From Paractinoplanes toevensis (lineage in GTDB: Bacteria; Actinomycetota; Actinomycetes; Mycobacteriales; Micromonosporaceae), in the NCBI RefSeq assembly GCF_018332695.1, contig NZ_BOQN01000118.1, forward strand, positions 62,001-126,000: 64,000 nucleotides of DNA, read 5' to 3'. The position numbers were made by a program, and so were the translations under genes. Positions 1-64,000 of this stretch are shown here, in pieces. Under the pieces are notes generated by a model. That model was not told the DNA's origin. It ran no database searches and was given only the letters and a program-made list of their open reading frames with translations. The stretch's first letter is position 1, and every line of letters begins with the position of its first letter.

Positions 1-254
1 TCGGGCGTCGTCTCGTGGACCCATTCGAAAGCCTCGGGCACGCCCAGCTCTCGTTGCCGGCGGCGAACGGCAGTAATATCGGCGGCAGAAGGCGTCTCCG
101 CCCCTATCCGGGGCCGGGCGTAGTAGGGCCACCCGTCGCCCTCGCGGACGAAAAGCACCAGCCCCCCGAAGTCTTCGACACGTGCGTAGGGTCGGGGGAG
201 AGCGTCATAGAAACGCTCGAGCCTGACGAAGACGTCGGTATCCGGTTGCGCCAC
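1..254 (-). CDS. GNAT-family N-acetyltransferase, N-terminal part (cut by window edge)
   Basis: This is an open frame on the minus strand that starts at GTG 254 and runs off the left edge. An in-frame TAG at 266-264, four codons upstream, makes this GTG the first possible start. The visible 84 residues include RLERFYDALPRP, GWPYYARPR and RQRELGVPEAFEWV. These resemble the N-terminal region of actinobacterial GNAT acetyltransferases, which precedes the acetyl-CoA-binding domain; that domain would lie outside the window. The substrate cannot be inferred. The gene is divergent from gltB. The family call rests on this N-terminal signature alone. Confidence 0.6.
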   Translation of the reverse strand, partial: MAQPDTDVFVRLERFYDALPRPYARVEDFGGLVLFVREGDGWPYYARPRIGAETPSAADITAVRRRQRELGVPEAFEWVHETTP

Positions 255-335
255 CGCGCGAGACTACCCAATTCGCCGCGTTGTCGCGCCGTACGCGTTG
301 TGGGCCTTTTGATTTCTGCCTAGATGGGCGATTTA

Positions 336-378
336 CACCGATCCAAGTGTGATCCATCCGAACTGGCGGAGATCGGTG
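336..378. promoter_or_regulatory. Inverted repeat upstream of gltB
   Basis: Perfect 8-bp arms CACCGATC (336-343) and GATCGGTG (371-378) are separated by 27 bp, in the 208-bp divergent space between the GNAT gene and gltB. A possible -10 element TAGACT lies at 389-394, just downstream. The arrangement would suit an operator controlling gltBD, but no regulator can be named. Confidence 0.3.
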
Positions 379-462
379 CCCCTTAACGTAGACTCTAGAG
401 ACTTTGCAGGGCCGACGTCGTCCCGACCTTGATTCGAAACACCAGCGACGACAGGAGGCCCG

Positions 463-6478
<6,016 letters not shown>

Positions 6479-6493
6479 TTTTTCCGACGACGA

Positions 6494-6523
6494 CGCCGGC
6501 CCGTTTCGACGGGCCGGCGTTTT
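6494..6523 (+). terminator. Rho-independent terminator of gltBD
   Basis: Perfect 11-bp arms CGCCGGCCCGT (6494-6504) and ACGGGCCGGCG (6509-6519) flank a TTCG tetraloop and are followed by TTTT. The hairpin begins 16 nt after the gltD stop codon. Confidence 0.9.
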
Positions 6524-6538
6524 CCGTACGGTGGGCGG

Positions 6539-7276
6539 ATGCGTGTCACGGTGCTCGGCGGGACCGGGGCGTTCCCGGAGAAGGACCGGGGTTGCAGCGG
6601 ATATCTCGTCCAGCTGGACGGGTTCACCCTGCTGATCGACCCCGGATATGCCACCTACCAGCCTCTGCTAGCGCATGTCGCGGCGGCCGCGGTCGACGCC
6701 GTGCTGATCACCCACGGGCATCCGGACCACTGCGCCGACCTGCATCCGCTGCTGCGCAGCCGGGCGATGTCGTTGCCGCGGGCCGCGTCGCTGCCGCTGT
6801 ACGCGCCGCCCGGGGCGCTCGACGCGATTCTCGCCCTGGACGGGCCGGCCACGCTCGACGGCGCCTATCAGCGGCACGACCTGCCGGTGCCGGGCCGGGT
6901 CACGATCGGGCCGCTGACCGTCGACACCCTGCCGACGCCGCACTTCCTGCCGAACGCCGGGGTGCGGGTGACCGGCGGGGGAGTGAGCATCGCCTACACC
7001 GGGGACGGCGGTCCGCACGAGCCGTTCGCGGCCTTCGCGGCCGGCGTCGACCTGCTCATCGCCGAGGCGACCCATCGCACCGAGTTGCCGCCGCGGATGG
7101 TGGGCATGCTGAGCACGGCGATCGACGCGGGCACGCTGGCCGATCGGGCCGGGGCCGGGTCGCTGTGGCTGACCCATCTGTGGCCGGGCAGCGACCCGGC
7201 CGGTCACCTGGCCGCGGCCGCCTCCGTCTACGCCGGGCCGATCGCGGTCGCCGTTCCGCATCTGAGCTGGAACTGA
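6539..7276 (+). CDS. MBL-fold metal-dependent hydrolase (RNase Z/cyclic phosphodiesterase-like)
   Basis: This is a single-domain metallo-beta-lactamase-fold protein of 245 residues. The zinc motif THGHPDHCADL gives His59, His61, Asp63 and His64. Further ligands are likely in TPHFLPNAG and in IAYTGDGG (Asp), and a late His is present in EATHRTE. The N-terminus MRVTVLGGTGAFP matches the RNase Z/PQQ-B-like branch found beside many actinobacterial genes. The natural substrate cannot be read from the sequence. The gene stands alone between the gltBD terminator and the pyk leader. Its last codons form the first unit of a 3 x 25-bp tandem repeat. Confidence 0.8.
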   Translation: MRVTVLGGTGAFPEKDRGCSGYLVQLDGFTLLIDPGYATYQPLLAHVAAAAVDAVLITHGHPDHCADLHPLLRSRAMSLPRAASLPLYAPPGALDAILALDGPATLDGAYQRHDLPVPGRVTIGPLTVDTLPTPHFLPNAGVRVTGGGVSIAYTGDGGPHEPFAAFAAGVDLLIAEATHRTELPPRMVGMLSTAIDAGTLADRAGAGSLWLTHLWPGSDPAGHLAAAASVYAGPIAVAVPHLSWN

Positions 7277-7338
7277 CCGCCGTCGTCCGAGCTGGAACTG
7301 ACCGCCCGCGTCCGAGCCGGAACTGACCGGCCCTCGCC
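7264..7338 (+). repeat. Three tandem 25-bp repeats across the MBL gene stop codon
   Basis: Units lie at 7264-7288, 7289-7313 and 7314-7338. Each contains GAGCYGGAACTGACCG. The first unit includes the last codons and TGA of the MBL gene. Units 1 and 2 differ only in a few bases near their ends, and unit 3 is more diverged. This looks like local slippage duplication of the gene end. Confidence 0.85.
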
Positions 7339-7680
7339 TCGCGCGAAAGGCGCGTTTTCGGCCTTTCGCCGCATCTGGGTCGCGTCCGGGTGGCCGGGAC
7401 GGACCGATTCGGCGGGGACGATCCACCCTCGTACGCCTCGGGTCTGATGTCGGAAGGCCGGGTCCGACGGCCTGTCATCGGGCCGGGGGAGGGGTTGTCG
7501 CGGCACTTGCGTGAGCGAGGCGGATAAGCTGTTGCGCGCGGTCGTTGAAGCCCGCTAGAACGGCGATGCGCGCCCTCCAGACACCCAGGAGAGTCTGTCC
7601 CGAGGACCCACGCCAACCGATGAGTTCACCCTGTTGACGGGGGTCGGCCGCCGGGCCGATCCGAAAGAGAGACTAGCCTG
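7277..7680 (+). other. Intergenic region upstream of pyk
   Basis: About 400 bp without a convincing gene. It holds repeat units 2 and 3 described above. It also holds an 8-bp hairpin with arms GCGAAAGG (7343-7350) and CCTTTCGC (7362-7369), which may end the MBL transcript. A candidate promoter for pyk follows (TTGCGC 7532-7537, 18 bp, TAGAAC 7556-7561). The weak purine-rich stretch GAAAGAGAG before the pyk ATG may act as its ribosome binding site. Confidence 0.45.
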
Positions 7681-9117
7681 ATGGCTGTGACACGCCGCGT
7701 AAAAATCGTCTGCACCATGGGCCCCGCCACCGCCTCCGCCGAGCGCATGCTCGGGCTTGTCGAGGCGGGCATGGACGTGGCCCGTATGAACTTCAGTCAC
7801 GGCAGCCACGAGGATCACCAGAAGATCTACGAGCTGGTCCGGGAAGCCGCCCGGCAGACCGGCCGGGCCGTGGCCGTCCTCGCCGACCTGCAGGGTCCGA
7901 AGATCCGGCTGGGGAAGTTCGCGAACGGGCCGCACGTGTGGAGCACCGGTGACCTGGTCACCATCACCAGCGACGACGTGCTCGGCACGCCCGACCGGGT
8001 GTCCTGCACCTACACGAAGCTGCCGGAAGAGGTCAAGGTCGGCGACCGCCTGCTGATCGACGACGGCAAGGTCGCCGTCGAGGTCGCCGCGGTCGAGGGT
8101 CACGACATCCGCTGCCTGGTCATCGAGGGTGGCCCGGTCAGCAACAACAAGGGCGTCTCGCTGCCCAACGTCGCGGTCAGCGTGCCGGCGATGAGCGAAA
8201 AGGACGAGCAGGACCTGCGCTTCGCGCTCAGCCTCGGCGTCGACCTGGTCGCCCTGTCGTTCGTGCGCTCGCCCGACGACATCAAGCTCGTGCACAGCAT
8301 CATGGCCGAGGAGGGCAAGACCGTCCCGGTCATCGCCAAGGTCGAGAAGCCCGAGGCGGTCGACCACCTCGAGCAGATCGTGCTCGCCTTCGACGGCGTC
8401 ATGGTGGCCCGCGGCGACCTGGGTGTCGAGCTGCCGCTCGACCAGGTGCCGCTGGTGCAGAAGCGCGCCGTGCAGCTCTGCCGGGAGAACGCGAAGCCGG
8501 TCATCGTGGCCACCCAGATGCTCGACTCGATGATCGAGAATTCGCGCCCGACCCGCGCCGAGGCCTCCGACGTCGCCAACGCCGTGCTCGACGGCACCGA
8601 CGCGGTCATGCTCTCCGGCGAGACGTCGGTCGGTAAGTACCCGGTGCTCACGGTCAGCACGATGGCCAAGATCGTCACGACCACCGAGGGTGGCTCGATC
8701 CCGGTCCCGCGCCTGCAGCACGACCCGCGCACGCACGGTGGCGCGCTCACCGTCGCGGCCTCGCAGATCGCCCGCAACATCGGCGCGAAGGCCCTGGTGG
8801 CGTTCTCGCAGACCGGTGACACCGTGCGGCGGCTCGCCCGGCTGCACTGTGAGCTCCCGCTGTTCGCCTTCACCCCGGTCGCCGAGGTGCGCGACCAGCT
8901 GGCGCTGAGCTGGGGCGTCGAGACGTTCCTGACCGACTTCGTGGAGCACACCGACGACATGTTCCGGCAGGTCGACGCGAAGATGCTCGGGCTCGGCCTG
9001 GCCAAGCCCGGCGACTACGTGGTCGTCGTGGCCGGCTCCCCGCCGAACGCCCCCGGTTCCACCAACACGCTGCGGGTGCACCAGCTCGGTTCGCTCGTCG
9101 ACCCGGCGGCGGTGTGA
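7681..9117 (+). CDS. pyk: Pyruvate kinase
   Basis: This enzyme catalyses phosphoenolpyruvate plus ADP to pyruvate plus ATP, the last step of glycolysis. The protein has 478 residues, standard for the bacterial enzyme. Landmarks are CTMGPATAS at the N-terminus, MNFSHGSHEDH, the PK signature around VIAKVEKPEAV, the substrate-binding VARGDLGVELP, and the long conserved block from VIVATQML through MLSGETSVGKYP. The C-terminal allosteric domain is complete. The stop overlaps the following thioesterase start by 4 nt (GTGA), so the two are co-transcribed. The three lower-glycolysis genes gap, pgk and tpiA lie about 50 kb away in the same window. Confidence 0.96.
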   Translation: MAVTRRVKIVCTMGPATASAERMLGLVEAGMDVARMNFSHGSHEDHQKIYELVREAARQTGRAVAVLADLQGPKIRLGKFANGPHVWSTGDLVTITSDDVLGTPDRVSCTYTKLPEEVKVGDRLLIDDGKVAVEVAAVEGHDIRCLVIEGGPVSNNKGVSLPNVAVSVPAMSEKDEQDLRFALSLGVDLVALSFVRSPDDIKLVHSIMAEEGKTVPVIAKVEKPEAVDHLEQIVLAFDGVMVARGDLGVELPLDQVPLVQKRAVQLCRENAKPVIVATQMLDSMIENSRPTRAEASDVANAVLDGTDAVMLSGETSVGKYPVLTVSTMAKIVTTTEGGSIPVPRLQHDPRTHGGALTVAASQIARNIGAKALVAFSQTGDTVRRLARLHCELPLFAFTPVAEVRDQLALSWGVETFLTDFVEHTDDMFRQVDAKMLGLGLAKPGDYVVVVAGSPPNAPGSTNTLRVHQLGSLVDPAAV

Positions 9118-9998
9118 CCTTGCCGCTGCACGGACAGGCCGCCGTCGACCAGCTTCTCGAGATCCTCGACCTGAAGCAGGTCGACGCGGCCACGTTCGTG
9201 GGGGAGAGCCCGCAGACCGGTGCCCAGCGCGTCTTCGGCGGCCAGGTCGCCGGTCAGGCCCTGGTCGCGGCCGGTCGCACGGTCGACCCGTCCCGGTTGG
9301 TGCACTCGTTGCACGGCTATTTCGTGCGGCCGGGTGACCCGACCGAGCCGATCCAGTTCACCGTCGAGACGATCCGCGACGGGCGGTCCTTCTCGGTGCG
9401 GCGGTCCACCGCCCAGCAGCACGGCCGGACGATCTTCTTCATGTCGGCGTCGTTCCAGGTGCGCGAGGAAGGCCTCGACCACTACCTGCCGGCGCCGGTC
9501 GACGTGCCCGGCCCCGACGAGGTGCCGACGATGGCCGACTGGGTGCGGAAATACCCGTCCCGGGCCGGCATCTTCGCGTCGTCGCCGCAGGCCATCGACG
9601 TGCGGTACGTGGGCGTGCCGGGCTGGGTGCCGCCCGGTGACCGGGGCGCCAGCGAGCAGCAGCGGGTCTGGATGCGGATCAACGGCACGCTGCCGGACGA
9701 CCCGCTGATCCACGCCTGCGCGCTCGCCTACGCCTCCGACCTGTCCCTGCTCGACTCGGTGCTGTCGGCGCACGGCGAGGTGTGGGGCCCGGGCGGCGTG
9801 ATCGGCGCGAGCCTCGACCACGCGCTCTGGCTGCACCGGCCGTTCCGGGCCGACGAGTGGTTCCTCTACGACTGCACCAGCCCGTCCGCCTCGGGCAGCC
9901 GGGGCCTGGCCACCGGGCGGATGTTCACCCGGGACGGCACGCACATCGCGAGCGCCGTTCAGGAAGGGCTGCTGCGCCGGGTCGGCGAACGCAGGTAA
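9114..9998 (+). CDS. tesB: Acyl-CoA thioesterase II
   Basis: This 294-residue double hot-dog thioesterase hydrolyses acyl-CoA to free acid and CoA. N-terminal hot-dog residues include VFGGQVAGQALVAAG and LHGYFVRPGD. The C-terminal hot-dog carries the expected catalytic set: Asp in SLDHALWLHRP, Ser/Thr in TSPSASGSRG, and Gln in ASAVQEGLLR. The GTG start overlaps the pyk stop (GTGA), indicating coupling to pyk. The 3' end overlaps the convergent DUF308 gene by 40 bp. Confidence 0.92.
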   Translation: MTLPLHGQAAVDQLLEILDLKQVDAATFVGESPQTGAQRVFGGQVAGQALVAAGRTVDPSRLVHSLHGYFVRPGDPTEPIQFTVETIRDGRSFSVRRSTAQQHGRTIFFMSASFQVREEGLDHYLPAPVDVPGPDEVPTMADWVRKYPSRAGIFASSPQAIDVRYVGVPGWVPPGDRGASEQQRVWMRINGTLPDDPLIHACALAYASDLSLLDSVLSAHGEVWGPGGVIGASLDHALWLHRPFRADEWFLYDCTSPSASGSRGLATGRMFTRDGTHIASAVQEGLLRRVGERR

Positions 9999-10801
9999 TC
10001 GTCCTCTTCGTCAACCGCGTCCGGAATGTCGTTCTCCGGCGTGTGGTGTGCCGCGGTGGCCGACACGCCGGCCTGGGCAAGCATGAGGTCCAGGTCGGCG
10101 GTGGTTCGCAGCACCTCGTCGTGGAAGTCCTTCGGTGCCCCGCCGGCCCGGTGCCGGGCCCGGCCCGCCTGCGGCGTGGCGTCGAAATCCTCCCGGCCGG
10201 CCGAATAGCCGACCACTCCGGCTTCGCGTTCCGGTGACAACTGCAAAACGTCATGGCGTACGCCGGAAACCTCCCGCAACCGCAACGCCGTCACCAGATC
10301 GGCCACCGCACGTAGCAGCCCGAGCCCGCCGAGCAGCAGAATCATCGGGTCGGCGGCGCGGGCGAGCGGACCGGCCGCGTAGAAGCCCAGCCCGGCCTGC
10401 GTCACCCCGAGTGCCATCATCAGCCCCCAGGTGCGGTCGGTGCCCCGGTTCATCGTCGACACCGCGATGTCCAGCGCGCCCCGCACCATCAGGAACCAGC
10501 CCACCAGGGACGCCGGCGTCGCATAGCTCGAACCGGGATCGAGCAGCAGGACCACGCCGGTCACCGTGAACAGCCCGGCCATGCCCGCGTTCAGCCACCA
10601 GGTGCGGGTGCCGGCCAGCGCTCGCACCCCCTCGCACAGCGCGCCGAACAGCACCACCGGCCCGGCCACCTCGGCCACGCCGACCGGCTCCAGCCGCAGG
10701 ACGCTCCACGCGATCGCCAGCCATGCCACCCCGGCGAACATCAGGAAGCCCCACATGCTGTCACGCATGACCGTCAGGGGTGCGGAACCGGACCACAACA
10801 T
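9959..10801 (-). CDS. DUF308/HdeD-like multi-pass membrane protein
   Basis: This protein of about 280 residues has roughly six hydrophobic segments in its first 190 residues, for example WGFLMFAGVAWLAIAW and MILLLGGLGLLRAVADLV. They are arranged as in HdeD/DUF308 proteins. A charged hydrophilic C-terminal tail of about 90 residues (EREAGVVGYSAG to DEEDDYLRS) is not part of the HdeD core. I chose ATG 10801 because GGAGG lies 5 nt upstream; a longer frame to 10876 lacks such support. HdeD itself is linked to acid resistance in enterobacteria, but no function is established for this branch. It is divergent from the sigma-factor gene and convergent with tesB. Confidence 0.7.
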   Translation of the reverse strand: MLWSGSAPLTVMRDSMWGFLMFAGVAWLAIAWSVLRLEPVGVAEVAGPVVLFGALCEGVRALAGTRTWWLNAGMAGLFTVTGVVLLLDPGSSYATPASLVGWFLMVRGALDIAVSTMNRGTDRTWGLMMALGVTQAGLGFYAAGPLARAADPMILLLGGLGLLRAVADLVTALRLREVSGVRHDVLQLSPEREAGVVGYSAGREDFDATPQAGRARHRAGGAPKDFHDEVLRTTADLDLMLAQAGVSATAAHHTPENDIPDAVDEEDDYLRSPTRRSSPS

Positions 10802-10932
10802 GGGGCCTCCAGCGAAGGTGTCCCTGCCATGACAACATCCGCGCTGACGGCCGGGCCGGGGTTCGGGCAGATTCACAGCGCTCCCTCAGGGGTAAGGCAG
10901 CGGGTAGCCCCCCAGCACCCGGGAGTCCCCTC

Positions 10933-11484
10933 GTGCGCCGTCCCGCCCCGACGCGACCACCCACCGAGATCGACCTGGAGGACGCGCTCCGCGCCGCCCA
11001 GGACGGGGACCCGCGCGGCTTCGCCACCCTGTGGCGCGGTCTCCAGCCGGCCGTTCTGCGCTATCTGCGGGTGGTGGTCGGTGAGCAGGCCGAGGACGCC
11101 GCGAGCGAGACGTGGTTGCAGGTCATCCGCGATCTCGGCCGGTTCCACGGTGACCTGGGCGCGTTTCGCGGGTGGCTGTTCCGGATCGCCCGGCACCGGG
11201 GGCTGGATGAGAAGCGCCGCCGGACCGCCACTCCCATCTCGGAACCGCCCGCCAGCCCGGATGCGGCCACTCTCGCTCTCGAGGACGAGGGCACCGCGTG
11301 GGCGGTCGGGTTGATCGCGACCCTGCCGCCCGACCAGGCCGAGGCCGTGATGCTGCGGGTGGTGGCCGGCCTCGACGTCGCCGCCACCGCCCGGGTGCTG
11401 GGCAAACGACCCGGCGCGGTGCGCATCGCCACGATGCGCGGGCTGCGCCGGCTGGCCGGTTCGCTGGGGGGTGTAACAGGATGA
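10933..11484 (+). CDS. ECF-type RNA polymerase sigma factor
   Basis: This sigma-70 family factor has about 183 residues. Region 2 runs from LEDALRAAQDGDPRGF through FRGWLFRIARHRGLDEKRRR. Region 4 has the helix-turn-helix near LDVAATARVLGKRPGAVRIA. I chose GTG 10933 because GGGAG (10921-10925) lies 7 nt upstream; the frame is open further upstream, but that part (10780-10932) overlaps the divergent DUF308 start and looks non-coding. The stop overlaps the next gene in ATGA, so the factor is coupled to a membrane partner that probably controls it. Confidence 0.88.
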   Translation: MRRPAPTRPPTEIDLEDALRAAQDGDPRGFATLWRGLQPAVLRYLRVVVGEQAEDAASETWLQVIRDLGRFHGDLGAFRGWLFRIARHRGLDEKRRRTATPISEPPASPDAATLALEDEGTAWAVGLIATLPPDQAEAVMLRVVAGLDVAATARVLGKRPGAVRIATMRGLRRLAGSLGGVTG

Positions 11485-12254
11485 GGCTCCCGCGCGCTCT
11501 TCTTCATGCGATGCGTACGAGAAGAATCCACCGCATCGGCCCCGCCGAGGCCGAACGCCTGGTCGCCGGCGACCCAGCTGGTCCCGATCTCGCCGCACTG
11601 AAGAAGCTCCTGGACGCCGCCCGTGCCCCCGCTGCGGTGTCCGAGCTCACCGGCGAGAAGGCCGCGGTCGCCGCCTTCCGTGCGCATCGCACCCGTGCTG
11701 CCCGGGCCGCCCGGCGGCCGGCGAGGACGCGGGTCGGTGTCGTGACCGTGGCGACCGGCCTGGCTCTCCTTGTCCTCGGCGGAACCGCCGTGGCGGCCCG
11801 GACAGGCAACCTCCCCCAGGATGCCCAGCAGCACGCACATCGCCTGTTCTCGGCGCTGGGCGTACCAGCGCCGAGAACAGGCCCGTCCCCTGCTCCTACC
11901 CCCGCTCCGTCCTCGTCCCGGCCGGTCCCCACCCGGCCGGCGTCCCCGTCGCCCTCGCCCTCGCCCTCGCCGGACATCACCGCGCTGGGCTGGTGCGAGG
12001 CCTGGCGTGGGGCTCCCGGCCGGACCCCGCTCGCCCGGGACGACCGGCGACGGCTGGCGATGGCGGCCGGGGGAGAGGAGCGGATACCGGGTTTCTGCTC
12101 CCGTCCTTCGCCCGGCGCGCACAGCCGGTCAGTGCCGCCGGTCACGCCGTCCCGGTCGCCGTCAAGATCGACGTCACCGAGTGCCGCCGAACCGGGCACC
12201 CGTTATGCCAGCCCGCCGGTGTGGGATCGGGCATCGCCGGATATGCCTCGATGA
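11481..12254 (+). CDS. Putative sigma-factor-associated membrane protein (anti-sigma-like)
   Basis: This 257-residue protein starts at ATG 11481, overlapping the sigma stop by 4 nt. An Arg/Ala-rich cytoplasmic part of about 85 residues is followed by one membrane helix (VGVVTVATGLALLVLGG). Next comes a Pro/Ser-rich linker (SPSPSPSPSP), then a short extracytoplasmic part with WCEAW and GFCS. No zinc-binding HxxxCxxC motif is visible, so it is not a classical ZAS anti-sigma factor. Position and topology suggest control of the upstream ECF factor; that is inference. Related proteins tend to end near the second Cys. Here about 45 Ser/Pro/Arg-rich residues follow, which may be a recent stop loss or frameshift. 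Confidence 0.6.
   Translation: MRLPRALLHAMRTRRIHRIGPAEAERLVAGDPAGPDLAALKKLLDAARAPAAVSELTGEKAAVAAFRAHRTRAARAARRPARTRVGVVTVATGLALLVLGGTAVAARTGNLPQDAQQHAHRLFSALGVPAPRTGPSPAPTPAPSSSRPVPTRPASPSPSPSPSPDITALGWCEAWRGAPGRTPLARDDRRRLAMAAGGEERIPGFCSRPSPGAHSRSVPPVTPSRSPSRSTSPSAAEPGTRYASPPVWDRASPDMPR
11844..11880 (+). repeat. Perfect 16-bp inverted repeat inside the anti-sigma-like gene
   Basis: Arm CTGTTCTCGGCGCTGG (11844-11859), loop GCGTA, and arm CCAGCGCCGAGAACAG (11865-11880) match without a mismatch. The repeat sits in the coding sequence between the membrane helix and the Pro/Ser linker. No T-run follows, so it is not a classical terminator. Confidence 0.9.
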
Positions 12255-12543
12255 CCGTGGATTCGTTTACAGAGGCGTAACGCGTGAATGCGCGATTGTT
12301 GCCGTTCTATGCGTCACGATTCCTGGACCGGCGCGACGCGAAACCTTCCGGCCAGAGGTGCCGGAATTCGAAAGTTCTGCGCCCGGGCGGTGTGGTGGCG
12401 AAAGAGCGGATCCGGGGTGGTGAGCTGATGCTGGTTCCCGAGTTGGATCATGTGGGAGCGCCGGTGGGAGCGTGGATGCGGGCGGAAATACCGGGGCCCC
12501 TGGTGATTACCGCGCGCATTGCGTGCGGTTTTGACAATTCTTG

Positions 12544-12617
12544 TGCCCCCGGTGGGATTCGAACCCACACTGTATGGTGTTTGAGACCATCTTCTCTGCC
12601 GGTTGGAATACAGGGGC
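12544..12617 (-). tRNA. tRNA-Leu (CAA), short variable loop
   Basis: Read on the minus strand, this 74-nt cloverleaf has a 7-bp acceptor (GCCCCTG with CGGGGGC, one G-T pair) and discriminator A73. The D-stem is 3 bp (TTC/GAA) with an 11-nt loop containing GG. The anticodon stem is ATGGT/ACCAT with loop CTCAAAC, so the anticodon is CAA (12583-12581). The T-arm is GTGGG-TTCGAAT-CCCAC. The variable loop is only 5 nt (ACAGT), although leucine tRNAs are normally class II with a long variable arm. CCA is not encoded. The D-arm shape and A73 fit leucine; decoding should be verified. Confidence 0.85.
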
Positions 12618-12749
12618 CGACGGTCAACCTGGCTGCCACAAGTTGGCGACGCCAGGATGAGCTTCCGACAGCCTACCCACTACGCTTAGGGCGGCGATAC
12701 CCACATACCGGGGTGTCGCGACTTCGGGAGTGTTGGGGGTAGAGGTTCC

Positions 12750-13373
12750 GTGGCCGACACGCAGGCTGGGGCCGATCGCAAACGGGTGCTGATCGCCGAG
12801 GACGAGGCCCTCATCCGGTTGGATCTGGCCGAGATGCTGGTCGAGGAGGGCTACGACGTGGTCGGCGAGGCCGGCGACGGCGAGACCGCCGTCCGCCTGG
12901 CCGAGGACCTCCGTCCGGACCTGGTCATCCTCGACATCAAGATGCCGATCATGGACGGCCTCGCGGCCGCCGAGCGGATCGCCGGCGGGCGCATCGCCCC
13001 GGTCGTGATCCTGACCGCGTTCAGTCAGCGCGACCTGGTCGAGCGGGCCCGCGCCGCCGGCGCGATGGCCTACCTGGTCAAGCCGTTCCAGAAATCCGAC
13101 CTCGTGCCGGCGATCGAGATCGCCCTGTCGAGGTATTCGGAGATCGCCGCGCTCGAGTCCGAGGTCGCCGGGCTGACCGACCGCCTCGAGACCCGCAAGT
13201 CGGTCGAGCGGGCCAAGGGCGAGCTGATGACGAAGTACCAGATGACCGAACCACAGGCGTTCAAGTGGATTCAGCGCACGGCGATGGACCACCGCATGAC
13301 GATGCGTGAGGTTGCCGACCGGATCCTGGCCGAGGGTCAGGAGGCCGGCGGAGCTCAGGCAACCACAAGTTGA
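12750..13373 (+). CDS. pdtaR: ANTAR-domain response regulator (PdtaR-like)
   Basis: This two-domain regulator has 207 residues. The receiver domain (about 11-125) shows the acidic pocket ED (17-18), phosphoacceptor Asp62 (ILDIKMP), Thr in ILTAFSQ and Lys in YLVKPF. The C-terminal ANTAR domain (about 145-200) spans the conserved region from VERAKGELM to MTMREVADRIL and binds tandem-hairpin RNA to cause antitermination. The layout matches mycobacterial PdtaR (Rv1626), which is activated by the kinase PdtaS; no kinase gene is adjacent. The start is GTG. The gene keeps the position seen in other actinobacteria, near pyk and the liv cluster. Confidence 0.9.
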   Translation: MADTQAGADRKRVLIAEDEALIRLDLAEMLVEEGYDVVGEAGDGETAVRLAEDLRPDLVILDIKMPIMDGLAAAERIAGGRIAPVVILTAFSQRDLVERARAAGAMAYLVKPFQKSDLVPAIEIALSRYSEIAALESEVAGLTDRLETRKSVERAKGELMTKYQMTEPQAFKWIQRTAMDHRMTMREVADRILAEGQEAGGAQATTS

Positions 13374-13460
13374 TCTAGCGGAAACACGACTGTTGTAACA
13401 CCTTCTCCTGCCTGGGCGTCTGTGCACGTAACGGTTCGGTGAAAGCCCGATCGAAGTCTT

Positions 13461-13488
13461 TTGGCAGGCAGCGAACCTGGGATAGCGT
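13461..13488 (+). promoter_or_regulatory. Candidate promoter of the liv cluster
   Basis: TTGGCA (13461-13466), a 16-bp spacer and TAGCGT (13483-13488) resemble a housekeeping sigma promoter. It would give a leader of about 90 nt before the livK TTG start. Confidence 0.45.
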
Positions 13489-13586
13489 CCCGGCCCATGA
13501 CGGGCGCAGCGTGGTCGCGCGGGCACGCAAGTGCCAATCGACCAGCGGTGGCTCGGTGGGTTCGGTATGGAGGAGAGGTTCCAACC

Positions 13587-14756
13587 TTGAGGCAGGTTCT
13601 CGCACGAGCCATCGGCGGGGTGGCCATCATCGGGCTCATCGCCGGTGCCGCTGCTTGTAATAAGGACACAAGTAGCAGCAGCGACACGGCGAGCGGCTCG
13701 AACTGCGGCTACAAGCTCGCATACTTCGGCGCTCTGACCGGCTCGGCCGCCAACCTCGGTGTGAACATCGAGCAGGGCTTCGAGCTGGCCATCAACCAGT
13801 ACAACAAGACCAAGGGTTCCGACTGCATCACCGTTGCGAAGTTCGACTCGCAGGGTGCGGCCGAGGTCGCCCCGGGCGTCGCCCGGAACCTCGTCGCGGA
13901 CAAGAAGATCCTCGGCGTCGTCGGCCCGCCGTTCTCCGGCGAGTCCGAGGCCGCTGACCCGATCTTCGAGGCGGCGGGCATCCCGACGATCACCCCGTCC
14001 GCGACCCGCGTGTCGCTGTCGGCGAACGGCTGGAAGACGTTCCACCGCGCGGTGGCCAACGACGACGCGCAGGGCCCCGCGGCCGCGGCGTACATCAAGG
14101 ACACCCTGAAGGCCACCAAGGTCTTCATCGCGGACGACCAGTCGGCGTACGGTGCCGGTCTGGCCGACGTCGTCAAGTCCAAGCTCGGCTCGCTGGTTGT
14201 CTCCTCGGACAAGACCGAGGGCGACGGCAAGCAGACCGACTTCTCGGCGCTGGTGCAGAAGGTGACCTCGTCCGGTGCGACCGCGCTGTTCTACGGCGGT
14301 TACTACACCAACGCGGGCGTCATCCGTAAGCAGCTGACCGCGGCCGGCTGGAAGGGCACCCTGCTCGGCGGCGACGGCATGAAGGACCCGGGCCTGTCCA
14401 AGGCGTCGGGCGTGGCTGCCGCTGTCGGCACCGTCGTGACCTGCCCGTGCTCCCCGCCTGAGGCGGCCGGTGGCACGTTCGTCAACGACTACAAGGCGCA
14501 GTGGAACGTCGCCGCCGGTACCTACTCGGACGTCGCGTTCGACGCGGCGAACATCTTCCTGCAGGGTATCGACGCCGGTAACACCACCCCGGAGAAGCTG
14601 AACACCTACCTGTCCACGGTGAACTACAAGGGCATCGCGAACACGTACAAGTTCACCTCGACCGGTGAGCTCGACCCCACCCTGATCAAGGTGTGGGCGT
14701 TCAAGTTCGACCAGAGTGGCGACGCCAAGTCCGACGTGGAGATCAAGACCTCCTGA
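13587..14756 (+). CDS. livK: Branched-chain amino-acid ABC transporter, substrate-binding lipoprotein
   Basis: This 389-residue periplasmic-binding-fold protein (Leu/Ile/Val-binding type, peripla_BP_6) is anchored as a lipoprotein. The N-terminus MRQVLARAIGG, hydrophobic stretch VAIIGLIAG and lipobox AAAC put the lipidated Cys at residue 24. A Ser/Asp-rich linker follows, then the binding domain from YKLAYFGALTGSAA. I chose TTG 13587 because GGAGGAGAGG lies 8 nt upstream and it alone gives a proper signal peptide; the longer frame adds non-signal sequence. It is the first gene of livKHMGF. A 12-bp hairpin separates it from livH. Confidence 0.92.
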   Translation: MRQVLARAIGGVAIIGLIAGAAACNKDTSSSSDTASGSNCGYKLAYFGALTGSAANLGVNIEQGFELAINQYNKTKGSDCITVAKFDSQGAAEVAPGVARNLVADKKILGVVGPPFSGESEAADPIFEAAGIPTITPSATRVSLSANGWKTFHRAVANDDAQGPAAAAYIKDTLKATKVFIADDQSAYGAGLADVVKSKLGSLVVSSDKTEGDGKQTDFSALVQKVTSSGATALFYGGYYTNAGVIRKQLTAAGWKGTLLGGDGMKDPGLSKASGVAAAVGTVVTCPCSPPEAAGGTFVNDYKAQWNVAAGTYSDVAFDAANIFLQGIDAGNTTPEKLNTYLSTVNYKGIANTYKFTSTGELDPTLIKVWAFKFDQSGDAKSDVEIKTS

Positions 14757-14780
14757 TCGCGCAGTAACTCTTCGTAGGGC

Positions 14781-14811
14781 CGGTGTGGCCGGATGATCTC
14801 CGGCCACACCG
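14781..14811 (+). terminator. livK-livH intercistronic hairpin
   Basis: Perfect 12-bp arms CGGTGTGGCCGG (14781-14792) and CCGGCCACACCG (14800-14811) flank a 7-nt loop. No T-run follows directly; TTTT appears 8 nt later. Its place between the binding-protein and permease genes suits partial termination or 3'-end stabilisation, which would give excess binding protein. Confidence 0.65.
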
Positions 14812-14835
14812 ACCTCGTCGTTTTGGAGCCCCTCT

Positions 14836-15786
14836 GTGAACTTCTCCGGCCTGATCAACGATTTCGGGCCGCTCACCGTGACCGGGCTTGCACAGGGCGC
14901 GATCATTGCCCTGTTCGCACTGGGCTACACCCTGGTCTACGGTGTCCTGCGGCTGATCAACTTTGCACACTCCGAGGTCTTCCTCCTCGGCACCTACGGG
15001 TGCCTCATCGCCTGGGGATGGTTCGGCCTCGACCAGAACTCGAAAGCGCCGAACTTCGGCGCGATGCTCGCCTACATGGCCCTCGGGCTGGTGGTGGCCA
15101 TCGTCGCGTCGGGTCTCACCGCGCTCGCGGTGGAGCTGGTGGCCTACCGGCCGCTGCGCCGCCGTAACGCCCCGCCTCTCGCATTCCTGATCACGGCGAT
15201 CGGTGCGTCGCTCGCGATCTCGGAGACGGTGGGTGTTCTGACGCACCGCAATCAGAGGGGTGTCCCGCCGATCATCCAGGCCCGGACGGTCATCACGATC
15301 GGCGACACGCACATCACGAACCTGCAGATCCTGATCGTCGTCCTGGCGCTGGTGATGATGTTCGTGCTCGACCGCTTCATCAACGGCTCGCGCCTGGGCC
15401 GGGGCATCCGCGCGGTGTCCCAGAACCCGGACAGCGCGGCGCTGATGGGCGTCAACAAGTCCCGGGTGATCTCGCTGGTCTTCCTCCTCGGCGGCCTGAT
15501 GGCGGGCATCGCCGCGGTGATGTACGACCTGAAGATCGGCGTCACCAAGTACGACGCGGGTTTCCTGCTCGGCATCGACGCGTTCACCGCCGCGGTGCTG
15601 GGCGGCATCGGCAACCTGCGGGGCGCGCTGCTCGGTGGCCTGCTCCTGGGTGTGCTGCAGAACTACGCGGCCGGCCTGTTCGGTTCGCAGTGGCTGCACG
15701 CGGCGGCGTTCGTGCTGCTCGTGCTGATCCTGCTGTTCCGTCCGACGGGCCTGTTGGGTGAGTCTCTCGGAAGGGCACGAGCATGA
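14836..15786 (+). CDS. livH: Branched-chain amino-acid ABC transporter, permease LivH
   Basis: This 316-residue integral membrane protein is one of the two permease subunits of the liv transporter. About eight hydrophobic segments are visible, beginning with GLAQGAIIALFALGYTLVYG, which leads into the family motif VLRLINFAHSE. The conserved cytoplasmic loop GRGIRAVSQNPDSAALMGV should contact the ATPases. The GTG start follows GGAG (14825-14828). The stop overlaps livM in ATGA. Confidence 0.94.
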   Translation: MNFSGLINDFGPLTVTGLAQGAIIALFALGYTLVYGVLRLINFAHSEVFLLGTYGCLIAWGWFGLDQNSKAPNFGAMLAYMALGLVVAIVASGLTALAVELVAYRPLRRRNAPPLAFLITAIGASLAISETVGVLTHRNQRGVPPIIQARTVITIGDTHITNLQILIVVLALVMMFVLDRFINGSRLGRGIRAVSQNPDSAALMGVNKSRVISLVFLLGGLMAGIAAVMYDLKIGVTKYDAGFLLGIDAFTAAVLGGIGNLRGALLGGLLLGVLQNYAAGLFGSQWLHAAAFVLLVLILLFRPTGLLGESLGRARA

Positions 15787-16925
15787 GTGACACCGCAGTG
15801 GCCCCTCCGAAGGCCAAGCAGAACTTCCGCGGCAACGGCGGCGTTCGCGGCTGGTTCGGCCGGCAGCCGACCTGGGTGCGGGCGATCGTGACGCTCGTGG
15901 CGCTGGGGCTGGCGATCCTGCTGCCTTACGCGGGCGACGTCCCGCTGATCGGCCCGCAGATCGTCACCCAGGGCATCGACTGGCCCTCGTCGCTGTTCAA
16001 CATGTCCTACTACGTGCTGCTCGCGCTGGGCCTGAACGTGGTGGTCGGTTATGCGGGCCTGCTCGACCTCGGTTACGTGGGCTTCTTCGCGATCGGGGCG
16101 TACGGCACGGCGCTGCTGACCTCGAGGGACAGCCTGCTGTACGCGCACTCGGGCTGGTCGTGGCTGGCGGCGGCGCCGGTGGCGCTGGCGATCACGATGG
16201 CGGCGGGCCTGATCCTGGGCTGGCCGACGCTGCGGTTGCGCGGCGACTATCTGGCGATCGTGACCCTCGGCTTCGCCGAGATCATCCGCATCGTGGCCAC
16301 CAGTACGCCGAACTTCCTGCGCGGCGACCGGGGCTTCACCAACATCCCGCACCCGCCCGGCCAGGGCGCGGACGGCAAGCCGATCTTCGGCGTGACCGAC
16401 GCGACGCCGTACTTCTGGCTCGGCCTCGCGGTGATCGTCGTGGTCATCCTCGGCGTCCGCAACCTCGACCGCAGCCGGGTCGGCCGGTCGTGGCTGGCGA
16501 TCCGCGAGGACGAGGAGGCCGCCGAGATCATGGGCGTCCGGACCACCCGCTTCAAGCTGTGGGCGTTCGCGATCGGCGCGTTCATCGGTGGTCTCGGTGG
16601 TGTGCTGTTCGCCGGCGAGCAGGGCTTCATCAACTCGCAGACGTTCGTGCTCCAGTTCTCGATCCTGGTGCTGGCCGGTGTGGTCATGGGCGGTTCGGGC
16701 AACATGGCCGGCGCGATCCTGGGTGGTGCGCTGATCTCCTACATCCCGGACCGGCTGCGCGGTATCTCGGACCCGTTCTTCCACACCGACCTGTATGAAT
16801 ACCGGTTCGCGATCTTCGGCGTCGTGATCATCGTGATCATGGTCCTGCGCCCGCAAGGTCTCATTCCCAGCCGGCGCCGGGCGATGGAGCTCAAGGACCG
16901 GGAGAAGGAGGTGGCTCCGCTGTGA
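15783..16925 (+). CDS. livM: Branched-chain amino-acid ABC transporter, permease LivM
   Basis: This is the second permease subunit, 380 residues. A hydrophilic N-terminal extension of about 35 residues precedes the membrane segments. Typical LivM sequence includes [20 protein letters not shown], the [15 protein letters not shown] loop, and the ATPase-contact loop beginning [18 protein letters not shown]. The start overlaps livH by 4 nt and the stop overlaps livG by 4 nt, so all subunits are translated from one message. Confidence 0.94.
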
Positions 16926-17809
16926 GCGAGCCGCACATCGAGACTCCGGAGGAGCTCGACCGTTCCGACGCCCGTCCGGTGGACGAGCCGGCTCCGACCG
17001 GCGGATCCTCCCCATCCTCCTCGGCAACCGGCGATCCGGATCTTCTGCTGGAGGTCGACCACGTCACCCTGCGGTTCGGTGGTGTCGTGGCGCTCAACGA
17101 CGTGAGCTTCTCACTGCGTCGCGGGGAGATCTTCGGTCTGATCGGCCCGAACGGGGCCGGCAAGACCACCTGCTTCAACGCGATGACCGGCGTCTACCAG
17201 CCGACCAGCGGAGCCATCCGGTTCCAGGGCGAGTCGCTCGTCGGCAAGAAGAAGCACGAGATCACCCGGGGCGGCATCGCCCGCACGTTCCAGAACGTGC
17301 GGCTGTTCCCCGAGATGACGGCGCTGGAGAACGTCATGGTGGGCGCCGACGCGCACCACAAGACGAGCGTGCTGAGCGCGCTGTTCCGGCTGCCGCGGTT
17401 CTGGCGGGAGGAGAAGTCGGGCCGCGAGCGCTCGATGGAACTGCTCCGCTTCGTCGGCATCGCGCACCGAGCCGGCGACGTCAGCCGCAACCTCTCCTAC
17501 GGCGAACAGCGCCGGCTGGAGATCGCCCGGGCGCTGGCCACCGACCCGACCCTGCTCTGCCTGGACGAGCCGGCCGCCGGCTTCAACCCGGCCGAGAAGG
17601 TGGATCTCCTCGCGCTGATCCGCCGGATCCGGGACACCGGCGTCACGGTCCTGCTGATCGAGCACGACATGCGCCTGGTCATGGGCGTCACCGACCGGAT
17701 CGTGGTGCTGGAGTTCGGCAAGAAGATCGCCGAGGGGACGCCCGCCGAGGTGCGGGACAACCCGGCGGTCATCGCCGCGTACCTGGGGGTTCCGACCGAT
17801 GCTGCTTGA
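16922..17809 (+). CDS. livG: Branched-chain amino-acid ABC transporter, ATPase LivG
   Basis: This ABC ATPase has 295 residues. About 40 Glu/Ser/Pro-rich residues precede the nucleotide-binding domain. Motifs are Walker [11 protein letters not shown]-loop [10 protein letters not shown], signature LSYGEQRR, Walker [14 protein letters not shown] and switch His in LLIEHDM. The LivG-specific insert between Q-loop and signature is present. The GTG start overlaps livM (GTGA), and the 3' end overlaps livF by 11 nt. Confidence 0.94.
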
Positions 17810-18509
17810 GCTTGAGAACGTTTCCCTCGCGTACGGCCGCATCCAGGCCCTGCACGGCATCAGCCTGAGCGTCGCGCAGGGCGAGATCGTCGCCCTGATC
17901 GGCGCCAACGGCGCCGGGAAGTCCACCACGATGCGGGCCATCTCCGGTCTGCGCCCGGTCTCGGAGGGTTCGATCCGCTTCGACGGGCAGGACATCTCCA
18001 AGCTGCGGGCCGACCTCCGGGTGATCCGGGGCGTCTCCCAGTCGCCCGAGGGCCGGGGCATCTTCCCGGGCATGTCGGTGCGGGAAAACCTGGAGATGGG
18101 CGCCTACACCCGGAAGAACAGGGCCGAGATCGACGAGGATCTGCAGCGGGTGTTCACCCTGTTCCCGCGGATGAGGGAGCGGGAGAAGCAGTCCGGCGGC
18201 ACGCTGTCCGGCGGTGAGCAGCAGATGCTCGCCGTGGGCCGGGCGCTGATGAGCCGGCCGAAGCTGCTGCTGCTCGACGAGCCGTCGATGGGTCTCGCGC
18301 CCATGCTGATCCAGCAGATCTTCGACATCATCGTGGAGATCAACCAGCAGGGCACCACCGTGCTGCTCGTGGAGCAGAACGCCCAGCAGGCACTTTCCCG
18401 GGCACACCGGGCGTACGTTCTGGAGACCGGACGGATCGTGAAGGAAGGCACCGGCGCCGAACTTCTGCACGACCCGGCGGTCAAGGACGCCTACCTCGGC
18501 GTTGCTTAA
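17799..18509 (+). CDS. livF: Branched-chain amino-acid ABC transporter, ATPase LivF
   Basis: This is the second ATPase of the transporter, 236 residues, standard for LivF. Motifs are Walker A GANGAGKST, Q-loop SQSPEGRGIFPGMSV, signature LSGGEQQM, Walker B LLLLDEPSMGL and switch His replaced by Gln-flanked LLVEQN, as is normal in LivF. It starts 11 nt inside livG. A 20-nt gap with a good ribosome binding site then leads into a second amino-acid transporter. Confidence 0.94.
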   Translation: MLLELENVSLAYGRIQALHGISLSVAQGEIVALIGANGAGKSTTMRAISGLRPVSEGSIRFDGQDISKLRADLRVIRGVSQSPEGRGIFPGMSVRENLEMGAYTRKNRAEIDEDLQRVFTLFPRMREREKQSGGTLSGGEQQMLAVGRALMSRPKLLLLDEPSMGLAPMLIQQIFDIIVEINQQGTTVLLVEQNAQQALSRAHRAYVLETGRIVKEGTGAELLHDPAVKDAYLGVA

Positions 18510-18529
18510 TTTCTCTTGAGGAGACATCC

Positions 18530-19450
18530 ATGTTCCGCACCACCCCTGGCCGTCGGGCGATCCTCGGGCTGGCACTTGCGGCGGCGCTGACCACCTCGGT
18601 CGCCGCCTGCGGCTCGGAGTCCGGCGACGACACCGGCAGCAGCACCCCCACCGGCGCCTCGTCGGCGAGCACCGCCGTCGACGCGGCCCTGGTCGCGAAG
18701 CTCCCGGCCGACATCAAGTCGGCCGGCAAGCTGACCATCGGCACCGACTCGACGTACGCGCCGAACGAGTTCCTCGACGCCGACGGCAAGACCGTCATCG
18801 GCTTCGACGTCGACCTGTTCAACGCGGTGGCGGCCAAGCTCGGCCTGACCACCGAGTGGCAGTCGGCCAGCTTCGACAGCATCATCCCCGGCGTCACCAG
18901 CAAGAAGTACAACGTCGGCGTCTCGTCCTTCACGATCAACGCGGACCGCCTGAAGGAGACCACCATGGTCTCCTACTTCTCGGCCGGCACCCAGTGGGCG
19001 GCCAAGGCCGGCGCCACGATCAGCGCGGACGACGCGTGTGGCAAGAAGGTCGCCGTGCAGACCGCGACCGTGCAGGTCGACGACATCACCGCCCGGTCGA
19101 AGAAGTGCACCGACGCCGGCAAGGCGAAGATCACGATCGACCAGTACCAGGCGCAGTCGGACGCGACCAACGCCGTGGTCACCGGCAAGGACGACGCCAT
19201 GCTGGCCGACTCCCCGATCGGCGCGTACGCGGTGAAGCAGACCAACGGGCAGCTCGCCCTGGTCGGCGACATCTACGACTCGGCGCCGTACGGCTATGTG
19301 GTGGCGAAGGACCAGGCCGACGGCCTGGGCGCGGCCCTCGAGGGCGCGCTCGAGGCGCTGATCGCCGACGGCACCTACAAGACGGTCCTGACCAAGTGGG
19401 GCGTCGACGCGGGCGGCATCACCGACCCGGCCGTCAACCCCACCGTCTGA
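18530..19450 (+). CDS. Polar amino-acid ABC transporter, substrate-binding lipoprotein
   Basis: This 306-residue binding protein belongs to the SBP_bac_3 (glutamate/glutamine/polar amino-acid) family. The signal peptide ends in the lipobox SVAAC, with the lipidated Cys near residue 24, followed by a Ser/Thr/Gly linker. The binding domain opens with KLTIGTDSTYAPNEFLD and includes VIGFDVDLFNAVAAKLG. ATG 18530 has GAGGAG close upstream. The gene lies only 20 nt after livF and 5 nt before its own permease, so two different transporters appear to share one transcript. Confidence 0.9.
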   Translation: MFRTTPGRRAILGLALAAALTTSVAACGSESGDDTGSSTPTGASSASTAVDAALVAKLPADIKSAGKLTIGTDSTYAPNEFLDADGKTVIGFDVDLFNAVAAKLGLTTEWQSASFDSIIPGVTSKKYNVGVSSFTINADRLKETTMVSYFSAGTQWAAKAGATISADDACGKKVAVQTATVQVDDITARSKKCTDAGKAKITIDQYQAQSDATNAVVTGKDDAMLADSPIGAYAVKQTNGQLALVGDIYDSAPYGYVVAKDQADGLGAALEGALEALIADGTYKTVLTKWGVDAGGITDPAVNPTV

Positions 19451-19455
19451 CCCTT

Positions 19456-20463
19456 ATGTCGGACCAGACACAGACCGACCGGGCACGGCCTGAACCCATC
19501 CAGGCCGTGCCCGTCCGGCACCCAGGACGCTGGCTGGCGATCGCGGTTCTCGCCGTGCTCACCGCGATGTTCCTGCACCTGATCTTCACGAACGATCAGT
19601 TCCGGTGGTCGTTCATCTTCAGCTCGTACGAGCCCGGCAAGCGCGGTGTCATGTTCACCGAGCCGGTTCTCGACGGCCTGCGCGGCACCCTGCTGCTGAC
19701 CGTGACGTCGATGGTCATCGGCGTCGTGCTCGGCGTGATCATCGCGATCATGCGGCTGTCCGACAACTGGATCCTGCGCGGGGTCGCGTTCGTCTACACC
19801 TGGTTCTTCCGGGCCGTACCCCGGCTGGTCCTCGCCGTGCTGTTCGGCAACCTGAACATCCTGTGGGACCGGATCGGCTTCGGCCTGCCGTTCGACCAGC
19901 AGATCGGCAAGCTGTTCGGCATCGATGACCTGAACGCGCAGTTCTACAGCATCAAGGCCAGCGACCTGCTGGCCGGTTTCGTGGCCGGCATGCTCGCGCT
20001 CGGCCTGTCCGAGGCGGCCTACATGGCCGAGATCGTCCGGGCCGGCATCCAGTCGATCGACCCCGGCCAGGGCGAGGCGGCGACCGCGCTCGGTCTCTCC
20101 CGCGGCCAGGTGCTGCGCCGGGTCGTGCTGCCGCAGGCGATGCGGGTGATCGTGCCGCCGACCGGCAACGAGATCATCGCGATGGTCAAGGACACCTCGC
20201 TGGTCGCCTTCGTACCGGTCACCTACGAACTGTTCTTCCAGCTCAACGCGATCAAGGCGCGCACCTTCGTGGTGCTGCCGGTGCTGGTCGCCGCGGTGAT
20301 CTGGTATTTGATCATCTGCACCGTCCTGATGATCGCGCAATACTTCGTGGAGCGGCACTTCGGCCGGGGCTACGGCGCTTCCGGGCGGGCCCGGCAGCGA
20401 TTGCGGAACATCCAGGCGGAGCAGGGCGGCGTTCCGGCTTCGGAGAGTGGGGCGGCGACATGA
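19456..20463 (+). CDS. Polar amino-acid ABC transporter, permease
   Basis: This His/Glu/Gln/Arg-type permease has 335 residues. After a 25-residue polar leader and one N-terminal membrane helix, the BPD_transp_1 domain runs from [19 protein letters not shown]. It contains the EAA loop [20 protein letters not shown], which contacts the ATPase. The longer first extracytoplasmic loop (FNQQ to LNAQFYSI region) is typical of this actinobacterial branch. ATG 19456 follows the lipoprotein stop by 5 nt. The stop overlaps the ATPase start in ATGA. Confidence 0.9.
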
Positions 20464-21224
20464 GTACGGAGATGGTGCGCGCCGACAACGTGCACAAGTC
20501 GTTCGGCTCGCTCGAGGTACTCAAGGGCGTCGACCTGGTGGTCAACTCGGGCGAGGTGTGCTGCGTGCTCGGCCCCTCCGGTTCCGGCAAGTCGACGTTC
20601 CTGCGCTGCGTCAACCACCTCGAGAAGCTCAACGCCGGGAAGATCTTCGTGGACGGCGACCTGGTCGGCTATCACGAGCGCGGCGGCAAGCTGCACGAGA
20701 TGAAGGGCAAGGAGGTCGCCCGGCAGCGCCGGTCGATCGGCATGGTCTTCCAGCGTTTCAACCTCTTCCCGCACATGACCTCCCTCCAGAACGTGATGGA
20801 GGCACCCTGCCGGGTGAAGAGGGAGAACAAGGCTGAGGTACGCGAGCGCGCGGCGTCGCTGCTGGAGCGGGTCGGTCTCGGCGACAAGATCGACGCGTAC
20901 CCGGGCATGCTCTCCGGTGGTCAGCAGCAGCGGGTCGCGATCGCCCGGGCCCTGGCCATGCGTCCCAAGCTGATGCTGTTCGACGAGCCGACCAGTGCCC
21001 TCGACCCGGAGCTGGTGGGCGAGGTGCTGGACGTGATGAAGGACCTGGCCCGGGACGGCATGACCATGGTGGTCGTGACCCACGAGATCGGCTTCGCCCG
21101 CGAGGTCGGCGATCAGGTCGTCTTCATGGACGGTGGGGTCGTGGTCGAGAAGGGCACGCCCGCCGAGATCATCGCCAATCCGCAACACGAACGAACCCAG
21201 GCATTCCTCAGCAAAGTGCTGTAA
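20460..21224 (+). CDS. Polar amino-acid ABC transporter, ATPase
   Basis: This 254-residue ATPase belongs to the GlnQ/GluA group. Motifs are Walker [11 protein letters not shown]-loop [12 protein letters not shown], signature LSGGQQQR, Walker [15 protein letters not shown] and switch His in VVTHEIGFA. It is the last gene of the transporter cluster. Only 55 bp separate its stop from the polA start, and those carry the polA damage-type promoter. Confidence 0.94.
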
Positions 21225-21248
21225 ATGCGACCGGGGCGGTCAGCGTTG

Positions 21249-21271
21249 TTGTCGTACCTCAGGTCTAGAGT
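21249..21271 (+). promoter_or_regulatory. RecA-independent DNA-damage (PafBC-type) promoter of polA
   Basis: TTGTCGTAC (21249-21257), 8 bp, then TAGAGT (21266-21271). This fits the RecA-NDp consensus TTGTCRGTG-N8-TANNNT known from mycobacteria. The -10 ends 8 nt before the GTG start, so the transcript should be leaderless; no Shine-Dalgarno is visible. The same element precedes uvrB, uvrA and uvrC. Confidence 0.75.
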
Positions 21272-21279
21272 TCCCTGAC

Positions 21280-23973
21280 GTGAGCGACGACGCCCTGACC
21301 CCCCGTTTGCTGCTGCTCGACGGCCACTCCCTGGCCTACCGCGCGTTCCACGCGCTGCCGAAGGACAACTTCAGCACGGTGACCGGGCAGCACACGAACG
21401 CCGTGTTCGGCTTCACCTCGATGCTGATCAACATGCTGCGCGACGAGAAGCCCACCCACATCGTGGTCGCGTTCGACGTCTCCCGCGTCTCCTTCCGCAC
21501 GGAGAGATACCCGGAATACAAGGCCGGCCGGTCGGCGACGCCTCCCGAGTTCCTGGGTCAGGTCAGCCTGATCAAAGAGGTCCTCGACGCGCTGCGCATC
21601 CCTTATGTCGAGAAGCCCGGCTTCGAGGCCGACGACGTCCTCGCCACCCTCGCCTGCCAGGCCCGCGACGCCGGCATGGAGGTGCTCATCTCCTCCGGCG
21701 ACCGCGACGCCCTGCAGCTGGTCGACGACCACGTCACGGTCCTCTATCCGAGCCGCGGCGTCTCCGAGGTCTGGCGGATGACCCCCGCCCTGGTCGAGGA
21801 GAAGCAGCTCGTCCCGCCGCACCTCTACCGCGACAAGGCCGCCCTGGTCGGTGAGAGCAGCGACAACCTGATCGGCGTCCCCGGCGTCGGGCCCAAGACG
21901 GCGGCCAAGTGGATCACCGAGTTCGGCGGCATCGAGGGCGTCGTCGCCAACGCCGACAAGATCAAGGGCAAGGCCGGCGACAGCCTGCGCGCCCATCTGT
22001 CGTCGGTGATGCTCAACTACGAGCTCAACGCGTTGCGCAAAGACCTCGAGCTTCCGATCCGCCCCGAAGACGTGCGCTGGCACGGGTGGGACCGCGAAGC
22101 CGTCCACCAGGTGTTCGACGCCCTCGAGTTTCGGGTGCTGCGCGAGCGGCTCTACTCCTACCTCGACGCCGTCGAGCCCGAGGCCGAGGCCGGCTTCGAC
22201 ATCGCCGGTTCGGTTCTCGCCGTCGGCCAGGTCGCCGGATGGCTCGCCGCGCATGCTCTCGAAGCCCCGGTCGGGGTGGCGGTAAACGGCACCTTCGGGC
22301 GGGGCACCGGCAATCTCACCGGTGTGGCCGTGTCCACCGGCGACGGGCCGGCTGCCTGGTTCGACCCCGCCGTTCTCGACGAGGCGGACGAAAAGGCCGT
22401 CGCCGCATGGCTTTCGGATCCCTCGCGGCCGAAGGTGGTGCACGACGCCAAGCCGGCCTCGCTGGCCATGCGCGCGCACGGGTGGTCCCTTTCCGGCGTA
22501 CGGGTCGACACCGCCCTCGCGGCCTACCTGGCGAAACCCGACCAGCGCGCCTACGACCTCACCGACCTGGCCCTGCGCTACCTGAAGCGCGAGCTGCGGG
22601 TCGAGGAACCGGACAACGGCCAGCTCACCATCGAGGGCTTCGGTGACGACAAGGGCGCCGCCGAGGAAAACCTCATGCTGCGCGCCCGGGCCACCCTCGA
22701 CCTGGCCGACGTGATCACCGAGGAGTTGTCCCGCGACGGTGGCGAGTCGCAGACCCTGCTCACCGAGGTGGAGCAGCCGCTGTCGCAGGTGCTCGCCGAG
22801 ATGGAGCACCTCGGCATCGCCGCCGACACCGAATACCTCTCCGAGCTCGAGGCGCACTTCGCGGCCGAGGTGAAAGCGGCCCAGCAGGGCGCGCACGAGG
22901 TCGTCGGTCGTGAGTTCAACCTCGGCTCGCCCAAGCAGTTGCAGGAGATCCTGTTCAACGAGCGGGGCCTGCCCAAGACCAAGAAGATCAAGTCCGGCTA
23001 CACCACCGACGCCGACGCGCTGCAGAGCCTCTTCGCCCAGACCGGCGACCCGGTGCTGCACCACCTGCTGCGGCACCGCGACGTCGCGAAGCTCAAGTCC
23101 ACGGTCGACGGTCTGCTCAAGTCCGTCTCCGACGACGGCCGCATCCACACCACGTTCAACCAGACCGTGGCGGCGACCGGCCGGCTCTCGTCGACCGACC
23201 CCAACCTGCAGAACATCCCGATCCGCACCGAGGAGGGCCGGCGCATCCGCCGCGCCTTCGTCGTCGGCCAGGGGTTCGAGCAGCTGATGACCGCCGACTA
23301 CAGCCAGATCGAGATGCGCATCATGGCGCACCTGTCCGGCGACGAGGCGCTGATCGCCGCGTTCAACTCGGCGTTCGACTTCCACGCCGCCACCGCGTCG
23401 TCGGTATTCCACGTCCCGGTGGAGGAGGTCGTCCCCGACCAGCGCCGCAAGATCAAGGCGATGAACTACGGCCTCGCCTACGGCCTGTCCGCGTTCGGCC
23501 TGTCCAACCAGCTGACCATCGGGGTCGACGAGGCCAAGGCCCTCATGGAGGAGTATTTCCAGCGGTTCGGCGGCGTCCGCGACTACCTTCAGTCGGTCGT
23601 GAAGCGGGCGGTCCAGGACGGTTACACGGCGACGATCCTCGGCCGCCGGCGATATCTGCCCGACCTCTCCAGTGACAACCGCCAGCGCCGTGACATGGCC
23701 GAGCGGATGGCGCTGAACGCCCCGATCCAGGGCTCGGCCGCCGACATCATCAAGGTCGCCATGCTCCGGGTCGACGCCGCCATCAAGGAGGCCGGCCTGC
23801 GGTCCCGCATGCTCCTCCAGGTCCACGACGAACTCGTCTTCGACGTGGCGCCCGGCGAGCGCGAGACCCTGGAGGAGCTGGTCCGCCGCGAGATGGGTGG
23901 CGCCCACCCGCTCTCGGTCCCGCTCGAGGTCTCGGTCGGCTCCGGCCGCGACTGGAACGGCGCCGACCACTAG
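21280..23973 (+). CDS. polA: DNA polymerase I
   Basis: This repair and Okazaki-fragment polymerase has 897 residues. The 5'-3' exonuclease domain (about 1-300) begins LLLLDGHSLAYRAFHALP and includes FRTERYPEYKAGR. The 3'-5' exonuclease-like domain (about 310-480) lacks the DxE metal-binding motif (VGVAVNGTFGRG at that position). It is therefore probably inactive for proofreading, as in other actinobacterial PolA. The polymerase domain has motif A DYSQIEMRIMAH, motif B RRKIKAMNYGLAYG and motif C QVHDELVFDV. I chose GTG 21280 from homology and the promoter; the frame is open further upstream but overlaps the ABC gene. Confidence 0.96.
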   Translation: MSDDALTPRLLLLDGHSLAYRAFHALPKDNFSTVTGQHTNAVFGFTSMLINMLRDEKPTHIVVAFDVSRVSFRTERYPEYKAGRSATPPEFLGQVSLIKEVLDALRIPYVEKPGFEADDVLATLACQARDAGMEVLISSGDRDALQLVDDHVTVLYPSRGVSEVWRMTPALVEEKQLVPPHLYRDKAALVGESSDNLIGVPGVGPKTAAKWITEFGGIEGVVANADKIKGKAGDSLRAHLSSVMLNYELNALRKDLELPIRPEDVRWHGWDREAVHQVFDALEFRVLRERLYSYLDAVEPEAEAGFDIAGSVLAVGQVAGWLAAHALEAPVGVAVNGTFGRGTGNLTGVAVSTGDGPAAWFDPAVLDEADEKAVAAWLSDPSRPKVVHDAKPASLAMRAHGWSLSGVRVDTALAAYLAKPDQRAYDLTDLALRYLKRELRVEEPDNGQLTIEGFGDDKGAAEENLMLRARATLDLADVITEELSRDGGESQTLLTEVEQPLSQVLAEMEHLGIAADTEYLSELEAHFAAEVKAAQQGAHEVVGREFNLGSPKQLQEILFNERGLPKTKKIKSGYTTDADALQSLFAQTGDPVLHHLLRHRDVAKLKSTVDGLLKSVSDDGRIHTTFNQTVAATGRLSSTDPNLQNIPIRTEEGRRIRRAFVVGQGFEQLMTADYSQIEMRIMAHLSGDEALIAAFNSAFDFHAATASSVFHVPVEEVVPDQRRKIKAMNYGLAYGLSAFGLSNQLTIGVDEAKALMEEYFQRFGGVRDYLQSVVKRAVQDGYTATILGRRRYLPDLSSDNRQRRDMAERMALNAPIQGSAADIIKVAMLRVDAAIKEAGLRSRMLLQVHDELVFDVAPGERETLEELVRREMGGAHPLSVPLEVSVGSGRDWNGADH

Positions 23974-24075
23974 CGCCCCGCTCCTGGCTCGATGCGGGCT
24001 GGGAGCGAGCGCAAAGAGTCCTGAGTGTTGTGGCGGCGCCATTGCTCCTGCCTCCCACAAGCCGTAGGACTGGCG

Positions 24076-24104
24076 GTGACGATCGGTCCCGTGGGCGGTA
24101 ATGT
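24076..24104 (+). promoter_or_regulatory. Candidate promoter of the ArsR gene
   Basis: GTGACG (24076-24081), a 17-bp spacer and TAATGT (24099-24104) lie about 78 bp before the ArsR start. No convincing operator palindrome is seen next to it. Confidence 0.35.
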
Positions 24105-24181
24105 TCGGCGCGGCGGCTGCTTGAGAGCGGAGGGGTCGTGGTGGGACGTCGTTGGTTTCGGAGCGGTGTGAGGCTGGCGGG

Positions 24182-24544
24182 ATGTTGAGCAAGATGACCG
24201 AGGGGACCGCGGCCGCGGTGGCTGACGACGGTGCGCCGATCGCGCACGCTCCGCTGGACGCCGCGCAGGCGAGCCGGTTCGCTCCGATGTTCAAGGCGCT
24301 CGGCGACCCGGTGCGTCTCCGGCTGCTTTCGATGATCGCCTCGGCCGGCGGGGGCGAGGTCTGCGTCTGCGACCTGACCGGCGCCTTCCACCTGACCGGC
24401 CCGACGATCTCGCACCACCTGCGGGTGTTGCGCGAGGCCGGCCTGGTCGACAGCGACCGCCGCGGCACGTGGGTCTACTACCGCCTGATCCCGGCCGGCC
24501 TGACCGTGCTGGCCGCCCTCCTGGACGCCGGCACCTTCCTCTGA
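24182..24544 (+). CDS. ArsR-family transcriptional regulator
   Basis: This winged-helix repressor has about 120 residues. The ArsR core starts at FKALGDPVRLRLLSMI. CVCDLTG in the third helix gives a Cys-x-Cys pair of the type that senses arsenite in ArsR proteins. The recognition helix is near LTGPTISHHLRVLREAGL, followed by the wing (DRRGTWVYYRL). ATG 24182 is preferred; ATG 24194 is possible. No arsenical pump, reductase or other metal gene is adjacent, so the controlled genes are unknown. It is convergent with the methyltransferase gene. Confidence 0.85.
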   Translation: MLSKMTEGTAAAVADDGAPIAHAPLDAAQASRFAPMFKALGDPVRLRLLSMIASAGGGEVCVCDLTGAFHLTGPTISHHLRVLREAGLVDSDRRGTWVYYRLIPAGLTVLAALLDAGTFL

Positions 24545-24611
24545 GCTCCGCGGCCGCCGGCGGTCTGATCGCGCCTGCGGCCGCCTTCCGGTCGTCGGCC
24601 TCAGGGCCCGC

Positions 24612-25442
24612 TCAGTGCCGCGGCGCGTTTGCCGGGAGCGGCGCGGGCAGGTCGGCGACGAAGATCGCGGTGCCGGGGAAGAGGCGGCCGCGCAGCGGGC
24701 TCCACTGGCCCCAGATCTGCTCGTGGCCGGCCGGCCATTCGGGCTCGATCAGGTCGCGGAGCACGAAGCCCGCGGCCACCAGCTCCCGGATGCGGTCGCC
24801 CAGGGTGCGGTGCTGCTCGACGTAGGAGGGCTGGCCGTCGTCGTCGATCTCCACGTACGGCGTCCGGTCGAAGTAGGAATTTCTGGCGATCAAGCCGGTT
24901 TCATCCGGTTCGTCCCAGAAAATCCAGCGCATCGGGTGAGTGATCGAGAAGACCCAGGTGCCGCCGGGGCGCAGGACGCGGGCCACCTCCCGCATCGCGG
25001 CGCCCGAGTCCGCCACGAAAGGGATCGCCCCGAAGGCGGTGCAGACAATGTCGAATACGCTGTCCGCGAACGGCAGAGCCAGTGCGTCGGCTTGCACCAG
25101 CGGCACGCGTACACCCGAGCGCTCGGCCCCGGCCCGCGCATGCCGCAGCATGCCCGCCGAGAGATCCATGGCCACGACGTTCGCGCCCTGGCCGTCGAGC
25201 CACCGCGCGCCGGCGGCGGCGCCGGCGCCCAGCTCGAGCACTCTCTTGCCCTTGACCTCGCCCAATAGATGAGCGTCGGACTCGCGCAGGCCCTCCGGAC
25301 ACCAGACGAAGTCCAGATCGCCCAGGAATTTGCCATGCTCAGCTTGGTACTCGTCGGCGTCCAGATCCCACCAGGAACGGCTGGCGACACGGCTTTCGGC
25401 ATCGCTGACCGAGCGGCGATGCGGGAGTGGGGTGTCGATCAC
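24612..25442 (-). CDS. SAM-dependent class I methyltransferase
   Basis: This 276-residue Methyltransf_11-type enzyme has SAM motif I VLELGAGAAAGARWL near residue 70. An acidic residue in VVAMDLSAGML probably binds the ribose, and the later motif RPGGTWVFSITHP is also present. A Trp-rich C-terminal part (WIFWDEPDETG, WGQWSPLRGRLFPG) recurs in actinobacterial homologues near polA and rpsA. The substrate is unknown. The gene is transcribed away from rpsA and convergently with arsR. Confidence 0.85.
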   Translation of the reverse strand: MIDTPLPHRRSVSDAESRVASRSWWDLDADEYQAEHGKFLGDLDFVWCPEGLRESDAHLLGEVKGKRVLELGAGAAAGARWLDGQGANVVAMDLSAGMLRHARAGAERSGVRVPLVQADALALPFADSVFDIVCTAFGAIPFVADSGAAMREVARVLRPGGTWVFSITHPMRWIFWDEPDETGLIARNSYFDRTPYVEIDDDGQPSYVEQHRTLGDRIRELVAAGFVLRDLIEPEWPAGHEQIWGQWSPLRGRLFPGTAIFVADLPAPLPANAPRH

Positions 25443-25763
25443 GGGGCAACGGTACGGCAGGGCGTGGTGCCGCCCTGATTCGGCATATTACGGGCATGCT
25501 ACGAGGTTTCCCCCGAACATTGTGCCGCCGTCGTGAGGAGGGCTTGCAACCTGTGGTAATGCGCACGGTAAGCTAGTCGATGCGCTCGCGGATCGTGTGC
25601 CTCGGCAGGGAGCAGGTTCCGTGGTCGTCGGTCTCGACATGATCGACTGCAAGGATCTGATCTTCCCGGTCTGGTCTTTCCCGCTCGGTTGTGTCGTGCC
25701 CGCCGGCAGTTCCGCGGAGCGCGAGAGACACCACGAATCCATCCGTTCGGAGCAACTGTCCAC
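25443..25763 (+). promoter_or_regulatory. Upstream region and leader of rpsA
   Basis: A 321-bp region divergent between the methyltransferase and rpsA. A candidate rpsA promoter is TTGCAA (25544-25549), 19 bp, then TAAGCT (25569-25574), giving a leader of about 180 nt. The long leader may allow S1 autoregulation, but no specific structure is identified. GGAG at 25749-25752 is the likely ribosome binding site. Confidence 0.4.
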
Positions 25764-27275
25764 ATGACGAGCAGCATCGAGGCCACCTCGAGCGCCAACA
25801 AGGTCACCGTCGACGATCTCGGGTCCGAGGAAGCATTCCTCGCCGCCATCGACGAGACCATCAAGTACTTCAACGACGGCGACATTGTCGAAGGCACCGT
25901 CGTCAAGGTCGATCGGGACGAGGTCCTGCTCGACATCGGCTACAAGACCGAGGGTGTCATCCCCTCGCGCGAGTTGTCGATCAAGCATGACGTGGACCCC
26001 GCGGAAGTGGTGTCGGTCGGTGACCACATCGAGGCTCTTGTTCTCACCAAGGAGGACAAAGAAGGCCGCCTGATCCTCTCGAAGAAGCGGGCGCAGTACG
26101 AGCGCGCCTGGGGCACCATCGAGAAGATCAAGGAAGACGACGGCGTCGTCCGTGGTTCGGTCATCGAGGTTGTCAAGGGTGGCCTCATCCTCGACATCGG
26201 CCTGCGCGGCTTCCTGCCCGCGTCCCTGGTCGAGATGCGTCGCGTTCGCGACCTCCAGCCCTACGTGGGCCGGGAGCTCGAAGCCAAGATCATCGAGCTG
26301 GACAAGAACCGCAACAACGTGGTCCTGTCCCGCCGTGCCTGGCTGGAGCAGACGCAGTCCGAGGTTCGCACCGAGTTCCTCAACAAGCTGCAGAAGGGCC
26401 AGGTCCGCAAGGGCGTCGTCTCTTCGATCGTCAACTTCGGCGCGTTTGTCGACCTCGGTGGTGTCGATGGTCTGGTGCACGTCTCCGAGCTGTCCTGGAA
26501 GCACATCGACCACCCCTCCGAGGTCGTCGAGGTCGGCCAGGAGGTCGAGGTCGAGGTGCTCGACGTCGACCTGGACCGTGAGCGCGTCTCGCTGTCGCTG
26601 AAGGCGACCCAGGAAGACCCGTGGCGTCAGTTCGCCCGCACCCACGCGATCAACCAGATCGTGCCGGGCAAGGTCACCAAGCTGGTTCCGTTCGGTGCGT
26701 TCGTCCGCGTCGACGACGGCATCGAGGGCCTGGTGCACATCTCCGAGCTGGCCGAGCGGCACGTCGAGCTGCCCGAGCAGGTCGTCCAGGTGGGCTCCGA
26801 CGTCCTCGTCAAGGTCATCGACATCGACCTGGAGCGCCGCCGGATCTCGCTGTCGCTCAAGCAGGCCAACGAGGGCTTCGTCGAGGGCGAGGAGCACTTC
26901 GACCCGACCCTCTACGGCATGGCGGCGACCTACGACGCCGAGGGCAACTACATCTACCCCGAGGGCTTCGACCCCGAGACGGGTGAGTGGCTCGAGGGCT
27001 TCGAGAAGCAGCGCGAGACCTGGGAGAAGCAGTACGCCGACGCTCGCGAGCGCTGGGAGGCCCACACCAAGCAGGTGCAGGCATCCCGCGACGCCGACGC
27101 CGAGGCTGCGCTCAACCCGACCCCGGTCACGGCTGGTGCTCCCACCGCGACGTCGTCCTCGACCACGTCGAGCTCGCCGGCTCCGGCGCGCGCTTCCGAG
27201 GAGCCGTCCGGCACCCTGGCCACCGACGAGGCTCTCGCCGCTCTGCGCGAGAAGCTCGCGGGCGGCAAGGCCTGA
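25764..27275 (+). CDS. rpsA: 30S ribosomal protein S1
   Basis: This 503-residue mRNA-binding ribosomal protein has four S1 domains, the actinobacterial number, against six in enterobacteria. They begin near GDIVEGTVVKVDRDEVLLDI, VRGSVIEVVKGGLILDIGL, RKGVVSSIVNFGAFVDLGG and VPGKVTKLVPFGAFVRVDDG. A charged, disordered C-terminal tail of about 120 residues follows (YIYPEGFDPETGEW to PTATSSSTTSSS). ATG 25764 is chosen because the conserved MTSSIEATSS starts there; an upstream extension to 25689 has no family support. A strong hairpin ends the transcript before coaE. Confidence 0.96.
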   Translation: MTSSIEATSSANKVTVDDLGSEEAFLAAIDETIKYFNDGDIVEGTVVKVDRDEVLLDIGYKTEGVIPSRELSIKHDVDPAEVVSVGDHIEALVLTKEDKEGRLILSKKRAQYERAWGTIEKIKEDDGVVRGSVIEVVKGGLILDIGLRGFLPASLVEMRRVRDLQPYVGRELEAKIIELDKNRNNVVLSRRAWLEQTQSEVRTEFLNKLQKGQVRKGVVSSIVNFGAFVDLGGVDGLVHVSELSWKHIDHPSEVVEVGQEVEVEVLDVDLDRERVSLSLKATQEDPWRQFARTHAINQIVPGKVTKLVPFGAFVRVDDGIEGLVHISELAERHVELPEQVVQVGSDVLVKVIDIDLERRRISLSLKQANEGFVEGEEHFDPTLYGMAATYDAEGNYIYPEGFDPETGEWLEGFEKQRETWEKQYADARERWEAHTKQVQASRDADAEAALNPTPVTAGAPTATSSSTTSSSPAPARASEEPSGTLATDEALAALREKLAGGKA

Positions 27276-27288
27276 CGCAGTAATCCGC

Positions 27289-27326
27289 CGAAAGGCCGTC
27301 CCGACTCCGGTCGGGGCGGCCTTTCG
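27289..27326 (+). terminator. Terminator of rpsA
   Basis: Arms CGAAAGGCCGTCCCGAC (27289-27305) and GTCGGGGCGGCCTTTCG (27310-27326) form 17 bp with one T-G pair and a TCCG loop. There is no T-run, as is common in actinobacteria. Confidence 0.8.
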
Positions 27327-27373
27327 CCGTTCCCGGGCGGGCGCCGGGCGGGCTGACCGGCGATACTTGGCGC

Positions 27374-28558
27374 GTGCTGAAGGTGGGGCTTACCGGCGGG
27401 ATCGGTGCGGGCAAGAGCGCGGTCGCGAAGCGGCTGGTCGCCAATGGTGCGGTGCTCGTCGACTCCGACGTGCTGGCCCGCGAGGTCGTGGCGGCGGGCA
27501 CCTCCGGTCTGGCCGAGGTGGTCGACGCCTTCGGCGCCGGCGTGCTCACGCCCGCCGGCGATCTCGACCGGCCGGCGCTGGGCGCCAGGGTCTTCGGCGA
27601 CGACGAGGCACGGCGGAAGCTCGAACAGATCATTCACCCACGGGTACGCTCGCGTGCGGTCGAGCTGGCGCATGCTGCCCCGGTCGATGCGATCCTCGTC
27701 AACGACGTACCGCTGTTGGTGGAGACCGGGCAGGCACCCTCGTACCATCTGGTGATCGTGGTCGAAGCCGACCGTGACCGGCGCATCCGCCGTCTCGAAG
27801 AGACGCGCGGGATGACCGCCGACCAGGCGGCCGCGCGGATCGCCGCGCAGGCCGACGACGAGCAGCGCCGAGCCGCCGCCGACGTCCTGCTGGAGAACAA
27901 CGGCACCCTCGACGACCTGCACGCCCGAGTCGATCTTCTGGTCCGGGAGCGGCTGCGCCCCTTCGAGGAGCACGTGCGGCTCGGCACGGCCGCCCGGCTG
28001 GGCCCGGAACTGCGCCTCGTCGAACCCGACCCGACCTGGCCGGCGCAGGCGGACCGGCTGATCGCCCGGATCCGGCACGCGATCGGCGCCGAGGCGGCCG
28101 TGACGCACATCGGATCGACCGCGGTGCCGGGGCTGCCGGCCAAGGACATCATCGACCTCATGCTGGCCGTGCGGACGCTCGACGAGGCGGACGCGCTGGC
28201 CGCCCGGCTCGGGCAGGCCGGCTTCCCGCGGCGGTCGGGGGAGTGGTTCGACAACGCGCGCGGGCTGCCCGGCCAGACCTGGCCGAAGCGGCTGCACGGC
28301 ACCGCCGATCCCGGGCGGCCGGTCCACCTGCACGTGCGGGTCAGCGGGTCGCCCGGCTGGCGTTTCGCCCTGCTCATGCGAGATCACCTGCGAGCCGTGC
28401 CGGCCGCGCGAGACGAATACACGGCGGCGAAGGCGGCCTGGGCGGCCGAACACACCGACCGATATGCGTACGGCGAGGCGAAGGAGCCGTGGTTCGACGC
28501 GGAGGCACAGGCGGCCGACGACTGGGCGGAGTCGACCGGCTGGTGCCCCGGGCAGTGA
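27374..28558 (+). CDS. coaE: Dephospho-CoA kinase fused to a GrpB-like (UPF0157) domain
   Basis: This 394-residue fusion combines two domains. Residues 1-200 are dephospho-CoA kinase, which phosphorylates dephospho-CoA in the last step of CoA synthesis. They contain P-loop [27 protein letters not shown] and the CoaE lid. Residues 210-390 form a GrpB/UPF0157 nucleotidyltransferase-fold domain ([34 protein letters not shown]). The same fusion is known in mycobacteria, where the second domain is linked to folding of the kinase. The GTG start has no strong Shine-Dalgarno. It follows the rpsA terminator by about 50 bp. Confidence 0.93.
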
Positions 28559-28799
28559 TGAAAGAAGGGCGCTCGCGGCGGCCGGTCAGCGCATAGCGCG
28601 ACCACCGCGGGTGCGCGCGCCGGGAGTGCCGGGGCGCAACGACCGCGGGCCGGTCGAGCGGGCCGTGTGGTGGCCCGGTATCGATGCCGGTCGGCCGCCG
28701 CGAGCGGCCTACCCGAACAGGTTAGGCGAGGGCCGCAAGCGCGAACAACGGCATTCACCGGGACGGAATGTGCACCCTCCGCACGCCGTCGACCGGAAC

Positions 28800-28822
28800 T
28801 TGTCATACCCCCGACGTACCGT
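28800..28822 (+). promoter_or_regulatory. RecA-independent DNA-damage (PafBC-type) promoter of uvrB
   Basis: TTGTCATAC (28800-28808), 8 bp, then TACCGT (28817-28822). The -10 ends 7 nt before ATG 28830, so a leaderless transcript is predicted. This is the same architecture as upstream of polA, uvrA and uvrC. Confidence 0.75.
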
Positions 28823-28829
28823 TGTGGCC

Positions 28830-30944
<2,115 letters not shown>

Positions 30945-30967
30945 GAGCTTTCGCTAACCTCGCCCGC

Positions 30968-32329
30968 GTGACCTCCGCGGACGACCAACCTCGAACAACA
31001 CCGGACGGCCCCGGCCAGGGCGTGACTGCTTCGGCCGCGTCCGGTCAGGGCGTGGCTGCTTCGGCCGTGCCTGGCCGGGGTGCTTCGGCCGCGCGCGACG
31101 AGGCGGCGCCCGCTTCGGCCGTGCCTGGTCAGGGTGTGACTGACGCGGCTGTGGCCGCCTTGGGCGTGACCGGCCAGGCCGGGGTCAGCTCGGCCGGGGC
31201 CGATGTGGTCGGGCCGGATCTGATCGGGCTGGCCGAGCGGTGCCTGCGGGCCGACGGTGGCATGCCGCTCGCCGTCGAGCCGTGGTTTCTCCGCCGTCGT
31301 TGGGCGGTCCCGGAGGGCGTGACGTTCGGGCTTCGGCAGCCGGTGGACGGGCGGCTGGTGGCGGCCGGGGCGGTGTGCCCCTCGGGAGACGGCGTCATCG
31401 TGACCGGGCTGGTTGATCCGGCGGTTCGGGGGCGTGGGCTGGGTGCGCGGGTGCTCGACCACGGACTCTCACTGGCCGGCGGCAAGCCGGTCACCGTCGA
31501 GACGGAGTCGTTGACCGAGGCGGGTGCGGCGCTGTTCGCCTCGCGGGGGTTGGTGCAGACGTTCGCCGAGGACGTCATGCGCATCGGGCTGACCGGGCCG
31601 TTGCCGGCTACCGCGCGCCCGGGCGAAGTCGATCTCGCCGAAGGACCGGCCGGGTCTGAGCCTGCCGATCGGCCGGGTGTAGCTCAGTCTGCCGCTCAGC
31701 AGGGAGGGCGTGAGCTTGCCGGCCGCTCGGGTGTGATTGAGCATCTCGATCGGCCAAGCGCAGCTGAATTTGCCGCTCGGCGGGCAGGGTTTGAGCCTGC
31801 TGGCCGGCCGGTTGTAGCTGAGCATGCCCATCAGCCGAATGGGGTTGAGCCTGGTGATCGGCGGAGTGGGGTCGGGCCGGCTGGTTGGCCGGGCGGGGTT
31901 GAGCTTTTTGAATGGTCTGGTCGGACGGCGGAGCGGTTTCACCGGGTTTATGTGGGCGCGTTTCGGGATCGGCCTGGGTTTTCGGGGGAGTCGGCCGCCT
32001 CGTGGATCGCTGAGCATGACGAGGATGACGAGTTTCGGGCGGCGTGGTCGGTTCTGGTTGCCGATTCCGGTGGGGACGTCGGCTTTGTTACTGCGGCGGT
32101 GGGGTGGATCGTGCAGGTCGGGGTGTTGCCCAGGGCGCGCGGGCGCGGACTCGGGGCGGCCCTGGTGCGGGAGTCGCTGGGCCGGATGGCCGCGGCCGGT
32201 GGCACCGAGGCTTGGCTCAACGTCAACGTCAACAACCCGGGGGCCGCGGCGCTCTACCGCGGACTCGGATTCGTGGATCGTGGGCGCCGGGCCCGGTTTC
32301 AGCGAGCGGCAATTGAGCTAGCCTCCTAG
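30968..32329 (+). CDS. Double GNAT acetyltransferase-like protein with repetitive linkers
   Basis: This 453-residue protein contains two GNAT-like halves. The first (about residues 70-215) has VVDPAVRGRGLG-type acetyl-CoA loop residues in TGLVDPAVRGRGLGARVL. The second (about 320-450) has QVGVLPRARGRGLGAALV and the ending NNPGAAALYRGLGF, a strong GNAT signature. Before the first half lie 10-residue repeats of the form GQGVxASAxP. Between the halves lie about 85 residues of degenerate Arg/Gly/Val-rich repeats. The arrangement resembles mycothiol synthase (MshD), which also has two GNAT halves, but the identity is not secure. The GTG start has TAACCT 7 nt upstream, so the message may be leaderless. 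Confidence 0.7.
   Translation: MTSADDQPRTTPDGPGQGVTASAASGQGVAASAVPGRGASAARDEAAPASAVPGQGVTDAAVAALGVTGQAGVSSAGADVVGPDLIGLAERCLRADGGMPLAVEPWFLRRRWAVPEGVTFGLRQPVDGRLVAAGAVCPSGDGVIVTGLVDPAVRGRGLGARVLDHGLSLAGGKPVTVETESLTEAGAALFASRGLVQTFAEDVMRIGLTGPLPATARPGEVDLAEGPAGSEPADRPGVAQSAAQQGGRELAGRSGVIEHLDRPSAAEFAARRAGFEPAGRPVVAEHAHQPNGVEPGDRRSGVGPAGWPGGVELFEWSGRTAERFHRVYVGAFRDRPGFSGESAASWIAEHDEDDEFRAAWSVLVADSGGDVGFVTAAVGWIVQVGVLPRARGRGLGAALVRESLGRMAAAGGTEAWLNVNVNNPGAAALYRGLGFVDRGRRARFQRAAIELAS
31012..31140 (+). repeat. Degenerate 30-nt coding repeats, N-terminal linker
   Basis: Copies of a unit coding GQGVxASAxP follow one another. Two adjacent 30-nt units start at GGCCAGGGCGTGACTG and GGTCAGGGCGTGGCTG. 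A truncated unit (GGCCGGGGTGCTTCGGCC) and a displaced unit with GCTTCGGCCGTGCCTGGTC follow. They lie in the first 60 codons of the double GNAT gene. Confidence 0.7.
31655..31925 (+). repeat. Degenerate coding repeats in the inter-domain linker
   Basis: About seven imperfect units of roughly 36 to 42 nt contain variants of GAGCCTGCCGATCGGCCGGG. They encode residues such as EPADRPGV, EPAGRPVV and EPGDRRSGV. The repeats lie between the two GNAT halves and are probably expansion-prone. Confidence 0.6.
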
Positions 32330-32554
32330 GACGTCTCGCCTGTCCGTGGGCCTGGTCACCCCGTCAACCCTCGATAGCGTGCCGTATTACCTGGTCAATC
32401 GGCGGCAGCAGGGAACTCTGTATAGCTGCGAAGTCCCGAGTAGGCGTTACGCTGGCGGTAGGAACATGTTCGGGAGGGCGGTTCGGCCGAGAGGCTGGAC
32501 ACGATTCCCGGGGTGCCCTGCCGTTGCGTCTCGTCATGAGACACAATGGCTGCC

Positions 32555-32658
32555 GTAGGAGGGGAGTATTCCCTCGTGCCGGTCTCGTCAACACGGAATG
32601 CCCTTACGGGCTACCCGGGGCCGGCGGTCGCTCCAGGGCGGCGGAAGAGACCTCCGAC
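32555..32658 (+). ncRNA. yybP-ykoY (manganese) riboswitch upstream of terC
   Basis: The 5' core GGAGGGGAGTA (32558-32568) and the 3' core AAGAGACCTCC (32645-32655) match the conserved ends of the yybP-ykoY Mn2+ riboswitch, and GGAGG (32558-32562) pairs with CCTCC (32651-32655). The internal CCCGGGG segment fits the second conserved loop. This class commonly sits in front of TerC and MntP genes. The 3' strand GACCTCCG (32649-32656) is also a perfect complement of CGGAGGTC (32713-32720), which contains the terC Shine-Dalgarno. Ligand binding would therefore free the start site. Outer boundaries are approximate. Confidence 0.78.
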
Positions 32659-32724
32659 AGCCGTACCGTCGCTGCGCCCGCTCAAGTGGGTGCGGGGTCG
32701 CACCGTGTCTGCCGGAGGTCCTCG

Positions 32725-33726
32725 TTGTCTGTGTCCGCCTGGGTGTGGATTGCCACACTGGTCGCCCTCATCGCCGTTCTCGCCGTTGATCTGCTGATCA
32801 TCGGCCGGCGGCCGCATGAGCCCTCCGTGAAGGAGTCCGGTGGGTGGGTGGCCCTGTATGTCGGGCTGGCGGTCGTCTTCGGGATCGGTGTCTGGATCAC
32901 CGCGGGTGGGCGGTACGCGGGTGAGTTCTACACGGGGTGGCTGACCGAGTACTCGCTGTCCGTGGACAACCTCTTCGTCTTCGTGATCATCATGGCCCGG
33001 TTCTCCGTGCCCCGGCAGTTCCAGCAGAAGGTGCTGCTCATCGGCATCGTGCTGGCGCTGGTGATGCGCGGCCTGTTCATCGCGGCCGGTGCCGCCCTCA
33101 TCGCCCAGTTCTCGTGGGTCTTCTACATCTTCGGCGCGTTCCTCGTCTACACGGCGATCAACCTGCTGAAGGAGGGGGAGAACGACGCGGACGACTTCAA
33201 CGAGAACGTTCTGATCCGGTGGGCCAAGAAGGTGCTGCCGGTGTCGAACTCGTTCGGTGACGGCCGGATGATGACGGTCACGTCGGTGGGGAAGCGGATG
33301 TTCACGCCGCTGCTGATCGTGACGATCGCGATCGGCACCACCGATCTGCTGTTCGCCCTGGACTCGATCCCGGCGATCTTCGGCATCACCAAGGAGCCCT
33401 ACCTGGTCTTCACGGCGAACATCTTCGCCCTGATGGGCCTGCGCCAGCTCTACTTCCTGCTGGGTGGCCTGCTGGAACGCCTGGTGTACCTGAACTACGG
33501 CCTGGCCGCGGTGCTGGCCTTCATCGGTGTGAAGCTGTTCCTCGAGGCCCTGCACACCAACAGCCTGCCGTTCATCAACGGTGGCGAGGGCGTGCACTGG
33601 GCGCCGGAGATCCCGATCTGGCTGTCGCTGCTGGTCATCATCGGCACGCTCGGCATCGCGACCGTCGCCAGCCTGGTGAAATCGTCCCGGGACCGCAAGC
33701 GCGCGTTAGTCGACTCGAAAGCCTAG
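32725..33726 (+). CDS. terC: TerC-family integral membrane protein
   Basis: This 333-residue polytopic protein has about eight membrane segments and the TerC acidic motifs, including FYTGWLTEYSLSVDNLFVFV and TTDLLFALDSIPAIFGIT. In the wider family TerC/Alx/MeeF proteins are linked to manganese export or metalation of secreted proteins and to tellurium resistance. A Mn riboswitch in the leader supports a manganese role here. TTG 32725 is preferred because GGAGG (32714-32718) is 6 nt upstream; GTG 32731 is the alternative. The gene is convergent with typA across a shared hairpin. Confidence 0.9.
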   Translation: MSVSAWVWIATLVALIAVLAVDLLIIGRRPHEPSVKESGGWVALYVGLAVVFGIGVWITAGGRYAGEFYTGWLTEYSLSVDNLFVFVIIMARFSVPRQFQQKVLLIGIVLALVMRGLFIAAGAALIAQFSWVFYIFGAFLVYTAINLLKEGENDADDFNENVLIRWAKKVLPVSNSFGDGRMMTVTSVGKRMFTPLLIVTIAIGTTDLLFALDSIPAIFGITKEPYLVFTANIFALMGLRQLYFLLGGLLERLVYLNYGLAAVLAFIGVKLFLEALHTNSLPFINGGEGVHWAPEIPIWLSLLVIIGTLGIATVASLVKSSRDRKRALVDSKA

Positions 33727-33735
33727 AAACGCACA

Positions 33736-33775
33736 CCGCCCGATGGTCGCGCTGGGAAGCGCGACCACCGGGCGG
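33736..33775. terminator. Bidirectional hairpin between terC and typA
   Basis: CCGCCCG and CGGGCGG (7 bp) enclose an AT/AC mismatch. Inside that is a 9-bp stem GGTCGCGCT/AGCGCGACC with a GGGA loop. It sits 9 nt after the terC stop. Confidence 0.75.
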
Positions 33776-33792
33776 GCGGCGTTGTGGCGGCG

Positions 33793-33817
33793 GTGCCCCA
33801 CCGTGCGGTTGGGGCAC
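33793..33817 (-). terminator. Terminator of typA
   Basis: Arms GTGCCCCA (33793-33800) and TGGGGCAC (33810-33817) have an inner CCG/CGG extension. They lie just beyond the typA stop on the minus strand. No long T-run is seen. Confidence 0.55.
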
Positions 33818-33839
33818 CCCTACGGCGTACCGATAATTG

Positions 33840-35702
33840 TTACTGGTGTTTGCGGCGGGCCGCGGCCCGGCCTCGGGTCTGCTGGTCGAGGACGACCTTG
33901 CGGATGCGGACCGCGGCCGGGGTGACCTCGACGCACTCGTCCTCGCGGCAGAACTCGAGGGCCTGCTCCAGCGACAGCTTGCGCGGCGGGATCAGTTTCT
34001 CGGTCTCGTCGGAGGTCGACTGACGCATGTTCGTCAGCTTCTTCTCCTTGGTGATGTTGACGTCCATGTCGTCCTGGCGCGAGTTCTCACCGACGATCAT
34101 GCCTTCGTAGACCTCGGTGGTCGGCTCGACGAAGAGCTGGCCGCGCTCCTGGAGGTTGGTCATCGCGAACGCGGTGACCACGCCGGCCCGGTCGGCGACC
34201 AGGGAGCCGTTGCTGCGGGTGCGCAGCTCGCCGAACCAGGGCTCGTAGTCCTCGAAGAGGTGGTGCATGATGCCGGTGCCGCGGGTCTCGGTGAGGAACT
34301 CGGTGCGGAAGCCGATCAGGCCGCGCGCCGGGACCAGCCACTCCATGCGCAGCCAGCCGGTGCCGTGGTTGATCAGCTCTTCCATCCGGCCCTTGCGGGT
34401 CGACAGCAGGGTGGTGATGGCGCCCATGTATTCGTCCGGGGCGTCGATCGTGAGGCGCTCTACCGGCTCGTGGATCTTGCCGTCGATGGTCTTCGTGACC
34501 ACCTGCGGCTTGCCCACGGTGAGTTCGTAGGACTCGCGGCGCATCTGCTCGACCAGGATGGCCAGGGCGAGCTCGCCGCGGCCCTGGACCTCCCAGGCGT
34601 CGGGGCGCTCGGTCGGGAGAACCCGCAGCGAGACGTTACCGACCAGTTCGCGGTCGAGGCGGTCCTTGACCATGCGGGCCGTGACCTTGCCGCCCTTGAC
34701 CTTGCCGACCAGGGGCGACGTGTTGGTGCCGAGGACCATCGAGATGGCCGGCTCGTCGACGGTGATCAGCGGCAGGGGGATCGGATTTTCCGCGTCGGCC
34801 AGCGTCTCGCCGATCATGATGTCGGAGATGCCGGCGATGGCCATGATGTCGCCGGGGCCGGCGCTCTCGGCCGGCTTGCGCTCGAGACCCTCGGTGATGA
34901 GCAGCTCGGAGATGCGGACGTTGCTGACCGTGCCGTCGGTCTTGCACCAAGCCACGGTCTGGCCCTTGCGGATCGTGCCCTCGTGCACGCGGCAGAGCGC
35001 GAGCCGGCCCAGGAAGTTGGACGAGTCGAGGTTGACGACGTGGGCCTGGAGCGGGGCGCCCTCGGTGTAGGTCGGGGCCGGGATCGTCTCGAGGATCGTC
35101 TTGAACAGGACCGACAGGTCGGTGGCGTCCTCGGGGACGGTGCCGTCCTTGGGCATGTTCAGCGAGGCGATGCCGTCGCGGGCACACGCGTAGACGATCG
35201 GGAACTCGATCTGGTGCTCGTCGGCGTCGAGGTCGAGGAAGAGCTCGTAGGTCTCGTCGACGACCTCTTTGATCCGGGCGTCGGGACGGTCGACCTTGTT
35301 GATGATCAGGATGATCGGGAGCTTGGCGTGCAGCGCCTTGCGCAGCACGAAGCGGGTCTGCGGGAGCGGGCCCTCGGAGGCGTCGACCAGCAGGGCGACG
35401 CCGTCGACCATGGTGAGGCCGCGCTCGACCTCACCGCCGAAGTCGGCGTGACCCGGGGTGTCGATGATGTTGATGGTGACCGGGCCACCCTCGGCGGGCT
35501 GATAGCTGATCGCCGTGTTCTTGGCGAGAATGGTGATGCCCTTTTCCCGCTCCAGGTCCATGGAGTCCATGGCGCGGTCGGCCATCTCGCCACGCGCGTG
35601 GGACTGGCTCCCCTGGCGCAGCATGGCGTCGACCAGGGTGGTTTTGCCATGGTCGACGTGAGCGATGATGGCGACGTTGCGTAGGTCGGTGCGGGTCTGC
35701 AT
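33840..35702 (-). CDS. typA: Translational GTPase TypA/BipA
   Basis: This 620-residue ribosome-associated GTPase of the EF-G family is involved in ribosome assembly and stress adaptation. G-motifs are G1 [10 protein letters not shown]2 around EREKGITI, G3 [15 protein letters not shown]4 NKVDRPDAR and G5 near VYACARDG. Domains II, III, V and the TypA-specific C-terminal domain follow. The protein ends in a basic [11 protein letters not shown] tail. The ATG start at 35702 is normal for the family. Confidence 0.96.
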
Positions 35703-35852
35703 AGCTCTATTGTCCCCGGTCTTGGTTGCTGGGGTGGGTCCGGGGTGTGACCGCGGAACTCGGGTTGTTTGTCCGTAATCGCCGGGCAGCGGATCTTGGG
35801 TGGGGGCTGTTAGCGTTCGTCGGCGGCGGGTTCACGGGGAAGGTGGTCGTCG

Positions 35853-36638
35853 ATGACGCATCGATGGAAAGTGCTTGCGGCGGTGGTCGCCTTGATCGTC
35901 GCGGCCGGGTGCGGGCTGACCGGCAACAAGGATGACGATGTGGCCGCGGCCGTGACGCCGTCCGCCGAGCCGACCTTCGACCTGGAAACCGAGTCACCGA
36001 CGCCGGAGCCGGAGCCGACGACGCCGTCACCCACGCCGACAAAGAAGAAGAAGCCGAAGACGGCCGAGCCGACCCAGCCGGCGTTCTGGAGCCAGCTTCC
36101 CGACTGCGCGCACTACGACAAGACCAAGGCCGTGCCGAAGGGCACGATCAAGGTCGCGCTGAAGGCGGCCGCCGGGCGCACCTACTGGAACACCGAGGCG
36201 CCCCAGCTCAAGCTCAACTATCCGCTGCTCAAGGCGGTGGCCTGGCAGGAGAGCGGCTGGCAGAGCAACATCCACAACTGTGACGGCGGGGCCGGGGTCA
36301 TGCAGGTCATGCCGGCCACGGTGGAGATGATCAACCAGCGGTTCGGGCTGGCCTACAACCCGGCGTTGTTCCAGGACAACGCTTACGTGGGAGCCAACTA
36401 CGTGGCGTGGCTGACCAAGTGGGCCGGCGACAAGTACTTCCCGGGCGCCAACTACAACCTGAGCGCGAGCAAGTGCAAGACGCATTCGTCGTGGTGCCTG
36501 CTCAACGTGGTGATCTCGGGCTACAACGCGGGCCAGGGCGGCATCGAAGCGGCCGCGGAGAGCAAGACGTTGCCCAACCCGGAGTACGTGGCGGCGGTCC
36601 GCTCGTTGATGACCCGGTGCCAGTGCGATAAGTACTGA
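35853..36638 (+). CDS. Lytic-transglycosylase-like lipoprotein
   Basis: This 261-residue secreted protein has a signal peptide with a VAAGC lipobox, so the lipidated Cys lies near residue 20. A low-complexity linker of Pro/Thr/Glu then Lys (TPTKKKKPKT) follows. The SLT/lysozyme-like domain shows catalytic Glu in AWQESGW, then GAGVMQVMPAT and the late SGYNAGQGG, the usual order in soluble lytic transglycosylases that cleave peptidoglycan. Two Cys pairs (SKCKTHSSWC and TRCQC) may form disulfides. It has its own start 150 bp after the divergent typA start and a good GGGGAAGG ribosome site. Confidence 0.85.
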   Translation: MTHRWKVLAAVVALIVAAGCGLTGNKDDDVAAAVTPSAEPTFDLETESPTPEPEPTTPSPTPTKKKKPKTAEPTQPAFWSQLPDCAHYDKTKAVPKGTIKVALKAAAGRTYWNTEAPQLKLNYPLLKAVAWQESGWQSNIHNCDGGAGVMQVMPATVEMINQRFGLAYNPALFQDNAYVGANYVAWLTKWAGDKYFPGANYNLSASKCKTHSSWCLLNVVISGYNAGQGGIEAAAESKTLPNPEYVAAVRSLMTRCQCDKY

Positions 36639-36656
36639 GCCGCCGAGCTACACTTT

Positions 36657-36686
36657 TTGTCGTGCGCCCGGGGCCTGTAGTAGGGT
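36657..36686 (+). promoter_or_regulatory. Candidate promoter of the L11-like gene
   Basis: TTGTCG (36657-36662), an 18-bp spacer and TAGGGT (36681-36686) resemble a housekeeping promoter, with a leader of about 70 nt. The spacer is not 8 bp after a 9-mer, so this is not the damage-type element. Confidence 0.5.
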
Positions 36687-36718
36687 CCTCGGGTTAGTCG
36701 TGTGTTGATGATGCTGGC

Positions 36719-36745
36719 GAGCTGCACTTTCAAAGCTTGCAGCTC
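36719..36745 (+). promoter_or_regulatory. Hairpin in the leader of the L11-like gene
   Basis: GAGCTGCA (36719-36726) and TGCAGCTC (36738-36745) form 8 perfect base pairs, with an 11-nt loop that can pair further (CTT with AAG). The hairpin ends a few nt before the AAGGAG ribosome binding site, which suits translational feedback control. Confidence 0.55.
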
Positions 36746-36765
36746 ACCCTAAGGAGCCCTACGCA

Positions 36766-37191
36766 ATGCCGCCCAAGAAAAAGACCCATGAGGTAACCCT
36801 CGCGCTTGAGGCGGGTAACGCCGCGATGGTCGACCTCGGCAAGATGCTTGGTCCGACCGGGGCCAACATGCGGGCCGTGAAGGTGGAGTACGACGAGGCC
36901 ACCTCGAAGAACCGGGGCGAGATCATCCCGGTCGTCGTGTCCGTCTACGAGGACCGCAGCCACACGCTGGTCTACAAGACGCCGCCGACCAGCTTCCTGA
37001 TCCGCAAGGCTCTGGGGATCCAGTCCGGCGCGTCCAACCCGCTGACCCAGACCGTCGGCACCCTGAGCACCACCCAGGTCAAGGAGATCGCCGAGCGCAA
37101 GCTCCCCGACCTGAACGCGAACGACGTCGACGCCGCGATCCAGATCGTGGCCGGCACCGCCCGCTCGATGGGTGTCAAGGTCGCGCAGTAG
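36766..37191 (+). CDS. Divergent ribosomal protein L11 paralogue
   Basis: This 141-residue protein is related to ribosomal L11 over its whole length. The C-terminal rRNA-binding domain is well kept (LNANDVDAAIQIVAGTARSMGV, TKxPP-like YKTPPTSFLIRKALGI). The N-terminal domain, which contacts elongation factors and thiopeptides, is altered: AGNAAMVDLGKMLGPTGANM replaces the usual proline-rich AG-x-A-x-P-x-PPVGPALG-x-x-GVN and is one residue shorter. It is not next to L1 (rplA), nusG or secE, so it is probably a second copy, not the housekeeping rplK. AAGGAG precedes the ATG and a strong terminator follows. It may be an alternative or thiopeptide-insensitive L11; that is inference. Confidence 0.85.
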   Translation: MPPKKKTHEVTLALEAGNAAMVDLGKMLGPTGANMRAVKVEYDEATSKNRGEIIPVVVSVYEDRSHTLVYKTPPTSFLIRKALGIQSGASNPLTQTVGTLSTTQVKEIAERKLPDLNANDVDAAIQIVAGTARSMGVKVAQ

Positions 37192-37199
37192 CTTTTGCG

Positions 37200-37231
37200 A
37201 AAGCCCCCGGGGTCGACCCCGGGGGCTTTTT
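37200..37231. terminator. Bidirectional terminator after the L11-like gene
   Basis: The 30-bp palindrome at 37200-37229 (arms AAAGCCCCCGGGGTC and its complement) is followed by TTTTT on the plus strand. The matching A-run gives a T-run on the minus strand for the convergent ClpP-like gene. Confidence 0.93.
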
Positions 37232-37827
37232 CATGCCTTGCCGACGATCTCGTCGATCAGGCCGTACTCCACGGCCTCCTGGGCGCTGAGGATGCGGCCC
37301 GAGGACAGGTCGTCCTCGATCCGGCTGCGGGGCTGGCCGGTTACCTCGACCAGGCGCAGCACGATCTCCTCCAGCTCACGCAGGTGCTGGCCGGCGGCCC
37401 GGGTCACCTCGTCGGCGGTGCCGGTGACCCCGGCGGCGCGCGGCTCGGTCAGCTTGAACCGGGCGTGCCGGTAGGCGGTGCGCTTGTCGGCGGCGGCGAG
37501 CACGGCCACCACCGCGCCGGCCGCCTGCGCGGTGACCAGGGCATGCACCGGGGCGGTCATCGTGTCGATCACGTCGATGACGGTGAGCGCGGCGCTCAGG
37601 TCGCCGCCGTCGCCGGCCACGTGCAGCTGGACCGGGGCGGGGCCGGCCGCGTCGAGGGTGAGCAGGGCCGCCGAGATGCCGGTGGCGGCCTCGTTGCTGA
37701 GATGGCCGCGGATCATGACGATGCGCTGGTCGAATAGCCGTTCCTCGAGCCAGGCGGGCAGGCCGGGGCCCGGCACGGGCTCGTTCTGCGGGGGCCGGCC
37801 CCAACTCGGATCGTGCCGCATCTCCAC
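37231..37827 (-). CDS. ClpP-like protein lacking catalytic residues
   Basis: This 198-residue homologue of the Clp protease proteolytic subunit ends in a recognisable ClpP tail (SAQEAVEYGLIDEIVGKA). The nucleophile motif GQAASMG is replaced by AQAAGAV, so Ser becomes Gly104. The catalytic His of MIHQP is replaced by Thr127 (KLTEP). The oxyanion-hole NSPGG region reads GDGGDL. The protein should therefore not be a peptidase and may be structural or regulatory. GTG 37827 has AGGAGG 6 nt upstream. It converges on the L11 paralogue and shares its terminator. Confidence 0.8.
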   Translation of the reverse strand: MEMRHDPSWGRPPQNEPVPGPGLPAWLEERLFDQRIVMIRGHLSNEAATGISAALLTLDAAGPAPVQLHVAGDGGDLSAALTVIDVIDTMTAPVHALVTAQAAGAVVAVLAAADKRTAYRHARFKLTEPRAAGVTGTADEVTRAAGQHLRELEEIVLRLVEVTGQPRSRIEDDLSSGRILSAQEAVEYGLIDEIVGKA

Positions 37828-37903
37828 GCCGGCCTCCTGGTCTTTGCCCTCGTGGAGAGCCTAGCCTGGCGAGAAGAGTGACGAGGGCCACAGGAGGCGT
37901 GCG

Positions 37904-38518
37904 ATGGCGGAGACGCTGCAGTTCGATCCGGCGAGGACGGCGGTCGTGCTGATCGAGTTCCAGAACGAGTTCACCACCGAGGGCGGCGTGCTGCACGGCG
38001 CGGTGGCGCCGGTGATGGACAAGACCGGCATGCTGGCCAAGACGGTGGCGCTGGTGGCGGCGGCCCGGGCGGCCGGGGTGACCATCATGCACGCGCCGAT
38101 CACGTTCGCCCCCGGGTTCGGGGAGCTGACCCGCCATCCGTACGGGATCCTCAAGGGCGTCGTGGACGGTAACGCGTTCGTTAAGGGCACCTGGGGCGCG
38201 GCGATCGTCGACCAGCTCACCCCGGCCGACGGCGACATCGTCATCGAGGGCAAGCGGGGGCTGGACACGTTCGCCAGCACCAACCTCGACTTCATCCTGC
38301 GCAGCAAGGGCATCGAGACGGTCATCCTGGGCGGGTTCCTGACCAACTGCTGTGTCGAGTCCACGATGCGCAGCGCCTACGAGAACGGGTACCGCGTCAT
38401 CACCCTCACCGACTGCATGGCGGCGACGTCACCGGAGGAACACGACAACGCGATCGCCTACGACTTCCCGATGTTCTCGATTCCGGTCGAGTCCGCCGCC
38501 GTCGTAGCGGCGCTGTAA
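37904..38518 (+). CDS. Isochorismatase-like cysteine hydrolase
   Basis: This alpha/beta hydrolase has 204 residues and belongs to the isochorismatase/nicotinamidase superfamily, whose members hydrolyse amides or vinyl ethers with an Asp-Lys-Cys triad. Lys117 (IEGKRGLDTF) and Cys150 (TNCCVEST) are present. The first acid is Glu18 (LIEFQNEF) where most members have Asp. The substrate is unknown; the company of a hydantoin-type racemase and an NCS1 carrier nearby suggests ureide, hydantoin or pyrimidine breakdown. The ATG has AGGAGG upstream. A GntR regulator starts 23 bp after the stop. Confidence 0.85.
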   Translation: MAETLQFDPARTAVVLIEFQNEFTTEGGVLHGAVAPVMDKTGMLAKTVALVAAARAAGVTIMHAPITFAPGFGELTRHPYGILKGVVDGNAFVKGTWGAAIVDQLTPADGDIVIEGKRGLDTFASTNLDFILRSKGIETVILGGFLTNCCVESTMRSAYENGYRVITLTDCMAATSPEEHDNAIAYDFPMFSIPVESAAVVAAL

Positions 38519-38541
38519 CCGGAGCGGTTTAGGGTCCGGGC

Positions 38542-39414
38542 ATGTCAGGTCCTCGCCGCCGGTCGATTCTGATCTCGCGGCTGGGCGGGCGTCCGCTCGG
38601 TGGCGTTCTGGACGAGCTGCGCGGCATCATCCTGGACGGGGAGGTGCCGCCCGGCTCGGCAATACCGGTCGACGCGGTGGCGGCCGCGTTCGGGGTGAGC
38701 CGCATACCCGTACGCGAAGCCCTGATGACCTTGATCGGCGAGGGGCTGGTCGATCACCGGCCGAACGGCGGTTACCGGGTGGCGACCATGACCGCGGCCG
38801 AGTTCACCGAGATCTACCTGGTGCGGGAGGCGCTCGAGACGGCCGCGCTGCGGGCCGCCGTCGAGCTGGCCGGCGAGGACGACGACCGGCAGGCGCTGGC
38901 CGCGCTCGGTGCGCTGGACGCGGCGATCAGCGCCTACGACGGGCGGCTCTACCACCGGGAGAGCCGCCGTTTCCACCTGGCGCTGCTGCGGCCGTGCCGG
39001 ATGCGCCGGCTGTTGCACATGCTCGACGCCGCCTGGAACATGACCGAGCCGCTGCAGCCGATGACGCACCTCGACGGCGAGAGACGAGCGCTGCTGCACG
39101 CCGATCACGCCGGCATGCTGGCCGCGTTCCGGGCCCGCGACGCCGAGGCACTCACGGCGGTGTTCGCCGAGCATCACCACCGGCTGCAGACGGCGATCGG
39201 TGCGTTGCCGCACGACACCGGGCTCTTCGAGCCCGCCGAGAATCAGGCCGGTTCGGGTACGCCGTCCGGGTCCGGGCCCGGGATGGGTACGCCGATCGGG
39301 TCCGGGTCGGGGCCCATCGGTTCGACCCGGGCCGGTGGCAGGGTCTCCGGGGTGTCCGGGGAGAGTTCACCCGGGTCGTCGGGGATCGGGGCGCCAGGAT
39401 CGAGCGGTGGGTAA
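38542..39414 (+). CDS. GntR-family transcriptional regulator (FCD/FadR type)
   Basis: This 290-residue regulator has an N-terminal winged helix (about 20-85, PVDAVAAAFGVSRIPVREAL) and an all-alpha FCD effector domain (about 95-230) with metal-binding His in RRFHLALL, HADHAGM and FAEHHHRL. About 60 Gly/Ser/Pro-rich residues follow that belong to neither domain. The gene probably controls the adjacent hydrolase and perhaps the racemase and transporter genes beyond. The effector is unknown. The start is the ATG 23 bp after the hydrolase stop. Confidence 0.88.
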   Translation: MSGPRRRSILISRLGGRPLGGVLDELRGIILDGEVPPGSAIPVDAVAAAFGVSRIPVREALMTLIGEGLVDHRPNGGYRVATMTAAEFTEIYLVREALETAALRAAVELAGEDDDRQALAALGALDAAISAYDGRLYHRESRRFHLALLRPCRMRRLLHMLDAAWNMTEPLQPMTHLDGERRALLHADHAGMLAAFRARDAEALTAVFAEHHHRLQTAIGALPHDTGLFEPAENQAGSGTPSGSGPGMGTPIGSGSGPIGSTRAGGRVSGVSGESSPGSSGIGAPGSSGG

Positions 39415-39476
39415 CGATCTGGATCAGGCATGCCCCGCTCTTACCCTCGGTCCGAGTTGGCAAAACGGGCAAATGC

Positions 39477-39698
39477 CTAGGTGTCGAACTCACCGTCCTT
39501 CACGCCGGCCACGAACGCGTCCACCTCGGCCGGCGTGAAGAACAGGATCGGGCCGTCCGGCTCGCGCGAGTCACGCACCGCCCACCCGCCGTCCGGCAGC
39601 AGGGCCACCTCGACGCTGTTGCCGTCGCCGCCCTGGTCGGTGGTTCGCCAGTCGGCGGTGTGCCGGTCGAACCGTTCCTGGTATCCCTTGACGCTCAC
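39477..39698 (-). CDS. DUF397 domain protein
   Basis: This small protein of 73 residues has the DUF397 signature: NSVEVALLPDGGWAVRDSR, then GPILFFTPAEVDAFVAGVKDG. DUF397 proteins normally lie next to an XRE-type regulator and act with it in actinobacterial developmental switches. No XRE gene is present here, so this one is an orphan. GTG 39698 is chosen to give the normal length; an in-frame extension to 39758 lacks homology. Confidence 0.85.
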   Translation of the reverse strand: MSVKGYQERFDRHTADWRTTDQGGDGNSVEVALLPDGGWAVRDSREPDGPILFFTPAEVDAFVAGVKDGEFDT

Positions 39699-39747
39699 CC
39701 GTCCATCGTGCAGGTTGACCGCCACCGATGTCGCCCACCTTGTCCGG

Positions 39748-40476
39748 TTAAAGACCAAAGGGCAACAGCATTCCGGTGTACGGCTTGGCCGGTGGCGAGG
39801 CGTATTCGCCGCGCCGGGACGTCGTCACCGACATCGTGACCAAGGCCTGGACGAGCAGCGTGGCGGCGGCGACCCCGTCGATGACCGGCACGCCGAGCTC
39901 GGCGGTGGCGGCCGCGCACAGGTCCGCCATCCCCGCGCAGCCCAGCACGATCACGTCGGAGCCGTCCCGCTCCAGCGCGACCCGGGCCAGCCCCACCACC
40001 CGCTTCAGGACGGTGGGGTCGCTCTCCAGGGCCAGCACCGGGATGTCGCAGGCGTACACCCCGCGGCAGGCCCCGGCCGGGGCATAACGAGCGGCCAGGT
40101 CCAGTGCCCGGCCGCGGGTCCGGTCCAGCGTGGTCACCACGCTGAACCCCCGGCCGACCAGCGTCGCCGCGTGCATGGCGGCCTCGGCGATGCCGACCAC
40201 CGGGCCGTTCGCCAGTTCCCGGGCGGCGTCCAGGCCGGGATCGCCGAAGCAGGCCACTACGTACCCGTCGATGCCGTCCCGTTCACCCTGCGCGACCGCC
40301 GCGAGCAGGCCGGGCACCGCCAGTGCCTCGTCGTAATGGCTTTCGATCGACGCCGGGCCCATCGGCGCGGTGACCGCGTCCAGGGTGACGCCCGGGCCGG
40401 TCACGGCCCGGGCGGTCACCTCGATCAGTGCGGTCATCGACTCCGTGGTGTTGGGGTTGACGACCCGGATGTGCAT
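39748..40476 (-). CDS. Asp/Glu/hydantoin racemase family protein
   Basis: This 242-residue enzyme resembles hydantoin and allantoin racemases. The start MHIRVVNPNTTESMT is the classical family opening. The two active-site cysteines are visible in VVACFGDPGL and IVLGCAGMADL. The ATG overlaps the upstream transporter stop by 1 nt (TGATG), so carrier and racemase are coupled. Together they suggest uptake and racemisation of a hydantoin or ureide such as allantoin. No hydantoinase or allantoinase lies in the window. Confidence 0.87.
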   Translation of the reverse strand: MHIRVVNPNTTESMTALIEVTARAVTGPGVTLDAVTAPMGPASIESHYDEALAVPGLLAAVAQGERDGIDGYVVACFGDPGLDAARELANGPVVGIAEAAMHAATLVGRGFSVVTTLDRTRGRALDLAARYAPAGACRGVYACDIPVLALESDPTVLKRVVGLARVALERDGSDVIVLGCAGMADLCAAATAELGVPVIDGVAAATLLVQALVTMSVTTSRRGEYASPPAKPYTGMLLPFGL

Positions 40477-41984
40477 CAGACCGGCTCTTCCACCCGGCTG
40501 CGGACGGTCAGTGCGAGATAGACCAGGAAGCCGAGGCCCATGCCGATGAACCAGCTGTACTGGGCGATGGTGTGCATGTGCGGGCCGCCGGTCCACAGCA
40601 CCGGGATCATCGCGACGACCGCGCCGACCGCGGTGGCGATGACGGCCGCCGGGTTGACGCCCTTGCGGTAGTAGTACCGGCCGGTCGGCTTCATCGTGAA
40701 CAGGTCGTCGACCTCGACCTGCTGCTTGCGGACCAGGTAGTAGTCGGCGATCAGCACCCCGAACAGCGGGCCGATGAAGGCGCCCAGGGTTTCCAGCGTG
40801 TAGTGGATGACGTCCGGGTTGTTGTAGAGGTTCCACGGCGTGATCAGCACCGAGCCGACCGCGGCGATCATGCCGCCGGCCCGCCAGCTGATCCGCTGCG
40901 GCGAGACGTTGGAGAAGTCGAACGCCGGGGAGATGAAGTTGGCCACGATGTTGATGCCGATCGTGGCGATCGCGAACGTCAGCGCGCCCAGCACGATCGC
41001 GAAGGTGCTGTCGATCCGGGCCACCGTGGTGACCGGGTCGGTGATCAGCTCGCCGAAGACCGGGATGGTCAGCGACGCGGTCACCACCACCAGGATCGAG
41101 AACATCAGGAAGTTCAGCGGCAGCCCGAGCAGATTGCCGGTCTTGACCGCCTTGAACGACTTGCCGTAACGGGAGAAGTCGCCGAAGTTCAGCATCGGCC
41201 CGGAGAAGTACGAGACGACCAGGGCGATCGCCCCCAGCATGATCGGCAGGGCGTCCCAGCCGTGGTACTTCACGTCGCCCAGCGACAGGTTGATCGAACC
41301 CCAGCCCGCCTTGTAGATGAGGTAACCGGCGAGCAGGAACATCACGACGTAGACGGCCGGGCCGCAGAAGTCGATGAACCGGCGGATCGTCTCCATGCCG
41401 GTCCAGAACACCGCGGCCTGCAGCACCCACAGGATCGCGTAGGTGCACCAGCCGAGCGTCGGCAGACCCAGGAAGCCGTGCAGGTCGACATCCGCGTACG
41501 GCGCGAGTGACGGCCACAGCTTCAGAACGACGACATCAAGGGCGGCCGAGGCGAGGTACGTCTGGATGCCGTACCAGGCCACCGCGATAGCGCCCCGGAT
41601 GATCGCCGGCACGTTCGCGCCGAGCACCCCGAACGCCGCCCGGTTGATCACCGGGTAGGGCACCCCGGTCTGCTGCGACGGCTTGGCCACCAGGTTGCAG
41701 AAGAAGTAGACGATCGTGATTCCCACGACCAGCGAGACCAGCACCTGCCAGCTGGACAGGCCCAGGGCGAACAGGCTGCCCGCCGTCACGTACCCGCCGA
41801 CGCTGTGCACGTCGGACATCCAGAACGCGAAGATGTTGTAGGAACCCCAGTGCTGATCCTTCAGCGGTGCGAGGTCTTCGTTGGTGAGCCGGAGGTCGTA
41901 CTCCGGCTTGATGACGCCGCTGCCGACCGGCATGCCGGCGGCTTCGACCAGGTCCTGTGGCGTGCTCGAGGTGATGTCGGCCAT
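40476..41984 (-). CDS. NCS1-family nucleobase/hydantoin/allantoin cation symporter
   Basis: This 502-residue carrier has about twelve membrane segments. NCS1 features are NEDLAPLKDQHWGSYNIFAFW near the start, VGIT-x-x-FFCNLVA, the unwound helix region with GVPYPVINRAAFGVLG, and DFSRYGKS in the middle loop. Trp in WYGIQTYLAS corresponds to residues that line the substrate site in Mhp1. The ligand is likely a hydantoin, allantoin or nucleobase. It is the first gene of a two-gene unit with the racemase and faces the sigma-factor gene at 42106. Confidence 0.92.
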   Translation of the reverse strand: MADITSSTPQDLVEAAGMPVGSGVIKPEYDLRLTNEDLAPLKDQHWGSYNIFAFWMSDVHSVGGYVTAGSLFALGLSSWQVLVSLVVGITIVYFFCNLVAKPSQQTGVPYPVINRAAFGVLGANVPAIIRGAIAVAWYGIQTYLASAALDVVVLKLWPSLAPYADVDLHGFLGLPTLGWCTYAILWVLQAAVFWTGMETIRRFIDFCGPAVYVVMFLLAGYLIYKAGWGSINLSLGDVKYHGWDALPIMLGAIALVVSYFSGPMLNFGDFSRYGKSFKAVKTGNLLGLPLNFLMFSILVVVTASLTIPVFGELITDPVTTVARIDSTFAIVLGALTFAIATIGINIVANFISPAFDFSNVSPQRISWRAGGMIAAVGSVLITPWNLYNNPDVIHYTLETLGAFIGPLFGVLIADYYLVRKQQVEVDDLFTMKPTGRYYYRKGVNPAAVIATAVGAVVAMIPVLWTGGPHMHTIAQYSWFIGMGLGFLVYLALTVRSRVEEPV

Positions 41985-42105
41985 GCGAACACGCTAGGTA
42001 GCCGCTGTTTCACCGGGATTTGCGGAACTGTATATCTTCGCGCCCATGCAACCGATCCCGGCTGCCGGTCGTCATGGGGCTGTGAGAGCGAAGGAGGGCA
42101 CGTGA

Positions 42106-42615
42106 ATGACAGAGCGTGACGAGCAGTTCCACAGCTTCGTGCTTGAGAAGCGCGCCGGGTTGGTGCGTACGGCGACTTTGCTGACGGCGGGTGACGGACA
42201 TCTGGCCGAGGATCTGGTCCAAGCCACCCTGACCAAGCTTTATGTCGCCTGGCCGGCGTTCCGGCGCGCGGACAACCCGGACGGTTATCTGCGCCGCACC
42301 CTGGTGAACGCCCTTACCGACGAGAAGCGTCGGTGGTGGCGCCGCCACGAACGGCCGGTGGCCGAGCTGCCGGACCGCCCGCACGCCGCGTCGACGGACC
42401 CGGACGACCGCACCGACGGGCTGCGTGCCGCGTTGGGCGAGCTGCCGCCGAAGATGCGGGCCGCGCTGGTGTTCCGCTACTTCTACGACCTGGACGTCGC
42501 CGACACCGCCGACGCCCTCGGATGTTCCGAAGGCACGGTGAAGAGCCAGACCGCCCGGGCCCTCGACCGGCTCCGGGCGGTCATGAACCTTCCCCTGACA
42601 GGAGTGATCCGATGA
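42106..42615 (+). CDS. SigE-family ECF RNA polymerase sigma factor
   Basis: This 169-residue factor belongs to the SigE family of actinobacterial ECF-like factors. Region 2 includes LVRTATLLTAGDGHLAEDLV and the DNA-melting segment NPDGYLRRTLVNAL. Region 4 includes LPPKMRAALVFRYFYDL and helix-turn-helix CSEGTVKSQTARALDRL. AAGGAGG precedes the ATG. The stop overlaps the next gene by 4 nt, which encodes a single-pass membrane protein and is its probable partner. Confidence 0.9.
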   Translation: MTERDEQFHSFVLEKRAGLVRTATLLTAGDGHLAEDLVQATLTKLYVAWPAFRRADNPDGYLRRTLVNALTDEKRRWWRRHERPVAELPDRPHAASTDPDDRTDGLRAALGELPPKMRAALVFRYFYDLDVADTADALGCSEGTVKSQTARALDRLRAVMNLPLTGVIR

Positions 42616-43262
42616 TGGATCTGCACCACCGTCTGTCCCAGATCGCCGGGCCGTCCGGCGCACCCTCGGCCGAGCAGGCGGACGCCGACCTCACCCGCGG
42701 CAAGCGGGCCCTGCGCCGCCGCCGCGCGTTCCAGGGAGCGGGTGCCTCGGTCTTCGCCGTGGCCGCGCTCGCCGCCGTGGTCGCCTACGGCACGACCAAC
42801 CAGGCCACCGCGCCGACCACCGAGGCCGCCCCGGCCGGGACATCGACCGTGAGCACCGCCAAGCTCGTCGCCTACCACGGTGAGCAGCCCAAGGGCTTCA
42901 CGATCGACAAGGTGCCGGCCGGCTGGGAGCTGCAGGGCGTCAGCGAATCGGTGCTGACGATCGCCCCGACCGGCTTCAAGGACAAGGACGTCAACAGCTT
43001 CGTCGGCAAGATCGCCGTGATGCTGCAGTCGAAGGACGACAAGAGCACCCCGACCGGCACGACCGTGACGGTCGCCGGCAAGCCGGGCGTGATCAACACA
43101 CCCACCGACGGCGGCGACACCCGCAACCTCTGGGTGCAGCAGCCCGACGGGATCTGGCTGCTGGCGCAGATCTGGGACGCGAGCGGCTGGACCACCGACG
43201 ACATCGTCGAATTCGGCGCGGGCCTGCACGTCCTGCCGGGCGCGGTCCAGGGCGTCGGCTAA
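42612..43262 (+). CDS. Single-pass membrane protein, partner of SigE-family sigma factor
   Basis: This 216-residue protein starts at ATG 42612, overlapping the sigma stop. A cytoplasmic part of about 40 residues (MMDLHHRLSQIAG to RALRRRR) precedes one membrane helix (VFAVAALAAVVAYG). An extracytoplasmic domain follows with GFTIDKVPAGWELQGVS and a Trp-rich end (NLWVQQPDGIWLLAQIW). Proteins of this kind are regularly coupled to SigE-family factors and are thought to regulate them; the mechanism is not established. Its end overlaps the convergent gene by 4 bp. Confidence 0.7.
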   Translation: MMDLHHRLSQIAGPSGAPSAEQADADLTRGKRALRRRRAFQGAGASVFAVAALAAVVAYGTTNQATAPTTEAAPAGTSTVSTAKLVAYHGEQPKGFTIDKVPAGWELQGVSESVLTIAPTGFKDKDVNSFVGKIAVMLQSKDDKSTPTGTTVTVAGKPGVINTPTDGGDTRNLWVQQPDGIWLLAQIWDASGWTTDDIVEFGAGLHVLPGAVQGVG

Positions 43263-43861
43263 CGGGTGATCCCGCGCGCGACCGACTCGACCTCGGCCGC
43301 CGGGAACGCCGCGTTGGCCTCCACGGTGATCACCGCCCCTTCCGGGGTGGTGATCACCGCCGTGTAGGTGGTGACCTCGCTGCCGGTGTAGGTCAGCAGC
43401 TCGGCGTCGCCGGCCGGGACGGCGAACGTGCGCACCGTCTCGTTCGCGCCGGCCGCCCAGTCGCGCACCTGCTCGGTGGTGGCGCCGGTCTCCGGCCGCA
43501 GGACGGTCACCCACATCCCGATGCCGGTGCCCCGGTCGAAGCGGCGGCTGGCGATGCCGATGCCGGGCTCGCCGGCGGTAACGTCCTCGCTGGTCAGGCC
43601 CCGCCGCGAGGTGCTGTCCGGGCCGGTGCGGGTGACTCCGTCGGGCAGCCAGGTGATCTGAAAGCCGTCCAGCACCTGCCCGATCGCGGGCGCGACGACC
43701 GCCGGACGTGGATCGTTCGTGCCCCGCACCGCGAGCGTGAGGCCGCCGGCCGCGAGCAGCACCGCCGCGCCCGCCGCGGCCCGGCGCAGCAGACGGCGCC
43801 GCCGGACACCCCGGCTGACGTTCCGCACGAAATGGTCGGTGACCGGAATATCCCAGCTCAT
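43259..43861 (-). CDS. Single-pass membrane protein, partner of second SigE-family sigma factor
   Basis: This 200-residue protein has the same plan as the gene just before it on the other strand. A short basic cytoplasmic part (MSWDIPVTDHFV, RRRRLLRR) is followed by one helix (GAAVLLAAGGLTLAV). The extracytoplasmic domain contains VLDGFQITWLPDGV and RDWAAGANETVRTFAV. ATG 43861 has GGAGG 6 nt upstream and overlaps the sigma stop (ATGA). The related layout suggests that the two convergent sigma/partner pairs share a role or origin. Confidence 0.7.
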   Translation of the reverse strand: MSWDIPVTDHFVRNVSRGVRRRRLLRRAAAGAAVLLAAGGLTLAVRGTNDPRPAVVAPAIGQVLDGFQITWLPDGVTRTGPDSTSRRGLTSEDVTAGEPGIGIASRRFDRGTGIGMWVTVLRPETGATTEQVRDWAAGANETVRTFAVPAGDAELLTYTGSEVTTYTAVITTPEGAVITVEANAAFPAAEVESVARGITR

Positions 43862-44343
43862 CGGGATCCCTCCTGGGCGCGCAGGGCCGCGAGGCCCCGG
43901 GACACCTGCGAACGGACGGTCTGCGGACTGCACCCGAGCAGCTCACCGATCTGCTCGTCCGGCAGATCCAGGACGTAGCGCAGGGCGACCGCGGCCCGCT
44001 GCTTGGGCGGCAGGGCGGCGAGCAGATCCCGTACGCCGTCGAAGGCGTCCACGGCCGCGAACCCGGCGTCCTCCCCGGGCCGATCGGGCACCGCCGCGAC
44101 CGGGATGTCGCCGCGGCGCCGGCGCTTGTTGAGGAAGAGGTTGAGCAGCGTGCGCTGGGCGTAGCCGACCGGGTTGCCGTCCCGCCGCACCCGCGACCAG
44201 GCCAGGCCGACCCGGATCAGGGCCTCCTGGGCCAGATCCTCGGCCTCGGCGCGGTGCAGGGTGAGGACGTGCGCGAAGCGGAGCAGCCCGGGACTGACCT
44301 CGCGCACGTAGGCCTCGAAGTCGGCACCCGGGAATCGGCTCAC
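43858..44343 (-). CDS. SigE-family ECF RNA polymerase sigma factor
   Basis: This factor of about 161 residues begins SRFPGADFEAYVREVSPGLLRF. Region 2 continues with LTLHRAEAEDLAQEALIRV and the melting segment NPVGYAQRTLLNLFLNKRRR. Region 4 has LPPKQRAAVALRYVLDLPDE and CSPQTVRSQVSRGLAAL. GTG 44343 gives the normal length; ATG 44379, which overlaps the upstream hydrolase stop, is the alternative and would imply coupling to that gene. The stop overlaps its membrane partner in ATGA. Confidence 0.88.
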   Translation of the reverse strand: MSRFPGADFEAYVREVSPGLLRFAHVLTLHRAEAEDLAQEALIRVGLAWSRVRRDGNPVGYAQRTLLNLFLNKRRRRGDIPVAAVPDRPGEDAGFAAVDAFDGVRDLLAALPPKQRAAVALRYVLDLPDEQIGELLGCSPQTVRSQVSRGLAALRAQEGSR

Positions 44344-44378
44344 ATGCTGATTACACGGGCGGTACCGAATCTGTTGCA

Positions 44379-45032
44379 TCACCAGCCGCGTTCGCGCCAC
44401 TCCGCGAGGTGCGGGCGCTCGTTGCCGAGGGTGGAGTCCTTGCCGTGGCCCGGGTAGAACCAGGTGTCGTCGGGGAGCCGGTCGAACAGCTTGTGCTCGA
44501 CGTCGTCGATCAGCGAGGCGAACCGGGCCGGGTCCTTCTGGGTGTTGCCGACGCCGCCCGGGAAGAGGGAGTCGCCGGTCCACAGGTGGCCGTGGCCGTT
44601 CGGGTCGCGGTAGAGCAGGGCGATCGAGCCGGGCGTGTGGCCCACGATGTGGATCACCTCGAGCTCGCACTCACCGACCGCGACCTTGTCACCGTCGGCC
44701 AGGGTGCCGGTGACCACCGGGATCTCGGCCGCGTCGTCGGCGTGCGCGAGGGACCGGGCGCCGGTCGCCTCGACCACCGCGGACAGGGCCTGCCAGTGGT
44801 CGCCGTGCCGGTGGGTGGTGACCACAGTGCTCAGCCCGGCCGGGCCGATCAGCTCCAGCAGGGCCGGCGCGTCGTTCGCGGCGTCGATCAGCACCTGCTC
44901 GTCGCCGCAGCGCAGCAGGTAGGCGTTGTTGTCCATCGGGCCGACCGAGATCTTCGTGACGGTCAGGTGGTCGAGGGTGCGGGTGGCGGGGACGCCGCCC
45001 CGGGTCACGTCGCCGGTGTAGGCCACGGTCAT
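44379..45032 (-). CDS. MBL-fold hydrolase (glyoxalase II-like)
   Basis: This 217-residue metallo-beta-lactamase-fold enzyme resembles the hydroxyacylglutathione hydrolase group. The zinc motif is THRHGDHWQAL, with further ligands in HIVGHTPGSIAL and WTGDSLFPGGVGN and His in FYPGHGKDST. In mycothiol-using actinobacteria such enzymes may act on mycothiol thioesters; the substrate here is inference. ATG 45032 follows GGAAGG by 5 nt and overlaps the stop of the DinB-like gene (ATGA), linking it to a probable thiol-dependent enzyme. Confidence 0.85.
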   Translation of the reverse strand: MTVAYTGDVTRGGVPATRTLDHLTVTKISVGPMDNNAYLLRCGDEQVLIDAANDAPALLELIGPAGLSTVVTTHRHGDHWQALSAVVEATGARSLAHADDAAEIPVVTGTLADGDKVAVGECELEVIHIVGHTPGSIALLYRDPNGHGHLWTGDSLFPGGVGNTQKDPARFASLIDDVEHKLFDRLPDDTWFYPGHGKDSTLGNERPHLAEWRERGW

Positions 45033-45718
45033 TTCCACCTTCCGGGAGCGGGGAGCTGGCCGTCCGGCGAGACGGTCAGGTCGGCGCCGTCACCACGGCC
45101 GGACAGCCAGGCGGCGATCGACTTGGTGGGGCCGCCGATCACCGGCGGGTCGGCGGCGTCGCCGATGGTCAGGGCGTGCTCGAGGCCGAACGGCCGCAGC
45201 ACCATGGCCGGACCGTCCAGGCCGGTGACCAGCTCCTTGAGCAGGCGCTGCGCGAACGCGTCGGACCAGTCGGCCGGTGTGTAGGACAGGGCCAGATCGA
45301 CGTGGTGGACCTCGACCTCGCGCAGCCGCGCCCACGGCACCACGGCGGCCGGCGCCTTGAGGAAATCGAGGTGGACCGTCCACGCCTCGGCCGGCATGGC
45401 GGCGCCCGCGTCGGCGAACCGCTCGTGCGACTCGCGGATGTCGGCGATCTGCTCGCGCAGCGGCCGGGTCGCCCCGGCCTCGATGTCGGCGCCCCGCTGG
45501 CCCGGCGCGTAGCCCTCGGCGGGGGAGCCGGTGCGGGCGCCGGTGAGCAGCCGGGTGTACGCGTCGGCGTTGCGGGCGACGTGGGTCAGCACGTGCCCCA
45601 CCGTCCAGCCGGGCAGCAGCGACGGCTGCGAGATCACCGTGGGGTCGAGGTCCGACGCCGTCCGGACCAGCGAATCCGTGGCGCGGTCGACGTCGGTGAG
45701 CAGAACGAGCGGGTCCAT
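45029..45718 (-). CDS. DinB/mycothiol-dependent maleylpyruvate isomerase family protein
   Basis: This protein of about 229 residues has a DinB-like metal-binding helical bundle. Landmarks are LLPGWTVGHVLTHVARNADAYTRLL and REVEVHHVDLAL, which supply the His ligands, and a C-terminal SCP2-like part ending with AAWLSGRGDGADL. Members include mycothiol-S-transferases and maleylpyruvate isomerase. Coupling to the MBL hydrolase suggests a shared thiol-conjugate route. ATG 45718 is chosen because MDPLVLLTDVDRAT starts as in the family; ATG 45724 and ATG 45763 are in frame and possible. Confidence 0.82.
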   Translation of the reverse strand: MDPLVLLTDVDRATDSLVRTASDLDPTVISQPSLLPGWTVGHVLTHVARNADAYTRLLTGARTGSPAEGYAPGQRGADIEAGATRPLREQIADIRESHERFADAGAAMPAEAWTVHLDFLKAPAAVVPWARLREVEVHHVDLALSYTPADWSDAFAQRLLKELVTGLDGPAMVLRPFGLEHALTIGDAADPPVIGGPTKSIAAWLSGRGDGADLTVSPDGQLPAPGRWK

Positions 45719-45949
45719 GGTCATGAGCGACTGCACCGAGCGCAGCGAGGGCCAGGAGAGCATGACAAAGATGTCGCGGTCACGCGGCCAACCCTATCGG
45801 CCCGGAATTCGCTTTCGCTGGTGTAGTGGCCGTCGTACCGTCGGTGGCAGACGCGCCGATCGACCCGCGGGGAGGTGAGGAACGTGCTCTTCGACCGTGA
45901 TGCGTCCCTTCACCCGGAGGCCCGGCCTCCCCTCCCGTAAAGGGTTCCC

Positions 45950-46987
45950 ATGTCGCACGCCCTGTCCCACCTCGGGTGGGACGACACCTTCGCATCCTCG
46001 TATCGTCCCTTCGACCGCCCCGACGCCGCGCCGGCCCGGGTGCTGCGCGCCGACCGCGGCGTCTGCACCGTGCTCGGGGAGAACGGCGTCACCCGGGCCA
46101 CCCTGGCCGGCAGTGTGCTGCTCGGCGCCGCGCAGGACCCGGTCAACCTGCCCTGCGCCGGCGACTGGGTGGTGACCCGCCGCTGGCCCGACCGCCGGGT
46201 GACGATCGAGCTGGTGCTGCCCCGGCGCACCGCGTTGATCCGCCGCACCTCGGACAAGGACGCCACCGGCCAGCTGCTGGCCGCCAATATGGACACCGTC
46301 GCCGTGGTCGAACCGATCCACCCCGAACCGGACGACGCCCGGATCGAGCGGCTGCTCGCCCTGGCCTGGGAATCGGGGGCGAAACCGCTGCTCATCCTGA
46401 GCAAGAGCGACACCTCACGCGATCCGGACGCGGTGGCCCGGCAGCTCGCCGAGCTCGCGCCGGGCGTGCCGGTGGTCGCGGTCAGCACGCGCGGCCGGGC
46501 CGGCGTCGAGAAACTCCGGCCGTACGTGGCCGACGGCCGCACCCTGGCCCTGCTGGGCCGTTCCGGGGCCGGCAAGTCGACCCTGGTCAACGCCCTGACC
46601 GGGACGGCCGTGATGCCGGTGCAGGCGACCCGGGACGCCGACGGCAAGGGCCGGCACACCACTGCCTACCGCAACCTCGTCCCACTGCCCGGCGGCGGCG
46701 CGGTCCTCGACACCCCGGGCATCCGGGGCGTCGGCCTGCTCGACACGGCCGACGGGCTCGACCGGGCCTTCGCCGACATCGCCGAGCTGGCCGCGCACTG
46801 CCGGTTCGGCGACTGCCGGCACGGCGCCGAACCGGGCTGCGCGGTCGCCGCCGCCCTCGCCAACGGCTCGCTCGCCCCGCGCCGGCTGGCCAGCTGGCGC
46901 AAGCTGCACCACGAGGTCGAGGTGGAGAGCGCCCGCCGGCAGGCCCGCCTGACCGCGGCCGCCGGTCAACGCCGACGCCGGAGCTGA
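45950..46987 (+). CDS. rsgA: Ribosome small-subunit-dependent GTPase A
   Basis: This 345-residue circularly permuted GTPase acts late in 30S maturation. After an OB-fold domain (about 30-105), the G-motifs occur in the permuted order: G4 ILSKSD, G1 LGRSGAGKSTL, then G3 LDTPGIR. A C-terminal zinc knuckle CRFGDCRHGAEPGC completes the family pattern. A basic tail ends the protein. The ATG at 45950 follows AAAGGG; a small GC hairpin (45916-45930) precedes it. It is not in an operon with the divergent DinB-like gene. Confidence 0.92.
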   Translation: MSHALSHLGWDDTFASSYRPFDRPDAAPARVLRADRGVCTVLGENGVTRATLAGSVLLGAAQDPVNLPCAGDWVVTRRWPDRRVTIELVLPRRTALIRRTSDKDATGQLLAANMDTVAVVEPIHPEPDDARIERLLALAWESGAKPLLILSKSDTSRDPDAVARQLAELAPGVPVVAVSTRGRAGVEKLRPYVADGRTLALLGRSGAGKSTLVNALTGTAVMPVQATRDADGKGRHTTAYRNLVPLPGGGAVLDTPGIRGVGLLDTADGLDRAFADIAELAAHCRFGDCRHGAEPGCAVAAALANGSLAPRRLASWRKLHHEVEVESARRQARLTAAAGQRRRRS

Positions 46988-47012
46988 CCGGCTGGTCTGC
47001 AAGAATGCTCCG

Positions 47013-48809
47013 ATGCGCGCGGTGGACGAGGTGGTCGAGGAGCAGGCTGTCCCCGAGCCGCCGGAGCCGGCCACCGTGCCGCGCCGGCGCGCCGACCTGT
47101 GGTCGCTGCTGAACTATGTCGTCCTGTCGCTGCTGGTGATGAGCCAGCTCTGGCGCGACCCCAACGGCCGGGTGCTGGCCAGCAACGACGACGACCACGG
47201 CGTGATGCTGTTCATGCTGGCGCACGGCGAGCGGGTGATCTTCCACGGCGACAGCCCGTTCTGGTCCGACCGGCTGAACGTGCCGGACGGCGTGAACATG
47301 ATGGCCAACACGGCGATGCTGGCGCTGACCCTGCCGGTGTCACCGATCACCCACTTCCTCGGCGCCGGCGTGTCGGTCGCGCTGCTGCTCACCCTGGGCC
47401 TGGCCGCCACCGCCTGGGCCTGGTATTGGGTGTTGTCCCGGCACCTGGTGACCAGCCGGGTCGCGGCCTGGCTCGGCGGGCTCTGGTGCGGCTTCGCGCC
47501 GACCATGGTGTCGCACGCGAACGGGCACGTGAACTTCGTCTGCCAGTTCGTGATCCCGTTCATCGTGCTGCAGGTGCTGCGGCTGCGTGAGCCGGGCCGG
47601 GCGATCCGGGGCGGGCTCACCCTCACCGCGCTGATCGTGCTGCAGGTCTTCATCAACGAGGAGTCGCTGCTCTTCACCGCGCTGGCCCTGGGCGTGTTCG
47701 TCGTCGCGTACGCGGCCATGGCCTGGCCGCAAGCCAAGCGCGACGCGCGGCACTTCCTGGCCGGTCTCGGGGTCGCGGCCCTGTCCTCACTCGCCCTGCT
47801 CGCCTACCCGCTGCACTACCAGTTCTTCCGCACCGGCAGTTACCACGGCCAGCCGTTCTCGCCGGACGAGTACGTCACCGACCTGCTGTCGGTGGGCGCG
47901 TTCGCGCGGCAGTCGCTGGCCGGTTACGCGGCGCTGACCCGGCACCTGAGCGTCAGCGCGACCGAGGACAACACGTTCTTCGGGCCGGTCGGCCTGGTCA
48001 TGATCGTGGTCTCGGTGGTGGTGCTGTGGCGCTCGGTGGCGGCCCGGTCCGCGGCGATCTCCGCCCTGGTGCTGCTGCTGGTGTCGATGGGCCCGCGGCT
48101 GCGGGTGGCCGGTCACGACACCTCCATCCCGCTGCCGTTCGGCCTGGTCAGCCACGTGCCGATCATCGACCTGGTGAGCGTGACCCGGTTCGCGATGGTG
48201 CCCGCGACGATCGCCGGGGTGCTGCTGGCGATGGCCGCCGACCGGATGCCGGCGATGTCGGTCAAAGGCCGCCGCTGGTTCGTCACCGGCCTGGTGCTGG
48301 CGCTGGTGCCGCTGGCGCCGAAACCGCTGCCGGTGGTCGCGGGCGAGCCGCTGCCGCCGTTCCTGACCGAGGGCATCTACCAGCAGTACGTCGCGGACGA
48401 CCGCAGCCTGGTGACCGTGCCGCTGCCGGACGTGACCACCGGCCGCACCGGGATGCGCTGGGTCACCCTGTCCAACCTCGCGTACCGGTCGCCGCGCGGC
48501 TACTTCATGGGCCCGGTCGACCCGCCGGCCGACGACACCGGCTCGTGGAGCGCCCCCGTCCGATACACATCCAGCCTGCTGTGGCGGGTCCGCGAGTACG
48601 GCCAGCGGCCGACCGTGACCGACACCATGCGGATCCGGATCCGGCAGGACCTGATCTTCTGGCGGGCCGCGGTGGTCGTGCTGGTGCCGAACAGCCGCAA
48701 CGGCGATGCCCTGCTGGCGACCTTGACCGACGCCCTGGGCCCGCCGCAGCTGGTGGGCGGTGTCCAGATCTGGGACGTACGCTATCTCCCGGTTCCCTCG
48801 ACCGAGTGA
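47013..48809 (+). CDS. Large polytopic membrane protein, possible GT-C glycosyltransferase
   Basis: This 598-residue protein has roughly 11 to 13 membrane helices, after an acidic N-terminal stretch of 25 residues. An acidic motif NDDDHG follows the first helix, where GT-C fold glycosyltransferases carry their catalytic acids. A large hydrophilic C-terminal domain of about 160 residues lies outside (LTEGIYQQYVADDRSL to WDVRYLPVPSTE). Sugar donor and acceptor cannot be inferred. It lies 25 bp after rsgA and could be in the same transcript. The uvrA promoter follows. Confidence 0.65.
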   Translation: MRAVDEVVEEQAVPEPPEPATVPRRRADLWSLLNYVVLSLLVMSQLWRDPNGRVLASNDDDHGVMLFMLAHGERVIFHGDSPFWSDRLNVPDGVNMMANTAMLALTLPVSPITHFLGAGVSVALLLTLGLAATAWAWYWVLSRHLVTSRVAAWLGGLWCGFAPTMVSHANGHVNFVCQFVIPFIVLQVLRLREPGRAIRGGLTLTALIVLQVFINEESLLFTALALGVFVVAYAAMAWPQAKRDARHFLAGLGVAALSSLALLAYPLHYQFFRTGSYHGQPFSPDEYVTDLLSVGAFARQSLAGYAALTRHLSVSATEDNTFFGPVGLVMIVVSVVVLWRSVAARSAAISALVLLLVSMGPRLRVAGHDTSIPLPFGLVSHVPIIDLVSVTRFAMVPATIAGVLLAMAADRMPAMSVKGRRWFVTGLVLALVPLAPKPLPVVAGEPLPPFLTEGIYQQYVADDRSLVTVPLPDVTTGRTGMRWVTLSNLAYRSPRGYFMGPVDPPADDTGSWSAPVRYTSSLLWRVREYGQRPTVTDTMRIRIRQDLIFWRAAVVVLVPNSRNGDALLATLTDALGPPQLVGGVQIWDVRYLPVPSTE

Positions 48810-48886
48810 GTTAGCCCGGTCTGAACTGCGGGAATGTGCGTCATGTGACAGGCGCTGCACGGAGGCAGGCCGTTTCCGGCGAAAAC

Positions 48887-48909
48887 TTGTCGTACCCCAT
48901 GGCTAGAGT
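48887..48909 (+). promoter_or_regulatory. RecA-independent DNA-damage (PafBC-type) promoter of uvrA
   Basis: TTGTCGTAC (48887-48895), 8 bp, then TAGAGT (48904-48909). Both elements are identical to those of polA. Unlike the other three copies, it leaves a leader of about 40 nt that contains GGAGAGG before the GTG start. Confidence 0.75.
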
Positions 48910-48956
48910 GGCCGCGGCTTTGCTCGACTCATACACCTGTACGGAGAGGCTGGCTG

Positions 48957-51920
<2,964 letters not shown>

Positions 51921-51969
51921 CGGGTGCTTGAAGCGTAAAGTTCCAGCAAGGTCACAGGTGACTCATAGC

Positions 51970-52011
51970 AACGGCGCCGGGTCGGGTCCATAGGCTCGAC
52001 CGGGCGCCGTT
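51970..52011 (+). terminator. Terminator of uvrA
   Basis: AACGGCGCCGGGTCG (51970-51984) pairs with CGACCGGGCGCCGTT (51997-52011), 14 of 15 bases, around a 12-nt loop. No T-run follows. Confidence 0.7.
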
Positions 52012-52183
52012 CCGTGTGTAAACAACGGGGAAAGGCGCCGGGCAAAGGCGCCCAAATACCAGGAAAGAACCGCACTTTCAGCGGACAATTTCGCCGAACC
52101 CCTGAACCGGCTCGGCCATGACCGCGTACACATCTGCGACGCCGCGTGACCACTAGCGCGGACATGCACTGGAGGGCTAACCG

Positions 52184-52711
52184 ATGACAGACGTGCAGAC
52201 GAGGACCGACAACGCGCTCCCCACCGAGGAGCCGCCGGGCCGCACGGGCACGGCCTCGACGCGCCGGCTCGTCCTGCTCGGCGCCGGCGCGGCCGGTGCC
52301 ACCGCGGTCCTGGCCGCCTGCGGCACCAGCAGCACCAACACCAACGGCAGCGGGTTCAGCAACGACCCGGCCCCGGCCGGCAGTGCCGAGGCCGGCGGCG
52401 GCACCGGCAGCACCGCGGGTGCGACCGGCGGCAGCGCCCTGGCGTCGACGGCCGACGTGCCGGAGGGCGGCGGCGTCATCTCCGGCGACTTCGTGATCAC
52501 CCAGCCGGTGGCCGGCACGTTCAAGGCGTTCAGCAAGGTCTGCACGCACGCCGGCTGCGACGTCAGCAAGGTGGACGGCGGGGTGATCACCTGCCCGTGC
52601 CACGGCAGCAAGTTCTCCATCGAGACCGGCGAGCCGACCACCGGGCCGGCCACCAAGGCGCTGGCCGAGACGAAGGTCAAGGTGGACGGCGACAGCATCG
52701 TCAAGGCGTAG
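52184..52711 (+). CDS. Rieske [2Fe-2S] lipoprotein
   Basis: This 175-residue exported iron-sulfur protein has an N-terminal twin-Arg-like [14 protein letters not shown] and lipobox VLAAC, which suggest Tat export and lipidation. A Gly/Ser/Ala linker of about 50 residues follows. The Rieske fold has both cluster motifs, CTHAGC and CPCHGS, with two Cys and two His ligands. No cytochrome b or oxygenase partner lies nearby, so the electron partner is unknown. The ATG has GGAGGG upstream, and a hairpin follows the stop. Confidence 0.9.
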
Positions 52712-52720
52712 CGGGAAAGG

Positions 52721-52760
52721 CCGGAGGTCCGACGCCGTGGCGGCGGCAACGGACCTCCGG
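52721..52760 (+). terminator. Hairpin terminator after the Rieske gene
   Basis: Perfect 11-bp arms CCGGAGGTCCG (52721-52731) and CGGACCTCCGG (52750-52760) enclose an 18-nt loop. It ends 10 bp before the uvrC promoter element. Confidence 0.8.
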
Positions 52761-52770
52761 TCGGGTAATC

Positions 52771-52793
52771 ATGTCAGTCCCCCGCACTATCGT
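52771..52793 (+). promoter_or_regulatory. RecA-independent DNA-damage (PafBC-type) promoter of uvrC
   Basis: ATGTCAGTC (52771-52779), 8 bp, then TATCGT (52788-52793). The -10 ends 7 nt before GTG 52801, so a leaderless transcript is predicted. The 9-mer is the closest of the four to the mycobacterial TTGTCAGTG. Confidence 0.72.
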
Positions 52794-52800
52794 TGACCCC

Positions 52801-54957
52801 GTGCCAGACCCGTCGACCTACCGACCCGCGCCGGGGACGATCCCCGAGTCGCCCGGCGTCTACCGCTTCCGCGATCCGACCGGCCGCGTCATCTACGTCG
52901 GCAAGGCGAAAAATCTGCGCAACCGCCTGAATTCGTATTTCGCGGATACCTGGTCGCTGCACGCGCGCACCCAGCAGATGGTGACGACCGCGGCCGCCGT
53001 CGACTGGGTGACGGTCGGGACCGAGGTCGAGGCGCTGCAGCTGGAGTTCAGCTGGATCAAGGAGTTCGATCCGCGGTTCAACGTCAAATACCGCGACGAC
53101 AAGTCCTACCCGTTCCTCGCGGTGACCCTCAACGAGGAGTTCCCGCGCCTGCAGGTGATGCGCGGCGCCAAGCGCAAGGGCGTGCGCTACTTCGGGCCCT
53201 ATTCGCACGCCTGGGCCATCCGCGAGACCCTCGACCTGCTGCTGCGGGTCTTCCCGGCGCGCACCTGCTCGGCCGGGGTCTTCAAGCGGTCCGGTCAGAT
53301 CGGCCGTCCCTGCCTGCTCGGTTACATCGGCAAGTGCTCGGCCCCGTGCACCGGCCAGGTCACCGCCGACGAGCACCGGGCCATCGTCGACGACTTCTGC
53401 GACTTCATGGCCGGTAAGACCGACACGTTCGTCAAGCGGCTCGAGCGCGACATGATGCGGGCCTCCGAGACGCTCGAGTTCGAGCGCGCGGCCCGGCTGC
53501 GCGACGACATCGCCGCCCTGCGCCGCGCCATGGAGAAACAGACCGTGGTGCTCGGCGACGGCACCGACGCCGACGTGGTCGCCTTCGCCGAGGACCCGCT
53601 CGAGGCGGCCGTGCAGGTGTTCCACGTGCGCGACGGCCGGGTCCGCGGCCAGCGCGGCTGGGTGGTGGAAAAGGTGGAGGACCTGTCGGCCGGCGACCTG
53701 GTGCACCACTTCTGCTCGCAGATGTACGGCGATGTCGAGGGCGAGGGCGACGTGCCCCGCGAGCTGCTCGTCCCGGCCCTGCCGGAGGACGCCGCGGCGC
53801 TCGCCGACTGGCTGTCCGAGCACCGCGGCAGCCGGGTCTCCCTGCGGGTGCCGCAGCGCGGCGACAAGAAGGCCCTGATGGAGACGGTGGCCCGCAACGC
53901 CGGCGAGTCGCTGCAGCGGCACAAGCTGCGCCGGGCCGGTGACCTGACCACCCGCAGCAAGGCGCTCGACGAGATCGCCGAGGCGCTCGGCATGGAGACG
54001 TCGCCGCTGCGCATCGAGTGCTTCGACGTCTCGCAGATCCAGGGCACCGACGTGGTCGCGTCCATGGTGGTCTTCGAGGACGGCTTGCCTCGTAAGAGTG
54101 AGTACCGCCGGTTCGCGGTCCGGGGCAACGCCGACGGCAGCGGCACCGACGACCTGTCCGCGATGACCGAGGTCATGCGGCGCCGGTTCGCCCGCTTCAA
54201 GGCCCGGCCGGAGGCCGACGCACCGCGCGACCGGCCGGAGTCCGATGTGGCCGACGACGCGGCCGACGCTCTGCTGCACGGCGACGAGGTCCCGGCCGGC
54301 GAGCTGCCGGGCATCGACCCGCTCACCGGTAAACCCCGCCGGTTCGCCTACCCGCCCCAACTGGTCGTGGTGGACGGTGGCCAGCCGCAGGTCAACGCGG
54401 TCGCCGAGGTCTTCGCCGAGCTCGGCATCACCGACGTCGCCCTGTGCGGCCTGGCCAAGCGGCTCGAGGAGGTGTGGCTGCCGGGGGAGGACTTCCCGGT
54501 GATCTTCCCGCGCACCTCCGAGGCGCTCTACCTTCTGCAGCGGGCCCGCGACGAGGCCCACCGGTTCGCCATCACGTTCCACCGACAGCGCCGGTCGAAG
54601 CGGATGACCGGCTCCGCCCTGGACAGCATCCCGGGGCTGGGGGAGACCCGCCGCAAGGCGCTGCTGCGGCACTTCGGGTCCCTCAAGCGCCTGGCCGCCG
54701 CGACGGTCGAGGAGATCACCGAGGTTCCCGGCATCGGCAAGCGCACCGCCGAGACCCTGCTCGCGACGCTCAACCCGGCCGCCGAGCCGGAAGAACCGCC
54801 GGCCGAGCCGGGCGCGATCCCGCGCGGCGGCGCGGGCAAGACCCGTCCGGGCGCCACCCGCAACCGGGCCGGCACCAGCCTGCCGGCGTCGGCCCCGGTC
54901 AAGACCTCGGCCGTCCGGGCGGCCATGGCACAGGACAACCTGGATTCACACGATTAG
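52801..54957 (+). CDS. uvrC: UvrABC excision nuclease subunit C
   Basis: This dual-incision nuclease has 718 residues. The GIY-YIG domain is at the N-terminus ([20 protein letters not shown], about 18-40) and makes the 3' cut. A UVR motif is near 230 ([16 protein letters not shown]). The RNase H-like endonuclease domain has [19 protein letters not shown] and VVDGGQPQ, and two helix-hairpin-helix motifs ([31 protein letters not shown]) follow. The last 60 residues are a Pro/Ala/Arg-rich tail. GTG 52801 is preferred over ATG 52771 because the promoter -10 overlaps the extra codons. Confidence 0.96.
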
Positions 54958-55080
54958 CGGATCGGCCCGACTCGTCGAGCCGGTTCGGCCTAGGATGTTG
55001 CCTTCAGTCCGTTCAAGGGCGGCGGCGGGGCGGTTGGATGGGGTGTCCGCCGCCAGGCGGCATTTACGCGGGAGGCGTGC

Positions 55081-55989
55081 GTGACGGAGTCGTTGCCGGA
55101 GTTCGCTGACGCGGTGGACCCGGACGAAGTGGCCACCGACCTGGTGGTCGTGACCGGTGTGTCCGGTGGTGGCCGCAGCACGGTCGCCCGCGCGCTGGAA
55201 AATGTCGGCTTCTACGTGGTGGACAACCTGCCCCAGGCGCTGATGCTGGACATGGCCCAGCTCGCGTTCCAGGCCGGTGGCGCGGCCCGGCGCACCGCCA
55301 TGGTGCTCGACGTGCGCAGCCGGGCGTTCTCCACCGACCTGGCCGGTGCCGTGCGCGCGCTCAAGGAGCGCGGCTTCTCGCCGCGGGTGGTGTTCGTCGA
55401 CGCCGACGACGAGGTGCTGATCCGCCGGTTCGAGTCGGTGCGCCGCTCGCACCCGCTGCAGGGCGACGGCCGGCTCGCCGACGGCATCACGGCCGAGCGC
55501 AAGCTGCTGGCCGAGGCCCGCGAGCAGTCCGACGTCATCATCGACACCAGCCACCTCAACGTGAACCAGCTGCGCCGCCGGGTCGAGGAGCTGTTCGGCG
55601 GCGAGGATGTGCGCAAGCTGCGCATCACCGTGCTGTCGTTCGGCTTCAAGTACGGCCTGCCGCCCGACGCCGACTACGTGCTGGACGCCCGCTTCCTGCC
55701 CAACCCGTTCTGGGTGCCCGACCTGCGCGACCACACCGGCCTGGAGGACGCGGTCAGCAAATACGTCCTCGACCAGGAGGGCGCGGGCACGTTCGTCAGC
55801 AACTACGCCGCCCTGATCGCGTCGACCGCACCCGGCTTCGAGCGCGAGGGCAAGCGCTACCTCACCGTCGCGGTCGGCTGCACCGGCGGCAAGCACCGCA
55901 GCGTCGCGATCACCGAGGAACTCACCGCGCAGCTGCGCGACATGCGCCTCGCCGCCCATCCGTCGCACCGCGACCTGGGGCGGGAGTGA
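55081..55989 (+). CDS. rapZ: RNase adaptor/nucleotide-binding protein RapZ
   Basis: This 302-residue YvcJ/RapZ-family P-loop protein has Walker A GVSGGGRST with Arg in place of Lys, as is usual in actinobacterial members. VVDNLPQALM and the C-terminal GCTGGKHRSVAI motif complete the signature. In enterobacteria it guides RNase E to a small RNA of amino-sugar metabolism; in Gram-positives it binds and hydrolyses nucleotides. The GTG overlaps nothing upstream. Its stop overlaps yvcK by 4 nt, the start of the conserved rapZ-yvcK-whiA block. Confidence 0.93.
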   Translation: MTESLPEFADAVDPDEVATDLVVVTGVSGGGRSTVARALENVGFYVVDNLPQALMLDMAQLAFQAGGAARRTAMVLDVRSRAFSTDLAGAVRALKERGFSPRVVFVDADDEVLIRRFESVRRSHPLQGDGRLADGITAERKLLAEAREQSDVIIDTSHLNVNQLRRRVEELFGGEDVRKLRITVLSFGFKYGLPPDADYVLDARFLPNPFWVPDLRDHTGLEDAVSKYVLDQEGAGTFVSNYAALIASTAPGFEREGKRYLTVAVGCTGGKHRSVAITEELTAQLRDMRLAAHPSHRDLGRE

Positions 55990-56945
55990 CGGCCGTTCGG
56001 GTGGTCGCGTTCGGGGGAGGCCACGGGCTCGGCGCCTCCCTCCGCGGCCTGCGTCATGCAGCGCGCGAAATGGAGCTGGACATCACGGCGATCGTCACGG
56101 TCGGCGACGACGGCGGTTCCAGCGGCCGGCTCCGGGCCGAGCGGGACGCGCTGCTGCCACCGGGCGACCTGCGGCAGGCGCTGGCCGCGCTGGCCGCCGA
56201 CGACCCGGCCCGGCAGTTCACCGCCGAGCTGCTGCAATACCGGTTCGCCGGCAGCGACGCCCTGGCCGGGCACGCGGTCGGCAACCTGCTGCTGCTCGGC
56301 CTCATGGAGATGCTGGGCGACCCGGTCGACGCCCTCGACCACGCGGCCGCCCTGGTCGGCGCGCAGGGCCGGGTGTTGCCGATGGCCCGGCACGCGGTCG
56401 ACATCGAGGCCGACGTGATCGGCGCCGACCCCGAGCGCCCCGGCGAGGTGGTCACGGTGCGCGGCCAGCACGCGGTCGCGGTGGCGCTCGGGCACGTCGA
56501 GGCGGTCCGCCTCGAGCCGGCCGACCCGCCCGTCTGCGAGCAGGCGATCGACGCCATCCACGCCGCCGACTGGCTGATCTTCGGCCCCGGCAGTTGGTAC
56601 ACGAGTGTGCTGCCCCACCTGCTCGTGCCCCGGCTGGCCGAGGCGATCATCACGAGCCCGGCCCGCAAGCTGGTGACGCTCAACCTGGCCGCCGACAACG
56701 AGACCCTCGGCCTGTCGGTGGCCGACCACCTGGCCGCCCTGAGGTGGTATTTACCGGGTCTGCGGGCCGACACGGTGCTGGCCGACGCCAAGTGGGTGGG
56801 CGAACCGGAACCGGTGCACCAGGCGGCCGAAACCTTGGGCGCCCGTCTCGTGTTGGCACCCTTGGCCGTTGCGGACGGCAGCCCTAGGCATGATCCTGAG
56901 TCGCTGGGCGTTGCACTGGTGCCAGTATTGGGCGCCGCTCGTTAA
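55986..56945 (+). CDS. yvcK: YvcK/CofD-family gluconeogenesis factor
   Basis: This 319-residue Rossmann-like protein begins VVAFGGGHGLGASLRGLR. The conserved VTVGDDGGSSGRLR and LPPGDLRQALAAL follow. Further family residues are GHAVGNLLLLGLM and IFGPGSWYTSVLPHLL. YvcK proteins bind UDP-sugars and are needed for growth on gluconeogenic carbon sources and for cell shape. The GTG start lies in the rapZ stop (GTGA). whiA follows after 61 bp. Confidence 0.92.
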   Translation: MTAVRVVAFGGGHGLGASLRGLRHAAREMELDITAIVTVGDDGGSSGRLRAERDALLPPGDLRQALAALAADDPARQFTAELLQYRFAGSDALAGHAVGNLLLLGLMEMLGDPVDALDHAAALVGAQGRVLPMARHAVDIEADVIGADPERPGEVVTVRGQHAVAVALGHVEAVRLEPADPPVCEQAIDAIHAADWLIFGPGSWYTSVLPHLLVPRLAEAIITSPARKLVTLNLAADNETLGLSVADHLAALRWYLPGLRADTVLADAKWVGEPEPVHQAAETLGARLVLAPLAVADGSPRHDPESLGVALVPVLGAAR

Positions 56946-57006
56946 GCAGACGGCGTAGTGCGGCACACACTGTTCAAGATTCGGCGCATGAGGTGGGACT
57001 AACACG

Positions 57007-57987
57007 ATGGCGATGACGGCAGCGGTCAAGGACGAGCTGAGCCGGGTCGACGTGCCCAAGCCGTGCTGCCGCCGGGCGGAGATGGCGGCGCTGCTGCGTT
57101 TCGCCGGCGGCCTGCACATCGTGTCCGGCCGGGTGGTGGTCGAGGCCGAGCTCGACACCGGCGCCGTCGCGCGCCGCCTGCGCCGCGAGATCGCCGACGT
57201 CTACGGCTACCCCAGCGAGGTGCACGTGCTGGCCTCCGGCGGCCTGCGCAAGGGCAGCCACTACATCGTCCGGATCGTCAAGGACGGCGAGGCCCTGGCC
57301 CGCCAGACCGGCCTGCTCGACGTGCGCGGCCGCCCGGTCCGCGGCCTCCCGCCGCACGTGGTCTCGGCCAACGTCTGCTGCGCCGTCGCCGCCTGGCGCG
57401 GCGCCTTCATGGCGCACGGCTCACTCACCGAGCCCGGCCGCTCCAGCGCCCTCGAGATCACCTGCCCCGGCCCGGAGGCGGCACTCGCGCTGCGCGGCGC
57501 CGCCCGGCGCATCGGCATCACCGCCAAGGAACGCGAGGTCCGCGGCGTGGACCGCGTGGTGATCAAGGACGGCGACGCGATCGCCGCCCTGCTCACCCGC
57601 ATCGGCGCGCACGCGAGCGTGCTGGCCTGGGAGGAGCGCCGGGTCCGCCGCGAGGTGCGCGCGACGGCCAACCGCCTCGCCAACTTCGACGACGCCAACC
57701 TGCGCCGCTCGGCCCGCGCCGCGGTCGCGGCGGCCGCGCGGGTCACCCGCGCCCTGGAGATCCTGGCCGACGAGGCCCCCAACCACCTGACGTCCGCGGG
57801 CCGCCTGCGCCTCGAACATCGCCAGGCCTCCCTGGAGGAGCTGGGCGCGCTGGCCGACCCACCGCTGACGAAGGACGCGATCGCCGGCCGCATAAGGCGT
57901 CTGCTCGCCCTGGCCGACAAGCGCGCCCGCGACCTGGGCATCCCCGACACCGAAGCAGCGGTGACGCCCGAGATGATGGCGTGCTGA
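57007..57987 (+). CDS. whiA: DNA-binding protein WhiA
   Basis: This 326-residue transcription factor combines a LAGLIDADG-like fold (about 1-220) with a C-terminal helix-turn-helix. The start [27 protein letters not shown], here given only as the segment around VKDELSRV, is typical. [29 protein letters not shown] and [10 protein letters not shown] mark the core. The DNA-binding helices lie near [20 protein letters not shown]. In Streptomyces WhiA works with WhiB to start sporulation septation. ATG 57007 follows GAGGTGGGA by about 8 nt. Confidence 0.95.
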
Positions 57988-59631
<1,644 letters not shown>

Positions 59632-59637
59632 CGAATC

Positions 59638-60834
59638 GTGAAGACTCTCGACGACCTGCTCGGCGAGGGTGTCTCGGGTCGGCGCGTGCTCGTGCGCGCC
59701 GACCTGAACGTCCCGTTCGACAAGGCCAACCCCGGTGTCATCAGCGACGACGGCCGTGCACGCGCGGTGCTGCCGACGCTGGTCGCACTGCGTGACGCGG
59801 GTGCCCGTGTCATCGTGATGTCCCACCTCGGCCGCCCGAAGGGCGCGCCGGACCCGAAGTACACGCTCGCTCCCGTCGCGACCCGGCTCTCCGAGCTCCT
59901 GGGCTCGGACGTCGTCTTCGCCTCGGACACGGTCGGCCCGTCCGCTTCCGCTGCCGTTGCCGCCTTGACGGACGGCCAGGTGCTCCTGCTGGAGAACCTG
60001 CGCTTCAACGAGGGCGAGACCTCGAAGGACGACGCGGCGCGCGCGGCTTTCGCGGGGGAGCTGGCAGCATTCGCCGACTTCTACGTCGATGACGCTTTCG
60101 GTGCCGTGCACCGCAAGCACGCCTCGGTGTACGACGTGCCGGCGCTGCTGCCGCACTACGCCGGTGGTCTCGTCCTGAAAGAGGTCGAGGTCCTGCGCAA
60201 GGTGAGCGAGAGCCCGGAGCAGCCCTACGTGGTCGTGCTCGGCGGCTCGAAGGTCTCCGACAAGCTCGCCGTGATCAAGGCGCTGCTGCCGAAGGTCGAC
60301 AAGCTGCTCGTCGGCGGCGGCATGTGCTTCACGTTCCTGAAGGCGCAGGGGCACGAGGTCGGCAAGTCGCTGCTGGAGTCGGAGATGATCGACACCTGCG
60401 CTGACCTTCTGTCGCAGGCCGACGGCCGGATCGTGCTGCCGGTGGACGTCGTGGCCGCCGACGAGTTCTCGGCTGACGCCTCGTATGACACGGTCGACAT
60501 CTCGGACATCCCGGCCGATCGGCTCGGGCTTGACATCGGGCCGAAGTCGGTCGCGCTGTTCGCCGAGGCCATCGGGTCCGCGAAGACGGTCTTCTGGAAC
60601 GGCCCGATGGGCGTCTTCGAGCTGGCGCCGTTCGCGGCCGGCACCCGGGGCGTCGCCGAGGCCATCACCAAGATCGACGGCTTCTCGGTGGTCGGCGGCG
60701 GTGACTCGGCCGCGGCCGTGCGCACCCTCGGCCTCGACGAGTCCGCGTTCGGGCACATCTCGACCGGTGGCGGCGCGTCCCTGGAGTACCTCGAGGGCAA
60801 GAAGCTGCCCGGCGTCGAAGCCCTGGAGAAGTGA
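59638..60834 (+). CDS. pgk: Phosphoglycerate kinase
   Basis: This 398-residue enzyme transfers the acyl phosphate of 1,3-bisphosphoglycerate to ADP. The N-terminal substrate domain has [12 protein letters not shown] and [12 protein letters not shown]. The C-terminal nucleotide domain has [25 protein letters not shown] and [11 protein letters not shown]. The GTG start is 6 bp after gap. The stop region overlaps the possible early start of tpiA. Length and motifs are normal. Confidence 0.97.
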
Positions 60835-60836
60835 AA

Positions 60837-61631
60837 ATGACCGACCCGACCCCCCGCCTTCCCATCGTGGCCGGCAACTGGAAGATGAACCTCAACCACT
60901 TCGAGGCGATTCTCCTGGTGCAGAAACTGGCCGCGAGCCTCAACGAGAAGCAGTTGACCGACGTCGAGGTGGTCGTCGTTCCGCCGTTCACCGATCTGCG
61001 CAGCGTGCAGACCGCGATCGAGGGCGACAAGCTGCTGCTCAAGTTCGGGGCGCAGGACATCTCCCGGCACAAGAGCGGCGCGTACACCGGGGAGATCTCC
61101 GGCGCGATGCTGGCAAAGCTGGGCGTCTCCTACGTGCTGGCCGGGCACTCCGAGCGCCGCGAGTACCACGACGAGGACGACGCGCTGGTCAACGCGAAGG
61201 TGAAGGCGGCCTTCGCGAACGACATCACGCCGATCCTCTGCGTCGGCGAGGGCCTGGTGACCCGCGAGGAGGGCACGCACGTCGCCCACTGCACCCACCA
61301 GACCCTTCTCGGGCTCGAGGGCCTGACGCCCGAGCAGGTCAAGCAGACCGTGGTGGCGTACGAGCCGGTCTGGGCGATCGGCACCGGCAAGACTGCGACG
61401 CCGGACGACGCGCAGGAGGTCTGCAAGGCCATCCGCGTGGCGATCACCGAGAAGTACGGCGCCGAGGTGGGCGAGACCGTGCGGATCCAGTACGGCGGTT
61501 CAGTGAAGGCTGCCAATATCGCCGCGATCATGGCGCAGCCGGACATCGATGGTGTGCTGGTCGGCGGCGCTTCGCTGGAGGCCGAGGAGTTCGCCTCCAT
61601 CGTGCGGTTCAAGGAGCACGTGGCTCGCTGA
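60837..61631 (+). CDS. tpiA: Triosephosphate isomerase
   Basis: This 264-residue TIM-barrel enzyme interconverts dihydroxyacetone phosphate and glyceraldehyde 3-phosphate. Active-site residues are Lys in AGNWKMN, His in LAGHSERRE and Glu in [11 protein letters not shown]. The phosphate loop is near [11 protein letters not shown] and [15 protein letters not shown] 60837 is preferred since GGAG (60825-60828) is 8 nt away; GTG 60831 within the pgk stop is the alternative. A hairpin ends the gap-pgk-tpiA unit. Confidence 0.97.
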
Positions 61632-61638
61632 GACATAC

Positions 61639-61673
61639 CGTGTGCCCGGTCGCCATCGGTGGCCGGGCACACG
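61639..61673 (+). terminator. Terminator of gap-pgk-tpiA
   Basis: Arms CGTGTGCCCGG (61639-61649) and CCGGGCACACG (61663-61673) are perfect over 11 bp with additional inner pairing. It starts 8 nt after the tpiA stop. Confidence 0.8.
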
Positions 61674-61719
61674 CTATTGTTGGTGCGCTGTCTGCCCTTC
61701 GAGAGGAATGAACCCGATC

Positions 61720-61977
61720 ATGCCGATGTGGTTCGCGTACACGATGATCGTGTTGCTGGTGCTCACCAGCCTGGTGCTGACCCTGCTGATCCTGCTGCAC
61801 CGCGGCAAGGGCGGCGGCATGTCGAGCATGTTCGGCGGCGGCGTCAGCTCCAGCCTGGCCGGTTCCTCGGTGGCGGAGAAGAACCTCGACCGCTACACGG
61901 TTCTGGTGGGCATCGTCTGGTTCGCGTGCATCGTGGGTCTGGGACTCTGGCTGCGTCTGGCCCTGCCTGCTAGCTGA
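61720..61977 (+). CDS. secG: Preprotein translocase subunit SecG
   Basis: This small inner-membrane subunit of the SecYEG channel has about 85 residues. Two membrane helices (AYTMIVLLVLTSLVLTLLI and TVLVGIVWFACIVGLGLWL) flank the conserved cytoplasmic loop LLHRGKGGGMSSMFGGG and SSVAEKNLDR. ATG 61720 gives the usual N-terminus. ATG 61708 is also in frame but sits only 1 nt after GAGAGG, while 61720 is 13 nt away, so the start is not settled. A strong terminator follows. Confidence 0.93.
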   Translation: MPMWFAYTMIVLLVLTSLVLTLLILLHRGKGGGMSSMFGGGVSSSLAGSSVAEKNLDRYTVLVGIVWFACIVGLGLWLRLALPAS

Positions 61978-62001
61978 CGGTCACCGATAGTCGTAGAATC
62001 T

Positions 62002-62041
62002 GCCGCGCGTCCGGTTCTGCCGGGCGTGCGGCGTTTCTTTT
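62002..62041 (+). terminator. Rho-independent terminator after secG
   Basis: GCCGCGCGTCCGG (62002-62014) and CCGGGCGTGCGGC (62020-62032) pair over 13 bp with two G-T pairs around a TTCTG loop. GTTTCTTTT follows. Confidence 0.9.
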
Positions 62042-62104
62042 GCCAGTATTTCGGCCATATTTCCGGGCCGAGTCATCTATCGCCTCGAGACAGGAGTGAC
62101 ATCC

Positions 62105-62446
62105 GTGTCCAGCGGCAGTGCGATCCGCGGCAGCCGTGTCGGGTCCAGCCCGATGCGCCCCGACGAGCGCAGCGAGCCCGCCCCGCGCCGAGAAGTCATG
62201 TACTTCTGCGCGGCCGGCCACGCCAGCCTGATCAAGTTCGCGGCCGAGGCCCCCGCGCCCGACACGTGGGACTGCCCGCGCTGCGGGCAGCCGGCCGGCC
62301 TCGACGGGGAGAACCCGCCCGGCCGGCTGCGCGCCGAGCCGTACAAGTCGCACCTGGCCTACGTCAAGGAGCGCCGCACCGACGAGGACGGGGCGAAGAT
62401 CCTCGCCGAGGCGCTCGCCAAGGTGCGCCAGCGCCGCGGCGAGTGA
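62105..62446 (+). CDS. rbpA: RNA polymerase-binding protein RbpA
   Basis: This 113-residue actinobacterial protein binds RNA polymerase and the principal sigma factor and stabilises open complexes. The N-terminal tail SSGSAIRGSRVGSSP, the zinc-binding core (CAAGH and CPRCGQPAG) and the sigma-interacting C-terminus (PYKSHLAYVKERRTDEDG, LAEALAKVRQRR) follow the family order. GTG 62105 has AGGAG 8 nt upstream; GTG 62096 is less well placed. Confidence 0.95.
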   Translation: MSSGSAIRGSRVGSSPMRPDERSEPAPRREVMYFCAAGHASLIKFAAEAPAPDTWDCPRCGQPAGLDGENPPGRLRAEPYKSHLAYVKERRTDEDGAKILAEALAKVRQRRGE

Positions 62447-62555
62447 CGTGAACCAGGTGCTCGGGATCGTCTTGATGCCGCTCGCCGGCATCGAGCGGTC
62501 CACGGCTTCGTCGGATCGCTGAAGGGCGTTCGCTGGACAAGCGCGGGCTTGTTCT

Positions 62556-64000
62556 TCAGCGATTCCGACGATGAGGGCCTGGCAAAAGGGCAGATCTCCA
62601 GCCGCGCTGCCGCACCCCACGATTACGAAGTACCCCGGTGAGGTTCGCGCGTGTTTTCCGCACGTCCGGGTGGGTCTCGCCGAGCAGCTCGGTCTGCGCT
62701 GTCAGCACCTCTCGGAGTTGCTGTTCCGACTCGGCCAGTCGGCCCTGTGCCTGCCAGACCAACGCCCGGTTGTGCTTCGTGGCGAGGGCCGACGGGTTGG
62801 TGCTTCCCAGCGTGTCCTCCTGCCGACGCAGCACGTCGGTGAAGATTTGGTCAGCCTCCTGCAGGTTTCCCTGAGACCTGAGCGCCTGAGCGAGATTGTG
62901 CCGGGTGGTCAGCGTGCGCGGATGATTCTCGCCGAGAACCCGTATGCGGTCCCGGACAAGTTCACGCAGCAGCTCTTCCGCCTCGCGCCACCGACCTTCC
63001 TCATTCCTCAACCAGGCGATGTTGCCCCGGGTGGTCAGCGTGTCCGGGTGGTCCGGGCCCAGCCGAGCCTGCCGCTTTCGCAACACGATGTCGAAGAGTG
63101 CATACGAGTCGGCGTATTTGCCTTGAAGGAGAAGCACCCAGGCGATGTTGGCCTGAGTCGCGAGCGTGTGGGGATGGTCCTTGCCCAGTCGATCGATCTG
63201 GTCGCTCAGCACCGACCGCAGTTGCCGCTCGGCCCCTGAGTAGTCACCGCTGAGGTGGACCAGCCAGGCCAGGTTGTGCCTGGTGATCAGGGTGTTCGGA
63301 TGGGTCTCACCCAATCGCAGTCGGCGCTCGGCGAGAACCTTCTGGAACAGTGTCGTCGCACCGTCAACGTCACCCTGTGCCTGGCGGGCGTATGCGAGGG
63401 CATGCAGCGTGGAAAGAGTGTCCGGATGGGTGGGACCGAGTCGTTGGTTCCGGTCACTGAGAACCTCGCGAAGAAGCTGTTCCGCCTCGACAAACTTGCC
63501 GGTTGCGTGCAGCACGGAGGCAAGGTCGTGCCGAACGGACATCGCGGCTGGGTGGTTGTCACCGAAGCGGCGGACTCGCCGGTCGAGAACGCCCCGTAGC
63601 ATGCTTTCCGCCTGCTCGATATGCCCCTGTGCCTGGAGCGCCAGGCCCAGGTGATGCATGGTGGACAAGGCTGCCGCAGTGTTCTCCTCATTCGCACTGA
63701 GGTTCTGTACATGCAACCGGTAAGCCTCGCTGAAGTCTCCGCAGTCGAATTGGACCAGCGCGAGATCGTGGCGAGCGCGGAGTAGAAGGGCCGTCTGGTC
63801 GCCGCCGGCACCTTCCGCCGCAGCGGCCGCCTGCGCTGCCAGGCTTCGAGCGACGGTGTAGAGACCGAACATGCGTAGCTGGCGGACTATGGGCGCGATC
63901 GCGTCAAGAACGTTTCGTAACCCACCGCCGTCGGCGAGTTCCACGCGCTCGAGGAGCGCCGACGCATGCGGCACCAGAAGTTGCCAGACCGGCCAATGTT
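62556..64000 (-). CDS. Tetratricopeptide-repeat protein, C-terminal part (5' end beyond window)
   Basis: The frame is open to the right edge, so the start lies outside; GTG 63974 is in frame but preceded by coding-like residues HWPVWQLL. The visible 481 residues carry about eight kinesin-light-chain-type TPR units of 42 residues with a recurrent LGxxHPxTLxTRxNLA (for example LGPDHPDTLTTRGNIAWL). An Arg-rich end (RNRGVRQRGWRSALLPG) follows. The region before the repeats (PHASALLERV) resembles the junction after an NB-ARC ATPase domain in actinobacterial NB-ARC-TPR signalling proteins. A complete N-terminus is needed to confirm that. Confidence 0.8.
   Translation of the reverse strand, partial: HWPVWQLLVPHASALLERVELADGGGLRNVLDAIAPIVRQLRMFGLYTVARSLAAQAAAAAEGAGGDQTALLLRARHDLALVQFDCGDFSEAYRLHVQNLSANEENTAAALSTMHHLGLALQAQGHIEQAESMLRGVLDRRVRRFGDNHPAAMSVRHDLASVLHATGKFVEAEQLLREVLSDRNQRLGPTHPDTLSTLHALAYARQAQGDVDGATTLFQKVLAERRLRLGETHPNTLITRHNLAWLVHLSGDYSGAERQLRSVLSDQIDRLGKDHPHTLATQANIAWVLLLQGKYADSYALFDIVLRKRQARLGPDHPDTLTTRGNIAWLRNEEGRWREAEELLRELVRDRIRVLGENHPRTLTTRHNLAQALRSQGNLQEADQIFTDVLRRQEDTLGSTNPSALATKHNRALVWQAQGRLAESEQQLREVLTAQTELLGETHPDVRKTRANLTGVLRNRGVRQRGWRSALLPGPHRRNR

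What the first reader, a model, noticed from the sequence alone, without database searches (positions are those of the whole stretch)
36766..37191. L11 paralogue that has lost the proline-rich thiopeptide/factor-binding loop
The C-terminal rRNA-binding half is L11-like. In the N-terminal domain the near-universal AG-x-A-x-P-x-PPVGPALG block is replaced by AGNAAMVDLGKMLG, with all of its prolines gone and one residue missing. In L11, changes at these prolines confer thiostrepton and micrococcin resistance and affect factor and RelA function. A stand-alone gene with its own promoter, leader hairpin and strong terminator suggests a regulated alternative L11.
Basis: partly seen in the sequence, partly recalled or inferred. 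Interest (0 to 1): 0.72.

Follow-up and report, generated by a model that had tools for sequence, protein, structure and literature searches.

The report
Proline-less L11 replaced the original
In this soil bacterium and its genus, the ordinary ribosomal protein L11 gene is missing and a relative lacking the part that thiostrepton-type antibiotics grip has taken its place; in cousin genera the same relative is kept as a spare copy behind what looks like a stress-sensor switch.

Summary
The gene at 36766-37191 encodes a full-length L11 with the substituted, one-residue-shorter block that was reported, but it is not a paralogue. It is the only L11 found in the genome, and rplK is missing from its usual place: nusG is followed directly by rplA. 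All 67 sampled genomes of the GTDB genus (16 single-contig) show variant-type L11 scores only, and seven named Pseudonocardiaceae genomes have made the same swap. Other actinobacteria carry the variant beside canonical rplK. Variants form one clade; the replacement versions group within it. The four canonical block prolines are absent at their columns in 96 of 96 variant rows. Spare copies usually have a MerR-type promoter (24 of 36; sole copies 0 of 59; canonical rplK 0 of 77); at one locus a divergent MerR gene carries the same site. No variant gene has a YcaO gene within 100 kb on its contig. One sole-variant genome has 23S A1067G, the only hit among 397 genomes searched. Best reading: an inducible L11 giving resistance to GTPase-centre antibiotics became the permanent, only L11. 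Replacement is shown; resistance is inferred, and some published evidence points against it.

The parts
36766..37191 (+). Gene for the only L11 found in this genome (proline-less variant uL11, 141 aa)
36811..36852 (+). Codons 16-29, AGNAAMVDLGKMLG: replaced proline block, one residue shorter than canonical
36719..36745 (+). Leader hairpin, arms 36719-36726 and 36738-36745; sequence conserved, pairing weakly supported
36751..36756 (+). Shine-Dalgarno-like AAGGAG
37200..37231 (+). Inverted repeat with T-run, likely intrinsic terminator (not listed by the automatic scan)
   Evidence: seen; negative
33840..35702 (-). typA/bipA, conserved upstream neighbour in 48 of 48 Actinoplanes-type loci (context, not part of the function)
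37231..37827 (-). ClpP-like gene, conserved downstream neighbour in 48 of 48 loci (context)

Best explanation
This is the only uL11 of the organism. It descends from an actinobacterial accessory L11 family in which the proline block that thiopeptides stack on is replaced (PAPPVGP to MV-DLGK). In relatives that keep canonical rplK the accessory gene usually sits behind a MerR-type promoter. I infer that a drug or stress switches it on and that the protein is then built into ribosomes, so that GTPase-centre antibiotics (thiostrepton/micrococcin type) bind poorly. In the Actinoplanes lineage and several Pseudonocardiaceae the gene is found without that promoter and the canonical rplK is gone, so the altered ribosome is permanent. 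Shown: sole L11, no rplK between nusG and rplA, one clade, purifying selection, loss of the prolines, MerR-type promoter on most spare copies and on no sole copy examined. Inferred: incorporation into ribosomes, drug resistance as the reason, the inducing ligand, the order of events.
For: Sole L11. No rplK between nusG and rplA in G000 nor in 22 of 26 named genomes; the 4 that keep it are exactly the two-copy ones. 67 of 67 genus genomes variant-type by E-value, 16 single-contig. 18 other family genomes with two matches, each one variant (204-255 bits) plus one canonical-level match (145-156 bits); order sample of 397: variant alone in 7, with a second lower-scoring match in 19. Tree: variants 100/99; 22 sole rows together 86/70, two-copy Planosporangium just outside at 99/88. 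Block prolines: 0 at all four columns in 96 of 96 variant rows, 81/80/80/70 of 81 canonical rows; Lys at the GP proline in 96 of 96. Promoter with inverted repeat in 24 of 36 two-copy variants, 0 of 59 sole, 0 of 77 canonical; 1.2% of random windows. Stricter scan of 31 context loci: 13 sites, 12 at variant-L11 promoters, 1 before a divergent merR gene (positions matched by me); that protein is MerR family, best PDB sequence match the TipA DNA-binding domain. A1067G in G951, a sole-variant genome, and in no other of 397 searched. L11 fold kept. Literature: thiazole rings stack on uL11 prolines; proline, A1067 or A1095 mutations confer resistance (PMC5960728, passages).
Against: No phenotype or expression data. 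A. teichomyceticus L-27 was engineered with a vector described as used for thiostrepton-resistance screening in actinomycetes (PMC3897980, passages and section 11), which hints that the strain is thiostrepton-sensitive; the text read gives no dose and no native MIC. A review reports that L11 mutations did not prevent thiostrepton binding while rRNA mutations weakened it (PMC3917276, passages). A1067 and A1095 are unchanged in 9 of the 10 sole-variant genomes whose 23S was read. TclQ keeps PAPPVG, so resistance does not require loss of this block. Some two-copy variants have a proline one or two columns off (13 and 3 of 36). The MerR ligand is unknown, 12 of 36 two-copy variants fail the promoter rule, and Planosporangium, nearest to the sole clade, lacks the site.
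Confidence: 0.6

Rival explanations
1. The block was changed for factor or stringent-response reasons, not drugs: the variant L11 retunes EF-G/EF-Tu or Rel activation at the GTPase centre (slow growth, development), and the MerR-type promoter of spare copies answers a metabolic or redox signal.
For: The same site is the translation-factor binding site (PMC5960728, passages); 9 of 10 sole-variant genomes keep A1067/A1095; the MerR ligand is unknown; one Actinoplanes was engineered with a thiostrepton-marker vector.
Against: The lost residues are those that thiopeptide thiazoles stack on; the one A1067 change seen in 397 genomes lies in a sole-variant genome; the nearest solved relative of the one MerR is the DNA-binding part of TipA.
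Confidence: 0.22
2. Protection against another agent acting at the GTPase centre (an unknown antibiotic, bacteriocin or toxin) rather than classical thiopeptides.
For: Variant genes are not near YcaO on their contigs and 12 of 42 variant genomes have no YcaO, so the pressure would come from outside; ligand unknown.
Against: No other agent of this site is documented in the papers read; thiopeptides are known soil products that bind this block.
Confidence: 0.12
3. Regulated second L11 (paralogue) of this genome.
For: Stand-alone locus with a leader; true of the two-copy relatives.
Against: One L11 only; no rplK between nusG and rplA; variant-type scores only in 67 of 67 genus genomes, 16 of them single-contig.
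Confidence: 0.02
4. Artefact: contamination or a missing contig hides the canonical gene.
For: G000 is a 287-contig draft.
Against: nusG and rplA lie 65 bp apart on one contig; the same arrangement in 22 other genomes; 16 single-contig genus genomes with one variant-type L11; conserved typA/ClpP-like neighbours in 48 of 48 loci.
Confidence: 0.01

Closest known systems
TclQ/TclT, L11 homologues of thiocillin and micrococcin P1 gene clusters
   Same: An L11 homologue that can stand in for canonical L11; [quoted passage not shown]
   Different: TclQ lies in a thiopeptide cluster, keeps PAPPVG with the following proline changed, groups with canonical L11 in the tree and is an extra copy. The window gene is the only L11, has no YcaO in its genome and has lost all four prolines.
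Canonical actinobacterial rplK (secE-nusG-rplK-rplA)
   Same: Same two-domain fold and RNA-binding half.
   Different: 49-51% identity to three canonical relatives, other locus, proline block replaced.
TipA, thiopeptide-sensing MerR regulator
   Same: Spare-copy variants have a long-spacer MerR-type promoter, and the one adjacent MerR found has the same site in front of itself; its DNA-binding part is nearest to TipA among solved structures.
   Different: No TipAS domain found in it; ligand unknown; the window gene lacks the promoter.
Zur-controlled alternative ribosomal proteins such as L31 and L36 (recalled)
   Same: A stress-controlled spare ribosomal protein that swaps into the ribosome.
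   Different: Those exchange zinc-binding for zinc-free forms; the control here looks MerR-type. Recalled, not tested.

Membership tests
Bacterial uL11 | Both L11 domains over Pfam cut-offs | tested here: met
   PF00298 95.8 (cut-off 21.4) and PF03946 51.1 (32.9) bits
Bacterial uL11 | NCBIfam equivalog TIGR01632 cut-off | tested here: not met
   135.7 against 141.85 bits; four spare-copy variant rows also fall short (125.3-140.8)
Bacterial uL11 | Two-domain L11 fold | tested here: met
   model pLDDT 88.1; TM 0.93, 1.2 A to a ribosomal L11
Bacterial uL11 | Proline-rich block PAPPVGP | tested here: not met
   none of the four canonical prolines
Bacterial uL11 | Present in 50S subunits | not testable with these tools
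   expected for an only L11; needs ribosome proteomics
Paralogue (second L11 of a genome) | Another L11 gene in the same genome | tested here: not met
TclQ-type thiopeptide self-immunity L11 | Encoded in a thiopeptide biosynthetic cluster | tested here: not met
   no YcaO anywhere in G000
TclQ-type thiopeptide self-immunity L11 | Groups with TclQ by sequence | tested here: not met
   TclQ falls with canonical L11, (TclQ has a long branch)
TclQ-type thiopeptide self-immunity L11 | Confers thiopeptide resistance | not testable with these tools
   needs MIC or cell-free translation
MerR-controlled accessory L11 | 19-bp spacer promoter holding an inverted repeat | tested here: not met
   0 of 48 Actinoplanes-type loci; the window's upstream stretch printed shows none by eye; 24 of 36 two-copy relatives have it

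The most novel reading that the evidence does not exclude
Actinobacteria own a ribosome-remodelling resistance system independent of antibiotic production: a MerR-type sensor switches on a proline-less L11 that is exchanged into the ribosome. In at least two families this emergency part has ousted the near-universal rplK altogether, so that a whole genus (Actinoplanes and kin) lives on permanently drug-altered ribosomes.
Probability: 0.5. Interest if true: 0.85.

Novelty: new variant of a known kind. Interest (0 to 1): 0.72.

Why it matters
L11 is near-universal, and its proline block is regarded both as a factor-contact element and as the docking surface for thiopeptides. A whole genus that does without it is a natural experiment: it tests whether the block is needed for translocation and the stringent response at all, and it shows how resistance by target replacement can pass from an inducible spare to the only copy. 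The MerR-type promoter of the spare copies offers a ready reporter for the inducing compound. Actinoplanes strains make acarbose and teicoplanin, so use of thiostrepton selection in them would need rethinking if the reading is right.

Tried and rejected
Rejected: paralogue and artefact readings (see rivals). Producer self-immunity is not supported: YcaO search of 42 variant genomes gave none in 12 (G000 among them); in 11 genomes a YcaO shares a contig with the variant gene, nearest about 106 kb (G1013); in the other 19 YcaO lies on other contigs, so adjacency across a contig break is not excluded there (G113 and G221 have the variant near a contig end). Leader: 12 Rfam matches, none reaching its gathering score; consensus fold of 24 leaders with 13 pairs, one with changes on both sides, so no structured regulator is claimed; nine canonical rplK leaders look unlike it by eye. 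Promoter/terminator scan: nothing listed. Neighbours: clustering of 31 context loci showed no common resistance gene by eye in the 25 groups printed; two overlapping sets of seven order-level loci share neighbours, one a hexapeptide-repeat protein; only ten neighbour proteins were scanned in Pfam. tblastn with the Microtetraspora MerR found no relative in the other 30 context loci, which does not exclude other MerR families. Different sole-copy Pseudonocardiaceae genera share no neighbour with one another in the stretches held. Plasmids: L11s below 60% identity only. Paper searches (listings; some listings capped) showed nothing on this replacement; that is not proof of absence in print, since most subscription papers are not held.

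Limits: the random-window background was drawn from the same loci and includes real sites. The 36 two-copy rows include near relatives and are not independent. Named genomes overlap unnamed ones (for example Planosporangium = G053 = G318), so the counts must not be added. The genus count rests on E-values (1e-13 to 1e-11 against below 1e-19); sequences were read for the 48 Actinoplanes-type loci. In one search the second match of most two-copy genomes is below the printed rows. Several independent takeovers in Pseudonocardiaceae are suggested by scattered genera, not by a species tree. Rows left out before counts: L207 (as L059) and L197 (as L048), L225 and L226 (as L056 and L053); rows under 110 or over 170 aa and canonical loci numbered below L079. 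One search needed exact flanks and an assembled 23S, so misses are possible; G000 and G851 gave no 23S hit.

Full report
What is there. The ORF at 36766-37191 (+) encodes a 141-residue L11. Both Pfam domains are over their cut-offs; the NCBIfam bacterial-L11 equivalog cut-off is missed by 6 bits. AlphaFold gives the two-domain L11 fold (pLDDT 88), superposing on ribosomal L11s (best TM 0.93, 1.2 A). The block AGQATPAPPVGPALG of a canonical relative reads AGNAAMVDLGKMLG, one residue shorter. In 96 of 96 variant rows none of the four canonical prolines stands at its column and the GP proline is lysine; 13 of 36 two-copy rows have a proline at the column before the block's first proline and 3 at the one after it, while the 60 sole-copy rows have neither. 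In the model residues 21-31 form a helix.

It is the only L11 found. PF03946 and PF00298 each give one match in the 10.9-Mb genome, and it is this gene. On another contig secE-nusG-rplA run together with 65 bp between nusG and rplA and no rplK. In the family census of 300 genomes, all 67 of the same GTDB genus (16 single-contig) and one of another genus (G028) have best matches of variant type (E about 1e-13 to 1e-11); 230 of the other 232 have a canonical-type match (1.4e-20 or better) and two less complete genomes have none. One genus genome, G212, showed a second weak PF03946 match that the variant profile did not recover. Among 30 named genomes, 19 Actinoplanes-type and 7 Pseudonocardiaceae (two Allokutzneria, two Actinoalloteichus, two Sciscionella, Herbihabitans) have one, variant-type match; Planosporangium, Microtetraspora, Stackebrandtia albiflava and Phytoactinopolyspora have both kinds. 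In the 26 of these whose rplA locus was read, canonical rplK sits between nusG and rplA in exactly the four two-copy genomes and in none of the other 22.

History. In 397 order genomes the variant (181 bits or more; next match 155) is found in 26: alone in 7, with a second, lower-scoring match in 19. In 396 phylum genomes only the window's own reaches such a score (270 bits; next 161). The tree of 84 rows separates variants from canonical L11 (100/99) and groups the 22 sole-copy rows of two families (86/70), with two-copy Planosporangium just outside (99/88); few columns make other forks unsure. In Actinoplanes-type genomes the locus is fixed: typA and the ClpP-like gene were found beside it in 48 of 48 loci and the SLT gene in 42 of 48. 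Sole-copy Pseudonocardiaceae of different genera share no neighbour with one another in the stretches held. G851 has only the variant while six sampled congeners (G736, G826, G875, G884, G907, G984) have one canonical-level match, so at least one switch there looks recent (inference). dN/dS against 15 relatives is 0.05-0.33.

The spare copies look switched. Upstream of two-copy variants lies a promoter of the form TTGACCCTCCAGTNACTGGAG-N4-TAGCGT, with a 19-bp spacer holding an inverted repeat. The rule (hexamers, 19 bp, at least 5 of 7 repeat pairs) is met by 24 of 36 two-copy variants, 0 of 48 Actinoplanes-type and 0 of 11 Pseudonocardiaceae sole copies and 0 of 77 canonical rplK, against 1.2% of random windows; the hexamer rule alone by 30 of 36, again 0 of 59 and 0 of 77. 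Palindromes in spacers of 19-20 bp are typical of MerR-family targets (PMC9909328, passages). In many cases the start codon lies 6-13 nt after the -10, suggesting leaderless transcripts (inference). A stricter scan of 31 context loci found 13 sites, 12 at variant-L11 promoters and one before a divergent gene in Microtetraspora. That gene encodes a MerR-family protein (PF13411, 9.1e-19) whose best solved relative is the TipA DNA-binding domain (1.9e-9); no TipAS domain was found. TipA proteins are drug-bound MerR activators (PMC7762955, abstract and passages). Against a simple story: Planosporangium lacks the site, and no relative of this MerR was found in the other 30 context loci. The sole Actinoplanes-type genes have a Shine-Dalgarno-like AAGGAG and a conserved leader whose structure is weakly supported.

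Why drug resistance is the favoured reason. Thiopeptide thiazoles stack on the uL11 N-terminal prolines and the drug contacts A1067 and A1095; mutations in any of these confer resistance, and 80S ribosomes are resistant most probably because their uL11 differs (PMC5960728, passages). A1067 and A1095 are unchanged in nine sole-variant genomes read, but G951 (its L11 identical to that of Herbihabitans) has A1067G and a further change that I number U1097A by recall, in a 23S copy 88-90% identical to four relatives of its family over 1.9-2.8 kb. The numbering at 1065-1073 fits the bases given in PMC4409310 (passages). A search for non-A at 1067 hit G951 alone among 397 order genomes; it is one event. 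Variant genes do not lie in recognisable thiopeptide clusters: no YcaO in 12 of 42 variant genomes, G000 among them, and where a YcaO shares the contig (11 genomes) the nearest is about 106 kb away (compared by me); in the other 19 genomes YcaO lies on other contigs.

What speaks against it. The papers opened give no Actinoplanes thiopeptide MIC (searches; passages of three of the 41 papers). A. teichomyceticus L-27 was engineered with a vector described as used for thiostrepton-resistance screening (PMC3897980), hinting at sensitivity. A review reports L11 mutations that did not stop thiostrepton binding (PMC3917276, passages). TclQ, said to replace L11 in micrococcin producers (PMC6804068, passages), keeps PAPPVG. 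I therefore hold the replacement as shown, the MerR-type switch of the spare copies as probable, and the drug reading as likely but untested.

Known or new. TclQ/TclT are the nearest known kind (PMC10704990, passages): L11 homologues proposed as immunity. What appears new is an L11 family without the proline block, with a MerR-type promoter as a spare copy, that has displaced rplK across a genus and in members of another family. A genome-mining study lists rplK as a resistance-indicator gene but scores Actinoplanes friuliensis as minus for it (PMC9290621, passages).

Noticed in passing
L272 (G951 contig 23): 23S rRNA with A1067G and a second change in the GTPase-centre loop (GCGTAAAAGC for GCGTAATAGC) in a genome whose only L11 match is the variant; the only non-A 1067 hit among 397 order genomes searched.
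   Followed up: partly
L169 (G597, C227:788-1204): A different actinobacterial lineage has an L11 with AGEANPAKVGQTLG: one proline missing and others replaced, a separate partial loss of the block; that genome shows five L11 matches.
   Followed up: no
L181 and L192 (G492, G481; family f18): L11 copies with Arg in place of the GP proline (PAPPVGRDLG) in genomes with two L11 matches: possibly another kind of spare L11.
   Followed up: no
L057:6945-8000: Microtetraspora niveoalba: a MerR-family gene divergent from the variant L11, with the same inverted-repeat site in front of both genes.
   Followed up: partly
G212 and G978: G212 showed a second weak PF03946 match not recovered by the variant profile; G978 has two L11 matches, the better only at canonical level. 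Neither was resolved.
   Followed up: no
window 36676-36765: The leader is conserved in sequence across Actinoplanes-type genomes (for example around GCTGGCGAGCT and AAGGAG); it could be an autoregulatory site of an L11 cut off from the rplA operon. Structure is not supported yet.
   Followed up: partly
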